64,000 bases of DNA, taken from assembly GCA_011032825.1 (NCBI GenBank), contig JAADJZ010000002.1:2232001-2296000 (forward strand), given 5' to 3'. This document shows, piece after piece, positions 1 to 64,000 of the stretch; the stretch's first letter is position 1; each line of letters begins with the position of its first letter. The position numbers were made by a program, and so were the translations under genes. Below the pieces are notes generated by a model. That model saw only the letters and a list, made by a program, of their open reading frames with translations, did not search any database and was not told where the DNA came from. Source of the DNA: Massariosphaeria phaeospora (Eukaryota > Ascomycota > Dothideomycetes > Pleosporales).

Positions 1-266
1 CAGATTCAAACTCTGTCCATGGAGGTTCTCGCCGCGGTCTTCCCAAAAGAAAGTGGCTCCTGGTGTATGGAGCAAGGATCTCGGATTGCTTTCCATGACT
101 CTGACGGAAAAGGTTGGTGATGGTGGTGAGCATATGCGATCACGAATTCGGTGATTACGAGATACCTAGGTATATAAGCCCCCTTCCACGCCCTTTCAAC
201 GCTTTCTTTTCTTTCACACTCGCAGCTCTACTGCATTCTGTTTAAAGCTTTGCGAATTCCCCTACA

Positions 267-392
267 ATGAGATTCTTATTTTTTGTCGTGCGCGGTGCAA
301 GATCTTCGAGCAATAATCCCAAGACAATGGTAGTGAGTATCTGCAATCTTGGACTACACACATTCTTCAAAACGGTTGACTGCAGGGTATAA
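267..392 (+). other. Candidate micro-ORF of array unit 171 (41 codons)
   Basis: The ATG lies 96 bp after the TATA box at 171. The frame is open for 41 codons and its TAA stop overlaps the next unit's TATA box at 388. The peptide starts MRFLFFVV and has no recognisable domain. The reading frame is not conserved in neighbouring units, so coding potential is doubtful. Confidence 0.2.
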
Positions 393-734
393 ATGAGCCC
401 TTACTCATCGCATCCACTGCTTGCTTCTATACGTTTCACATGTCCCATTGTGACCTCTCTAGAATTCAATATCGGTACTGACCAAGAGAATTCTCGTCAC
501 TTTCTTAGCATTGCCAATGCATCAAGATTCCCGGGCAATGATCTCGGTTGCTCATGCTGAGAATCTGCGTTTCTAAATCGGATGCTCGCCCTCGAGGGTA
601 TTAGCTGTTGCTGTTGTGGTTTCTAAGCAAGGAGTGAGTATATAAGAACCTCTCTTCGCCTTCTACGCTCTCTTGCTTTCTTCTACACCCGCAGTATGTA
701 CTGCTTTTCTCTAAAATACGCAGGTAACGAGGCT

Positions 735-854
735 ATGGAAGTTTTCTTCGCGGTCCAGAAACTTTGGTACATTTCATTCATGGAGAAAGCTTTGGTGTTA
801 CTTAACCGAGGTAATGATGATGATGATGTCATGATAACCCGTGGTCCGAGATAA
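735..854 (+). other. Candidate micro-ORF of array unit 639 (39 codons)
   Basis: The ATG lies 96 bp after the TATA box at 639 and 26 bp after an exact CTCTAAAA box. The first codons (MEVFFAV) resemble the start of the frame at the left edge (MEVLAAV, from position 18), which belongs to a unit whose TATA lies outside the window. This is the only pair where neighbouring units share a few residues. No domain is recognisable. Confidence 0.25.
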
Positions 855-1320
855 GTAACTACGCGCTTGACACCGCCTAACCAACGAGGTAGATAAGCCG
901 TCATTCTCCTAGTTTGCCTAATCTCTTCAATACAATCATCCACTTGATTCTCTGAAATACTTTTAACGAGATTGATGGAAGCTCCCTCCTATCTGAAACA
1001 CGGGTTCAAACGCTACATGGAGCCAGCTCTCGTCTTCTCCTAAACAAACGCGATACAAAAGAGAAGTTTGAGTCTTCTAACTTGCAAAGAAACCTGTAAC
1101 GGACTATGTTGTTTATACGGGTGTCAAAGTAGTGATGCGACGCATTGCTAATCCGCTGTGCACGTGATCTTCGATACGAGCGAGGTATATGAGGTGATTC
1201 GTCTGATCAATAGCGGAGTATAGCCTCAACCTGATCTAGACCTACTGTAGGATAACACTATAAGGTAAACAATAGTTGCCTTTACCCTAAAGGACTTACG
1301 TTACACTTGAACAAGGATGA

Positions 1321-1422
1321 GATGAAAACTGGAGATGAAAACTGGAGATGAAAACTGGAGATGAAAACTGGAGATGAAAACTGGAGATGAAAACTGGAGA
1401 TGAAAACTGGAGATGAAAACTG
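1321..1422 (+). repeat. 13-bp minisatellite, 7.8 copies
   Basis: The unit GATGAAAACTGGA is repeated seven times without a mismatch, followed by an 11-bp partial copy. It sits just upstream of the TATA box at 1436, so it expands the spacer between two units of the larger array. Confidence 0.95.
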
Positions 1423-3221
1423 TAAACGAGCGAGGTATATAAGTCCCTTCTTAAGTCCCTTCTTCTTACTTGGTCTTTTCTATTACTACATACGGCAGCT
1501 CGAAGGCTGTTGCAATCTAAATATTGACGAAATTCGATCGCATGAAGGAATCGCTGGCTCTTTTTCCTCTTGAAAACTTGCGTGGAGCGTGTCATGATGC
1601 GACTCGTTATTGTGTTATTCTTTTTCTCTATTGTCTGCGACTCCGCGAGGTATATAAGCTCCTCCTTCTTGCGTCAATTTGAGTTATTCTGCTCTATACT
1701 ACAAGAGACCAAACTGTTAGATTCTAAAAACGAATGCCGGCATATCCATGGACTTGTGTCCGTTCTCCCGTTTCTTTAAAATATTCAACAGCTCCGTTCC
1801 ATGTTGGGGTGAAGCAGAGCATTACTTCCTAGTTTATCTCAGCCTCACTCTCCCTTGCCGTATGGCGAGGGAGGCGTATAAGTCCCGCTGCTTGCATTAG
1901 TTTCTTCCGCTTTCTTAATTATAACTTGAACCTGTCACGTTTTAAAAGCGAATCTACACCAATTGATGGCATTTTTTTCGTTCTCTCCTCTCGAAAATGT
2001 TCATCAGCGTCCGAAGATGGTGCGCCGTTAGAACCTTCGAATTTATAGACGTTATAGTCATGTTTGGGGATTATGTGTGTACATGTTTTTGGACTTAGGT
2101 GATGAAATCATGTGCTACGTATGTGGTAATGCAGGTCGTCACTGCGTGGTTCTCCTGGGATATACGCAAGGTACATGAGCTCCTAAGCCTTGCTCTATTC
2201 TTTCTTCTCTTCACCACACTGCGGCTTTTAATCCGCAAGCTTTAAAATCGTCACCAATATACTCATGTGGTCCTGTTCGTTTTCTATCATCGAAAGATTA
2301 TTCAAATATTTGTAGGATGTTTTGAGATCGAAACTGCCACCTATGTTGTTAGTGTTTTTCTATCTTTTACGATGGAACAGTGATGTGAGTTTAGTGTCGC
2401 AGAACATCATGTCCTTTCGTTACCTCACGGTTTTACAGTCGTGTTATCCTTTCGTAATAACACTCTAAAATTGGGAACTATGAGGTTGTGAGTCGGAGAT
2501 CCGACAAAACGTTTAGAGAGATGCTTCTGGATCCGGTGATGCACAACATCGAAAGTTCGGCATGATGTTGCTACGAGACCAAATCTTTATCTATTAGATT
2601 CTGTATTACCAAGCCTTTCAACGTATATAAGTACCTCCTCTCTCCCGCCTCTCTTTCTCTAGTTTACACAATGAGTTTGCATGCTCGTCAAAAGGAATGG
2701 CCGCCTGGTGTATGGAACTGGCGCGGACGTTGCGCGGAATAGACTGAGAAGACATGGCAGCAATGAGATTGCAAGTTGGACTTCCGCTAAGATTTCCCAG
2801 GTGTATACTTGAAAACGGTAATAGAGAACATCAGCACGATCGAGAAAACATCACACAGTCGTCCTTCGGACTCCGCGTCAATTTGCAGGTACATAAGCAC
2901 CTTTTACCCTTTCGTCCTTTCTCCTTATCTACATCACGAGCTTACATACTCTCTAAAACAATAAAAAAGCCAATGAATAGGGTTGGAGCAGAAAACCTGC
3001 GAAACTACTTAGGCGATGCAGTAATTTTGACGCGTTTATAAGACATGTTTCGTAATTTGGTGTCGTTGAGCATCGTCGCGGTTACGGCTTCTCCATGGCC
3101 TCTTCCCTGACATCCACAGACCGATTTACAGCACAAGTATAAAGATACATCATATTCCCTTCTCTGCCCTCTCATTCATACGAGCTTACGAGCCCTCTAG
3201 AATCCCTGGCCTACACATGCT

Positions 3222-3386
3222 ATGGAGACTGGAGCGGAAGACCGGCGAGGGAAGAAATCAACTACTTATCTCGACTATAGAGTCGCGTCGCGGTTTGGAG
3301 TTACGAAAATTGGTAATGTTTTACATCACTACGACACACTATGCCTCGAAAACTACTCCTTCGAGGACTACGGCATGGGTATATAG
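3222..3386 (+). other. Candidate micro-ORF of array unit 3138 (54 codons)
   Basis: The ATG lies 84 bp after the TATA box at 3138. The frame is open for 54 codons and its TAG stop falls inside the next unit's TATA box at 3380. No family is recognisable and no equivalent frame exists in adjacent units. Confidence 0.2.
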
Positions 3387-4300
3387 ATGCCTCCTGCGCT
3401 TACTCTCCGTCCTCTCTTTTACACTGTGGAAGTTCGACTCCGCTATAGAAAACATAGCAGAAGTGTGTTATGGGGATTGGAGTGTTGGTCCCAGAAAACA
3501 ACATGGAAAATAAGAAAGAAGAGGAAGATGACATGCATGATCGCATAGTCCGAGTCTGGATCGATGCGGCAATGCTATCGGGTTAGTGACGTAGAGCATC
3601 ATAAAACCTAGCGGGCCCTAAACTAGTCTTGTTCGGTCCTTCGTATATAAGCACTCTTGCCTTCCCTCTCTGTCTATTTCTACAGTCCGCAAGCCAGGAT
3701 CGACCCCTAAACTGACCTTATTCAAGCGCATAGAGATTGGAATAGAAGTTTTCCAAAAGCAATCAGATAGAGCTATGGCAACACAAATTATACAATCCGA
3801 GTTCCCAATGAACGATATTTCGTTTGATGCTAAGAGGCATTATCTCTAGTTCTGCAGCTCTCTAGTACTCTGTCGTCTTTTAGCCACGTACGGACCACAT
3901 AAGCACCCCAAACGACTCTTGTCTTCTTCTCTTTACAACCCCAAAGTAGGTCTTACCTGTCTCTAAAAAACCTCATGGGAAGATCTGGTGCGAGCGACGT
4001 TTTTGATTAAAACATCGGATATCTTCATGGGTTGATTCTAAACCGATACTCAAAATCCCATGGGTATTTGTAGCATGGTGGAGGAAGTGAAGTCAATCGT
4101 CTAGCTCGTATCTACTATTCCAGCACAACCCATACAGCTTACCATCACGCATAGGCGGAATCTTTTAACAAAACTATTATGCGTATAAAGATCCCGCACT
4201 CGTCAGCCTCCTCCGTCTTTACCTCGCTTTTACCACCTCAGCTACTCCACTCTCTAAAAACCTTGAGGCAGAGCAACATGTGACCGGAATCACTGTGGGC

Positions 4301-4927
4301 AAGAAACAAGAAAATATAAAGAATATGAACTCATGAAATGCTGGTCGCCGTGAACAAATTATCAAAGTTCACGTACCATAGAGCAATCAGATTCAGTAGA
4401 CGTACGATGCGAGACCAATAAAATCACACCATGTTTGGAGCATGTGTGAGTGCGCGTGCGTCCGTGTCTGCAAAAAAAAAAATCAACCGCCAGAACCATG
4501 AGAGGAATTATCAGCAAACGCTGCTGCGTGAAAAAAACTCTTACAAAACCATGTTCAAGAGGCTTCGTGCTTTACAACATGCAGTTTGCTGAAGACGGAC
4601 AACGCTGGGTTCGAAAACTTTCTATGGGGGATCGTGTTGGGGTGCTGGAGTCTGCATGGATCAGTTGAGTTGCTGGTGATCATCACCAATGGAAGATTGT
4701 ACCCTATCACCACCCACTGATGCGGGGAAATGGGGATAGTTGCTATGCGTGTACTAAGTGGCCAGATACCGACCGAACGTAGTTGAAAGGGTCGAGGGAG
4801 GGTAGAAGAAGTGTGCCTGCCGTGGGAGGCCGCGTGAGCAGATTATTTGATTCGGCATTCAGAAGTCTGAATTTCTTTATCGGAGCCCCTCCGCCACCTA
4901 CACCGTCTGCATTCGTGCACGTCCAGC
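4301..4927. other. Intergenic region without recognisable gene
   Basis: This stretch lies between the last array unit and the 3' end of the oligopeptide transporter gene. Short open frames are present but show no family resemblance. Its right part is expected to hold the transporter's 3' untranslated region. Confidence 0.5.
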
Positions 4928-7322
4928 CTAGTCACCCAACGCAAAACATCTCTCGACACTTTCCTCATTATTGCCCCACCAATGCGGCATCGAGATGACT
5001 TTGCCACTCGAAAAGATGATGAACATGAGCAACATGGCAATATTGAAGCCCGCGTCTAGTGCCGCCGCGACAAGATAATTGTACCTCTTCCACGTCTCGA
5101 ACCTGCGATTGTAGAACCAGTACATGCATATATAGCCCACAATGATCCGCGAGAGGTAGCCGGTGCTGAGGTTGCCATAGAACTGAGCGACGCCGGCGCC
5201 GAAGATCGTTACGTTCCAGAGCTCGAATCTGAGTCTCGACTTGGGGAAGGCGCGGTGCAGAGCATAGATGATAACAGGGCTCGCGGCGCCGTAGAGAAAG
5301 GCGAACGGAAGGGGCTTGTACATGTGCTGGGCGAAGAGCCGGTGTGGACCGATGAGGACGTACTGAACACCCATGCTGTTGTAGTTTGCGAGTGCCTGCC
5401 CCGTCCATTGATTTAGGGGGTCTTTCTTGTCACCGAGGAGGTATTCGCCTTTGGACTTAAGCACCCACTGAATGACACCATAGTTGATGGGTACTCCGAT
5501 CAATTCGCCGAAAATCTGACTGAAGAAGATTGCCCGCGGTGGTACATGCATGTAGTGACCTATTTTCTGATCCTGAAGCATATACTGGGCGCGGTACCAG
5601 ATATCACCAGCGATGGCGCCATACGCATTGGCGCCGGCGGGGTGCCTATGTCCACTTCCGGCATTCACCATGAAGCCGTACAAGAGCTCGTTGAAGGAGC
5701 CAATGGCAACCTGAAAAGCCGAGAAGGAATACAGCCAGCTAAAAGGGAAGATCATAATCCCGGACGACAGGAGTGCAATGAAGAACGTCCAGACCGGGAT
5801 GAAGAAGTAGCCTGTGGCGAGTATAGTGATGATAATGACGAAAGAGACAACAAAGAGTGCGACGTACCACCAGAGAGGGACTTCTGGATACGCGCGCATG
5901 AGGACATTCAATCGGTCGGTGTAGTAGTGATTGATACTGTCTTGGCCCTTATCCCTCGCACGAGACCGCAGTTTCTGGATCGTGGCCTTGATCTGGGAGT
6001 AACCGAAGAGAGCCATCCAGGTCAGGGCGCTGATATAAGATGCGTAGTCAAAGAAGAGAGCCCAGATTGCCTGTGTGCCCATGTATACAGGGCCGAGTTC
6101 CTGGTAGGCGGTTTCATTGAACTTTAAATCTGGTGTAATGAGTCGAGTGGCCGGATACTTCGTTCCGTTCTCGAGGAAGACTCGATTTGACATGAGCGCA
6201 TGTTTGTATTCGCCAAGATTGCCCCATTGGGCCGCCGGGAGCAGTATCCAGGAATTGAACACAAACGCCACGAACAGGACCACAGACGTCCAGAACGGAA
6301 CGATCATCGGGCTTGCTAGATTCTGGTTGGAAATGTTGGCCCAATCCAAGGAAAGGTTCAAGAAGCCCATACCGCCGATGCCGGCACCGATGAAGTTCGC
6401 CACAGGGTTGCGGGGTGCAACCCAGCAGAGCAAGGAGAGTGAGCTCAGGAAAGGGAATACAAATTCAGGTAGAAACTGCCACAGGACGATAAAGATGAAT
6501 GTCCCAAAGAACACGTATTTCTGTTTCCTGGCGATCCACGAGTCTCGTGCTGACTTTCTCATCGTCTCGAAAACAGCAGTTTGCATCAAGGAGTATGGCC
6601 AGGTATAAATCGGGTCGTAGAGCAGAAATTGCCGGGCCAAGGCTGCCATTGCGTAGCCAATGTAGACAATTGCCCACATGAAAAAGAGAGATGCTGCTGC
6701 TGGAATCGGGGTATCATAGTAGAGTTGGGCCAAAGAGATGGGACCCCAAGCCGCATTTGAAGTTGCACCAGACGCAGCAGTTACCGTAACAAGCACATTC
6801 TCTGTAGTGAAAATCAGATTACGCCCTTCAGTGTTTCACACCACATACCCTTTACGTGCCACGGGCCCGGGTTGAGGCTGAAGCTAAACTTCGTGAGAGG
6901 AATACGGACGGTCTTTTTTGGCAAGATCTCAGCAAACCAGTAGCCAACATAGTGAGAGGCTGCAGCATGTCAGTCACCGCACAGGTATGGATGCATGGTC
7001 TCTTACCTATCTGGACAAAAAGTACCGGGTACACTGCGGAAGTCGTACGGTAGGATCCCATCTGAAATAGAATCGCCCCTGGAGGGACGAAGATGAAGCA
7101 GAGGAGGAAGTATCGAAAGGTCAGTGTTGGTGCATTCGGATCATCTTCAAGACTTGCAATGTTGCGAACAATCTTCGGCAACTCTCGAACATCGTCAGGG
7201 AGATCGGCATCGTCTTCGGCGTTAAGCTGGGGGGTAGGGCTGGACTCGTTGATATCGTGTTTTTCCGCGGTACGACCACGACTCGCAGGATCGGATATCT
7301 CAAAGTCTTTTGTTGCAGCCAT
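4928..7322 (-). CDS. OPT-family oligopeptide transporter (ISP4-like)
   Basis: This is a proton-coupled importer of small peptides or peptide-like compounds at the plasma membrane. Three exons are read on the minus strand: 7322-7007, 6959-6849 and 6801-4928, with introns of 47 nt each. The joined protein is 766 residues, a normal OPT length. About 110 acidic, disordered residues are followed by a hydrophobic body with many membrane helices. OPT hallmarks visible are NPVANFIG, the block AGANAYGAIAGDIWYRAQYM, and PWHVKENVLV spanning the last splice. The start at 7322 (MAATKDFEIS) was chosen because the upstream frame looks like non-coding leader; in-frame ATGs further upstream are possible. Subfamily and substrate cannot be told from sequence. 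The gene converges with nothing on its left and is divergent to SMC2 on its right. Confidence 0.92.
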
Positions 7323-8367
7323 GATGCCGGTCTTAGTCTCTGGTGTTACGCCTTCGGAGGGAGCTGTAGTGTCCTGTCTGGAGGATCGGTGTCGTAGTCT
7401 ACTAACGAACGAAACAAATGACGCCATGTCATTGATTATCCCGGCGAGAAGGGAAGTCAGCCAGGACGATGGAGAAGAGTGAGGGCCTCCGTCGAAAATA
7501 TAGAGTGCAGGGCCGTTCATTGAAGTACTGCTTGTAAGGTCGCCTCGAATGCGCCACCGACCCTTGCAATTGCGCAAGCCTTTGTGAGAAGCACTATAGA
7601 GACGTTGCTGCGATTGGCAAGCGGGTGAATTGGTAGCTGCCTCTTTCGTGCACAACCCCTACACCCCGCTGCACAAGCCCACCCAACCTGCAGGACAAGC
7701 CTCTGGGGGCGAGGCTTGTAAAAGCTTGAAGAGCTTATCCGACAGGAAGTGGAGAAGTCTCGTCTGTTCGACACGAAGTTGTCGTGGAGTCTTGAACCGT
7801 GAAGTGACCTGGTTTGGGTCGTTGAGATTAGCTTTTTCGGCAATTGCACAATCGTGCCCTGCCTTTCGCCATATGGCCATCCGTGAAGTTGCCGTGGCAT
7901 GCAGGCCCATCCTCAGTAAGCCTGATAAATGAAGCAGGGACAGCGAGCGATCGACTGGTGCGCGTGCAATAGACCGGGTCTGAGGCATCTGGACCATGTC
8001 TTGAGCGCTAGATCCATGATAGGGAAATGGGCAAGCCGTTGTTAGGCTTGCGAAAGGGTTCTAGGAGGATGCAGGATACGACTCGTAATGGGTCTCACTT
8101 GTGGGTCTCCAACCAGAGCCGACATAGCTGCGACATGAATGCTGATGGATGGTTCACAGTGGGATGCGCCCGTGTGATGGGTTGTCGAAAGTGTACGCAG
8201 TTACGCAGTTGCAGTTGAGTCGTGAGAGCGAGATGCGGGGCGCCCCGGGGCCGGGAATGGCTACGGCACGTGAAAACGCGGTGCTGAGTCAGCCACTTGC
8301 ACTTGGCATTAGCGAGGGGAGCCAAAACAAACACCGGCAATGGACAACAACACCACTTGCCGCCGCC
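7323..8367. promoter_or_regulatory. Divergent intergenic region between OPT transporter and SMC2
   Basis: About 1.04 kb separates two divergent start codons, so both promoters and both leaders must lie here. I see no strong TATA box or repeated motif. Open frames on both strands have no recognisable product. Confidence 0.4.
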
Positions 8368-11300
8368 ATGAAGGTCGTCGAGGTCGTTATAGATGTGGGT
8401 CTGTGAATACAACTGACGCGTCCGAGTCTAACATGTGCACAGGGCTTTAAGTCGTACGCCGTCCGCACCGTCATCTCCGGCTGGTTTGTTTACCTTCATG
8501 AGCGCGGTCGCGAACGCACCGCAACTCACTTACACTCCACAGGGACGAGAGCTTCAACTCAATCACCGGACTGAACGGGTCTGGCAAGTCGAATATCTTG
8601 GACGCAATATGTTTCGTGCTCGGCATCACGAACATGAGCACTGTCCGCGCTCAGAATCTGCAGGTAGGGCAAAGGCGCGAGCTGGCGTCGAGTCCGGCTG
8701 ACAAGTTCTCTTCAGGACCTCATATACAAGCGCGGCCAGGCCGGAGTCACCAAAGCGAGCGTCACCATCGTGTTCGATAATCGCGACAAGACGAAGAGCC
8801 CGATCGGTTTCGAAGACAGCACGCAGATCTCGGTCATGCGACAGATCGTGCTGGGTGGGACAAGCAAATACCTCATCAATGGCCACCGCGCACAACAGCA
8901 GACGGTGCAGAACCTATTCCAATCCGTGCAGCTCAACATCAACAATCCCAACTTCCTCATCATGCAGGGTCGGATTACGAAGGTGCTGAACATGAAGGCT
9001 GTGGAGATTTTGGCCATGATCGAGGAGGCTGCTGGCACTCGCATGTTTGAGGACCGGCGCGACAAGGCTTTCAAAACCATGGCGAAGAAGGAGATGAAAG
9101 TCCAGGAGCTGGCCGAGCTTCTGCGGGACGAGATCGACCCGAAGCTGGAGAAACTGCGGCAAGAAAAGCGCGCTTTCCTGGACTTCCAGCAGACGCAGAG
9201 CGACCTCGAGCGACTGACCCGACTCGTGGTGGCGTACGACTATATACGATACAAGGAGAAGCTACGGCAGTCTGCAGACGATCTCGAAGCAAAGAAGCAA
9301 AGAACGAAAGGCCTGGAAGCCTCGGCCGTGCGCATGAAGAAAGAGATTGAGTTTTTAGAAGAGGATATCAAGAAGGTCAAAACCACGCGAGAGAAGGAAC
9401 TCCGGAAGGGCGGCAAGTTCCAGGCCCTAGAGGAAGAGGTCAAGACACATTCGCACGAAGTTGTTCGGTTGACAACAGCGTTCGACTTAGCACACACCAG
9501 CTTAACCGAAGAGACTGACCGAGAACGGGAGATCGAGAGAAGTGTCCAGGAACTCGAAAAGCAGCTCAAGGACAAGACGGCATTTTACGAAAAGATGCAA
9601 GAGAAACACAAGACCGCGCATGATGAGTTCGCCAGGCAGACCGAGGACGTGGAGAAGAAGGAAGAGCTCTTGCAGACACTGCAGACGGGTGTTGCTTCGA
9701 AGGAGGGCCAGGAAAGCGGTTACCAGGGTCAACTGCATGATGCTAGGAATCGAGCCAGTGCTGCCGCCACCGAACAGGAGCAGAACAAGCTGAAGATTGC
9801 CCACCTCGAAAAGCAGATCAAAGAGGATGAGCCCAAAGCAAAGAAGGCGACGGTGCAGAACTCTGGTCTCCTGAAAGATCTTGAAGCGTTGAAGACCCAA
9901 GCAAAGAAGCTTGAAGCCGAGCTCAGCAAGATGGGGTTTGAGCCTGGCAAAGAATCGGACTTGTACCAACAGGAAACAGATCTGCAAAACCAGATCCGAG
10001 AACTTAGGCAACAAGCGGATGGTATGAAGCGGAGAGTCGCGAACATTGATTTCAGTTACAACGACCCATCACCTCACTTCGATCGCTCGCGGGTCAAAGG
10101 ATTGGTTGCTCAACTCTTCACATTGGAAAAAGCACATACTCGCGCTGGCACAGCATTGGAAATCTGCGCTGGGGGCCGCCTTTATAATGTCGTTGTCGAT
10201 ACCGCCGAGACGGGTACGCAGCTACTCCAGAATGGTAAACTTAAAAAGCGTGTCACAATCATTCCGCTTAACAAGATCTCCGACTTCAAGGTTTCCGCAG
10301 CGAAGATGGGTGCCGTACAGAAAATCGCACCAGGCAAAGCCGATTTAGCCCTGTCATTAATTGGATACGATGACACGGTTTCTGCGGCCATGAACTTTGT
10401 CTTTGGGTCGACACTTGTGTGTGAAGATGCCGAGACCGCAAAGCGAGTTACTTTCGATCCCTCTGTTCACATGAAAAGTGTTACTCTAGAGGGAGATGTG
10501 TACGATCCATCCGGAACATTGTCAGGTGGTTCAGCACCTCATTCTAGTGGAGTACTCGTCACGCTGCAGCAGCTCAACGAACTTAATAGGGAACTTCAGT
10601 CGCGCGAGAAAGAACTCGTATCGCTCCAAGCTACAATGGCTAGAGAAAAGAAAAAACTGGATGCGACACGCCAGACGAAGCAAGAGTTGGACCTCAAGAC
10701 GCATGAGATCAAGCTCACAGAAGAGCAGATCAGTGGTAATTCATCATCCTCGGTATGTTCATTGTATACTAACATTAGCTATGCTGACTTGTGAAGATTA
10801 TCCAAGCCGTGGAGGAGATGAAGCAGAGCGTCACGCAACTTAAAGAGGACGTAATGACTGCGAAAATAAGGCAAGATGAGGCGCAGAAAGACATCAAACA
10901 TATCGAGCGCGACATGAACGAGTTCAATGACAACAAAGACAGCAAACTTGCCGAGCTCCAATCATCGTTGGAGAAGTTGAAGAAGACATTGAGCAAAACC
11001 AGTGCGTCACTCAAGCCACTTCAAGCCGAACTGAGAGAAGCGATGGTCGAGTCACAGCAATGCAGTGGCGATCTCACCGCAGCCAACGAGCAGCTAGAGG
11101 ACATCCGGACCACGCTCAAAGCCCAGCAGGAGGAGATTGACGCTCTGACTGCTAAGCAAGCTGGGGCTAAAGTAAATTATCCTCGTGGGGCATTGATCAT
11201 GGCTAACATTGCATAGGACGCTCATGATCTGGCCCAAGCTAATCTTGCCGATGAACAAGCGAAGCTCACCGGATTTGACGATGAGCTGCGTGCACTAGAG

Positions 11301-12206
11301 GAAGCCGTCCGTTCGAAGAACTCCCTCATCGCCGAGGAAGGTCTCGAGCAGCAGAAGCTTGGCCACGAGATTGAGCGATTTCACAAGGAGCGCGATGCCT
11401 CTACTAGTAACTTGAAAGCTCTAGAGAGTGAACACGAGTGGATCGCGGATGAAAGCGAACTCTTTGGACGAGCGGGGACGCCATATGACTTTAGAGGGCA
11501 AAATATGTCCGACTGCAAGGCCAGGCGCAAGAACATGCAGGAACGCTTCCAGGGAATGAAGAACAAGATCAATCCCAAAGTCATGGCCATGATCGACAGT
11601 GTCGAAAAGAAAGAAGCCAGCCTGAAGAGGAACATGGCGACCGTGGTAAAGGACAAGAAGAAGATTGAGGAGACGATTGTGAAACTCGACGAGTACAAAA
11701 AGGAAGCCTTGCACAAGACATGGACAAAGGTTAATGGGGACTTTGGACAGATCTTCAACGAGATCCTGCCCGGCAGCTTCGCCAAGCTCGAGCCTCCAGA
11801 AGGCAAGACGATCGCGGATGGTCTTGAAGTAAGAGTGATGCTGGGCAAGGTCTGGAAGCAGTCTTTGACCGAGCTGAGCGGTGGTCAACGGTCTGTCTCC
11901 CGGCACCTTTTACACTTATCGCTGTCGCTAATATTGTCTAGTTCGTTGATTGCCCTCTCGCTCATCATGGCGCTGCTACAATTCAAGCCTGCGCCTATGT
12001 ACATCTTGGACGAGGTTGACGCTGCGCTTGATCCATCGCACACGCAGAACATTGGTCGCCTGATCAAGATGAGATTTAAGGGTTCACAGTTCATCGTAGT
12101 CAGTTTGAAGGATGGCATGTTCGAGAACGCCAATCGCATTTTCCGGACAAGGTTTGTCGACGGCACGAGTATCGTGCAGGCCTTGACTGCCGCAGATATG
12201 AGATGA
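8368..12206 (+). CDS. SMC2: Condensin subunit SMC2 (Cut14-like)
   Basis: SMC2 pairs with SMC4 as the ATPase core of condensin, which compacts chromosomes for mitosis. Seven exons are read: 8368-8394, 8443-8483, 8543-8663, 8716-10752, 10797-11171, 11217-11890 and 11942-12206. All phases agree and give 1,179 residues, the usual length. The N-terminal ATPase half has [15 protein letters not shown] and the Walker A motif GLNGSGKSN at about residue 32. Long coiled coils flank a hinge near residues 500-670. The C-terminal half has the signature LSGGQRS, split by the last intron, and the Walker B segment [12 protein letters not shown]. The next residues are PSHTQN; I recall L rather than P as usual in SMC2. 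Most introns lie close to the 5' end, as is common in this gene. Nearby genes are unrelated. Confidence 0.97.
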
Positions 12207-12281
12207 CGTAGCTGTGTCGCCCGTGTCAAGCTGCGTTATTGGGATTCGGTGTTGTATATGCCTTAGGGTTGGATCAAGGCT

Positions 12282-12308
12282 GTATGGACGGTATGGACGG
12301 TATGGAGG
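12282..12308 (+). repeat. 9-bp tandem repeat, 3 copies
   Basis: GTATGGACG occurs twice and GTATGGAGG once in direct succession, 76 bp after the SMC2 stop codon. It sits in the probable 3' untranslated region. The surrounding 12207-12683 stretch has no recognisable gene. Confidence 0.8.
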
Positions 12309-12683
12309 GCATGACGTGGCGTCGGGCGTTCTTTCTGGACATGCGTTGCACGTGGTGGGCATTGGACCGCTCCTACCTTTCTACGGCACGAGTGGGCCGT
12401 TCTTGCCCGGGTGCTCCTTCCGTCTCTCCTTCCCCGCTTCAAACGGCGCTGGCTACAGATTCCATCAACTGCATCTTGCATCTTCCTCCACCTGTACTGT
12501 CCTCTGTTGTTCCTTTTCTCCTCCCAACGGGCTTCGCTTGGTCACAAAACCTGCGGACAAGCTAATCACGCCCCTACATATTCTTTGAGCCATCGCCGCA
12601 CCTAACCATCGTACCTACAAGTCCATCATCAAACAGGGCACACCTTTGTATACAGCCTGCTGCATTGTTACGGCCACAGTCAT

Positions 12684-15131
12684 ATGCCGGTGGACCCGTC
12701 CTCGTCCTCGTCTCAACCGGGACGACCCAGTCACGCTCGCCATGACTCCAAACCACGGACTAGAAGACCCTCGCGGGGGATCAGCAGACCTTCCTCGCGG
12801 GAGACCACTACTACAACATCGAGGCTAGGCGGCAGCATCGAGCCCGGGCCGCAGCGAAAATCCAGCCGAGTTTGGGCTTCCCTTCAAGATCACGCCGACC
12901 ACATCAATCAAGTAACACCAGGCGGAAGCAGCTCTCCACCTGATGTAGGGGACAGGCGGGAAGGCATTATCTGGGCACCTCCCACTACAGTTCGTGACCC
13001 CACCCCACCACCTCCGTCTCCACCGTCGTTGGAGGAACTCATGCGCCAGATGTCCCTTAATAAAGCCTTGAGAAGTGGGAGTCTGGAAGGCTCAAAACTC
13101 AGGCCGATCTACAGCTTCAGCAATCAAGTATCTCACAACTCCAGTAACCACGCATCCCACAACTCCTCGTATACGTTGACACGCCAAAGTACTGACCTCT
13201 CGGCTTTTGATAGCTTCGATAGAGGTGCCTCGCGGCATGGACCAGACATGAGAATGTTCCAGTCTGCTTGGGCGGATCCGGATCGGGACAAGAGTCGGAG
13301 TGGCAGAAATGAGGCTGACAAGGAAAGCGTCACAAGACTAAGCAAGTTGCGTCGGCTGTCAACGTTTATGTTGACTCCAGCTATCAACAGAAAGGCCTCT
13401 GATGAGAAAACACAGAAATCGGTTCGAGTGGTCGAGGGCCAAGCCAGCCAACCCCAAACAGCCGATCCACATTGGCAGCCCAAAGGCGGGCTCAAAGACC
13501 GGAGGAAAATCAACCAACCCGGAGCCATGACCTTGACGATTCCTCCAGAACTATCCAGTCTACCTGCTCGCGGGAGGCCGCACATTTCCCCAGATATACA
13601 GTCACTGGAGATAATGTCACGTCGTCGTGCTCGCAGCCCAAAGACACCCTTTCCGGTTCAGGAAGGCCGCACGCCGTGGGAGCTTCCCGGTGTTAAGATG
13701 GAGCGGCCCGCAACGACTCCGAGAAACGACTCTGACACTTCAAAACCGGGTCGTCATGGGATGCTCCGAGGTAGTGATATATCTCCTTTCTCACCGCCGC
13801 TCTTGTTCAAGGACCGTCCTACCACACCACCGCTCTTGTTATCCAATGCCCGTTCCACACCGGGACTCAAGGACCATAACACCATAAGCGGGGCTTGGTT
13901 TAGAAGAGGTAATAGTGGGGCAAGCGATAGTGGCCTTGGCCGTGCTCCAGATGGATACGAATTACCGGAGATCCCTGCAAAACGTCCTGCCGATGACGGT
14001 CCAGAACAGGTGTCAGTTGAATTGAAGAAAATTGCTAAACGTTCTCGACGCTGGCAGTGGAGTAGCTCCCGCGCATCGAATGAGGCTAGTCCCACTAAAC
14101 CAACTCCTCGCCAATCCTCCGAGAGTAATTTCACTTTTACACGATTCTTCAAGAGCCGCGCCAAGACTTCATCTTCCCCAAACTTGCAGACAAACTTGCA
14201 GACATCGGGGGTGCCAAACAAAAGTACCGATTCTCAAAGGTCCCAGGAACCAACGAACCCTGACAGGAGCCTATCAAATATGGCAGTCCCTCCCGTCTTC
14301 ATACCCCCCGGCTTGAACCGCATCAACACCCCTCCCATGTTCGACAACGACGGTGAACTCAAAGGCAAACTAGGTAACTTTTTCTTCGACTACCAGAACC
14401 CGGCCAAAAGGCAAAAGCATGTACCCGGGCTCTCGCCTGCCGGTCACTGGGACTCGGACGCCGTCCTCATGTCTCTAGAAAGAAACATCACGCCCTCGGG
14501 CTCCTCAAACGAAGAGTCGCCCCAGCGCCTCAGCCCTCTCGTCACGCCAGGCACTAATGACGATGACAGGGCCGGCGGCCCCTCGTTCCTTTTCGCCCTC
14601 GCTACTCCACCGTCACCCACTGCGTACCACCTCGCCGTGCTCCCGCGCCCAGGCCCGCCGCCGCACACGGGCGGTTCAGAAGCGAGCCCCCAAACCGACT
14701 GGTTCCGTCGCGCCTCGCAAGTCCCGGAGGACTCGATGCAGGCGGCCCTCCGCGAGGCCGAAGAGCGCGCCAAGTTCGAGTGGATCGTCCCAGAGCATCT
14801 TCCCACGAGCCCGCTGTGTCCGCTGTCGCCAAAGTACCACGGAAAGCTGAAGAAGTTCTGCTACTGGCATAGCAAGGAGAGGCCGTCGCGCAGGGAAAGC
14901 AGGGACATGACGATGGCGACCGTGTTGGCGAATGAGGGCACGCACAGCGAGCCGTACGGGGCCATGTTGGGGGATAGGGGCAAGGGCGAAGTTAAGCCTG
15001 CGGGGACGCCTGATACGCCGAATACGGAAGCCTCGCAGATTAGCCCTGACAGCGACATGACGGACTTTCTGCCTGGTCAGGGGCGGCGGAAGTCGCGGAT
15101 GCTGAGTTTCTCGGGTGGCTCGATAGTGTAG
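12684..15131 (+). CDS. Large Ser/Pro-rich disordered protein, unknown function
   Basis: A single open frame of 815 residues, rich in Ser, Pro, Arg and Lys, with no transmembrane segment, signal peptide or recognisable domain. It opens with MPVDPSSSSSQ and has Ser-rich low-complexity stretches and poly-Pro runs (PPPPSPPS near residue 110). Two short ordered-looking blocks occur near residues 545-575 (FFFDYQNPAKRQ) and 715-735 (FEWIVPEHLPTSPLCPLSPK). The latter looks like a conserved motif of uncharacterised Dothideomycete proteins. The C terminus is RKSRMLSFSGGSIV. Composition fits a phosphorylated scaffold or regulator, but that is a guess. The start is the first ATG of the frame; GC content and codon use match neighbouring genes, which supports a real gene. 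Confidence 0.75.
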   Translation: MPVDPSSSSSQPGRPSHARHDSKPRTRRPSRGISRPSSRETTTTTSRLGGSIEPGPQRKSSRVWASLQDHADHINQVTPGGSSSPPDVGDRREGIIWAPPTTVRDPTPPPPSPPSLEELMRQMSLNKALRSGSLEGSKLRPIYSFSNQVSHNSSNHASHNSSYTLTRQSTDLSAFDSFDRGASRHGPDMRMFQSAWADPDRDKSRSGRNEADKESVTRLSKLRRLSTFMLTPAINRKASDEKTQKSVRVVEGQASQPQTADPHWQPKGGLKDRRKINQPGAMTLTIPPELSSLPARGRPHISPDIQSLEIMSRRRARSPKTPFPVQEGRTPWELPGVKMERPATTPRNDSDTSKPGRHGMLRGSDISPFSPPLLFKDRPTTPPLLLSNARSTPGLKDHNTISGAWFRRGNSGASDSGLGRAPDGYELPEIPAKRPADDGPEQVSVELKKIAKRSRRWQWSSSRASNEASPTKPTPRQSSESNFTFTRFFKSRAKTSSSPNLQTNLQTSGVPNKSTDSQRSQEPTNPDRSLSNMAVPPVFIPPGLNRINTPPMFDNDGELKGKLGNFFFDYQNPAKRQKHVPGLSPAGHWDSDAVLMSLERNITPSGSSNEESPQRLSPLVTPGTNDDDRAGGPSFLFALATPPSPTAYHLAVLPRPGPPPHTGGSEASPQTDWFRRASQVPEDSMQAALREAEERAKFEWIVPEHLPTSPLCPLSPKYHGKLKKFCYWHSKERPSRRESRDMTMATVLANEGTHSEPYGAMLGDRGKGEVKPAGTPDTPNTEASQISPDSDMTDFLPGQGRRKSRMLSFSGGSIV

Positions 15132-15267
15132 TTTGATTTAGCTTTTGATTTCTAACAGAGGGTGTGCCTTCGAGTGAGGCTGTATCTACACAGGCAGACT
15201 TTTGCGTGCATGTAGTGCACTATGAATTAAGTCTGTATTAAATTAACTTCTAGGCTCCAAAAACTCT

Positions 15268-17066
15268 CTACTTGCATTTGTATTTATAAAAGAATTGCAC
15301 GTACACCTTGGGAGTTAGGCCACTAAAGAGGCACACCTCCATCACAACCATTTCAACATCCCGCACAGTTGTTTTGAAGAGATTCGTGCGAACACCGTGG
15401 TCGCTGATCTTCAGCCCGTTCCTGCTCTCGCAGTGCCTGGAAATTCCTGCAAACACGCACGTCATTTCTGCCATGGCAAGGTTGATGCCGATACAATTTC
15501 GAGTCCCTTTGCTCCACGCAAACTGATACCGGTTCATGGTGGGGTTGTCAAGCCACCTCTCTGGCTTAAACCTTCGGTGATCTGGGAAGATGCTCTCGTC
15601 GCGGTTCAGAAGAACGTGGGACATGCTCATGGGCGTACCGGACGGAATGTGCCACGTTTTGCTAGTAGCTCGATCGGAGAACACTGTAGCTTCAAGAGGT
15701 GAGACGCGCGGTGAGCGATGACTGCCACCAACACTGAGACGCAGAGATTCCTGTATCACTCACTGCCGCAAGATATGGCAACTGTTCCAATCAATTGAAC
15801 AATTCCAATATCGGCGGAGCGATCGGGCATTGCTGCAACCAGCTCGGTTTGCAATCTCTGAAGAACATGGGGTTCATTCAAAACGTAAAATGCGCCGACT
15901 GTGAGAGCCCATGCCGTGCTAACGGTACCTGCACTGATTACCAATGCGCCATTTTGTATCAGATGTGGCGGCGTTTTCTCCGAGTCTAGTAGGTTGCTGG
16001 ACAAAATCTGTTGCAGTATTGTTTGTTGTGTGATTTTCACAGTGTCTTTCTCTAGGAGGACCTGTCTTGCTTGCTTTGCAATGTTCTGTGCCTGTAAGCG
16101 GTCGTCTTGTTCTTGAGTGGAGACCTTACCCGTTGAAATGGCATGAATGAGGTCGAACGAAGCCTGCGTACCAGCCATTCAGATGAGTAGCGTGCTAGAA
16201 GAATTGGATATCCAAGCCAAGGTAGATGATTCATCAATGCAAGGCAGTTAAGCCCCTTTTCAATTGGGCGAGCAAATTCGGGGTTAAAGTCTAGGGCGTT
16301 TAGTTTGTTGTTTCCTTGGCCGTATGCAAATCCAATGGCAACATCTACTCTTGTTACCAAGGTCAATATACTGATATATTGACATTACCCGCTGTGTACG
16401 CAGAGAATGAGATCTTTAGGTCGATGACATCCCCGTTCTGGCCCGCTCTCCTAAGGCGCTCCAACATGGTATGCACCTGTTCCTAAATGTAATTCTCCCC
16501 TTTGCGAACTTGGCGTTTGGAGAAAAGTTGATTGACAGCAGTCCTTCGTTTACGGTGTAAATCATGTGTTACGGTGCCGAAAAGAGACTTGTTAATAAAC
16601 AAGCTACCTGTAAGCTAACTCTATTTATCGCGTTTCTTTAGAGTATTACAGTAGATTTCACTAAAGAAATTAGGATCTGCAATGTGCATTTCAGATAGGT
16701 TGATGCGAACAATGTTGCCATATTGCTTGTGAAGTTGTTCAATTTTGAACACGTATTGCCCTCGCTAGATGCAGTCATAGTAGAATTCGTACCTTGTAGG
16801 TAGGTTAGTAAGGCGATAGGCTCAATTAAGCAAGATACCTACTAAAAGGTTGTAGCGGCTAATCTAGGCCCGGGATATCCTTTCAGAAAATGCAGAAACA
16901 AATTATAGATAGCGAGGGAAGCAAAGTAAACCGCAATGATTACGAGTACGGCAATGCAAATATTAGGAACCCTTAGGTCTCTAAATAATGTTAGAGGATA
17001 AGAAGAAATTGTCATTTTCTTTGAGTAGACAGAGAAATAGAAAGAGGCGACGGAGATAGAAGGCAT
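15268..17066 (-). pseudogene. Cytochrome P450 pseudogene
   Basis: All landmarks of a fungal microsomal P450 are present but scattered over several frames. The N-terminal membrane anchor ends in [27 protein letters not shown] and SLFGTVTHDLHRKRR follow. A degenerate I-helix (ALVISAGTVSTAWAL), the K-helix ESLRL and the haem-binding loop FAWSKGTRNCIG come last. In-frame TAG codons interrupt it near 16765 and 16483. Frame changes occur near 16180, 15790 and 15760. The last two coincide with 4-bp tandem duplications (CAATCAATT and CACTCACT on the plus strand). It cannot encode a full enzyme. Type resembles the benzoate-hydroxylase or trichothecene-oxygenase group; exact family is not assignable. 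Confidence 0.85.
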
Positions 17067-17100
17067 GTGAGAAAAGAAGAAAGCAGAAAATATCTTTACA

Positions 17101-17893
17101 GGAAGAAACTATATAGGTGTAATCTGGAGAAACCGTGGTCCTAGTAGCGCGCTGGACAAAAAGAACTACTTAACTTACGCCAAATTGACGATGTCCACCT
17201 ACTTAGCGCCCGTTGAAAACATATAAGGCTCCTTGCTACTGGCAGCGCAAAGACATCGAACGCAGGAACTGTTGGTGCTTGTACTGTGCCGTTAACGCTA
17301 TAGTAGGTGAATGTCTGGAGGGAGGTAGAGGTTCGTCGGTTATCTGTCAGAGTTAGCTGAGGTGCCCGTGCGGTACCGCCTACGTCATTCGTCTCCTTCT
17401 TGGAGGGGGGGGCGGGAGCGGTTTTTTTGGCCAGCGCAGGTGTTTGAATCTAGCGTTCAACCTTGAGAGACTCGAGTTTGAAGACTCTAAAGCGGGATTC
17501 TGTGCGCTCCTTTAGCGCTTTTCCCTCGCCTTAGCAGCCTTTTCGTAGGCGCGCTGCTTGTTGTAGGGTGCGGCCTACACGCTCTAAGGCACAGGTGTAT
17601 AGTTATCCTAGAAGCCTTCTAGGATCTAGTAATTGTTCTCCCGTGCGATCTGTCGGGTTGATTTCCAGCGGCCCATCTTGTCAGTAGTACAGTAAAGGAT
17701 AAGGATACCAGCGCAATAGCAAAGGGGTACTAGCAGCAGAGCAATAGCTTAGGTAGGATAGGAATCGTGGACTTAGGAGCGGTAGGAGGCACAGGTGTAT
17801 ACGGATAGTTGTCCCAGGATCTCGTTGGAGCTTCGTGACGCGAAATAGCAATGGAGTTGACTGAAGATAGCGGGTCAGGCTCAGGGTATTTAT
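17101..17893. other. Decayed sequence of unknown origin
   Basis: About 0.8 kb with no open gene. On the minus strand around 17700-17450 a lysine- and alanine-rich reading appears (PYNKQRAYEKAAKAREKR) interrupted by several TAG codons, which looks like the tail of a dead gene or transposon. I cannot name the family. A GGGGGGGG run lies near 17405. Confidence 0.35.
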
Positions 17894-18064
17894 TTATCTT
17901 GACAATTGCGAGAACGGTAGTGCTAAAAAACGAAAAGAATAATCATGCTGTGGATGAAGGTGTGTTGCCAGGGCGAGAAAGAAGGCTTTGCACGGATAGT
18001 TAGCGGGAGAAACTGGAAAAGCATCACAAACGCGTAAGCCCGATCGATAGATAGAGTACTCACA

Positions 18065-18319
18065 ACACGCTCCGCTAGCTCCGGGAACTAGAGAAATGAA
18101 TGCGGCTATGACAATGCTGTAGACCGGGCGGGTCAAGGGGTTCGTGCCGTTGTATTGCTGCAGGAAGTAGGATATAAGGCCGAGGACTGTGGCCGCCGTA
18201 ATGGATTGCATGATGCGCAGGCGAATGTAGGCTACGCGTATGTTGTTTAAGTTAGTGGCGCGGCTGAGGACAATAGCTGCTGTGCCGAACTGCGCGACGC
18301 GCAGGGCGACAGAGGATAT
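18065..18319 (-). pseudogene. Remnant of a MARVEL-like multi-span membrane protein
   Basis: The minus strand reads SSVALRVAQFGTAAIVLS, then RLRIMQSITAATVLGLISYF and PVYSIVIAAFISLVPG: two or three membrane helices arranged as in fungal MARVEL-type proteins. The codon where the initiator is expected (18319-18317) is ATA, not ATG. A consensus donor, GTGAGTAC, follows at 18064, but no matching later exon is visible in the next 900 bp. I read it as a truncated relic. An alternative is a live gene with an unrecognised upstream exon, because an open stretch continues about 66 bp further upstream. Confidence 0.4.
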
Positions 18320-18576
18320 GCGTAAGATATTGTCGATATAGGCGACTTGTGAAAGACTGGGTCCACCCCACTTGAAACCACCGCAGGGTGGAAGTTAAGT
18401 TGCGAGGTAGCACGCCCGGGCAGTCGATGACGCACGCGCGGAGAGAACGACCAAACAACTAACTAAGACCTCGCAATAACGATTATCTTCGTCACCAGTC
18501 GCTTTCACTACGTAGTTGGGTGAGGATGGATCTACATATAGTGGGTTTTGCGTGCCACGTGGTGATGGTTGTGGTA

Positions 18577-18646
18577 GGCAAGGCAAGACAAGGTAAGGTA
18601 AGGTAAAGTAAAGCAAGACAAAAGAAGACAAGACAAGACAAGACAG
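18577..18646 (+). repeat. Degenerate pentanucleotide microsatellite (AAGGT/AAGAC)
   Basis: About 70 bp built from five-base units, first GCAAG-like, then AAGGT, then AAGAC. Translation of the opposite strand gives a hydrophobic, leucine-rich frame that is an artefact of this repeat. Confidence 0.85.
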
Positions 18647-18878
18647 CTTAACAGAAGCAAACCGAATCAAACTAGACCGAACCAACCTAGCATCGGCGCA
18701 TGAACTCCGGGTTGAACTAAACTGCCGCTGCTGCTGCTGCTGATGGTGTCGAAGAGAAAAGATGATAGTGAGGTCAACGTCGAAACTAATAGTTTTGCTA
18801 TACATACATATATCCCCTCATCTGCGCAGTCGAGATTCCCGAGCGACGAAGCCCATGTAACGGACTGTTCGGCATTGG

Positions 18879-18903
18879 GTAAGTAGGTAGGTAGGTAGGT
18901 AAG
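18879..18903 (+). repeat. AGGT tetranucleotide repeat
   Basis: A short run of GTAG/AGGT units lies between the membrane-protein remnant and the TRI14-like gene. Nothing else is recognisable in 18320-19055 apart from this and the pentanucleotide repeat. Confidence 0.8.
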
Positions 18904-19055
18904 TATGGGCAGGTAGTCAGGTATGCACAACTCCATCACATGTCCGCTACCCCAACCCAATCCAACCCCCTTCTCCGATTTCCCGCCCGCGCCTGAACCA
19001 CCGCCCTCGTCCATTCTCTCCACCTACTCCATCCACCCCCTCACCCCCCCACCCC

Positions 19056-20164
19056 CTACCTCAGCAACGCCTCCACCTCCCCACCCACGTCCCGAAACGG
19101 CCACACCCCCCTCCCCCCCGCCGTCCCCGGCCCTCCCAACCCCTCATCCCCAAACGGCTCCAGCACCATATAAATCCCATCCCCGACCTGCGCCGCCGTA
19201 ACAACGCTCGTCCCCGCATCAACCTCCCCAATCGGCACAACGCCGCGGAACTCCGCCGTCCGCCACTTCGCATCGCGACTATAGAACACGCTCAGCCCAA
19301 CCGTGTCCTCGGCAACCAGCAGCACCGTGCCGGCGTATTTGGGCGGCAGGTAGATGGCGTCGCTGGCGCCGAAAGTATGGTTTGCGTTTGTGACGGGTAT
19401 GGGCGTGGGGATGCCGGTGGGGGCGCGCATGTCGAAGCGCCAGAGCTGGGAGGAAGCGTCGCCTTGGGCGAGCAGCAGCCAGTCGAGGGCGGCGATGCCG
19501 CCGATGCCCTTTTGCGTTTGGTTGATGCTCGCGGGCAGGTACCACGGGGTGACGGTTTTGCCGTCGCGCGTGACTTTCAGCAGCGTGCCGGGCCAGGTGC
19601 CGACGACGAAGACGTTGCCGTCCGGGTCTTGCTCGACGTCTTGGAAGCCGCCGTACCGGCCCTGCGACGTCGCGGTTAGGTTGATTTTGTGGATGAGTTG
19701 TTTTTCTTGCGGGTCGTACTGGAGGAGCCAGTTGGTGCCGGCGATGTCGCGGCCCTCGGTCGCAAACGCGTTGGCTGTGTCGGCGATGAGCGAGACCAGG
19801 CCGTTCTTGCGGTTAACACCCACGGCGCCGAGATGGAAGGCGGGGTTGTGCGAGATGCCTTCGAATTCGACGATCTCGTGTTCTTGAGTATAGGGGTCGT
19901 AGATGCCTAGCGAAGCGTTCCAGAGTTGGCTATGATGACTCAGTATTTGCAAGGCTTGAGGCATGGTTGAAGAAGTACTTACCCGAGATATAGCTTGCAG
20001 GAGTTGAAGTCGAAGTCGGCGTTTTCGGGGTACAGCTGGTACTGGTTGATGGTGAAGTTGCCTTTGAAGGGAGCACATTTGCTTTGGGGTTGAGGCACGG
20101 CAGGATGCGCAAATGCAGCGCCTGCGAGCACTGCCGCCGATGCGAGCGGAGAAGAGAGATGCAT
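19056..20164 (-). CDS. Secreted TRI14-like beta-propeller protein
   Basis: Two exons, 20164-19983 and 19929-19056, separated by a 53-nt intron (donor GTAAGT), encode 351 residues. The first 19-22 residues (MHLSSPLASAAVLAGAAFAH) form a clear signal peptide. The rest is a single globular domain with blade-like repeats, such as GVNRKNGLVSLIADT, GRYGGFQDVEQDPDGNVFVV and GIGGIAALDWLLLAQGD. Length and segment order resemble TRI14 of the Fusarium trichothecene cluster and its many homologues, which also look like SMP-30/NHL-type propellers. TRI14 is reported to affect virulence rather than toxin synthesis. No trichothecene synthase gene is seen here, so a role in toxin making is not implied. A TATA-like CATAAAAAGG lies about 80 bp upstream on the minus strand. 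Confidence 0.7.
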
Positions 20165-21256
20165 TTTATTTCTCTTTGGGCTGGATTGGACTGTCGAAGT
20201 TGGATCAACCGAAGCTGATGGCTAGACCAGGCGCCTCCGCCCTTTTTATGCTCATGAAGTTGGATTTGATTATGTGCTTCAACAGGGAGAAGCTTGCAGA
20301 TAAAGGAACACGAGCATTCAACCGGCATTGCGCCCAAGCTCGAGTATATAAGCCTCAATATGAGTAGCGGGCCGTGATGCACCTATGTGTTCTCGAACAT
20401 ATTGTCATCGCTGCACAAATGCACGTAGCTGAACCCCAGCCTTGCGTAATGCCTTGAGAAGCGTTAGCTGGAGTACAGTTTGAGAGCTGTCTTACTGGGA
20501 TATAGAGTGCGAATAAACGCAGCGGTCCCAAGCACGTCTGAAGAAGCGCGTGGCCCGGGGAAGCGAAGTAATTATCCGTGATCCAAGGCTCTGGTAAGTT
20601 TCGCATGGGACGGACGGATCGGTACGCAATCGCACGAGAGTATTCTGTACTAGCGGTAAAGCAGATAACACCTCCAAGGCGACTGTTGCCTTAACGAACA
20701 TATCCGAAAGAAGGATGCAGTGCCGTTACGTCATGAGATCCTCCCGAGATTCTTCCAAGATAGACAAGAGAATGCGCACGTAGAGGAGTCTCAGACCGAT
20801 TAACGTATATCTCCTTCAACAACTGCCCTTTGCATCGAATCTCAGGAAATCGCGAGATCTAAGATATGAGGTAGTTTATTGTATAGAGAGCCAATATACA
20901 GTCCAGCAAGCGGAATGGTTGAAACAGACGCGCTCTTTCTCGGCGCTGCAGGCTTACCGGGTAATAAAAGCACGGGTGGTCAGGTACGCGATCTAGTCAT
21001 TGGATGGCATTTGCACATGCCAATGTAACAGAAGCATTGAACTGTCAAGTTAGCACAGCCAATGGACTCAAGGTACATGAAACTGAAGACTAGGAGCAGT
21101 GTGAAGAAGGGTATCAATATTTCAAACTTCGAACAATGATCTGGCCATGGAGGCATAAGCCGACTCACATGGTTCTTACCCGCGCCAGAAAGCAGAACCA
21201 ACCTGCCCCACCGTCTATATTCGTCCTCGGGTCGGTATATCGGTTGCGTCGCCTGC
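20165..21256. other. Intergenic region without recognisable gene
   Basis: About 1.1 kb between the 5' end of the TRI14-like gene and the 3' end of the HD-domain gene. A lone TATATAAG occurs near 20345 on the plus strand but is not followed by a recognisable gene. Weak open frames show no family resemblance. Confidence 0.5.
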
Positions 21257-22137
21257 CTATAGTGGAGCTGGCTTCGATGTAGGCTTCGTGCCATGCGCCC
21301 AGCTCGGCTCCTTGTTGAGGCCTGCCCACAGCTCCACGCGCTCCCACAGGACGTGATTTGACCAGGCCTTCACCTCTTCAGACTGAATCCTCTTGGATAC
21401 CCACGTGAATTCCCCCAGATCAAAACGGCCTTCATGGAACCGCTCGTATTCGATCATTTGCAGGATCAGCTCAATCTTGTCGATGTCGTGCACGAACTTG
21501 CTCTCCAACGTGACGCTGTCTTCGTACTCTTGCCATATCGCGCGGATATCTTGGCCGTTGAGCCCGCCGTTGAACTTGCCAAGCAGATTGTGGCAGATGT
21601 AGTCCATGGTCCCAGACTCGCGGCGGCTCTTCTCCTCTTTGGACACGGGGTCTACGGGCGTAATGTCGCCAACAATTGCTTCGGCCATGTCGTGGATGAG
21701 TGCCATGCGACAGCACTTGAGGATGTCGAGCTTCGAGGAGATGGAGGAAGGCGCCATCATGGTGAGGATGCTCATGCGGTACATGTGGTCGGAGATGGAT
21801 TCGGCATGCTCGATGCCGAAGCGGAGCCAGCCGGCGCGCTTGGTGGTCTTGAGCCGCTCGAGGAGGTGGAAGAACGGGACGGGCGAGGTTGTGTTTTCGG
21901 CATACCGCGGAGTGATGGTGGAAAGCACTAGGACCGTCAGCATCGAGCGAGGGGAGTGGTGAAAGCAGGCGGCGGGAGAAAGAAGGTGTCGCATACGAAC
22001 GACGCTCCGGCTTCAGTTCAGGACCTACCACTCTCCACGGACCACGGCGCGTCGGCATTCGTTTCGCTGGAGCTGGCTGCATGCGGCTCCGTTTTGGCGG
22101 GAAGGCCGCTGGCTTGGGTGCTTTGGTTGGCTGTCAT
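21257..22137 (-). CDS. HD-domain phosphohydrolase, HDDC2/YfbR-like 5'-deoxynucleotidase
   Basis: The family hydrolyses 5'-deoxynucleoside monophosphates in a metal-dependent reaction. Two exons are proposed: 22137-22029 and 21927-21257, with a 101-nt intron (GTAGGT donor, CTGAC branch site). The join gives APWSVESVLSTITPRY, typical of fungal members, and a protein of 259 residues. The metal-binding HD pattern is complete: a first His in SISDHMYRM (about residue 84), the HD pair in LIHDMAEAIVGD (about 115-116) and the distal Asp in HDIDKIELILQ (about 184). The substrate-loop sequence RAGWLRFGIEHAES is also present. If the intron is not real, translation could start at an ATG at 21943. Neighbours are unrelated. 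Confidence 0.88.
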
Positions 22138-22217
22138 GGTGGCTGCTTGGACGGCACGAAAGGAAACGGGCAGGACTCGTATATGACGGCGTGAAGGGGC
22201 GCGGTTTGCCCAGGCAG

Positions 22218-22331
22218 ACGTGTTTGGGACGTGTTTGGGACGTGTTTGCGCGAGGTAAAAGCGCGGAGAAGCGGGCGAGGGTGAAAGTGAAAGTGAAAGT
22301 GAAGGACGGTGACGGTGACGGTGACGGTGGG
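22218..22331 (+). repeat. Cluster of short tandem repeats
   Basis: Three motifs follow each other: ACGTGTTTGGG in three copies (22218-22248), GTGAAA in about four copies (22281-22304) and GACGGT in about four copies (22305-22330). They lie in the divergent region between the HD-domain gene and the augmin gene (22138-22588), which holds no other recognisable feature. Confidence 0.85.
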
Positions 22332-22588
22332 GTTGCCGCGGGGAGAAGAAACATTGGAAGCTAGGGGCTAGGGGCTAGGCTAGTTACGCGAGGCCCCACC
22401 AGCGCCAGCGCCAGGCCCGACACGGGCTAGCGGTGTTTGGTGTTTGGACGCATTTGCGGCAGCTCCCAGTCAGCACGACGGGCACGACGGGCACGACCAC
22501 AACAACACGACTGCCCGAGACGATTGCGCCCGCTCTTCTGCACGACAGCTTCGCCCACGCACATGGAGTCTGTCCTCGCCAGCACAAC

Positions 22589-25156
22589 ATGTCCCGAACC
22601 ACGTCGCAGTCGTCCACCGCCACCGCCACCGCCACCACAACCACGTCGACCGGTCTGTCGCGCAGCATCTCGGTCAAAACAAACACTACCACCGGTGGTC
22701 GACCAGCACACAATGCCAACCCGCTGCCCGTGTCGGACGTCAAACTGTTCGTGACAAACCTGCGCCTGCTGGACCTGGACCGGCGACCCGATTGGCCAAA
22801 CATCACCGCGCAAACATTCTCCTCCAAGACGGCCGACCAGAAGCAGCGAATCGGCGGTGTGGAGTGGGCCCTGTTCAGCTTGTTCGAGCTGTGGGATCCG
22901 ACCGAGACGAGCCAGGTGAGCAAGATTGTGCATTGTATCACCTGTCGTATAGAGTACTAACAGTAATTGCAGAAGCTGCAGCCCTTCTTCCCCCCGCTCG
23001 AGCCCCTCCAGTCGCTGAACCTGCGCGCCGCCCTCTACCGCTCGCTCGGCGAACTCAAGAAGAATGGCGTGCTGGGCCGCGAATCCGTGCTGCGCAAGAC
23101 CATGTTGGACGAGTGCAAGGGCGACAAGTTCTTCGAGGCCCTGGCCCTGTTCTCTACCGCCGTCTTGAAGAAGGTGCTTGCGTCGCGCTCAGCCAACGCC
23201 ATCGCGCCGACGGCCGTCGCGCGGAAGCTGGCGACCGCAACCGAACTGTCCAAAGAGCAGCAAGCGTCGCTTCTCCCGCTGGCCATCGCGCACAAGGGGG
23301 CGCTGTTGAATGTGCTGCGGAAGAAAGACGAGAAGAGACGGAGATTTGCTGAGTTTGAGGCTTTGTTGGACGCAAAGGCTGACGAGATCAACCGGAAACT
23401 AAGGCAAAGTAAAGATACACCGCGCACCAACAAATCAGCAGTGCCTCTAAGAGAAGCCGAGGCGATCAAGAAGCAACTGCAGGACAACTGGATCGGCAAC
23501 CAGAAGTGGCTGGACGTGATGCTTCACGGGGACAGCGTGCAAGTCGAGGATGCCTTTCTGGATAGCTCTTTTGACAGAGTGTGGTATATGGTTGAGCGAG
23601 GCCGCAAACTCGAAGATGCCGCCCCGGAGGCCGGGCTGCTCGAGAATCTACAGTCCAGAGTACAGGAGCAGCAGACGAGGCTGCAAAAGTGGCAGAGGTT
23701 CCACCAGAAGCTATGCAGCGACAAATCCATCTCAGCGGTGCCGCAATCCCGGTCTCAAAGCCGATCAACGCCAAAGGAATTCAAATTTGACCACCATCTG
23801 CAGTACCAGCTCCAGTCACCCAGTTCAATCACCGATAGGATTACTCAAAAGCCGAGCCTACGCCCGCAGTATGATGAAATCGTCTCCGAGCTAGACGCCG
23901 AACTCGACTACGCATCAAAGGCCAAGTACAACCGCGCTGCAAGACCTCAACTCCCTCGGCGACGAACATCATCTTTGGGGGCGCCCCCTATCTCGCCCGC
24001 GAGGAATCGGAAAATGCGCTCTGATTCCCGGACTAGGAACCCTGTTAGTCCCGCAAGACCTGCCAGGCCCGCGCAAACGGTGACGAGACCTTCTTTGGAG
24101 AAGATCCCTATACTGCCAAGGCCTCATGAGCATGCTCGAACGCCCGTGGATTCCGACGCAACGCTCCTGGGAGTCCCTTCAACCGCCCTACGTACCGCCG
24201 CTCCACCCTCATCACTAACAGACACTCCGGCCGAGCAGGACCTACGCCTCGGCCAAGAGGTCTCCGAGCCCGTATACATACCGTCCTCGCCACCAACTGA
24301 ACCGTACCCCGTACAACCCACCTCCACGTCTCCACCGCCAACCCCCCACATCTCCTCAGAACCACCTCCCCTCCTCGACCCCGAACCACAACCCCCCACC
24401 GAAGACCTCGCCGACCAAATCATCACGTCCATCTCCGCCGCCACGCCCTCGCCCGTCAAAAAGCCCGCACCGAAACCGCGCCTCTCCCTCCTCGAACGCA
24501 CCCGCATGTCCATGGCGCCCACCACCACCTTCGACCCCATCGCCGAGTCCCCCCCTCTCCCGCCTTCCCCACCCCCAGAACCCATCGCCAACCCCGCAGC
24601 CGCCGCCTCGCACCCCACCTCGCTCGCCGAGCGCACGCGCCTCAGCATGGCCGCCATGGCCTCTAACCCCCGTGTCTCGCTCGCGCCGCGCGAGAAGCGC
24701 GGCGGCCGCCGGCGCACCAGCACGTTCCCCGTCAACCAGTTCGACACGCCGCGGTCGCGCAAAAGCGTCGTCTATGCGATTGACGAGGCGGATGCGGGGG
24801 GCGCTTCGGCGGACGCCGAGCTGCAGCGCACGCCGAAGGAAGTGCTGTTTAGCGATGAGGTGGACTATGAGCGCGTGTTTAAGAGCCGGCCGAAGGTGGC
24901 TACGAGTCCGGTGTTTGGGTCGCCGGGGGGCGGGAGTGCGAGTTTAGATGGCTGCGATGCACTGAACGACGACGACGGCGAGGCCGAGGATGCCTTCGAC
25001 GAAGGCGTCACGGGCGTGGATCTCGCGGACGTGGATGCCGCGGACGAGCTGTACGAGTTCGAGAATGGCGGGGCCGGGGATGGGTTCGCGTGGGATAACA
25101 GTCCGTTAAGGCGCGTGGGGCAGGCGCGAACGGGTGCCACGGGTTTGTTCAGCTAG
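22589..25156 (+). CDS. Augmin complex subunit, HAUS6 N-terminal-domain protein
   Basis: Augmin recruits gamma-tubulin complexes to existing microtubules and so drives branching nucleation in the spindle. Two exons, 22589-22915 and 22973-25156, flank a 57-nt intron with a TACTAAC branch site, and encode 836 residues. Residues about 40-320 match the HAUS6 N-terminal family: VKLFVTNLRLLDLDRRPDWP, then FSSKTADQKQRIGGVEWALF, FFPPLEPLQSLNLRAALYRS and KFFEALALFSTAVLKKVL. A coiled-coil part follows (residues about 220-360). The rest is long, disordered, Pro/Ser-rich and repeats the motif SLAERTRLSMA (also SLLERTRMSMA and NPRVSLA), then ends in an acidic tail. The start gives MSRTTSQSST; an earlier in-frame ATG at 22433 would add 52 low-complexity residues and seems less likely. 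Confidence 0.87.
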
Positions 25157-25814
25157 TTGAGGAGCGAGGGGAAGACTCGCATGGCGTTGGATGGCGAATG
25201 TGAATGTGAAATGGAGAATGGGGAGTGGGGAGTGGAGAGTGGGATAGGGGGTGGAAGTTGGAACGGAACTGAATTAAACTGAAATTGAACTGAACTGAAA
25301 TTTACACTAGCATGATCGTGCCGTGACGTGATATGACGTGTATGGCTAGTGCGAGAAAGAGAATGCATGTCTTGCACCCAGATCAGACACACACACACAC
25401 ATATCCCCTTTGTTTCATTGCTTGTGCATGCATGCTCTCTCCAGTCACCTCAACTCAACTCGGTGAGGTACGTATGCAGTATGCAAATATGCTAGGTATG
25501 CTATGGGGAGAAAACAAAAACACACGCTTGAGATGAGTGGATTGGGAGTATGCAGTATGGGGGCTTGGGTTCGTGTTTGTGTTGAAGCGCAGTGGTTGTG
25601 CATGTGCATGTGGTTGTGGATGTGGATGCGGATATGTATACAATGTGCATATGCTGCATACATGTGACATGCCTTGGACATATATGCCGCCGCCCCCCAT
25701 CCATCCCCACGTTTGGTTTGCCAACTCGCGTCTCTTGCTTGCAGAAATGGAAACAGAAACAGAAACAGATGCGAGATGCGAGAACAGTGGTAAGTAACTT
25801 TCCTTTTAGCTTAA

Positions 25815-25874
25815 TTAGTTAGTTGGTTAGTTGGCTAGTTGGCTAGTTGGCTAGTTGGCTAGTTGGTTAGTTGG
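25815..25874 (+). repeat. 8-bp repeat GGCTAGTT/GGTTAGTT
   Basis: About seven copies of an octamer alternating GGTTAGTT and GGCTAGTT follow each other. It resembles telomere-like T/G-rich sequence in composition but is not the fungal TTAGGG unit. Confidence 0.9.
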
Positions 25875-26003
25875 TGAAGAACGGGACGGGAACGTAGTGT
25901 AGGTACTCCGTAGGTAGGTAGCGCGTTGTAGAGATAAGATACGGGACTCTACTACTACATCATGCTACTACTATATTAAATGGTTCCTAGGTGTGTAGTA
26001 GTT

Positions 26004-26046
26004 GGCTTAGCTTAGCTTAGCCTAGCCTAGCCTAGCCTAGCGTAGC
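26004..26046 (+). repeat. Pentanucleotide repeat CTTAG/CCTAG
   Basis: About eight five-base units, three or four CTTAG followed by four or five CCTAG, then a CGTAG. The switch between the two variants suggests separate expansion events. Confidence 0.9.
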
Positions 26047-26308
26047 TTTTGACCGAGATAGGATAACATAATAATAGAATAGGTATTGAGCAGCTAGCTA
26101 TACAGTTGTTACGTAGTTACCAAAGACCAGGTAGGATATAATTGCAGTGCCATGCATGCCTGCGTGCGCCATTTCCCCTTGCCCCCTCCCCTATTCTCTC
26201 TTCTCTCGCTTTGCTGACCAAACGCCGAACCGAACCAAGCCAGACACAACGGAACGCAAACGCAATAGAGTGGATATATCCAAGCCCACACTCAAGGTTT
26301 GGCTATCA

Positions 26309-28318
26309 TCACTCAACCACAGCTTCAATGAGCCTCTCCAGCCAATGTTCCCAACGCATCCAGCCGGAAAAACGTCCACCGGTCTTCCCCGCAGCGACAC
26401 CACCACCCCACCCCGTAAGCCCCTTCCCCACATGCGCTTTCATATCGCGGCCGACTACAGCCACACCAGCAGCACCGCCCCCACCGCCCCCCTGCCTTTC
26501 CCACCACTCCCTCTCCGCCCTCTCCCTCGCCTTCCCCACCACAACATCCTCGTCCTCCACGCGGTACAAATCGCACTTCTCACACACCGCACACGTCTCG
26601 CCCGGCCGATCCCGAAAATGCTGACAGAAGTGCGTGTACCCCTCGCGCGCCAGGCCCTCGCGACACACGTAGCACATGGCGTAGCCGCACAAGCACACGA
26701 GCTTGTTGCAGCCCTCGGCCTTGACGAAGCCGAGCTGGCACTGCGGACACGTCCGCTTGACGGCGGCGGTGGTGGCGGCTTCGAGCGTGAGCCTTAGCGA
26801 GGTGCGCTGCGAGGCGTAGCAGGTGTGTGGGTCGTGCCAGGGGGCATGGCAGGAGAGGCACGAGGTGCGGCGGCAGGATGGTGCGAGGCACTGCAGGCGC
26901 AGGCCGCGCCGTTTGAGGTGGATGCGCCGGAGGATGGATTGCAGGGGTGCGAAGAGAGGGACCGGAGTGGGAAGGATGCAGTTCAGCAGGAGGGTACAGG
27001 AGAGGAACAAGACGGCGGATGCGAGAGCCATGCGGGCAAGCTGGAAGCAGAGGAGCTCGAGGACTGGAATGGATGCGAGGAGGAACGGACGCTTTTTCAG
27101 CGTCAATCCGGATAAGAGGTTTGTTTGGGGAAGCGCGAGGTCGTCGACTTCGGCGTACGAGCAGAAGGGGCAGCGGACTAATGGCAGCTGGGACTTGATG
27201 AGGGCCTCACTGGAGAAGCGCTCGTGCAATTTATTGACTAGGTCCTCGCCATCCTTGTCTTCGAGCAACGCGCGCTCCACCATGGACGGCGGAATGCAGC
27301 CGGGACAATCCTCGACGCTGTCCGTCGTGGGCGCGATGCAGCGCAAGGTGCACAGTTCGGTGTTGATGTTGCGCGCCCAGCCTTGGTCGTACAGGGCGGC
27401 GTTGATCGAGTGGCGGATGCACTGGAAGCAGATGTAGTGGCCCTCGGCATGGCACGTCGACATCTGCTGCAGCGTGTGCGGCATAAAGCAACATTCGCAG
27501 TCGTACATTTCGCCCTCCTTCTCCGCCTCCTCTTCGTTGCACTTTGACGCCAGCGCGAAATCCTTCTGCACCTGTTTCTGCCGCTGGCGCTCCAGCTCCG
27601 GGCGTATGAGCGCCTCGTGAAGTTCGCGGTCGAGCTCGCGGCTCTTCGTCTTAACGGCGAGCGGCGTGCGCGGCCGGCCCGTCTTCGGATCCGCGGGCAG
27701 CCACATGACCAACGGATGGTCCCGCACACTGGGCGCCTTCCGGCGCATGAAGAAGTTGGTGATGCTAGATCTCCAGCTCTTGCTCGCGAGGACAAGCAGG
27801 GTTGGCCGGGCCTGCATGTAGCTCCAGTTGTATTCGGCCAGGACGGCCTTCACAGTGGCGTGGCTCAGGCCCTTGAACTCGTGGTACAGGGCTTCCTTCA
27901 CGGCCTCCTTGTACGCCCGGGAGCGGAACGTCTGCTCTAGCGCAAGCGGCACTCCGCGCGTGTCCGTCTGCGACTCTGGCTGCCGGTATTTGTACGTGTG
28001 CGCCACTGCACGCTGCTCGTCCTGCTCGGGCGGCATCCGGTAGCGCCCGCGGACCCATTTTGCGCCCTGCTTCAGCAGCGCCTCGGTGACGACTTCCAGC
28101 CGGCTCTCGTCGCTGAAGGAGCCCAGCATCTCGCGGAAGACGTCGGGCTGGATGTCGGGGAACATGTCGGTGAGGGCCTGGAGGCAGGCGTTGAGCTGGC
28201 TGAGGTCGGGCTCGTCCGCATCGCTGCTAGCCAGCGCGGGGGCTTTCTCGTTCAGGGAGCTCGACGACGAGGGTGTGCGTTTCGGCGGGCGCACGAGCGA
28301 GGAGAAGACGGACGTCAT
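26309..28318 (-). CDS. RBR-type E3 ubiquitin ligase, RNF216/TRIAD3-like
   Basis: RBR ligases carry ubiquitin on a RING2 cysteine before passing it to a target. This single-exon frame gives 669 residues. A CUE-like helical domain (LNACLQALTDMFPDIQPDVF) occupies about residues 38-85. RING1 begins with CECCFMPHTLQQMSTCHAEG near residue 275. The next zinc-binding part includes RCPFCSYAEVDD and LQCLAPSCRRTSCLSCHAPW. RING2 is CPQCQLGFVKAEGCNKLVC followed by LCGYAMCYVCR, then HFCQHFRDRPGETCAVCEKC, a spacing close to animal RNF216. Cys in GCNKLVC is the likely catalytic position. About 80 residues between the two IBR halves contain two strongly hydrophobic stretches (FLLASIPVLELLCFQLA and ALASAVLFLSCTLLLNCIL) that could span a membrane. 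The Gly-rich tail is disordered. Confidence 0.88.
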   Translation of the reverse strand: MTSVFSSLVRPPKRTPSSSSSLNEKAPALASSDADEPDLSQLNACLQALTDMFPDIQPDVFREMLGSFSDESRLEVVTEALLKQGAKWVRGRYRMPPEQDEQRAVAHTYKYRQPESQTDTRGVPLALEQTFRSRAYKEAVKEALYHEFKGLSHATVKAVLAEYNWSYMQARPTLLVLASKSWRSSITNFFMRRKAPSVRDHPLVMWLPADPKTGRPRTPLAVKTKSRELDRELHEALIRPELERQRQKQVQKDFALASKCNEEEAEKEGEMYDCECCFMPHTLQQMSTCHAEGHYICFQCIRHSINAALYDQGWARNINTELCTLRCIAPTTDSVEDCPGCIPPSMVERALLEDKDGEDLVNKLHERFSSEALIKSQLPLVRCPFCSYAEVDDLALPQTNLLSGLTLKKRPFLLASIPVLELLCFQLARMALASAVLFLSCTLLLNCILPTPVPLFAPLQSILRRIHLKRRGLRLQCLAPSCRRTSCLSCHAPWHDPHTCYASQRTSLRLTLEAATTAAVKRTCPQCQLGFVKAEGCNKLVCLCGYAMCYVCREGLAREGYTHFCQHFRDRPGETCAVCEKCDLYRVEDEDVVVGKARERAEREWWERQGGGGGGAAGVAVVGRDMKAHVGKGLTGWGGGVAAGKTGGRFSGWMRWEHWLERLIEAVVE

Positions 28319-28572
28319 GATGGCGGGTGGACGGTCGCCTCGCCTGGCGGGGCCTTGGGGTGCATCCGGAAGGATGGCGTCAGGGAGACCTGATGAGGGA
28401 CGGGGCGAGCGGGCGAGAAGAGCTTTCCAGTCTGACGGTGTTTAGGAGCTGATATGGCGAGCGAATGTGGTGACGAGCGAGGAGGAACGTTGAGAGAAGG
28501 TGTCGGGCGGCCAACTTTCTTTCGCCCCAAGCTTGCGAACTTCCGAAGTCGGCTGACGCGCGTTTCGGTAGC

Positions 28573-28580
28573 TCACGTGA
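28573..28580. promoter_or_regulatory. TCACGTGA palindrome (copy 1)
   Basis: A perfect E-box-type palindrome, expected to bind bHLH factors, lies 255 bp upstream of the RBR ligase start codon. It is embedded in CTCACGTGAGCC, which recurs 172 bp further upstream. Confidence 0.45.
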
Positions 28581-28744
28581 GCCACGACACCGGGCGGGCA
28601 CCTGGATGAATGAAGTAGCACATCTGGACAGTCTCATCCACACGGCGTAACAGTGTTTTGGCACCGAAATGGCAATGACATATTAAAAAGGCTATCTTGA
28701 GTTCCGTGCTGTGGGCTTTCTCGTCCCGTCCCGTCTGCGCAGCC

Positions 28745-28752
28745 TCACGTGA
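28745..28752. promoter_or_regulatory. TCACGTGA palindrome (copy 2)
   Basis: Second copy of the palindrome, in the same 12-bp context CTCACGTGAGCC. It lies between the 5' side of the RBR ligase gene and the 3' end of the glycosyltransferase gene, so it most likely serves the ligase promoter. The rest of 28319-28911 shows nothing recognisable. Confidence 0.45.
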
Positions 28753-28911
28753 GCCCGGGAGCCCGAAACCCCGAGACTAGCTCCCAAACAGTCTAGCGCT
28801 GCACACATGCAAAAGTCGATCTATCCCGAACCCAAAACTCCAACCGCCCACCTGGTCCATGCCGGGACCACCAACAATGTAACTCCATATCGACACCGTT
28901 GGCTGAACCTG

Positions 28912-30180
28912 CTATATCGTGGTATCTATCTCAGTCGTGTCGAGGCTTAGCGTGGTAGCGGCCTCGTCCACATACACGTCCGCTTTCCGGCTCAACAGCG
29001 ACTTTTGCACAATCTGCGCCAAAGCCTCCATCACCGTTTCCGCGCCACTCGTCTTCGCCATGTTCTTCTTCAGGGTGTGATGGCGGATGAACTGCCCGCT
29101 GCAGTTGGATGTAATGCGGTTCTCGTTGTCCTCCAGCATGCCGGGCCACCCCATCGCTTCGTCGCAGGGAATTGCCTGAGGAACCGTTAGTACGGTAAAG
29201 GACGACGTCGCACGAGAAAAATAGACTTACCACGATGTTTTTGCCTGTGGGGTTGAAGTCGTATCGAATGTACTCGGAAAATGCACGCTGCTCATGACTC
29301 CATTCCTCCTTCCACCTCCCGCACCCGGGATAGCGCGTCTCGGTCGTGCAGTCCTTCCACGCCTGCAGCATTTCCATGGTCAGGTTCGCATTCTGGACCA
29401 CCATGAAGCCCGTGTTGAGGACAAGGACGCCTTTGCTGTCGTTGCTGTAGGTCCCGCCATCCGGTGTGGCCTCGACCGTGTCCCAAGGCATGCTCATCGA
29501 CGTCTGTTCAGTGATCCCCCACCGGTTGAACATCCACTCAAACGGTACTTCGAGGTGGCTAATGGTTGTGTCGGCGTCCATGGTAACAACGAAGTCGTAG
29601 TCTGGAATGTGCGAGTGCAAAACATGTGGCGATATCCAGGTGTCGTGGTGGTCCTCGATGTGCGCCGCCTGTATGAACTTGTAATCGTATCCATGGATCT
29701 GGGCTTTTCACGCATTGTCAGCAAAAGGCATACCATACCGACGACCTCCAAGTGCATTGACTTACCGTACATGTAATGATTCAGAACCGCATGGGAGACC
29801 AACTGCGCTCCATCTACGCCCAACTCCGACCAATCCAGCGTCCCAGGATTAAACATCTGGTTGTCTTCCGTGGGTGCGCGCGTATCGATATCGACGAGGA
29901 GGAGTTTTTTGCCCAGCGGCTTCGTCCATACCACCTGGTTCTCGAGGACAAAGCTTTTCCCGCTTGCGTCCGTGTATGTCGTGTTCAGAGGATGCTTGAT
30001 GGAGTCGAAAAGGGCAACGATCGAGTCCTGGAACGTCGGTGCCTTATAACTAGGTGCGAGGCCAGCGAAGCTCGCGGCATGTTCTCTTGCCGACGGGTTC
30101 ATTCGGAACATTATGGCGAGCCAGAGGACGGCGAGCAGCGACGAGGCTACCAATATGACGATGCGGTGTGACGGAGACAT
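28912..30180 (-). CDS. Type II membrane glycosyltransferase (GMA12/MNN10-like)
   Basis: Three exons, 30180-29766, 29703-29231 and 29175-28912, with introns of 62 and 55 nt (the second has a TACTAAC branch site), encode 383 residues. A single hydrophobic segment at residues 8-27 (VILVASSLLAVLWLAIMF) is a signal anchor, so the enzyme should face the Golgi lumen. The fold core includes KLLLVDIDTRAP, HGYDYKFIQAAHIEDHHDTW and the DxD-type metal/sugar-nucleotide motif in VVTMDADTTISHLEVPFEWM. NTGFMVVQNANLTMEMLQAW and EEWSHEQRAFSEYIRYDF follow. This order resembles the galactosyl/mannosyltransferase families GT34 and related nucleotide-diphospho-sugar transferases. The exact sugar and acceptor are not determinable. 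Confidence 0.8.
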
Positions 30181-32884
30181 GGTCGGCTAAAGAAAAAGGT
30201 TCTCTCTTCGAGGTAGTGAAAAACGAGTGTGGAGGGTAGTAAAAAGAGTGTGGATGTTCAGTAGAAATTAGAAGAGGGATGAGGTAGAGTGTGGGCAGGT
30301 AGGTGGAAGCAAGGCTGCTAATAAACACGGGTACTAGAAAGGCTCCCAGGCGCTCGTAGTTCAGGCGTGCTTCAGGCTAGCCATCCTAGGATGCAAACGT
30401 CTTCCTGCGCCCGGTTTTGCGACGTCCCTTATTTGTTTTCGGCGTTAGCTGAGTAGCCTGTTGGTTATATCGGGACCCGCAGCCACCACCATGGCATGGT
30501 TCGTCACCGACCCCACGTCCCTTGTCCACTGGAGTACTACTTTAGAATCTGGTATATAACATGTTCAAACTGACCAATGCGATAGCATAGAGTGGAGTCG
30601 TCCAACCTGTCCGGAGAATTAGGGCGAAAAGCCAACATAGGTATGCACTTTTTCTCCCGCCGACCTCCGTAAGACGTTTTCACGAGCTCGGAGCGAGGGA
30701 AACCTTACTTGATATCAGCGTACAACGCATACAAACGAGGCTCTCCTTGAGTGTTCGCGCAAACTTTTTATCAGCGTGCAACGCAACGCAACGATGCCCC
30801 TAAACGCACGTTTGTCCCCACAAATCTTTAAATCTTTGCTTTTTTTCCGTCCTCTTCAAATACGCTGTACTTCTCTGCCTGGCTCGCTGTACTCCACTCC
30901 CTGGCTGTGCTCGTATCTCTTCGAGTAATATCTAAGTCGAACATATCAGCGACGCGGGTCTGCCCTGAACTGACCTATGTTGCGATGCGCGGCTTACGCG
31001 GTTCCTCACCCCTATGCCGCTGCGCACCGGAACACCCATGCCACTCTCATCGCAACACTTTCGAATTCAGGCACTCCAAGGTCGAACTCAAAGGCTTGCC
31101 TGAGCTGGTATACCTGGCGCATAGAAATAAGGTCACGGTCCCGGGCGCGCTAGCCGAAAGCGGTATCCTTCCGCGAGCTGTTGGTGCTTGGCATCCTTCC
31201 ATACGCTACTTCATGTGCTACTACAAAGGCTAGTACGTACCGACAAGTACTGCGTCGCAATCTTAACATTACACCTGCTACCTGCGGCCTATCTATCACC
31301 TAGCGACATCCATACTACACTAAGGTGTTCGCGGGTAACCCGCAACGAGGTCGTGGGCACTCCCCAACGCCCAGCGGTCTTTCTACGGCGTAGTGCCGCA
31401 TCGTGTCTAGTGCTCTCCTCATGAATTATTCATTGCAGATCGGGGTCAGCAAAACGCATCGCATTTTTTTACACCCATTGGCCGGATTGGGAATTAAAAA
31501 GATGGGTTTTGGGCTGACGTGTTGGTTGAACGCTGAGCTGAGCTAAGCTGAGCGGCCGGGGAGCGGAGCTGGACTAGGCTGGACTGAGAAAATGGCCATT
31601 ATTCTTTCCAACAGTATATGTTCCGAACAATCAGTCTCTACCTCTACATCATCTCGCAATGCACGTTGGTGGTTGACTGGGAAATGCGCTATACTGCGTC
31701 ATGTTCGATGTAAGGCTTAGCTTGGCCCTTTTTGCCGAATGTCGTCACGTGCATGCAAGCTACGAGCAGCACTGCACATCCGTACTGGACTCCCTACCTA
31801 GACGTTTCACTCCAATATGTAAGTACCTAAGTACCGTGCTCGGGTAACGCCCGTCCCGCCGTAGCGAAGGAAGAATGTCACTTTCACTTTCGCTTCAACA
31901 ACGCGCAAGCACATGCCGTAGCATCTAGCATGACGTCCTAGTTCTGTTGGAGAGCGTAGAGATAGCGGCAGAGTTTGCGTGTGGAACTACTCAAGCATAT
32001 GCTCTATGTATTTAGCTCCCGTGTGGAGATGGCCGTGCCCTCAGGCCCTTTGGAATAATAGCTTAGTTTTGTTGGAGAGTACGTTTGTGCGCTCGAAGGC
32101 CTGGGAGCGACGCGCGGAAGGTGCACGACGACTGCCTTGTTGGGTAGGTGTTTTGGCCTTACTAGTTAGTTGGCAATTGCATGCTTGGAGCAGGAGGAGC
32201 AGTTCTAGCCTTGCGCCGCTGGGTGGATTCTCCGTTGCTCTCGCATCGACGGTTGTGCGCAGGGTCCAGACAAGGCGCTAGTATAGTATGAATAGTATGG
32301 GCTCATGCGCTTAGTGTTCAATGGCCAGTGTTTCAGGCTGTTCTAGGTGGATTTCAGCGTTCTAGGGGCGGAGGTGAGCGCATCTAAGGAGAGCTAAGGC
32401 GGAGGGGGACTAGGCGCCGTTGACATAACGACACGAGGGAGATTGCTTGTTCCCTTTCTCTCTCTCTCTCTTCCTCTCTCTCTTTGACTCTCGTCAGATC
32501 TGTACCGTTGCGCCCCGTCGCCTTTAGAAATGCGATGCCTTCTCACTCGACAGATACTCGTTGCTACTATGAGCTATTGGTAGACAATTCCCATTACGCA
32601 ATGCTCCTCTTTTCTGAATACGAGAAAACAAATCCGATGGTTCGACGAATTGAGAAGTGACAAGAAGAGAATTTGAATTTTGGATATGCAATGTCGAAAA
32701 ACAGAACCAAAAAAGCGAAGTGTAGTCACACAGTGTGCAGGTAGATTTTTAACAGACTCCAGTCAGGAGCCCGTCACGGGAGGGACAAAAGCTGAGGTAA
32801 CGAGAAGATAAAGCCAATGCCTACACTTTCTCGAGTAAGAAACTTACGAAAGGAAATCTCAAAAAGAGGCATCGCAGATACACA
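30181..32884. other. Gene-poor region
   Basis: About 2.7 kb without a supportable gene. Open frames at 30907-31233 and 31979-32281 (plus strand) lack domains, have unremarkable composition and are probably chance. A CT-rich microsatellite lies at 32451-32485 and a short AGCTGAGCTAAGCTGAGC run near 31538. Confidence 0.5.
32451..32485 (+). repeat. CT microsatellite
   Basis: A tract of mostly CT dinucleotides with a few CC and TT interruptions. No gene is near enough to connect with it. Confidence 0.85.
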
Positions 32885-33530
32885 CCCCAATCACGCCCTC
32901 AAACGCGCCCGCACCGGCGCCCAAATCCACGTTTCCGGCACCTGCCAGACATCCACGCGATACAGACCGGAAACGTATCCCTCAACTCATTCAGATTCTG
33001 CGGCCTGCACTTACACCCAGCTCGCGCAGCTCGCCGCCCCGTTCTCACACCACGCCCTGATCTTCCTGCCGCACAAGCTGCTCATTCCAACCTCCTTGCC
33101 GCCGCGCCTATAATCGAATACCTTCCAGTTGATCGCGACGGTCGCTTCGTACGGCTGCAGGACGCCCTACTCGCACGTGGGCTCCTGGTGCGTGATGCCG
33201 TAGAAAGAGAGGTCGCCGGTTGTGTGCGCGTGGCGGGGGCGACGCCAGCTGAGGACGTGTGGCCAGCCGCAGGGAATGCCGACGACGCGGCTGGAGCCTT
33301 GGGTTGTGAGTCTGCGGCCGGCGCAGGCAGTGAACGCGGAAGGCACCGCCTTGTCGATGGGGGTGCTTCAAGTGGTAGGTGAGGCGCGCGCCGCAAGTGC
33401 CGTTATCGGTGGCGTTGACGTCGGTGGGGCTGGAAATCGGGTAGGCGGCGGGGATGAATAAGGGGGTGGGTTGAGTGAGGCTGCCGGCGAGAGGGGCGCC
33501 GGTTGAGTGGGGTGATAGCGGTCATTTCCA
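32885..33530 (-). pseudogene. Expansin-like double-psi beta-barrel pseudogene
   Basis: Minus-strand fragments match the C-terminal barrel of the large gene at 34766-38284. They read in order: NATDNGTCGARLTYHL; in a shifted frame, TACAGRRLTTQGSSRVVGIP and GDLSFYGITHQEPTCE; a TAG stop at 33169-33167; YEATVAINWKVFDY; SLCGRKIRAW; and, after another frame change, CRPQNLNELRDTFPVCIAW. At least two frameshifts and one nonsense codon break it. The intact gene has the corresponding residues AIAINWEVFDTG and LCYRKIKVW. It is a dead paralogue, 1.2 kb from the live one and in the same orientation. Confidence 0.75.
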
Positions 33531-34765
33531 TTCTGGGATATACCATCGGGGCTCGAGACGAAGACGATACGCGTAAGGAACCACTTAGGAAGGCGGGTAT
33601 GACAAGTCAAGATAACAAGACCGCAAGGAGCGAGACACCACGAAACAGCTGACAAAACGGATGGATGACTGGAAGAACGACAGATGAAGCATAAAAGCAA
33701 AAGAGGTGTCTAGATTCCAGACCGCCAGCTAGCCCCGAGTTCTAACTCGCGCAGCATCGCCCTCGCTCACCGCGCCACCTCCCATCTCCTCCCCTCACCG
33801 CAGCCGCATTCGCTCGACGCAAACATCTCTTCTCGGCAACCACCTCGAATGATCTCAGCGGTAGACGAAAGTCCACAAAGCCGGCACGAGTTGATGTTCC
33901 TCCCCTTCCTCCCAAAACCCACAACCCACACCACGGTTTCACGTTCTTCTGAAACAAAACACGAGGGAACAGCAACGTACGTACGTGTGAGATAACGACT
34001 CCAGCCACGCCATGTTGGGTGCGGCGCGCGCGAGAGGAAATGTAACCGCAGAGCGAGGGAGGGATCCGGGATGCGAAAAGATAGTGGGGACGTGGGTGAA
34101 AAGCGGAGCGGGGTTAACTGCGGGACAATAGGGTGTCATCGTTGCGTCTGTTTCAGAAAGCAGAAATACGAGAAGGGAGAAATGGAAAGCTGAGATAGAA
34201 TATGAGAGGTTACTCGTAAGTTTGTAGTAGTGTTGCATACGTAACGGCTTCGTTACGTGGGAGGTTAGATATGTATCTATTTGCGCATGTGACCATGAAG
34301 CACCGCGGCCCACCATCACAATACAGGCCGACACCAAGACAAGTACACATATTCATACCCGCTATAATAGACACGCACTGGAAAAAAGAGGTCCAACCCA
34401 AGAAAGGAAAGGAGCAACACACAGCTGCACGAGCAGCATGCGAACGCCGACAACCCCACCGAAAAGCCGTCAAACCCGCAACAAATAGAAACACACTCTT
34501 AGCCAGCTGCCTCATAGACTACGACAGGCTTATTGCTGAATCCGAGAAAATGAATACATAGAAAATAATACTATATAGAAAGGATTCGCACGAGATGATG
34601 ACAATGAAAAATGGGCATAAAAAGAGAGGGATCGAGGAAGAAAAACAGACCAAAAAGCTAAGGAGTCATCTTGGTAGACCCACATCGCTGCCGCCATCCA
34701 TGCCTCCACACCATCCGCTTCCACACTACTCGGCCCTTTCCAGAAGCCAATTCGATGAAAGACGT
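33531..34765. other. Intergenic region without recognisable gene
   Basis: About 1.2 kb between the dead and the intact barrel genes. Frames on both strands are short, basic or Ser-rich and resemble nothing. A short ACGTACGTACGTG run lies near 33976. Confidence 0.5.
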
Positions 34766-37700
34766 CTACGCCTTCCCCGTCTCCTCCGGCAACCACTGCC
34801 ACGTAATCAGCATCCTCCCAACTTCCGTGTTCGTGAAGATATTGAACGCACCGCCGATCGCATCGATGTTATTCGGCGTGCACCCGTCACACCGATCGCC
34901 GACATAAAACACCGCATCCTTCCACTGGCCCTCACTCGTGCTGCCCCAGACTTTGATCTTGCGATAACACAGCTTTGACAGACCGGCCGGCTTTCCTACG
35001 GCGTCGACCACACCAGGCTTACGTCCCGTGTCGAAGACTTCCCAGTTTATCGCTATGGCGAGTTCTTCGTCGAGGAGGCCGTGGGGCGGGACTTTGGCGT
35101 TAGCGCAGGCCCCATAGAGGGGGGTGTCGGGACCAGCTCTGAGTAAGGAAATGTTTTGGTATGTAAGCTCGCCGACGATCGGGGCAGAGGGGACGATGGT
35201 ACCGGATGTGTAGCCGGGCGGAACTCCCCAGGGACATGGCCATGCGGGTTCGACGAGGCCGAGGTTTGAATACGCTGCGGTCGGAGTGGCGACGTCTGTC
35301 GTAATCACAGTGAAAAGTGCAGTACCGGCGTAAGTGATTTGCTCGACAGGACCTGTTGACTGCGCGAACAATCTAGTAGCGCATGCCTTGCGGTCATATC
35401 CAGACGGGACGGTGATGACGGTAGGCGATGGCGGATTTGCGCGGCCTGTCAAGGCAGCATTGTGGGACGTCTGCGAGACTTCGTGTACTTCCTTCGTTAC
35501 CTGGGTCATAAAAGGGTCCGGCATAATTGTAATCAACGGGTCAGCTCTCCGGGGAAGCGAACCTGGCGACGACGAAGACTCGTAAAACCTTGTCGTAGGA
35601 GAGAGGAACACTGCACCATGCGAGGAGTTATAGGCTCTTCCAAGGATCGATGAGACATCCACTGCTCGTGCTTGCAATGCTTCGCTCTTCCCACACGGCT
35701 CGATCATTTCCTGCTCTTTGCCCTCCCCGAACACCCCCGATACTTTACAGAAGGCATCGACCGACTGTCCGATGCTTTTCGCAGTCTCGCTCTTCATAGC
35801 CTCATCCCCATTCCCACACAGTTCGACACTCTTCTGCATTGACGCCCGCCACTCAGTCTCCGCCGCACAAGGGCCGTCCCGGGCAACCTCGGGTAGCGTC
35901 TGGCCCAAATCCTTACCCAAGAGCTGATTCACCGTAGCAGCGAGCTCGTCGTCTTCGGGCGTATGGGCTGAGTCCGTGGTCTCATACGTCTTGATACTGT
36001 GACACGCTTGCACTGCCATCAGCCGGATATCGCTGTAGGCCTCCCAATAGGACCATTTACGGGGCTGAGCGGAGGAAGAAGGGGTAGATGTATTGACTGC
36101 ATTTCGTTTGTCTTTCCAGGGAACATGGTATCTCGGGGCGATAGCGTTTGTACTCTCCACGACTAGTATCCTCTCTGGCTCAAAGTTCACCAATGTGCAA
36201 GGCTGAATCGTCGTAGTCACCGTGCCCATCTCATCCGACATCGTAGCTGTCGCACCCGCGATTGCGTTTGTGGTCGTGGCTCCGTCACCGAAGGCATGTA
36301 TGGCTAACCGGCCAAGGACTGACACGATGGTAGGCAAGGCATATCGTCGCCCAGCACCTCCCGTGCTCCAGGGTTGTGTATAGGGATCGCCTAGCCCACT
36401 CAGATAATCATCTGTCGGAGTCGCCCGAGCATTAGTCGGCGTTGGACCTGGAGTGGCAGCTAGAGGCGTAGTCCCAATTGTGTGCATAATGGATAGAGCT
36501 GTTGTCGTCGTTGTCGTCGTTACCGTAATATCCTGTAAACCCAGCTCCGTGTCCCGGTCTCTCTTCCTGTCGCCGCCCTTCAATTTATCGAACTTCTCAT
36601 CCACATTATCACCCAACCCATCGATCTTGTTGTCCACTTTATTCGTAGCACTCTTGACGTCTCCCTTCAAATTCTGTCCCTTCTGACCAACTTGCTCAAA
36701 TACTTTCTCTACCTGCTCTCTCGTTTCATTGAATTTCCCCTCTAATGCTTCCTTCGTCTCGTTGAACTTCCCCTCGAACTTTAACTTGAACTCGTCCATG
36801 CCTTCTTTCGCCTTTTTCTTGATGTAGCCCGCCGGATCGAAAAGGAAGTGGCGAAACTTGATGACGAGAAAGAGCAGGGCGAGAATAATGAACATGATGG
36901 CAAGACTTTGGAGGGGCAGGGTGATGTTCATGAACCACATCGCGGTTACCCATAGTCGTTTGAAGAATTTGTACGTTGCGCTGAAGTAGCGACGCTTGCC
37001 CCCGTCGCTGGTTTGTAGACCGACAGACTCTTTCGACCAAAACCTGGTCACTGTGAGTGATGTTGGAGTAGGTATACTGGTGGTGACAGTTATAGTAGCG
37101 TCCAGTTTTCGCTGTTCGAGACTCCCTGGTACAGAGGGCGTCATGGCAGGGTCGCCCGGTAGTTCGCTGCCTACCATCTCTACAGGGAGTTGGTTTGAAG
37201 TACGAATCAAACTTGGCCGATGCGCTGTCGCCGACCTCGTAGGCGAACCGGGTGTGAGATGTCGCGAGCTGGATAGTATGAAAGTTGGTGGTGGCGTTGG
37301 CATCCCACGGCTGGTCCGCGATCCTCCGAGTGTTGAAAACAGTGGCGGTAATAGAATCGAAGTCGGAATAATTGTAGTTTCGATCCTGGTGCTGTCATGA
37401 CTCGACGTACGAGCATCTGACAGCGAAGCATTTGACAATTGTCCGATGGCCAGTTGCATCTGAGCCAAACCAGCACTCTGATCTAAGACTTTCACGATAA
37501 CCGTGATCCCCATCGCAAGACCGATAGTGAAGCCCATAACAACTATAACCAAGAGTCCAAACATACGTCTCTGGAAGAGTTGCGTGGTAACGACACTGTC
37601 CTTCGATATGTCCGTATTCCTGTGCCACCAGGCGGTGAAGCGAGCAGGAGTCTGCGAATAGAACGATGAGACATGCATTGGCGATTCCGTTGGCTGATGC

Positions 37701-38284
37701 TCTGTTGGAGTAGATTTAGATGGATACGGGAGTAACATAGACACCTGTTTAAGATCACTGTTTCCAAATTTCGAGCTTCCAAACAGCGATCCTTGAGAGT
37801 AGTGACTAGTTTGATAGCCGTTTCCAGTTGCTTCCGAGTTGAAAGACTCTTGTGAGTGTTGCGGTTGGGGTTCGTCCGAGAAGCTCCCAGGTCGCGTGCA
37901 GACCGCCGCGGGCTCTTCTAATGATAACTTTTCTCCGAGAGAGTGTTGCCCTGAGTTGTCGTTAGAAGGTGGGTTTGATCGTAATGGGGAAAGAAAGTTG
38001 AAAATCCTGTTCGAGAGAATAGAGCCAGAACTGGAGTGGTGGGATTTCGGTGTCTTCTGTGAGCGGGGCGGAGTTGAGGAACCTTCGTTGCGGTCTGCCG
38101 TGATGTTTAGACACTGACCATTTGAATGCCCTGCTGGGATAGAATCTGCGGCGCCGGTCGATGGCTGAAATCGGTTCTCGGTAGCGAGATCTGCAAAGCC
38201 TTGCGTGTCTGGTTGAGGGATTGGACTACTTATAGCGAGTTGACCGGCTCCCTTCTCTCGTTTGGATGACCTGTTTTTGAACAT
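34766..38284 (-). CDS. Large membrane protein with C-terminal expansin/RlpA-like domain
   Basis: One uninterrupted frame of 1,172 residues with an unusual architecture. Residues 1-230 are disordered, Ser/Pro/Gln-rich. A first membrane span lies near 243-268 (MFGLLVIVVMGFTIGLAMGI). A Thr/Ser/Pro-rich stretch leads to a second span near 450-480 (SLAIMFIILALLFLVIKFRH). An amphipathic coiled coil follows, with repeated GKFNET units (FEGKFNETKEALEGKFNETR) and Asp/Lys-rich heptads. A long Thr-rich part includes a region with spaced cysteines (about 790-860). The last 240 residues form a double-psi beta-barrel of expansin type: LTYQNISLL, AIAINWEVFDTG, LCYRKIKVW, VGDRCDGCTPNNID and LITWQWL. Two spans would put both ends on the same side. 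If the barrel is outside, the N terminus would be too, so topology is uncertain. It may loosen wall polymers; no catalytic role is shown. Confidence 0.72.
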   Translation of the reverse strand: MFKNRSSKREKGAGQLAISSPIPQPDTQGFADLATENRFQPSTGAADSIPAGHSNGQCLNITADRNEGSSTPPRSQKTPKSHHSSSGSILSNRIFNFLSPLRSNPPSNDNSGQHSLGEKLSLEEPAAVCTRPGSFSDEPQPQHSQESFNSEATGNGYQTSHYSQGSLFGSSKFGNSDLKQVSMLLPYPSKSTPTEHQPTESPMHVSSFYSQTPARFTAWWHRNTDISKDSVVTTQLFQRRMFGLLVIVVMGFTIGLAMGITVIVKVLDQSAGLAQMQLAIGQLSNASLSDARTSSHDSTRIETTIIPTSILLPPLFSTLGGSRTSRGMPTPPPTFILSSSRHLTPGSPTRSATAHRPSLIRTSNQLPVEMVGSELPGDPAMTPSVPGSLEQRKLDATITVTTSIPTPTSLTVTRFWSKESVGLQTSDGGKRRYFSATYKFFKRLWVTAMWFMNITLPLQSLAIMFIILALLFLVIKFRHFLFDPAGYIKKKAKEGMDEFKLKFEGKFNETKEALEGKFNETREQVEKVFEQVGQKGQNLKGDVKSATNKVDNKIDGLGDNVDEKFDKLKGGDRKRDRDTELGLQDITVTTTTTTTALSIMHTIGTTPLAATPGPTPTNARATPTDDYLSGLGDPYTQPWSTGGAGRRYALPTIVSVLGRLAIHAFGDGATTTNAIAGATATMSDEMGTVTTTIQPCTLVNFEPERILVVESTNAIAPRYHVPWKDKRNAVNTSTPSSSAQPRKWSYWEAYSDIRLMAVQACHSIKTYETTDSAHTPEDDELAATVNQLLGKDLGQTLPEVARDGPCAAETEWRASMQKSVELCGNGDEAMKSETAKSIGQSVDAFCKVSGVFGEGKEQEMIEPCGKSEALQARAVDVSSILGRAYNSSHGAVFLSPTTRFYESSSSPGSLPRRADPLITIMPDPFMTQVTKEVHEVSQTSHNAALTGRANPPSPTVITVPSGYDRKACATRLFAQSTGPVEQITYAGTALFTVITTDVATPTAAYSNLGLVEPAWPCPWGVPPGYTSGTIVPSAPIVGELTYQNISLLRAGPDTPLYGACANAKVPPHGLLDEELAIAINWEVFDTGRKPGVVDAVGKPAGLSKLCYRKIKVWGSTSEGQWKDAVFYVGDRCDGCTPNNIDAIGGAFNIFTNTEVGRMLITWQWLPEETGKA

Positions 38285-38610
38285 GAGGCTTGCTTATGAA
38301 AGAGGCAGTCGAGTGAGTGGAAGCACGCCGTAAGTCAAGTATAGTATCGACGCAATAATGCTACAACAGGAAACTTGGTATATGGTCTTCGCACTGTGAT
38401 CTAAGGATACGAAGATGTGGAAGTAGAGAGAAGAGGGTACGTTAAAGGAAGCCGTCAATATATAGAAAAGCGGATTCATAGCATGTATGTCAGAACTTTA
38501 TGAGTGTGTATGAGTGAGCATCGAGTATTAGTATTAGGACTGCAATTCGGGACAGCATGCGGCAGGGTTGTAGATATGACTGGATCTCGATGACAAAGAG
38601 GCTATGCCAC

Positions 38611-39299
38611 TCATAGCCAAGCCCAGGCCACGGTCACCCTACCTAGATCGGGGTTCGCCAGCTTCTTGAACATGGCCGGACTCACATCAATATCGGTAGG
38701 TGCGCAGCCCGTACCTATCGCCACGTTAGCAGTGAAAATCTGTGCACGAGAAGCGAAAGATACGCAGAGTGTTCATACATCGATCCACGACCGTCAAATC
38801 GACGCTGACCTGCTTGCCCCCATTCTTCCTTTGCGCTCGTATCTTTCTCCCACAGAGTGGATTCTGGTTGGGATTACCTCCTTTCTGCACAGCGTCGAAA
38901 GTAAAATGCGAGATCGAAACGATTGCATCACTGTCCCCAGACGTTTTACCACAAGCACCAAGTCCAGGAGCGTAGTAGGTCAATTCGCCGGTAAAAGTCT
39001 GAGCGCCATCGGGGAGGGGCAGGTTCTTTCCTCTGAGCATATGAGTCAGCACGGAGACTGGTGACTAGGCTCACAAGTCATTACTTCGATTTCGTAGTCA
39101 AACCGACAGCAAGGCCGATGACAATTGCGAGGACGCAGAGGACAACGCCAATACCGATAATGAGCAATGTACGGCGACTGCGACCAAAGAGTCTACGCTT
39201 CGCGGCGGCGGGATGTCCGGCAAACTCAGGATTCGGAGAAGCAGATACGGAGGTACGCACGGGTACAGGCTTTCTCGGTGGTACTTGAGACGTGCTCAT
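38611..39299 (-). CDS. Small membrane-anchored expansin/RlpA-like protein
   Basis: Three exons, 39299-39085, 39032-38779 and 38714-38611, encode 190 residues. Introns are 52 and 64 nt and the second has a TGCTAAC branch site. A basic N-terminal tail (AAAKRRLFGRSRR) is followed by one membrane span (TLLIIGIGVVLCVLAIVIGL, residues about 44-68). The rest is a compact double-psi beta-barrel: GELTYYAPGLGACGKTSGDS, HFTFDAVQ, NPLCGRKIRAQR, VDLTVVDRCTGCAPTDIDVS and VAWAWL. The barrel therefore sits outside the cell, tethered to the membrane. It is related to the barrel of the neighbouring 1,172-residue protein and to the dead copy at 32885-33530. Family members are thought to act on cell-wall glycans without hydrolysing them. 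Confidence 0.85.
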
Positions 39300-39869
39300 G
39301 TTGCTGAATGCGTTGTTTGCGGGTAGTAAGAAAAGTAGGGAATGAGTCGGACAGACTGGGTATCACGAAGACTAAATACTATAACATGACGTTCAAGCGA
39401 GTGGACGCCAGCGACAGTACAGTCGCCAGCAGTGTGAATACGGCGCTTGAGTGCGGGATGTGACTGTAGAGTGTGAGTGTGCGTGTGCGTGGGTGTGAAG
39501 GAAAGGGCTGTGGTCAACCGCCGAGGTTGGGGGAAAGGGGCTCGTGCACGCTAACGGCGATTCTTCGGAGATGGGGCGGAACTTGCCGGCGGGCTCGGGA
39601 CAAGCCTACCTGGGCATCTTCCCACTTCGTTCCTCGCCGCCCACCTTCTTACACACCACCACACACCCTTTCACCGTCCTGCTACGCGTCTACATCAGGC
39701 CCACAGGACCTGCGGAATATTACAGACGGTTACCACGCTGTATCTGGCCAGATCTGCGCCCCGCCGCCTACCGCTTCCGACGCTCCCCCACCGCGGCACA
39801 CCTCCAAGTCAACCGCCCTCGGCGTCACTTCTGAACGCACCGTCTCATCAGCCGCGACTCACAGCCACC
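39300..39869. promoter_or_regulatory. Divergent promoter region
   Basis: The small barrel protein and the Cue1-like gene diverge from this 570-bp region. A GT/GTGTGCG dinucleotide-like tract lies near 39470-39495. No clear TATA box is visible for either gene. Confidence 0.4.
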
Positions 39870-40528
39870 ATGGCGGAGCAAACGCTCAACATTCCCCAGC
39901 TCATCGTCTTTGTCATCGTCTCTGTCTTGGCTGTCCGATGGTACCTTTCCAAGCCCGCAGCAGCCAGCGGCACGCGACCCGCCGGACAGAACCGGGCCGT
40001 CAGGATAAGCCCCACACAGATCGACCAGATAGCCCAGATGTTTCCGCAGCTCAGCCGGAGAGATATTGCCTGGGACCTGCAGCGGAATGGCGGGAGCGTG
40101 GCGGCGACGACGGAGAAAGTGCTCAGTGGGAGGGCGCTAGATGCGGTATGACTTGGCTACCACTTGATTGACATGGCTCCGGAAACCCCACGGCTGCTAT
40201 GGTTGTCATGCAAATATACTAACGTGCTTGTCAGGCTCCTACCTCCTTCAACCCTCCGCAACTCCGCTCCAATACGCCATCACGAACCGCAACACCCGCC
40301 ACCAAGGCGTCGCAACCAGACCTGATAACACGCTACAATCTCGCATCCAAAGTTGCATCGCAAGCAGCTACCACACCAGATGAGTCAGCCAAACCGAAGG
40401 CGTGGTCCCAGGATAAGAGTGAGCGACAAGCCAACCTGCAGCGGCGACGCGAAGAAATGATATTGGCCGCACGACGAAAGATGGAGGCGAAAGAGAAGGC
40501 AAGGGCTCCCGAAGCAACAGCGTCGTAG
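39870..40528 (+). CDS. CUE-domain ER membrane protein, Cue1-like
   Basis: Yeast Cue1 anchors the ubiquitin-conjugating enzyme Ubc7 at the ER for degradation of misfolded proteins. Two exons, 39870-40145 and 40235-40528, with an 89-nt intron (GTATGA donor, TACTAAC branch site), encode 189 residues. Residues about 8-26 (IPQLIVFVIVSVLAVRWYL) are an N-terminal membrane anchor. A CUE domain follows at about 47-92: ISPTQIDQIAQMFPQLSRRD, then IAWDLQRNGGSVAATTEKVL with the conserved FP and LL-type positions. The second exon is disordered, then ends with a basic helix (RQANLQRRREEMILAARRKM) comparable to the C-terminal Ubc7-binding region of Cue1. Length fits the family. Confidence 0.88.
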
Positions 40529-41046
40529 TCATTCGCGTAGTCAGGCACAATGAAATAGAGATCGACCCTTATCGGCACGACTGGAAATGTTTCGTCTCAG
40601 TCCTTACATGCTGATGCGATTGCCATAGGTACTTTGCACCACTGTGAACTGGCATGTCGCCATCTCGCATTCTACATGTTTTCATATTTGCCAGCACCAT
40701 CTTTACCTTAAGTTGATCTTCGTATTCTTCTCATTACATTTCTAAATCCCACTTTCTGGATTGGACCATTTAAGCAACCCTGCTAACGTCTTTGCTCGGC
40801 AATCGCCCTGCATGATACTCCGCAATCTACCACCAGAACTTTAACTCAAGCGATGTACAGCTCTCCTCGCCTTGAAACCCAGAAAGACTTGCTAGCGTCT
40901 CTCGAATAATCGAGTATGCCCTCGCTCCCAGCTGACCATCCCTTGCGAGTTTGACCGCTCCAAACCCTCAGGAATTGTGGGCAAGGTTCCTGGCCTGCTC
41001 AGCTGCATCAGGAGTCAGTCATCTGTTGCGATCCTCGAACGAATCC
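40529..41046. other. Intergenic region between convergent genes
   Basis: About 0.5 kb separating the Cue1-like gene and the small minus-strand gene. It should hold both 3' ends. No structure or repeat stands out. Confidence 0.5.
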
Positions 41047-41496
41047 TCACCGCCTCGAAGAAATTTTGACCGCCTCGACGACACACTTCATCGTCTGCAG
41101 CGCTGCCGCCCAACGAGGAAACGACCTTCGCCAGCTACCCATCGTCTGCTTGTGCACCTTATTGGCCATATGCTGGGAGACGCCCCCGGCTTTCATCAAG
41201 TTGAGCACCACTTCGTCAGTCAGGCGGTCCAAGTCAACCTGCCAGCTCGCTAGGTATGTTTCCCAGCGCTCCAAAAGCGTGGCAAGCTCGAGGTCGACTG
41301 CTTCGTGGGATTCTTTGTCTAGCACAGACATGTTCTCCTGCCACTTGATTAGGATGCGGTTAACCTCGTGACTAGTTGCGGCCATTTTCTTGTGGCGCTC
41401 GATAAGTTCGCCGCGAATGTCCTCGAGGAGTTGGAGGGGCGCGTTTGGGGCCATGCGGCGCGTCGCGCGGGCCATTGCCATGCCGCCGCAGGACAT
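41047..41496 (-). CDS. Small helical hypothetical protein
   Basis: A single frame of 149 residues predicted to be mostly alpha-helical. Hydrophilic heptads run through the centre (LQLLEDIRGELIERHKKM, LELATLLERWETYLASWQVD). No signal peptide, membrane span or known motif is visible. The first residues (MSCGGMAMARATRRM) offer several possible starts, so the true N terminus is uncertain. It may be a fragment of a larger helical protein or a lineage-specific gene. Confidence 0.45.
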   Translation of the reverse strand: MSCGGMAMARATRRMAPNAPLQLLEDIRGELIERHKKMAATSHEVNRILIKWQENMSVLDKESHEAVDLELATLLERWETYLASWQVDLDRLTDEVVLNLMKAGGVSQHMANKVHKQTMGSWRRSFPRWAAALQTMKCVVEAVKISSRR

Positions 41497-41949
41497 GATT
41501 GTGTTGGTTCAGTGGGGTGACTTTGGTGTGAGTGTGCTTGCTGGGGAATTTGCAATTGGGTTTGTTGATGGGGTTGCGGTGTTGTGTGGGGTGTCAGTGC
41601 GGAGATGGAGATCTTGGATTTATATGATGCGAACATGTTCACGATCCGGTGTGTTGTTTGTTCAGTGTGCTAACAATGCGTCAGAATCTGTTCTATAGTG
41701 CTTCCAGGGTTGGCATTGTGAGCAATAGCGAGTGAAACACATTGTACATGGGTGCTGCCTAGTGAGTACTGAGCCATAATTTCGTCATGTACTGGGCCTA
41801 ACTTCATTATAGCTGGATGCACAACATTGGCATCAGACTACGTACGCGCTGGTTGATACGAGAGAAGACTCCCACAAATATTCAGTTGGACTCGACTGAC
41901 CTCGATGTGGCGTGCACCTCCGAAATCATCGTACGATTACGAAACCAAT
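41497..41949. other. Intergenic region without recognisable gene
   Basis: About 450 bp upstream of the small helical gene and downstream of the epimerase-like gene. It marks the left border of the accessory cluster. Nothing recognisable is present. Confidence 0.4.
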
Positions 41950-43227
41950 CTACACATTCGCAAACAATGTTGACTTAACCGTGTCCAACTCTTTCACCGC
42001 ATCAATTTCTTCATCAATGTTCTCCAAAAAGCGTTTCTCGTCCCACTGGGGCCGCCACCCAACCTTGCCCGGATTCACCGGGATGAGCTCTCCACTGAAT
42101 GTCCCCATGGCCTTGATGTACAAAGCCGGCCATCCGAGAGCTTTTGCGGCGGCGTCGTAGCTCGGCCAGACGCGTGCAGTGGGCGAGGAGACCAGGCCGC
42201 GCTCATGCAGGCCGCGAGCGAGGAGGTCCATGACAAGATATTGTGGGGCGCGGTGCGCAACCGCAAAGTAGTACCCTGAGCGGCCGCTAGAAATGGGCGT
42301 ACCTTGGAGGCAGGCCGAGGTGAGGAGGGTGTAGAGCGTTGTGATGTCGGATATGTGGGTTGCGGGAGGGTTCTGGGAAATGTCAGTACTCTCCTCCCCT
42401 CGCACGACGATATAATCCTAACGGAGAGACAGATCGCTTACACTATCCACATCAAATTTGTGCACAATCTTGTGCTCGATACTGGTTCGGATGAAGGCCG
42501 GGTAGTTGACGGATAGCTTGCGCCATTCGCCAGTGCCGCGTCCGTCTATCGAAAGTAAGCAAGTACCGCGAGCCATCCGGCACTTGGGAAGCTTACAGAT
42601 CTGAGGCAAGACGATGTTGAAACTCTTGACGCCATGAATTGCGGCTTGTTCTACAACTACGTTGCTGGTCTGCCGTGCGGGATTCATGCCCTCAATCTCC
42701 TTGTCGTACTCGTATATGGCATCCGTGTCCCGGACCTCTCCATCCTTCCAACCGCCTTCGACAGAGTACATGGTAGCTATGCCCGTCTATCAGGTGCTTA
42801 GTAGGTTACATGTCTACGTGAGACAAGAGTAAGGCTTACATGGATGTAATAAGCATGTCCTCCAGTGGCTTTGCGGCGCTCGCCGAGTGCTGTGATCAAA
42901 TGAGCAGCAGGGCGAGGGAGAATTGAAGTTGCTGTGTGGACGACAATGTCAATCTTGTTGTTGAGTACAACATCCCTGACGGCTCCCTCGTCATCGAGAT
43001 CGACTTTGACGATGTTGATGCCGAGCTTTGAGAGTGCTTGCACTTGCTCGTCTGAGCGGACCGCGGCGTGCAGGGTTGCGGTGCAGAGTGCGCCGGTTTC
43101 CTGGGATATGAAGGCTGCGAGGACGGAGCCGCCTCTAGATGATAACGTGTCAGTACATGAAGATGCGCGTGGAGGACCTTCCATACATATAGCCTGCGGC
43201 GCCGGTGATGAGAATGTTTTGGGACAT
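41950..43227 (-). CDS. NAD(P)-dependent epimerase/dehydratase-like enzyme
   Basis: Five exons on the minus strand: 43227-43187, 43134-42840, 42786-42597, 42545-42442 and 42372-41950. All phases agree and give 350 residues. The N terminus MSQNILITGAAGYIGGSVLA carries the Rossmann TGxxGxxG motif, split by the first intron. VKVDLDDEGAVRDVV and DIVVHTATSI follow the usual extended SDR order. The middle reads MYSVEGGWKDGEVRDTDAIY and LPQIYGRGTGEWRKLSVNYP. The C-terminal part is GLVSSPTARVWPSYDAAAKA and LGWPALYIKAMGTFSG. The standard YxxxK pair is not obvious, so it is an atypical SDR. It is divergent from the Zn2Cys6 regulator, 320 bp away, and is a likely first target. A fragment of a second copy lies at 59458-59650. 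Confidence 0.87.
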
Positions 43228-43547
43228 GGTGGTGAATTGGAAGGACGTCGTGATGCCGTTAGGTAGTTTGTAACGGGGATTGTGTACTGACTACTTATAG
43301 TACGATTGCGATGTGCCCAAAGAGTTGATTTCAAATACAGTCTCTATAGTGTGTCTGTTCGGTGATGCGCGATGGTCCGATGAGGGAAGTCTGTCCGGCC
43401 AATCACACCCCTAACGATGCACAACCGAGTGGATCGCGTCTTGGCATCCCGGAAATCCGCGCACCTCCGACGCTTTGTCAACCTTCCTCCTACAGTCCAC
43501 ATCAATCTTCGCCATGGAAGAGTTTGCTCTCGACGCACATCTGAAAT
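43228..43547. promoter_or_regulatory. Shared promoter of epimerase-like gene and Zn2Cys6 regulator
   Basis: The two start codons face away from each other over 320 bp. Such a layout is frequent for a cluster regulator and its first target. No CGG-N-CCG palindrome typical for Zn2Cys6 binding is evident by eye. Confidence 0.5.
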
Positions 43548-45929
43548 ATGGAATCGCGCGGAGGCAGTCTCGATACCCGCCCAAGAAACCGCCCGGCAAT
43601 AGCCCGCAAATCAGTGAGTGTAGAAAGATGAGACCTCCAAAGTGCTGGCTGACATTCGTGACGTAGTGTGACCCCTGTCGTTCTAGGAAGGTTAGTATAT
43701 CAAAAAAGAGTGTACACAACGACGGCTGCTAACATGCTATTGTATGGTAGGTTGGCTGCGATAGGGGCTCGCCATGTTCGAATTGTGTCTCGGCGAAACT
43801 CGATTGTACTCACAGTGCGGTCGTATCAAATGCCGCCAGTGCAAGGCAGAGGGTATTGATATCATCCCAATAGTGAGTTCATCCAAAATTCCACTGATTC
43901 TCACTTGGGCTTGTACTCATGTGTTTCCTGCATTCAGCGAACAGAAAATCGACGACATCGCAGCCAGCGTGGACGGCATCAAACGTCTCTTACTGGGCCT
44001 CAATTTGTCTTCGGATTCAAATCCGATGATAGCACAGCCCACTGACCAGCCCGATGTGGCAGATTATCGAGTCGAACAACGTCCGATCTTACCATCTGCC
44101 GCTTTAGACCACTCTGCTCACATCATCGACTTCGTTCGGGCTGTTATAGATGACAAAAGCTTGCGAGATAGCCGGTCTGGTGTAGATGAGACCTTCCGGT
44201 CGCTGGAAAAGCTCGTCCAGACTTTGGAAGATCCAGCCAACACTCGCAACTCTTCGTATCCGGACCGCAAGGTGGGGAATTACCGAAATCGCCCTCCGAT
44301 GCCACCATTGGAGGCCGTCGTCACGGTTTTGCGGTGGGCCAAAGGTATGTAGCTCACCTTGTGGCGTTCTCTTCATTTACTGACACGTATGTCAAGAACA
44401 CCAGCATTATTTCAGAATTGCATGGATATCTCAGGTTCTTCCTCTCGAAAATTTCGCTGAGATATGCCGAAAAGTGTATTTCGCAGTCGATGACTACAGT
44501 GAGATAGAGTTTGTCCTTGCGAACGCGTATTTGTCTTACGTATTCTCTGAACACATCGTGTCGTCTGGGCTCCAAGAATACCGAGAATATTGCCAGGTAT
44601 GCCGAAATAACCTAAATATCGCTCTCGCACGGCTTCCTCTTCTTGTCCCGGCCACGATGGAAGCTGTTGCTGCGTTACTGTTGGGAGTACTACACCCAGG
44701 CTCCAAATGAACATGCGCCCAAGGCTGACACTCTCAACAGGCTTTCAATAATGCGGTCGAAGACTCTACACCTACAATAGCTTGGACTTTCATTTCGGCT
44801 GCCGCGGACCTCTGCCTTACCCTAGGATACCATCGTAATTGCTCCCAACCGATAAGCGACGACTCCCTGCAATCTGCCCAACAGAGTCTGTTTTGGATCG
44901 TACATAGAATTGAAAAAGGACTTTCGCTCAAGCTTAACCGCCCATCTAACATTCGCGATGCCGATGTCAACTTCCCAGATGATGAGAATATGGACCGGGG
45001 GACGAAAATCGCCAGAATCCAGGGCAGGGTTTATGATCAGCTCTATGGACCAGCAGCTCTACAACGACCAAATGATGAACGCGGCCATAATGCTGAAGCG
45101 CTCGCCAAAGAGTTGAGAGACTTGATTGATCAAGGACATCTCGAGATTTATGTATGCCTACCTCGTCTCCATGTCTCTCGGAACCTGCTGATGCATCGTA
45201 GGAAGCCCAGAAATTACCTGTTGGCGATAATGAGGACCCAATGCGAGTAACTTATATGCGATTCGATCTAATCTGTCAATCTTCGCTACTCACTCTTGTT
45301 CTCAGGGCGGTTTCTCCCAAGCCAGGGTTTTTGAACATGGCTTCGGGAGAATGTGTAGCAGCGGCTCGCGAGACGTTAGAAATGCATCACACATGCATGC
45401 TTGGTATGCAGGCCAGCAAGGGCAGCCCTTTCTTGGTGATGAAATACCTCAGCTGGTGAGTTATCCAATTACGTCGGCACCGTTGCACAGAGCCCACGCT
45501 CTTACTTACCACTCGACTCGCAGGGCAATACTGCACGTCCCATTCGTTGCATTTAGTATTCTGTTCACCCGCGCTGTTCAACTCTTGGATATAGATGACC
45601 TAGCCTTCTTAGATCGCTTCGAAGCCTCGTTGCGGCCGGAGGCTGACTCGTCGAAATCTATTACCCACCCATATCGACTATACGAACTACTGTGTCAGGC
45701 TGCGCGTCTCTATATCGAATCTGTCAGCTTCCCAGCCACCGTAGATCCGGTGTTGTCGCAAAAGTTCCCGGGGTTTCTTGGCGAGTTTGAACCTTCGCAC
45801 TTTGGGGAGGTTGGCTCGCCTGGGAGGGATACGTCAATCGATGCCAATACTCAAATGTTTGGGCTGAGTGATTGGTACTACAGTAACCAGCAGATGATGA
45901 GCTTGCTCGACGAGGATATAGCGTTCTGA
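43548..45929 (+). CDS. Zn2Cys6 transcription factor with fungal-specific domain
   Basis: Eight exons: 43548-43613, 43667-43690, 43751-43872, 43938-44344, 44397-44686, 44741-45151, 45202-45455 and 45524-45929. They sum to 659 residues with consistent phases. The zinc cluster reads CDPCRSRKVGC then DRGSPCSNCVSAKLDC, exactly C-x2-C-x6-C-x5-C-x2-C-x6-C. It is split over exons 2 and 3, and exon 2 has only 24 nt (CDPCRSRK). The start at 43548 was chosen because only that frame, MESRGGSLDTRPRN, enters exon 2 correctly. The middle region carries the fungal transcription-factor domain: LCLTLGYHRNCS, RIEKGLSLKLNRPSNIRDAD, GRVYDQLYGPAAL and LICQSSLLTLVLRAV. It is the only regulator in the accessory cluster and probably controls its neighbours. 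Confidence 0.92.
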
Positions 45930-46508
45930 TATCAGCACAAGGAAGTCCACCTGATTTTACAGCAGTGCATATATACACTTGCTAGGCACATCCGTCGGAA
46001 ATCTCGATTGGGGTACGATCATTATGATCGTGTCTAGACCAACCACCAACTCGTTAATGAAACAAAACCGATCTCTTTCCACCGTTAACACCGAGCCAGT
46101 TCCCAACAATTTTCCGTCAGACACCCCTAGCAGGTGCATGACAGCACCACACAATTGTGCGCCACTAGTGAACAATAATTCTGGCAGTAGTTTCAATGGT
46201 TTGACTGCGGCTTGATGATAAGCGCCAGACACGTCATGTACAGGATTCCTACGCCTATATGGCACAGTTCTCCAGGTACAGGATTCCTATGCTGATGTAA
46301 CACAGTTCTACATGGACAGGATTCTACCGGATAGACAACGATTGGCCAATGTGACGATCAACAGGACGGAGCTGCACTTTGAGCACAGCGAGGTAGCCGC
46401 CCACCTTGACACTGCACACATATGTTCAGGCGTCGGCACTGGGCGTACGGAAATCCACTCAATATTCTTAGATTCGAGAGGCTGGCATGCGAAGACTCCG
46501 TAGGCTCC
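45930..46508. repeat. Intergenic region with short ~38-bp degenerate repeat
   Basis: Around 46240-46330 the motif TACAGGATTCCTA with GGCACAGTTCT recurs about three times at 36-38 bp spacing. A related ACAGTTCTACAGG and GCGATTGGCCA pair appears near 47876-47923, on the other side of the dead GMC gene. No gene is recognisable here. Confidence 0.5.
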
Positions 46509-47290
46509 TCACAGCGAGACTTTGAAGTTATCACAGTTACACCATTTACATTTATCGATAGTGTATACACAAGGGGAATCGTTCAACCGCCAAGTCTCCA
46601 GTATCAGCTCACTAGCACGCTCTGCCACAACATAGACCAGGCTTTGAGTGTTACTCTGCGGAATAAGCGGGAATACACTAGTGTCAATCACGCGCAGTCC
46701 TTTGACTCCATATACGCAGAAACTGGGGTCGACTACGTCACCTCTTTCGCGCGGCGCCATTGCGCATGTTCCAACAGAGTGCCAGTTTGTTGTTGAGGCG
46801 AGCTTGACAAACTCGGTTGCTTTTTCCAAGCTCCCTTCGAAGAAGGCTCGAGGGTCATTGCGTTTCCCGTTTGGCTTCAAGATCGACGTAGAGAAAGGCG
46901 CGGCGGCGGCAACAGACTCAAGATATCGAACATGCCGCGCATGAAGTTCTAAGTCGATTGCATTTGTCAAATATCGATGGTCTACCGCAGGAGGCGCCGT
47001 TGCGCTGGAGGATACGATGTACACTGTTCCGGTAGATAATGGGTGCGATAACGCTGTGGCGAGAGTGATGAAGTTGCCTGGTTGTGGATCCGGAACAAGA
47101 CCGGATGTCGTATCACCGCCCCTGGACTGGATTGCGCGGAGAAAACGAAGTACTGTCCGGTCGCTTCTTTTGTATCTTGCAGCAATGTGTGAAGCTTTTC
47201 GGTTCGCACTTTATCCAGCGGATGGTTCCCCATAACGACTGAAGGATGATGTGTCGTGCCTCAGTATCGTTGTCGAAGTCCACTGTCGAG
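46509..47290 (-). pseudogene. GMC oxidoreductase pseudogene (C-terminal part)
   Basis: The minus strand encodes the C-terminal substrate-binding part of a glucose-methanol-choline-type flavoenzyme. It includes NAIDLELHARHVRYLESVAA, the active-site histidine region TNWHSVGTCAMAPRERGDVV and the FAD-contact stretch SVFPLIPQSNTQSLVYVVAE. Further upstream the match moves between frames: DKVRTEKLHTLLQDTKEATG in one and DPQPGNFITLATALSHPLST in another. The N-terminal FAD-binding GxGxxG region is not found. It is a truncated, frameshifted relic inside the accessory cluster. Confidence 0.75.
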
Positions 47291-48538
47291 GACATCCGAA
47301 AGACGTTATCCCGGGGTGGCAAAGGGCCCAGCTTGTAAGACCCGATTAGTTTACGCTTCTCTCCCCAAGGGAGACACACTAGGTTCGGGAGATCGCCTCG
47401 GAAGAGGATTTCGTGGCTGAGAGACTTCTGATCTGATCGGATGTCAAGGCAAATGATCCTAGCTCTTATCTCGACAGCTCGTAAGGTGAGCATATTTGCT
47501 GAGGCCCACTCATAACTCAGCGGGTAGAAAATAGCTCAGAGAAACCGGAAATGGTCGCAAGCATCATACTGCCCCTTTCCGGTGAACATGGAGCAGGCAT
47601 CAATATCCCACCCCCTTGGATCCTCGGCGACTCCGACTGTGCCACAACTGAGCGTTATCTCTGGTTCTCGTATGTGGTGTTACCTGAGAAGGAAGGTAGC
47701 ATTACGGCAAGGCGAAGTTCCGTCGTTAACCATGAGTTCACTACCATGCAATATGCAACACTACGCAGACGTACGCCGCCGGCGAATAAGGGCTCAGAGT
47801 ACGTTCCACGACTTTGGCTCAAGTATTATACAAGTCAGGATCTTCTTTGACCTGCACGCCTAAGCTGATGGGGCACAGTTCTACAGGCAAATCCACATGG
47901 ATGGGGAGCGATTGGCCAGCACCGCAAAAAAACATACTCCTGTCGCATGCACATCAAGTAAGGCAACCGCAGAACTCGACGATATTCCTGACAATTACGG
48001 CGAAGTCATGCGCTAAACAATGTATCTTGGTTTCACCCACTCGGAAGTCCAGACGCCGGCCCTACGGACTGTCAACGACGGATCACTCAATCTCGGACAG
48101 ACGCACTTATCGCCATGAAGATGTTGATCGATGCGGCGATCACGGTCTTGTGTAATGGCTTAGTGATGACTCGAAAGAAAATCGATATTGTGAAGATCTC
48201 TCCAGTGTTGCCTAGAGCATAGCGGCGAGGGCTTACGGAACGGCAACGTGATCATTACATTGAACCAGAGCTGACATGCAACCATGCAACTGCCGAATTC
48301 GGATTCCAAAAAAATCCCTCTAGAATCCAATACCGCTGCAACTTTAGTTATGGTGGACTTATCCACACCGAGATTAGGTTGCCGTAGCTATTGGGTGAGC
48401 TTTCATAAGGCATTCTAAAATCATATGGCGAAAGCCCTTCGAGAATTCTTATATGCTATGGCATTTTGTAATGAGATTCTTTTTGGTGTATCCGCCGGCT
48501 GCTGAAGTAGGAATATTTATCTGACTTCGTGAACTTTA
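47291..48538. other. Intergenic region without recognisable gene
   Basis: About 1.2 kb in which I expected the missing GMC N terminus but found no FAD-binding motif in any frame. Short open frames show no family resemblance. Its right end should hold the 3' untranslated region of the P450 gene. Confidence 0.45.
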
Positions 48539-50368
48539 CTAAGCCACCATGTCCCGTTCAACGAGGCGTATCGGGAGCTCCTTCACCATCTGGATGTTCA
48601 TGTTCGACTCAACGTCATCTCTGAGCTTCCTGATCGCTTCATCTCGCGTCTGTTCCCATGCGGCTTGTCTGTTTCCTTTGTGATTCTGCAATGTCTTCTC
48701 GCTCACCACAAGTTCTAGCGAATGATCTTTCAACATAGACGATATAACCCCTATCATCTCGACCTGTGCAAAGGGCATCCCAGGACATTTGCGCGGTCCG
48801 TAGCCGAAAGGCCAAAAGGTCTCATCGTCCTCGTCGGATATGTTGAGGAAGCGAGTAGGGTCAAATTCGATGGCTGGTGAATGGTGAAGGTCGGCTTTCT
48901 TCGACGCTGGGACAGGTGTCGGAGTCCAGACTGATGGGTTATGGAAGGCTCCACCGACATTTATGAGGCAGGTCGTATATTCGGGAATGGTATGAGACAC
49001 GCCCTTGGAGTCGCGCACTGTGGTTGACGCTATCGTTATCCTAAATATGAATTGGACCACGTTGTAAACACGCAGAACTTCCTGAACTGTGGCCCCAAGG
49101 TATCCTTTTCGTAGTATCTGGTAATCATGTTCAACAGTCCACTCATCCATTGGACGAGTACCAAAATGGGCATCAAGCTCCCTTTGAATTGCACTCTGGT
49201 GTTGAGGATGGACGGCTAATAGGAGAAGGGCGAACGCGAGGCTATTACCCGTAGTCTCATGGCCAGCCATCAATGTGAAAAAGATATTGCCCAAGACACT
49301 TTCCTCTGAGAGGGCACGGTTGTCAGGTCGAGCGGCGGATGGAGTCCCCGCAACTACAACAGACTCCAGAATTGTTTTGTTTCGCTTGGCAGCTACCTCC
49401 TCGATGTTGTCCGTAGCTTTGGCGCGCAGCTGCTGCATGTACTTGGTCCAGTCCGTGAGTGCGATATGTGTATCCTGAAGTGCCTTGAAAGGAAGTATGC
49501 GCATAAGGGTGCGAGGCACTATGAAGATCATGCCGAGACGAGAGACCACCGTAAATAGAGCGTTCTCGAAGCTGATACGGTAACCATCGGCTGGTGGCTT
49601 GCCAGCCTGAGTGTATTCGCGCCAGTCTAGTTTCATGTCGAAGAAAACACTAGCGATGACGTGCAGTGCCAATCGCGAAGTCCAGTGCTTGGCAACCGGA
49701 ATGACAGAATCATCTTGAGCCCATCGTTGAATCAAAGTTCGCGTTTGATGAATAGCCTCATTCCACACCGTCGGCAGTGTCGACGGATTGAGACCATAGG
49801 TGACGACCTTGCGATGTGTCTTCCATTCCTCGCCCTCGACAGATCCGAGAGTTGGACCCCAGATATCGTAGAATTTGAGAATCTTTACCGGTACCTGAAC
49901 AGTATGAAGAGTGAAAAGTTGTTTGATTATAGCGGTATCGCATGTCCAGAGCATGTTTCCGTTCGGGGTCGCTAGGCACAAACTGTCGCTGCCAACCGCT
50001 TGGAAGGGTTCATATCCGAACTTCCAGATGTTCCAGACTTGTGAAAGCCTTGAAATGTCAGCAAAATGAGCGAAGACAACGAATGGTAACCTTACGGTAG
50101 CCAAGGCATCTGCCAGCTACGGGGCAGAAGCTTTACCCAAGGCGCGAGCAGTGGGTAAAGCATAAGCCACCACATATCTGTAATGTGTACGCTAGTCTCA
50201 TCATCAGCAAATTTAAATGTTGAGAACAGACACATGCCCCTACGGTGAATAGTATGTGGGGAACCCCGTCGTTGTCGCGACCCCATGATTTTTTCTCCAT
50301 GTCGAAATTTTGAAGTAGAGAAATGTAACTGAAATGGCCGCGAATGTTATCACGATGATGTTTGCCAT
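48539..50368 (-). CDS. Cytochrome P450 monooxygenase (intact)
   Basis: Three exons, 50368-50244, 50191-50096 and 50048-48539, with introns of 52 and 47 nt, encode 576 residues. The N terminus MANIIVITFAAISVTFLYFK is the ER membrane anchor. Conserved elements appear in order: the I-helix AGHETTGNSLAFAL, a K-helix region ATVQEVLRVYNVV (E-x-x-R), and the haem loop FWPFGYGPRKCPGMPFAQVE matching FxxGxRxCxG. The splice into exon 2 (CTAG acceptor at 50192) was preferred because it gives YYSPVHITDMWWLMLY in frame. The insert between the I-helix and haem regions is a little longer than usual. It should oxidise a lipophilic substrate; position and substrate are unknown. It is the only undamaged P450 of the cluster. 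Confidence 0.9.
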
Positions 50369-50589
50369 GGCCGTGCGATGAAAGCGCTCAAATTGCTGCG
50401 GGGCCGGTCTTGTTCTTAAGTTCCTAAGGGCTGCTCAAGCGCATATGCGCAAGCCTGCTGTGCCACTGGAACGTCAGCCCCCGCCGATTGGTCACGTCGT
50501 CCCGTCACTCAGGTTAAACCGCCTCCACACCTCAGCAACATGCAAGCAAACAAACACGCCATGTCATTATTCGCTCTACCCGACACACT

Positions 50590-51465
50590 TTAAATTTGGG
50601 CAACTGTACCATAAACGATCCCAGAATTCTTCACTCGACGTTTGACCATCAACCTCGCGCCCAATGTCAGCCAGATAAACTCATGAGTCATGGTGCTGTC
50701 TGGTCTCCCTCGAGAGGGCGCAAGCTGGAAATCATACTCATCCAACAACCTCACTAAGATCACTGTAACGATGATGTTCGCCATGAACCGACCAGGACAA
50801 GCCGATCTCCCCGCACCCCATCTATGTGCATGCTCATCGAGAGACTTGAATGGCCTCGCACGATGCATGTTCGCGTCTTCGTTGTAAGAGCGTAGAGCGT
50901 CGTATTTGTCCGGTTCCGCGAATATGTTTTCGTCTTTTTGCTTAGAGCAACTTGGAACACATATCAACTGGCCTTTCCGCAGTCTCAACCCACTAGAAAG
51001 CTCGCAATCCATGAGTAGCTCTCGCGAGTATGCAGTCAATGTAGCTGGGTTGAATCGCAGAGACTCCTTCAACGCAGAGTCGAGCTTGTAAAGCGTGTCG
51101 AAAGCATGTTGGTCCCAGTTCCCGGATACCTCAACATTCTTTTGCCGGATTTCTTCTCGAAGTTTCTCTTGGTACTTTGGATGTTTAGCCAGATCCAGAA
51201 GAGTGTTCACAACCAATATCGCGGTTGGATGCACACCTCCGGCGTTGAGTGCAGATTGGAGCTTCGCCAGAAAGCGGGGATCTCTTTCTTGTTCAGTCTG
51301 TGCTTTATCTAGCATAAATTCTAACGAGGTGTTCGCGGGTGCAGGATTTTTGGTGTTCTTGCGAATTTTCAAGCTAGGAATGGCAAAGTCTGCTATCCTT
51401 TTCATGTCGTGTTCGAGTTGCCATTTGGCGGGAATCAGCCACACGATCCAAGGTTGGAGAGTCAC
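50590..51465 (-). pseudogene. 5'-truncated cytochrome P450
   Basis: The frame covers the C-terminal 60% of a P450. It begins at TLQPWIVWLIPAKWQLEHDM and runs through LNAGGVHPTAILVVNTLLDL (a degenerate I-helix without the usual AGxxT), ALKESLRFNP (K-helix ExxR) and the haem loop HRWGAGRSACPGRFMANIIV. The N-terminal anchor and first 200 or so residues are absent, and the sequence just upstream does not resemble P450. Motifs are of the CYP68/ent-kaurene-oxidase-like type, as in the neighbouring split gene. It is probably a relic, although an expressed truncated protein cannot be excluded. Confidence 0.75.
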
Positions 51466-52366
51466 GGGGTCCGCTCGGTCAGGTCCGCTCTCTCCCTTCG
51501 CAGTCGCCAGTCTTCTAACGCCAGTGGCTCCCGCTCGAGGACGGTAGGCATCAGGCTTGACAGCAACAAAGAGAATGAAAGTCAGATTGAGTTGAGAGAT
51601 CTTGGAAGAGCGGGTGCGAACAGCTCCGACCCGGAAATTCCCTAGTCGACTCTTAGTCGTCGCCTACACCCGCTAGGTCGAACTGACCCGTGTATACGAC
51701 ACGTTGCATGTCCATATGCTTGATGGTACAGGAGCGAGACGGTTTCCTTTGTTCTATATGAACTTAAGCAAGATGTGTATGTATGGGAGAAAAGCGTAAC
51801 AGGTATACTTTTCTCATTTTTTAGTAGCACAGTAGACGTCTTCGGCGTTAAATGTATTCCCACCTATTTACGGATTCCACGATCACCCAGGTGTAAGGTG
51901 CCTGGCATAACCAAGCGCAATACTCGCCCACCTAGGTCGATAAGCGCCCATGTCTCTAGAGCCTATGTCCAGATCATAGCTGCCCGTGATATCTCCACGT
52001 GGAGGTTTTTCGAGAGGAAGCGGATCTGAGTCTCGCCGGCGTAGTCCCGAATGTGGGATGAGGAACCAAAACGAGAGCCGATCATGATTGGTGAAGACAC
52101 CGTTGTACATGCCGCGTCGAAGGACGTTGCGGATATTGGTGCCACATTGCCGGGTCTACTGGACGCCAATCCAATGTTAAAAACGATCAGCGCTTTTCAG
52201 GCGCTCTTTCACCACCTACTCTGACGTTACCATGCATTGCTCAAACAAATTAAGCGCCCGATTGTATCGTGTACGTGGACGACCTATGATGAGCACGAAA
52301 CTTTATTATCACTACACCACTACCGACTATGCCGCGTAGCCGCATATGCACTTCCGCGGGCGTCGC
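51466..52366. other. Intergenic region without recognisable gene
   Basis: About 0.9 kb between the truncated and the split P450. I searched it for the missing P450 N terminus and found none. No repeats stand out. Confidence 0.45.
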
Positions 52367-52696
52367 TCAAAACGGGCAAGTTCCTTCCTTTTTCCTAATC
52401 AGCATCCGGTCCCACGGGTATGGAAACAAGAACTCGTGGACCAAGATGTTCTTGGGCCGCTTGGCACCAGGCAGAAACTTGAACTCGTACTCGGTGACCA
52501 ACTTCGTGAACAAAATCTTGAGCATGACGCTCGCAAAGAACCTTCCTGGGCATGCCGTTTTGCCGAATCCGAAATTCAGAACGGTCGTATCGGGGCTCGA
52601 GAAGTGATGCTCTACGCTCTCCTTCTCTTGCCTTTTGCGATAATTCCGGAGTCCATCGAAAACTCCGGGGTCGCGAACAGCGGCGTTTTCGATAGC

Positions 52697-52704
52697 GTGG
52701 GTAG
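52697..52704 (+). repeat. hAT target-site duplication, left copy
   Basis: GTGGGTAG directly abuts the left terminal inverted repeat and is repeated exactly at 55767-55774. An 8-bp duplication is the hallmark of hAT insertion. Confidence 0.95.
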
Positions 52705-55700
52705 CAGAGATGTCAACAATCAATCCAGATTGCGAGATTAAATTGATTGATTGATTTGTCATCAATCAATCAATCAATCTCGCAGGCGCTCTCATAGCAA
52801 TCAATTCAATCTGAGATGCCTGGATTGATTGGATTGAATTGATAACGATCCACGCCCCCCCTCCCTCGCCCCCCTCCCTAACTTTGGTGTTGCTGAGGGC
52901 GTAAAGTAGCCAAAATATAAATTGCCTAAGTTCGATTCTCGCCAAAAACGTAAATATCAAAATATTTTCGCTTAGCTGCCTATCTTAGGCTTAGCGCTGC
53001 CGTGTAAAATTTTCCGAACATCTCGATTTCCTACGCGCCTCTCAACGCGTACATCTACACTCTCATTGCCGCCGCCCACGCCGCCTACAGTACGTATTTT
53101 TGACGCGCTTTTCGCTCGTACGCTTACCTGTTAGATGAACTGTAACCTCCCCGCCGTATTTTCGCAGCGCGTCGATCGCGAGGCAACGCAACCGTCGGGT
53201 GCTGCGTCATCCTACCAGGCAACCGATACCGATTCTACGATCGACGATACGCCCGCCTACGATCCGTTTACTGCCTCTGCCGATGGAGATTACCAAGGCC
53301 TAGATTAGACGCGCGTCCTAAATCTGATAAAGCCACCGTACAGCGCAAAGCGCAAACGCGAGAGCTAGGTGTTTCAACATGGCTGGCGCCTATGGCACCG
53401 AAAAGAGGAGGCGATATACTGGCTCTGCAAGTTTTGCTACACACACAAATCAATGGGTGGATTATACAAAGCGGCAGAGGCTACCTCAGCTATAGCGCGG
53501 CATCTCGGCGAGCAGAAACCCGGCCATGGTGTTGACAGAGGTGGCCCTATAACGTTCAAAAAGGAAGCCTCTATCGTCGCGCATTTGCACCGCCGTGGCC
53601 TCGGCGTCAGCCAAGCGGTTGCCAATGAGATTGTCGACAGCTTCTCGCCGCGCGTTTTTCAACAGGCGCTCATTGACTGGATTGCGACTGACAATCAAGC
53701 TCTCCGCGTTATCGAGGTGCCTGCGTTTCGTGAGATGATCCAGGCAGCCAATCCGCTCGCCGAGCGCGCTCTCTGGCGGAGTCACAATACGGCGCGGGCG
53801 TACATCATGGAGGAATACAACGCCTACCTGCCTGCTGTTGTTAGCTACCTAAAACAGGCGCGCTCAGCGATCCACATCTCATTTGACAATTGGACGTCAA
53901 TCGGCGGCAAACGGGCGCTTACTGGAATCTGCGTACATCACCTAAACGCAGCGAGCGAGCAGGTAGACTACCTGCTTGGCCTGCTGACGCTGTCGGGCGA
54001 GCACTTCGGCGCAAACGTTGCAGCAATCGTAAGCTCAACTCTCCGTACGTTTCATATAGGAAAAGAAGCCCTAGGTTACTTTGTACTTGATAACGCTTTC
54101 AACAACGACACCGCAATCAACGCCCTAGCAGAGGAGTACGGCTTCAACGCAAAGCACTAGAGATTGCGCTGCACCTGCCACATACTCAATCTCGCCGCCT
54201 GGCGCGTAATATTTGGCCAAGATCGTGAGGCGTTTGAGAACTCGAATGACACTCTCGCTGTACGTACGCCTCGCTCTCTCAAATCAACCTAGCTAACCTA
54301 TACAGGCAGAGGAGGAGTACATGAACGAGTGGCGCAAAGCTGGCCCGCTTAGAGTACTGTTTGACGTCATCGCCTCAATATGTACTCCGCAGGCTCGTAA
54401 AGTTGCTGGAGCGCTTTCAACAGGATGAGGCTACTCAGCTAGGCACCGCTACACCCAAATTTACGCCTAAGGAGCTCAAAAGACTAGTTAAGACGCGCTG
54501 GAATTCTTACTACGACTGCTTTGAGCGCGCTGTTGAGCTACGGGCGCCACTTGATGATTATATGGCGCACAAATCAGGCGAGTACAATCGCCACACAGCT
54601 CGCCGCTAACCTCGCGCAGTTGCTCGCCCTCTCGACGCCAGCAAATCTCGCCTGTTTATTAGAGAGGGCGGGCTTACAGGCAAAGATTGGGCTACTATAA
54701 CGGAGTATCTCGAGCTGCTCAAGCCTTTCAAGGAGGCGACTAGCTGGCTTGAAGGCCGAGGCAGCGCTGGCCGTCATGGCGCGATCTGGGAAATGATCCC
54801 TACGTTTGAGTGGCTTACTAATGCGCTGGAGGCTCTGCGTGAGCGAGTTGACGCCGTGGATTACAACGATCCCGACGCGCCTGAGGATCACGTCAAAACC
54901 AACCTCAATCTCGCTATATCTAAGATTGAGGAGTACTACGCAAAGTTTGAGGACGCCCCAGCGTATTACGCTGCCCTACGCCTTCATCCCGCCTACAACA
55001 ATTACGTTGATATCGCCTGGAGAGTACCGCCAGATGATGACGTAGATGGCCACCCGCGAGAGGGGTGGCTAGAGGCCAACAACAAGGGCTTTCAACTGCT
55101 CTGGGCGAGAGCCAAGGAGAAAGCTGCCGCTGCCGATCCTGAGTCACCACAGGCGCCCTAAAGTAAGAAACTACGGCCTGATTACGCACTCAATTGCACC
55201 GAGTTTATGAGGGCTACGATGAAAGAGGGGGAAACTCTTATGGATATGGAGGACGAGTATGAACTGTGGAGATCAGAAAAAGCACTTGATCCCTCTCACA
55301 AGCTCGCTCAGCAGCCGATCGCCTACTGGCTGTCAAAAGAGCAACAGTACCCCGTCTTGGCACAGTTTGCTATGGATATTTTGAGTATCCCTGCCGCTGC
55401 GGCAGATTGCGAGAGGACCTTCAGTGAATTGGCAGATTTACTAGGCGTACGGAGATTGCGGATGCTCCCTGACCTACTCTCGGCGCTGCAGAGCCTTCGC
55501 TCCTGGAAACGCCTTGGAATCCAGAAGTCTAAAACGCCCTACAAACCTAGCTATATACCAGACCTGACGATTTGCCAAATCAACGAGTACTTGAACCAAT
55601 TCACTGAGTTTGGGGCTGAGGAGTAGGATTACTAATCAATCAATCCAATTCAATCCGAAAACTCGTCAAATCTTATCAATCAATCCAATCAAGCTAGGCA

Positions 55701-55766
55701 GAGATTTTTGAGCAATCAATCAAGCTCGCGGCAGCGAGCTTGATTGATTGATTATTGACAACTCTG
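52705..55766 (+). mobile_element. hAT-family DNA transposon (3,062 bp, defective)
   Basis: Terminal inverted repeats of 21 bp with two mismatches mark the ends: CAGAGATGTCAACAATCAAT on the left and the reverse complement of CAGAGTTGTCAATAATCAAT on the right. An 8-bp target duplication (GTGGGTAG) flanks them. Both subterminal regions are packed with AATCAATC/GATTGATT units (52738-52830 and 55632-55756), which are probably transposase-binding sites. The interior holds a hAT transposase with several stops, so this copy can only move if another copy supplies the enzyme. Confidence 0.95.
53135..55626 (+). pseudogene. hAT transposase, inactivated
   Basis: A zinc-finger BED-like N-terminal part is suggested by WLCKFCYTHKSMGGLYKAAE with RHLGEQKPGH. 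The RNase-H-like core includes HISFDNWTSIGGKRALTGIC, GYFVLDNAFNNDTAINALAE, RLRCTCHILNLAAW and TRWNSYYDCFERA. The C-terminal hAT dimerisation region is QQPIAYWLSKEQQYPVLAQF with SIPAAAADCERTFSELADLL. In-frame TAG codons occur at 53306, 53366 and 54158. The first two look like TGG-to-TAG changes. A frame change lies near 54385, and TAA codons at 54607 and 55159 interrupt later parts. One genuine-looking intron (GTACGTAC donor near 54260, acceptor near 54306) is retained. Confidence 0.85.
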
Positions 55767-55774
55767 GTGGGTAG
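55767..55774 (+). repeat. hAT target-site duplication, right copy
   Basis: Exact copy of GTGGGTAG at the right border of the element. On the host (minus) strand it reads CTACCCAC and lies in the codons for P-T-H of the P450. Confidence 0.95.
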
Positions 55775-57125
55775 GCATGCAGACATAACTGTCCTTTGGG
55801 ATATGTAGGCCGTTGGCGAAGGTGTAGTTTGTCTTGAATTTTCTCTTCATGCCGAGAGTAGTGGGCGGGCTGATGCGCTGGGATTCTCTAAGAACACTGT
55901 CCAGTTTGTGCAGATTTGCGTACGAGGATGGTGACCATCCGTTCTTGGCCTCGGTTTTGATCTCTTGCTCAAGAAGCGCGAAATATTCCGGCTTCGCCGT
56001 GAGATCGTACAGAACGTTGACCATGCGCAGTAACGTTGTATAGACACTTGCCAGTGCTAACAAAACTTCCAGGTGCGCGAGTGTATCCACGTTGCGGTCG
56101 TCACCTTTAGCAGTGTCAATCATCCAAGCAAGAACGTGGGCATCCTCCTTTTTTTTGTTGTCTGGCGACCATTGTCCCGCATCGTTTTGGCGGATGAGCT
56201 CAGTTAACTTCGGTCCCAATAAGTTCTTCGCCTTGCGCATATGGTATTTCCCTTTCCAATAGAAAGGAAGAAGATAACAAAGAACCGGGCGCATCCAACC
56301 AGGGAAGAGACGCAGTATGACTATCGTATAGAAGTCTAGAGAGGTTAGTTTTAAGCCCCCAATCTCGATTATAGATGATGTGTGCTTACGATCTTCAGTG
56401 TAATTGACTGAGATATCTAGCCAGACTTTGTTGCGGCATAGTGAAGGACCTACGAGAGCTCGTGCGGCCATTCTTGCAGAAACCTTTCCCAGAAGCTGAT
56501 ACATCTTGACCTCAGTCCAATCATCACACGACGGGATGATGTCCTCGACGGCTGAGACGAGTTCTTTTTCAAGTTCTGGTGTTAGCAATGACAGACGAGG
56601 TGTCAATTTACGCTGCACGATAGAGTGATGGAGACGGCTCTCGATGATGAGGTTGAGTCCAGTGTATGGTCCGAGTAAGTCATGCTCCAAAGCCTCGTTT
56701 GGGCTAGCTATCTGGCCTGGGATCGAAGAGAGCTCTTCGAGAAGATCGGGTGGAAGAACAAGAATGCTTCCATCATCTCGGATAACTTGGAACGGCTTTG
56801 TGGGGTTCTGGTATGCGTGAGCGAAACCCGAACAAGGCGGAGAGTAACTTACCTGTGAAAGCCCAGTTTTCATCACATGAGAACATCGGAATGCATAGAT
56901 GAGGTTGAGGATGGACTTTGGGAGAAGCTGGACGGGGCTTCCAACCAGTTGGTATGATTTCTTGGTGATAGCTCGTGTTAAAGCCAGCTCATACAGATAA
57001 TAGAACATGAAAAGGGTCCCTAAGGGGGACCCAGAGTGTAGAGAAACTGTATAGAGACATTGAATCTCGTTATGCTCATAGATCTTTCTAACGGATTGTT
57101 TTAATTTATGCACAAGATCAGCCAC

Positions 57126-57599
57126 TTATTCTATCGCCAGAGGGAGACTCATCGATACCGAAATATCTCATCTTTGATCGACCCTCTGTTGCAGTGGTCT
57201 GCGGTACTTGCTGCGCCGCATGCTGGACTTTAACCGAGGCATGCAGTGAGTATCAGCTTCTCGAAATCTTTGCCCAACTCCGATGCAGCAACTAACCCAG
57301 TCCCTCCGGTTAAGGACGTGGCAATAGTCTATCCTCTCGGTCGGGTCCCCAGTCTGCGCAAAGGCATGGATGTTTCATTTCCATTTACCGCTTCTTTGCC
57401 GCGAACGGGCATGCCCGAACTGCAGCAAAACCTGAAATTACATTCGCGTAATTGGGTGTTAAGCAGTTCTGCCTTGAGTCAACATTGCGCACCAAAAGTA
57501 GGGTTGAGAGGTACGCCACCACGCTCGACTCTTGGAAGAATCCTCTCACTCTGCCTTCCGTGACCTCGTTTTCACATACACTTTTTGACAGTGTTGCTC
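57126..57599. promoter_or_regulatory. Divergent promoter of split P450 and MFS gene
   Basis: 474 bp between the two start codons. No TATA box or palindrome is obvious. A divergent pair of an oxygenase and an exporter is typical of metabolite clusters. Confidence 0.4.
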
Positions 57600-59440
57600 A
57601 TGGAAGCCACCAACGACACCGACGCGTCAACGCATGCCGCCGGGAAAGAGGGGTTGGCGCCAGGGAGGAGCGTTGAGGTTCCGCAAGATACCATTGACCC
57701 TGAAAACGAAGTCAAAGGTGTGCCCTTGTTGATTTTGCATACTGCACTCTGTATTGCAACATTCCTTACTGGATTGGTGCGTAATATTCTGACCTCTCCA
57801 CGATCTTTCTCCTAAGGCATCGAAGGACTTCAACATTGTAGCTACGGCTGTACCTACAATCCACACACTTTCGCTCTATCGAAGATGTCGGATGGTATGG
57901 TGCCTCTTTCTACATTGCTCTGTAAGGCTCCATACCTCGTACCTTATTGTATGTTAATATGGGACGTAGATGCGCGACCCAGCCTCTAGCAGGAAAGATG
58001 TATGTTCTGTTCCCGAAGAAAACCATCTTTCTGGGATACTTGGCCATCTTCGAAATCGGTAGCCTTATTTGCGCCTTAGCGGCGTCTTCGCGTACTCTCA
58101 TCGTAGGCAGAGCTATCACCGGGTTAGGCGCATCCGGTATCTTTGCTGGAAGTCTGGTTGTTATCACTACGATAATGCCGCTTCACAAACGCCCCATCTG
58201 GCAAGGAACCCTCAATGCAACATTCGGTATCGCAAGTATCGTTGGACCAGTCCTTGGAGGTGCACTTACTGAGGGTGTTAGCTGGAGGTGGTGTTTCTAC
58301 ATCAACCTTCCGATCGGTGGATTCGCAGCTGCTGTTATCGTGATTTTGCTGCATCTCAAACCAGCCGCGACTGAGAAGGTACCCTTGATGCAAAAGTTGA
58401 AGGGCCTAGACGGATTTGGGTTTTGTCTCTTTGCAGGATCGGTTACTATGCTGTTGCTCGCCTTGCAGTGGGGTGGCCATGCGTACCGCTGGGGTTCTTC
58501 GACCACCATAGGACTCTTTGTAGGCTTCGGTATTACCCTACCCGCATTCGTCGCGTGGCAGCTCTATCTCGGGCCGCATGCCCTGATACCACCTAGCATT
58601 ATGAAGAACAGGAACATCATCCTTCTTTTCCTAGGAGCTTTATTCGCCAACGGTCCCTTCCAAACGATCATCTACTACCTGCCCATATGGTTCCAAGTTC
58701 TGGGCGCCTCACCGACATCGAGCGCAGTCAAATACCTACCCACGGTTATTACGGACGTTTTCACATCTTTAATATCAGGAGCTATCGTCATGAAGACGGG
58801 GCACTGGAAACCATTTCTACTCTTCGGAAACGCCGTCATATCCATCGGATCCGGACTTTTGACCACTCTTCACCCAGGCACCTCTTCTTCAACATGGATC
58901 GGGTACCAAATTCTTGTTGGTATGGGTTATCCTCTGGTCATCAATATGGTGAGTACGGTCACCTATCCGCTTCACAGTCGTTAACAGCGCAGGGTCAATT
59001 GGGTGTACAAGCTTCGCTTCCTCCAGATATTGTTCATATCGGATCGACCACTCTTCTTTTCGGCATGTCGATCAGCTGCGCAATCTCTTTAGCCATTGGA
59101 CAGGCGGTGTTCCAGCTGCAGCTCACTGAATATCTCGCGAGATCGGTAGATCCAGATACTGTAAATTCGGTTCTCTCGAATGGTGCGACGCATCTTGCAT
59201 CTTTTGTGCGGCCTGGAGATCTTATGACTGTGCTCGAAGGGTACAGTCAAGCACTGACGGACGTCTTGGTAAGCTATTAAACTTACTACCCGCACTAGTG
59301 ACTTACAAGTTGTGCAGTTCATTCCGACGATAGGACCCGTGTGCTCCTTTCTCATCGTGCTTTTCACTACATGGATTACTTTAAAGCAGTCCAGCCCCCC
59401 AACGGTTGAGATCGAGAATCAAGAGAAAGCAGGCGCATAA
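57600..59440 (+). pseudogene. MFS multidrug/toxin exporter with a one-base frameshift
   Basis: Five exons: 57600-57776, 57826-57921, 57970-58948, 58993-59268 and 59318-59440. They encode a 14-span drug:H+ antiporter of about 549 residues, similar to the fungal toxin-efflux (TRI12/aflatoxin-pump-like) group. Landmarks are LDFNIVATAVPTI, IGSLICALAASSRTLIVGRA, GVSWRWCFYINLPIGG and YLPIWFQVLGASP. In exon 2 the frame of ATAVPTI and the frame of FRSIEDVGWYGASFYIAL differ by one. Exon 2 is 96 nt where 95 would keep phase, and an extra base in the ACAATCCACACAC run (57856-57868) explains it. Everything else is intact. It is a very young pseudogene or a sequencing error. The C-terminal tail ends EIENQEKAGA. 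Confidence 0.85.
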
Positions 59441-59457
59441 TATGTTTTATCCTGGGA

Positions 59458-59650
59458 CACGGCTTGCACAAGCGCGGCCTCGTCTCCTCGCCCACAGTGC
59501 GCGTCTGGCCGAGAAACGACGATGCCGCAAAATCACTCGGACTGCAAGCCATGTACGTCAAGGCCATTGTGAGGTTCAGTGGACAACCAATCCCTTTAGT
59601 TTCGGGAAAGATGGGGCCATACACGGTTTCTGGAAGATACAGAAGGTGCG
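59458..59650 (+). pseudogene. Fragment of a second epimerase-like gene
   Basis: The plus strand reads GLHKRGLVSSPTVRVWPRND, AAKSLGLQAMYVKAIVRFSG and GKMG. This matches the C-terminal part of the intact enzyme at 41950-43227 (GLHERGLVSSPTARVWPSYD and on). The rest of the gene is missing, and the fragment begins 18 bp after the MFS stop codon. It is a leftover of a duplication or rearrangement inside the cluster. Confidence 0.8.
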
Positions 59651-59793
59651 ATTGACGATGGAGACCCTCCAATCCACTCTTTGTGGCGTTGTATAGATAA
59701 GACACATATATCAGCTGTAATTACGACTTTAGAGCACCGATACAACGATAAAAGAACACAGGGATCTACTCGAATTCGACCCGGAGGGGTACC

Positions 59794-59839
59794 ATCAAGC
59801 GACCACCCTGAAAAGCTTGAATCCACCCGGCACCCTGTA
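59794..59839 (-). other. Displaced original 3' end of the FAD oxidase gene
   Basis: Read on the minus strand from the TA at 59838-59839, this continues the oxidase frame across the pogo insertion as YRVPGGFKLFRVVA followed by a TGA stop (59796-59794). RVPGGFKL is the usual end of berberine-bridge-type oxidases. The element has separated these codons from the rest of the gene by 2.1 kb. Confidence 0.85.
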
Positions 59840-59878
59840 CCGTGTTGGCGCGCGTAGCGCCTCCATTCGCGTAACGCC
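59840..59878 (+). repeat. Left terminal inverted repeat of pogo element
   Basis: A 39-bp end beginning CCGTGTTGGCGCGCGTAGCG, preceded by the target TA at 59838-59839. It is a perfect inverted match to 61939-61977. Confidence 0.97.
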
Positions 59879-59937
59879 TCACCAACATCAAAACAACAAT
59901 CCTTCACCATACTTCGACACGCGATAACTCCATTAAT

Positions 59938-61824
59938 ATGGAACCGATTCAAGCTGCGATCGAAAACATCGAATCGCGCGAAGAAGGCGCATCTTTTTCA
60001 TATAGAAAAGTCGCCGATCAGTTCGACCTAGAACATTCTACACTGCGGCGGAGGCACCAGGGGTTGCAGGCTACGCGTGCAACCAAGGCACTGAATCAAC
60101 GAAAACTCAACCCACGACAAGAGGAGGAGCTTGTACGATACATTGAAGGCTTAACAGAGCAAGGGCTACCTCCTACGCGCGAAATGATACAGAATTTCGC
60201 GTCTTCTGTGGCGGAATCAGCAGTCTCGAAGGCCTGGGTTTCGCGATTTCTGACGCGAAACAAAACCAATCTTACATCCAAATGGACAACTGGAATAGAT
60301 CGCAATCGTCACAAAGCTGACACTGAGGATAAATACCGCCTGTACTTTGATCTACTTCATAGCAAGATGCGAGAGTACGACGTTGACGCGGAGGACGTGT
60401 ACAATATGGACGAAAAAGGCTTCCTCATCGGCATTACAGCGCGCTCAAAACGAGTATTTTCCAAGGCAGTGTGGGAGCGTAAGGAACGTACAGCTGCACT
60501 CCAGGATGGCTCCCGTGAATGGATTACGGTTATAGCTTGTGTTTGTGCTGATGGGGAGGCGCTGCCTCCGGCTGTTATCTACGAAGGAAAACAGGGGCTT
60601 CAAAGCTCATGGTTAGAGGACGTGGAGGCAGGAAAACACCAGGTTTTCTTTGCCAATTCACCCTCCGGATGGTCAAACAATGACCTCGGGCTAGCATGGC
60701 TTGAGCAGGTGTTTGACCGAAGCACGAAGAAGAAAGCGCGGCGGAGGTGGCGCCTCCTCATCCTTGATGGCCACGCATCTCATCTCACCATGGATTTTAT
60801 TAATTATTGCAACGCTAATAAGATCCTTCTCGCTGTCTTTCCCCCTCATTCAACTCACAGCCTTCAGCCACTTGATGTGGTGTTGTTCTCGCCGCTCTCG
60901 ACTTCCTATTCGAAGGAACTTACACTGCACCTTCACCGCTCCCAGGGCCTTATTGGAGTTAAGAAAGGCGACTTCTTTCCAATATTCTGGGCTGCCTGGA
61001 TGTCCACCTTTAAGGAGGAAACTGTGCGCAAGTCTTTTGAAGCTACAGGCATCATTCCCGCCAATGCAGACGCTATCCTAAAACGCTTCAAAAGCACAAC
61101 TTCGGAGCAAGATAAGAGCCCAACCCCAGACCTAGAGAGTGATAGGAGTACTTGGAGACAGCTCCGTCAATTGTTTGATGTTGCTGTGAAGGATACAGCC
61201 GCAACAGAGGCGCAGCGGTTGAGTTCATCACTTTATTCGCTGCAGGTGCAGAACGAGCTACTACACCACGAAAATGAAGGCTTACGCGACGCTCTTACAG
61301 TCAAAAAGAAACACAAGAAGAAGAGTAAGGTCTTAGACTTGCAGCAGCGTCAAGAATATCATAGTGGTGCGGTGTTCTGGAGTCCTAGGAAAGTGAGGGA
61401 AGCACGCGCGCGCGAAGTCGTGAAACAGAGAGATGCAAAGTTAGAAAAATTACAGAAGACAGAGGCAAGACAGCTAAAAGAAGCTACAACCTTGTATAAA
61501 AAGCAGCAGCAAGAAGAAGCAAAGGCAGAGCGACAAAGGGTTAAGAAGACAAGAGAGAAGGAGAGGGCTACAAGGGCTGCGGAACTTCAAGCGTCCCGGG
61601 CAAGCAAACAACAAGAAAAAGACGCCGCAAACGCTAGAAAATCTCTACAATTGGTCCAAAGAGGCAAGAGGCCAGCTTCAAAACAAAAAATCCCAAAAAA
61701 TCGAAGCAAGGCGCGTGTTGTGGAGGCTGCAAGTGGTGAGGAAGCCGCATTGGCCGCACCAGAGCCATCCCCTAAGGTGACTACGCGCGGCCGCAGCGTC
61801 CGCCTCCCATCAAAATTCAAGTAG
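59938..61824 (+). CDS. Pogo/Fot1-type transposase
   Basis: A single frame of 628 residues, within the usual size range. Residues 1-45 form a psq-type helix-turn-helix (SYRKVADQFDLEHSTLRRRH). A CENP-B-type helix-turn-helix follows (LNPRQEEELVRYIEGLTEQG to KAWVSRFLTRN, residues about 55-115). The DDE_1 catalytic domain carries Asp158 in YNMDEKGF, Asp277 in LILDGHASH and Asp313 in HSLQPLDVV, a DD35D pattern as in Fot1-like enzymes. The C-terminal 200 residues are a charged coiled coil rich in Lys, Glu and Gln, ending in a basic RGRSVRLPSKFK. It binds the element ends and cuts and pastes at TA. No stop, frameshift or missing catalytic residue is seen, so it may be functional. Codon use is less GC-rich than in the core genes. 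Confidence 0.96.
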   Translation: MEPIQAAIENIESREEGASFSYRKVADQFDLEHSTLRRRHQGLQATRATKALNQRKLNPRQEEELVRYIEGLTEQGLPPTREMIQNFASSVAESAVSKAWVSRFLTRNKTNLTSKWTTGIDRNRHKADTEDKYRLYFDLLHSKMREYDVDAEDVYNMDEKGFLIGITARSKRVFSKAVWERKERTAALQDGSREWITVIACVCADGEALPPAVIYEGKQGLQSSWLEDVEAGKHQVFFANSPSGWSNNDLGLAWLEQVFDRSTKKKARRRWRLLILDGHASHLTMDFINYCNANKILLAVFPPHSTHSLQPLDVVLFSPLSTSYSKELTLHLHRSQGLIGVKKGDFFPIFWAAWMSTFKEETVRKSFEATGIIPANADAILKRFKSTTSEQDKSPTPDLESDRSTWRQLRQLFDVAVKDTAATEAQRLSSSLYSLQVQNELLHHENEGLRDALTVKKKHKKKSKVLDLQQRQEYHSGAVFWSPRKVREARAREVVKQRDAKLEKLQKTEARQLKEATTLYKKQQQEEAKAERQRVKKTREKERATRAAELQASRASKQQEKDAANARKSLQLVQRGKRPASKQKIPKNRSKARVVEAASGEEAALAAPEPSPKVTTRGRSVRLPSKFK

Positions 61825-61931
61825 CCCAAGTTAATTGCATGTATTAAGAGTCTATTCCACCATAATCTATCGTGATAATAGCTACTGTGGGTGGCTGTAC
61901 AGCCTTATCTTTGCAAAGGCCGCGATGCTGC

Positions 61932-63594
61932 TTAGTGGGGCGTTACGCGAATGGAGGCGCTACGCGCGCCAACACGGTATTGCCACCAACCTTTAGGATC
62001 ATAGTGATTTGCGACCTGCTTCATGAAAAGTAGATTCTCCGACCCATAGCTTCCCAAAAAATCCTGGCTCGGATCCGCATAGTTCATATATATGAAGTCC
62101 GTAGTAGCACCCTCTTTCGCGATGAAAGCTTTCAATTTCTCCGTCATAGCACCTGACTCAGCCTGTGCAATTGCCAGTGCCGCGTCATCGCTGAAGACGG
62201 CAACGCCGCCAACCCACAGTATCGCGTTGGATTCGATTCGCTCGACGCCTAGCATGTTGCCGCCTTTGCTTTGGCTAACATCGCTGTAGAGTTTGGGAAA
62301 AGGTTGAAGGACCATCTGAGCGGCAAAGTTCTCGGCTCCGATCTTTTCGGAAAGTGATACCATGAGCTGCTCGAGGAGGACGGCGCTGTAGCGAAGAACC
62401 TTAGGCGAGTTGAGGAATGTGAGTGTCGATTGCGTGTTTCTAAACACGAGACTATGAGTATGATAGCAGATATGGGGGGGATCAAAATGACGCTGACTGA
62501 CCGGGTTCCTCCAGCCGCCTGAGACGCATTTGCGGCATCAGCAAGAGACATCTTCGCCCAAGTGGATGACACTGTGGGAATCTTGTTGAGTCTGTCGAAC
62601 GCCGTTTCATTGAGATCGCCTTGGGTATTGACACGGATTGCTATCACGCTCACACCCTTGTTCCCCGGAGTGGAGGCATACATGGTGATGAGATGGTCAT
62701 GGGGTTGTCCCTGCGATCGATCCGTGAACTCGACCACAGTATCAATAACCTCATCGGAAGAGCCAGGGATGAGGACGTTCTGTCCATACGCGAGATCGAC
62801 TGCTGGTTGAGCCTCGAGATCGAAGCGGGTGACGATACCGAAATTTAGCCCTCCGCCCTTCAGTGCCTTCCACAGATCGGAGTTCTTGTTGCCATTGGCC
62901 TGCACGATGGTTCCGTTCGCAAGTACCACCTCGTAGTTCGTGACCGTGTTGCAAGCAAAGCCGTTGGTGCCAGTATGGTACGAGACACCGCCACCGAGAA
63001 GAAAGCCTCCGACGCCAACGCCGCCGTCACGGCCGCCCGTTACCGTCACTTGGGCAATGTCTAGAAGATTCGCGTAGACATCCTTCCAACGACCACCTGG
63101 CTGAACACTCGCGACTTGGCGCTCAGCATCGTACCACGAGCCGTTCATATTTCCGAGATCGATGGTGACGCCTTTGGCAATGTTGTTCGAGCCGGGAAAG
63201 CCATGGCCGCCGCTGCGTACTGCGATATGCCAGTCGCCAGCTCCAGACCCTGTTTTATCTAGCGCGGCGATTGCTACCGAAACTTCGTACGTTGTCGTTG
63301 GCAGGAAAAAGCACCAAGGGCGGAAGCGCGCGTTGGCGGACCACCAGCTTGCAACCCGGGGCTCGTACGCGTCCGAGGTTGCTAGAACAAGGCGGTCGCC
63401 AAGTCCCGCGGCGATCAAGATATCGCACTGGAGTGTCAGTATGAGATCGGAAAGCAAAGGATGAAAAGTAGACATACAGGCGGGAAACCGGTAGCTTCGT
63501 GCTGAGCGTCTATGGAGTTTTGGGCGAGACATGGGAGAAGGACAAGGAAGAAGGGGACCAGAGCACGAAAGTTGCCGACAGAACTGAACATCAT
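61932..63594 (-). CDS. Secreted FAD-linked oxidase (berberine-bridge-like) with transposon-derived tail
   Basis: Three exons, 63594-63478, 63427-62502 and 62439-61932, with introns of 50 and 62 nt, encode 516 residues. The first 24 or so (SVGNFRALVPFFLVLLPCLA) are a signal peptide. The FAD-binding type 4 domain includes WHIAVRSGGHGFPGSNNIAK, whose His is the likely covalent FAD site, and GVGVGGFLLGGGVSYHTGTN. The C-terminal BBE part reads YMNYADPSQDFLGSYGSENL and HYDPKGWWQY. Such enzymes oxidise alcohols, sugars or alkaloid-like intermediates. After YRV the frame runs into the pogo inverted repeat and adds GARSASIRVTPH before a stop. The native end, RVPGGFKLFRVVA, lies beyond the element. The protein is therefore nearly full length and may still work. 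Confidence 0.88.
61939..61977 (-). repeat. Right terminal inverted repeat of pogo element
   Basis: Perfect inverted copy of 59840-59878. On the minus strand it is translated as the new C terminus of the FAD oxidase. TA follows at 61978-61979. Confidence 0.97.
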
Positions 63595-64000
63595 GGTCTG
63601 CGCGCGGTGTTGAAAAGAATGACTACAGTGGGTGACGAGGAAGAGTCAATAGGCCTTGGGATCTTGTCTTTTATGAAGAGGTACCTACTCATCGTATTCC
63701 AGCATCGAGTGACGGCCTGATCACCGTCCTTGCGCTTAGTGTCGAGGGTTGCGTAGCATGAGCCCCTTCCTTGATTCAATGTGGTTGAGCTTGCGATACC
63801 CAAGGGTTCTCTGGATACGCGTGTTCCCGCGTTAGGGATTGCCTTCCCGCACTCCATATAAAGCCATATGAAAGGGGATATCGTCTGGCTGCGGCAAGAT
63901 GAGGTCTTGGCTGCCGGGGGCATTCGCTGACCTAATACGCGTGTTACGCGCATCCTAGCTACCCGATCCTTGGAATGTAGATCTTCACGTGATTCTGCAA
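63595..64000. other. Right-edge region upstream of the FAD oxidase
   Basis: About 400 bp that should hold the promoter of the FAD oxidase. ACGCGTG occurs near 63817 and 63938. No further gene is recognisable before the window ends. Confidence 0.4.

Follow-up and report, generated by a model that had tools for sequence, protein, structure and literature searches.

In Caenorhabditis, clusters of 21U-RNAs (type I piRNAs) consist of many tiny autonomous RNA polymerase II units, in each of which a motif stands at a fixed distance from a variable stretch the length of a small RNA. CRISPR arrays place a constant frame around spacers that are fixed in length and all different, and tandem snRNA, 5S and spliced-leader RNA arrays are made up of short head-to-tail genes for near-identical RNAs. 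The genome of the fungus Massariosphaeria phaeospora contains arrays that recall all three. Like 21U-RNA loci, they pack short units densely together, each with a motif at a fixed distance from a variable stretch; however, the motif is a different one, and the units have a TATA box, a tandem 250-bp layout and a hairpin, with YATG as a further fixed anchor. As in CRISPR arrays, the spacers are of fixed length and distinct (128 of the 128 compared, no pair having a common 11-mer on either strand), but each unit has its own promoter-like TATA, the frame is kept as boxes only, and spacer k-mer matches in about 100 kb are at shuffle level. Short head-to-tail units are shared with the snRNA, 5S and spliced-leader arrays, from which the fungal units differ in diverging almost completely and in having no Rfam match: covariance models run against 17.3 kb (L012 and L001) gave two matches only, with E 4.3 and 4.1 and scores well short of the gathering thresholds. 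A targeted literature search likewise returned nothing relevant, in keeping with the statement in an earlier note that no such fungal element is known to have been described.

In the recurring frame, TATATAAGCCCC and a pyrimidine tract precede ACAC, behind which a weak hairpin often lies; a TAAAA box is then separated by 17-19 unconserved bases from YATG, beyond which the sequence is G/T-rich. Within a unit of about 250 bases the order is TATATAAG, a C-rich and then a pyrimidine tract, ACAC some 45 bp past the TATA, often the short hairpin, the TAAAA-type box and YATG(G). On sequence evidence, this is probably a large dispersed family of short non-coding RNA polymerase II transcription units in tandem arrays.

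The array studied runs on the + strand from about -3,770 to 4,360 (G000:C12 about 2228230-2236360), coordinates being those of the window, i.e. the whole 64,000-nucleotide stretch analysed; some 3.8 kb of it thus lies to the left. The earlier note had described about 17 units with a TATA box, pyrimidine tract, CTCTAAAA-like box and ATG. All these parts were found by sequence reading and hand placement, and the number agrees with the 15 hand-placed window units plus one partial unit; the repeat is real and larger than first described, reaching beyond the left edge to about -3.8 kb. Of the 29 units placed by hand, some with a degenerate TATA, 15 have their TATA in the window and the other 14 lie to its left; the half inside the window is the more eroded (Table 1). 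Even so, 13 of its 15 units have ATG (11) or ATA (2) 17-20 nt past the box, the exceptions being units 388 and 3896. The array is flanked by two convergent genes, whose 3' ends face it. No gene that its promoters could serve was found at this locus, and a promoter/enhancer array for a gene, as once suggested, is unlikely here, with an EXPERA gene ending before the array begins, and the array itself pointing into the 3' end of the minus-strand OPT gene.

Table 1. Features of the array and its surroundings, in window coordinates
Feature	Position	Strand	Evidence or remark
Array, right half	1..4360	+	HMM and hand placement
Remainder of unit with TATA at -73; spacer 1-18, ATGG 19	1..170	+	Sequence, hand placement
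Unit, TATA 171; TTTAAA, 20 nt, ATG	171..387	+	Hand placement, HMM
Unit, TATAAATG 388; box TCTAGAA 458; AT[GA] absent at 17-20; no HMM match	388..638	+	
Best-kept window unit, TATA 639, hairpin CGCAGTATGTACTGC, TCTAAAA 710-716, spacer 717-734 (18 nt), ATGG 735	639..889	+	HMM; strict genome pattern also matches
Unit, TAGATAAG 890; TCTGAAA, 17 nt, ATGG	890..1175	+	Sequence reading; HMM insignificant (E 7.3)
Insertion inside a unit	1176..1440	+	Dispersed ~140-bp retroposon-like element, outside the system
Unit split by insertion, TATA 1436; TCTAAA, 20 nt, ATG	1436..1650	+	Hand placement, HMM
Unit, TATA 1651, TCTAAAA 1723, spacer 17 nt, ATGG 1748	1651..1874	+	HMM, strict genome pattern
Unit, TATAAG 1877, TTTAAAA 1941, spacer 18 nt, ATGG 1966	1875..2171	+	HMM
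Unit, TACATGAG 2172, hairpin TGCGGCTTTTAATCCGCA, TTTAAAA 2241, spacer 17 nt, ATG 2265; degenerate stretch after	2172..2623	+	HMM
Unit, TATA 2624, CAAAA, 18 nt, ATGG	2624..2889	+	HMM
Unit, TACATAAG 2890, TCTAAAA 2952, 18 nt to ATAGGG	2890..3137	+	HMM
Unit, TATAAAG 3138, TCTAGAA 3196, 19 nt to ATGG	3138..3379	+	Sequence; weak HMM (E 0.2)
Unit, TATATAG 3380, TATAGAA 3444, spacer 17 nt, ATGG 3470	3380..3643	+	HMM
Unit, TATA 3644, CCTAAAC 3706, ATAG 3730	3644..3895	+	Weak HMM (E 0.05)
Unit, CACATAAG 3896, TCTAAAA 3962; AT[GA] absent at 17-20	3896..4181	+	Weak HMM (E 0.12)
Final unit, TATAAAG 4184, TCTAAAA 4253, spacer 17 nt, ATG 4278	4182..4360	+	HMM insignificant
OPT oligopeptide transporter gene, outside the system	4928..6835	-	3' end facing array

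A profile HMM seeded with 14 hand-picked units was used to search 104 kb on the plus strand, where it also recovered 9 of the 15 hand-placed non-seed units at E<0.01. Iteration, which is circular in that the model is rebuilt on its own matches, gave 23 units with E<1e-6, none of them outside -3769 to 3479, the best match beyond the array on that strand of the 104 kb having E=8. Units 388 and 890 had no significant match, and 3138, 3644, 3896 and 4182 had weak or insignificant ones. Outside the array, the HMM matched all 17 loci (10 regions) returned by the pattern TATATAAGCCCC-N38-68-TCTAAAA, with E down to 8e-12. One match per locus is expected, because the loci were selected by TATA and TCTAAAA; 16 of the 17 had at least three at E<0.1. 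The HMM units and those of alignment A2 were chosen by motif, and box conservation among them is partly a selection effect; less biased are the ATG count in 56 units, the TAAAA-N-ATGG spacing counts and the masked count of AAAA runs, all given below.

A genome-wide search for the unit layout showed that it recurs outside this array: the strict pattern TATATAAG-N45-75-TCTAAAA-N16-22-ATGG had 53 matches in the 42 Mb genome (reversed, 0) and TATATAAGCCCC-N38-68-TCTAAAA had 40 (reversed, 0). A looser pattern gave 137 matches against 27 for its reversed control. By hand count the layout occurs at about 39 places on 17 contigs, a place being more than about 10 kb from the next; these come from the strict patterns and the listed matches of the looser one, less those with no pyrimidine tract, and several rest on one strict match. 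BLAST with 4.3 kb and 2.7 kb of the array found no further unit copies; the motif frame alone recurs, and different arrays have almost no sequence in common beyond it. Satellite DNA or a transposon was rejected, as neither units alike throughout nor dispersed full-length copies were found by BLAST. Departures from the layout occur: neighbouring matches can face opposite ways (at C45:2019-2022 kb the + strand carries one strict match and the - strand its neighbours), the L070 array has modules with no TATA, and for 53 of the 181 boxes no ATG follows at 17-19. In 2.9 million viral contigs the strict pattern matched 69 stretches once each, with no arrays, which we took as background.

The spacers compared were chosen partly by their length (17-19), and the spacing itself was assessed by TAAAA-N-ATGG counts: 806 for N17-19 versus 462 for N10-12 and 364 for N24-26, two spacing controls that disagree with one another. 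Reversed patterns, an unsafe yardstick for short motifs, gave 643, 534 and 638, respectively. Clustering of the N17-19 matches was judged on C1 and C2, among the matches listed of the 806. In 56 units picked with no regard to ATG, 45 have one at +17..21. In 11 arrays with the minisatellite masked, 198 of 399 AAAA runs have an ATG 17-19 nt on, versus about 6% at other offsets. The rate is 6.1% and 4.7% on the two strands of non-array DNA and 9.5% on the array antisense strand, this strand comparison being unmasked and hence including, like the set of 131 modules with other boxes, a 13-bp minisatellite (6 modules). Further AAAA-N18-ATG modules lie downstream within units.

Is this ATG a start codon? 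It does not behave as one. Open reading frames from the conserved ATG (45 units) have a median of 23 aa (quartiles 12-34), much like the frames from every ATG that the same DNA has on its stored strand (median 19, quartiles 8-37). There is no preference for A or G at -3, several units have ATA instead, and by reading neither peptides nor frames appear conserved. These results tell against the short peptides of the earlier note and make tandem genes for very short peptides, or decayed remnants of such a family, highly improbable, even though the upstream parts are promoter-like, some frames reach 41-119 aa and G follows the ATG in 64% of TCTAAAA modules (49% of the others). Decay, including the once-proposed relic of a multicopy gene family, is further disfavoured by the boxes and spacing, which would not persist in arrays otherwise dissimilar.

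Among the readings first proposed, tiny transcription units for non-coding RNAs is thus the one that appears to survive. We infer initiation, RNA ends and product as follows. RNA polymerase II would assemble on the TATA and start near ACAC, yielding a short capped non-coding RNA with the hairpin at its start and the box-spacer-AUG module within it. One protein or RNP, measuring 18 nt, would most likely contact both the box and YAUG; the extra downstream modules may be back-ups of the same signal or may lengthen the RNA, and arrays would grow by tandem duplication.

The hairpin upstream of the box is weak and absent from many units. Its window has an MFE z of -0.72 ± 0.11 (n=146), versus -0.30 to +0.09 for short windows that omit it. 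Own arms pair better than arms swapped within an array (10.57 v 9.74; 0 of 100 swaps as high), but arms exchanged with other arrays score up to 10.65 where the observed value is 10.59, and a control window shifted 5 nt upstream had a significant value of opposite sign (z -3.5). A general second hairpin after the ATG was rejected (z 0.01 ± 0.09; 100 of 262 segments), although the L070 array has one; an MFE window over ATGG..AAAA gave z -0.30 ± 0.17. Another reading is that the module acts in DNA, as two factor contact sites 18 bp apart (a second core promoter starting at YA, or a chromatin or boundary complex) with any RNA incidental. This we regard as quite unlikely. The fixed spacing of about two helical turns around an unconserved spacer, the TATA-like boxes TCTAAAA and TATAAAA and the start-site-like Y-A pair would suit it; the module is, however, strand-specific, the hairpin has G.U-compatible changes that suit RNA better, and by reading, AAAA modules such as GGAAAA are unlike TBP sites.

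A possible, though unlikely, alternative is that TAAAA-N18-YATG-G/T-rich directs cleavage and polyadenylation, the A-rich element standing 18 nt from a YA cleavage site with a GU-rich element downstream, and that each unit is an ultra-short polyadenylated transcript whose terminators are redundant. It is compatible with the preferred explanation, and the spacer would then be neutral. The composition and spacing of the module fit an A-rich hexamer, 10-30 nt, YA and a U/GU-rich downstream element: Y precedes the A of the ATG in about 67-68% of modules and G/T-rich sequence follows, literal AATAAA is among the box variants in some arrays, the hairpin stands immediately upstream of the box, the spacer keeps its length alone, and the repeated downstream modules resemble fail-safes. 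To our knowledge, however, an invariant TG after the A is not usual in polyadenylation sites, and the spacing is tighter than theirs. Nor is there a surplus at single sites among the C1 matches listed: by hand count, about 49 of the 95 AATAAA-N17-19-ATG matches listed lie outside same-strand clusters, where rough arithmetic gives about 51 by chance, so ordinary genes seem to lack this signal. (For this search the reversed-pattern control, 1,848 v 895, is unfair because AT-rich words differ, and spacing controls were used in its place.) In 3' regions after long ORFs the module count was 5 v 2.0 expected, which is few. According to a review of fungal polyadenylation, yeast signals are degenerate, A-rich and without downstream elements (PMC12667328), which also speaks against this alternative.

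The spacer may be either neutral spacing of a 3'-end or protein-binding signal or a variable, guide-like region. In the 15 closest paralogue pairs, which are not mutually independent, excess identity in the spacer is at the random level (+0.01), the other segments from -150 to +100 each having +0.05 to +0.22 and those beyond +0.02; where the box is not TAAAA, some similarity remains between spacers (+0.12, n=14). No folding of the spacers was detected, and pairing with the own unit was rejected on pairing analysis. As to possible users, the genome has nine Piwi-domain loci, which is consistent with a guide-like spacer and proves nothing, and RdRP matches at five places. One could envisage a few hundred TATA-driven mini-genes presenting, behind a 5' hairpin, a single-stranded 17-19-nt variable stretch between UAAAA and YAUGG that is renewed faster than the rest of the unit and serves an enlarged Argonaute set, for instance in defence against mobile elements or viruses. 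We think this improbable: neutrality with a length constraint accounts for the same numbers nearly as well, and no spacer target was found, 11-, 12- and 13-mer matches in about 100 kb of non-array DNA (31, 5 and 3 of 128 spacers) being at the level of shuffles (31.3, 8.2 and 1.9). A whole-genome target search recovered 0 of 31 of its own positive controls.

If the units are transcribed, the genome has undescribed non-coding RNA genes whose number is estimated at a few hundred, an extrapolation from the surplus of 344-442 modules in the spacing counts and from the looser pattern, which catches 7 of the 29 array units. Almost no sequence is conserved, so similarity searches cannot reveal such units; the frame of TATA, hairpin and TAAAA-N18-YATG is a simple search rule for any fungal genome. 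Should the variable fixed-length stretch carry specificity, this would be a eukaryotic variable-RNA repertoire; should the module mark 3' ends, it would be an unusually exact 18-nt ruler in extreme arrays of ultra-short genes.

The irregularity of the array at 1176-1440 is a dispersed element inserted there, with an expanded 13-bp tail and a direct repeat, ACGAGCGAGGTATAT, at 1176-1190 and 1426-1440 that is its target-site duplication. The N18 stretches themselves are not target-site duplications, neighbouring ones not being identical on reading. Likewise, an intron (splice-donor) reading of GTGAGTATCTGCA was rejected, as on reading its GT is not retained among units. The motif is found again 40-80 bp upstream of the next TATA, as a GTGATGATG...GCA-like box, and may serve there as an upstream activating site.

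The ordered array of diverged units that the earlier note placed at window 1-4300 is real and, as it supposed, continues past the left edge: it begins at L012:6230 (window about -3,770; L012 is the fetched stretch that includes the DNA left of the window) and runs to about 4,360. A profile HMM built from 14 seed units recovers, at E<0.01, 9 of the 15 units placed by hand outside its seed. When iterated from its own matches over 104 kb of plus strand it finds 23 units at E<1e-6, the best non-array match having E=8. By hand, 29 units were placed. BLAST of the array against the genome (42 Mb in 51 contigs) gave no further copies of its units, the sole dispersed match being a short inserted element (window 1188-1427). 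The orientation of the flanking EXPERA and OPT genes (see table) is such that no gene is seen here for array promoters to serve.

The genome-wide search for the consensus unit that the earlier note suggested shows that the units belong to a family. The pattern TATATAAGCCCC-N38-68-TCTAAAA matches the Massariosphaeria phaeospora genome 40 times (reversed pattern, 0), the strict form TATATAAG-N45-75-TCTAAAA-N16-22-ATGG 53 times (reversed, 0), and a looser form 137 times (reversed, 27). A hand count, in which several places hold a single match, puts them at about 39 places spread over 17 contigs. At all 17 loci of the first pattern outside the window array (10 regions) the window-trained HMM also matches, at 16 of them at least three times. 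A collection of 2.9 million viral contigs yielded 69 matches to the strict pattern, all isolated, one per stretch. Clusters in the fetched regions are tandem, with a period of mostly 210-330 bp, and units with an exact box (the TAAAA-type motif) keep to a single strand within each of 11 regions; in other regions plus and minus units can adjoin, as at C45:2018.9 kb (plus) and 2020.6-2021.7 kb (minus). Genome-wide, TAAAA-N-ATGG occurs 806 times with N of 17-19, versus 462 with 10-12 and 364 with 24-26, and many of the N17-19 matches listed for contigs C1 and C2 form same-strand clusters, among them new places at C1:18-22 kb and C1:1662-1665 kb. The former, with six same-strand matches listed, lies about 20 kb from the contig end and is perhaps subtelomeric. 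This large family is undescribed as far as the literature searched goes: like the earlier note, we found no such fungal element or array in work on such elements, the species, polyadenylation or Pleosporales Argonautes, a search that took in neither bioRxiv preprints nor most subscription papers and is hence weak evidence of absence.

Across arrays the frame runs from TATATAAGC(C)CC through a C/T tract to ACAC near +45 and then, after a short hairpin in some units only, to a box ending in TAAAA (TCTAAAA, ACTAAAA, AATAAA(A) or TTTAAAA), 17-19 nt, Y-ATG-G/T and G/T-rich sequence. The spacing is fixed and strand-specific. In 56 units picked irrespective of ATG, 45 ATGs fall at +17..21 past the box, and any other position as far as +45 has 0-3; in 13 arrays, 128 of 181 boxes have an ATG exactly 17-19 nt on. 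The same spacing is found behind other AAAA runs within units; overall (minisatellite masked) 198 of 399 runs show it, compared with about 6% at other offsets, 6.1% and 4.7% in non-array DNA and 9.5% on the antisense of arrays. Six consecutive AAAA-N17-18-ATG modules stand inside one unit at about 1,278-1,491 of L069 (C48:388001-391500). In L070 (C1:884001-891000), at about 3,580-4,750 on the minus strand, about a dozen AATAAA-type-N18-AT[GA] modules recur every 100 bp or so, uninterrupted by any TATA; in most of them a GC hairpin like CGCCG...CGGCG lies 3' of ATGG.

The AATAAA box variants and the base composition would suit a 3'-end signal (A-rich element, 18 nt, YA, G/T-rich sequence). As the whole story this is unlikely, however: among the 95 AATAAA-N17-19-ATG matches listed for C1 about 49 lie outside clusters, near a rough chance estimate, and PMC12667328 reports that yeast polyadenylation signals have no downstream elements. 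The units are non-coding. Reading frames from the conserved ATG have a median of 23 aa (19 aa from control ATGs), position -3 is A or G in about 45-54%, as expected without selection, and several units have ATA instead of ATG; the sole start-codon-like feature is a G after the ATG, in 64% of TCTAAAA modules and 49% of others. The short-peptide units once proposed are accordingly set aside, and peptide genes or their relics are highly improbable.

The 128 spacers between box and ATG are all distinct; with both strands considered, none has an 11-mer in common with another. For units of the same array, the number of pairs with a common 8-mer is 0 in the spacer, 19 in the 18 nt before it, 30 in the 18 nt after it and 4-11 in more distant segments; chance alone predicts very few, so the zero is unremarkable by itself. 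Overall, the spacer is the least conserved part of the unit. In the 15 best-flank pairs from 9 arrays, which are not independent, identity exceeds the random level by 0.22 in the segment holding the hairpin, by 0.18 past the ATG, and in distant segments by 0.07 (-110..-75), 0.05 (+70..+100) and 0.02 (+100..+150); in the spacer the excess is +0.01 (SE 0.01). One pair in the L064 array has left flanks 97% identical and the 18 bases after the spacer 94%; its spacers have 2 of 18 bases in common ungapped (by eye), and 0.61 gapped, which falls within the range for random pairs (0.52 +/- 0.08). Spacers behind other AAAA boxes reach +0.12 in comparable pairs (n=14). The spacer may be either neutral with a fixed length, neutral segments also being near random, or under pressure to change. 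It shows no folding (z 0.00) and no pairing with its own unit was found; a whole-genome search for spacer targets recovered 0 of 31 of its own positive controls.

The 26 nt upstream of the box fold more stably than shuffles, with z-scores of -0.85 +/- 0.17 (56 units) and -0.72 +/- 0.11 (146 units), short windows that leave the hairpin out giving -0.30 to +0.09. Native stems score 10.57, against 9.74 (sd 0.25) once 5' arms are swapped within arrays, and 0 of 100 swaps reached the native score; swaps across arrays gave 9.71 (sd 0.31) with a maximum of 10.65, above the observed 10.59. A control window 5 nt upstream was significantly worse than its own swaps (z -3.5), and the remaining control windows, not ending at or just after the box, gave z of -1.5 to 1.4. 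On these figures the box-proximal hairpin is weak and not universal. Stems with changes include CACTGC/GCAGTG, AACCC/GGGTT, GAAGC/GCTTC and CGTCG/CGACG. A second hairpin 3' of the ATG in the L070 array has 5 pairs, 3 changed on both sides; by the folding test it is not general across units.

The most probable reading of the family is a set of short non-coding transcription units. Pol II would start near ACAC, and the short RNA would carry the box, spacer and ATG. Box and YATG may be a 3'-end mark, an RNP or DNA contact site, or a guide frame; that the family is a DNA element is quite unlikely, and the guide-like version of the non-coding RNA reading is very doubtful. Counted in favour of a guide are 14 Piwi-domain matches forming nine loci, some containing in-frame stops (possible introns or decay), and RdRP-domain matches at 5 places. 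The usual number of Argonautes in filamentous ascomycetes is two to four, and for a fungus this RNAi gene set is large.

Genes flanking the array and Piwi-domain loci of the genome
Feature	Location	Strand	Remarks
EXPERA gene	ends L012:5869	plus	3' end faces array
OPT transporter	window 4931-6835	minus	3' end faces array; product 100% identical to Massariosphaeria phaeospora protein
Piwi-domain locus	C48:1042064		
Piwi-domain locus	C4:304143		
Piwi-domain locus	C15:135285		
Piwi-domain locus	C15:211896		
Piwi-domain locus	C15:714125		
Piwi-domain locus	C27:253236		
Piwi-domain locus	C27:402317		
Piwi-domain locus	C30:179087		
Piwi-domain locus	C12:733588		

Between units, 40-80 bp upstream of the next TATA, lies a (GTGATGATG)...GCA-like motif (for example GTGAGTATCTGCA at window 333-345), a possible activator site. 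Judged by eye, the motif is in part an inverted repeat in other arrays. A retroposon-like dispersed element of about 140 bp (window 1176-1440; 37 other matches in the genome, several copies with target-site duplications by eye) lies at the TATA box of one unit of the window array; the 13 bp at its end, GAGATGAAAACTG, have been expanded there to 8 copies.
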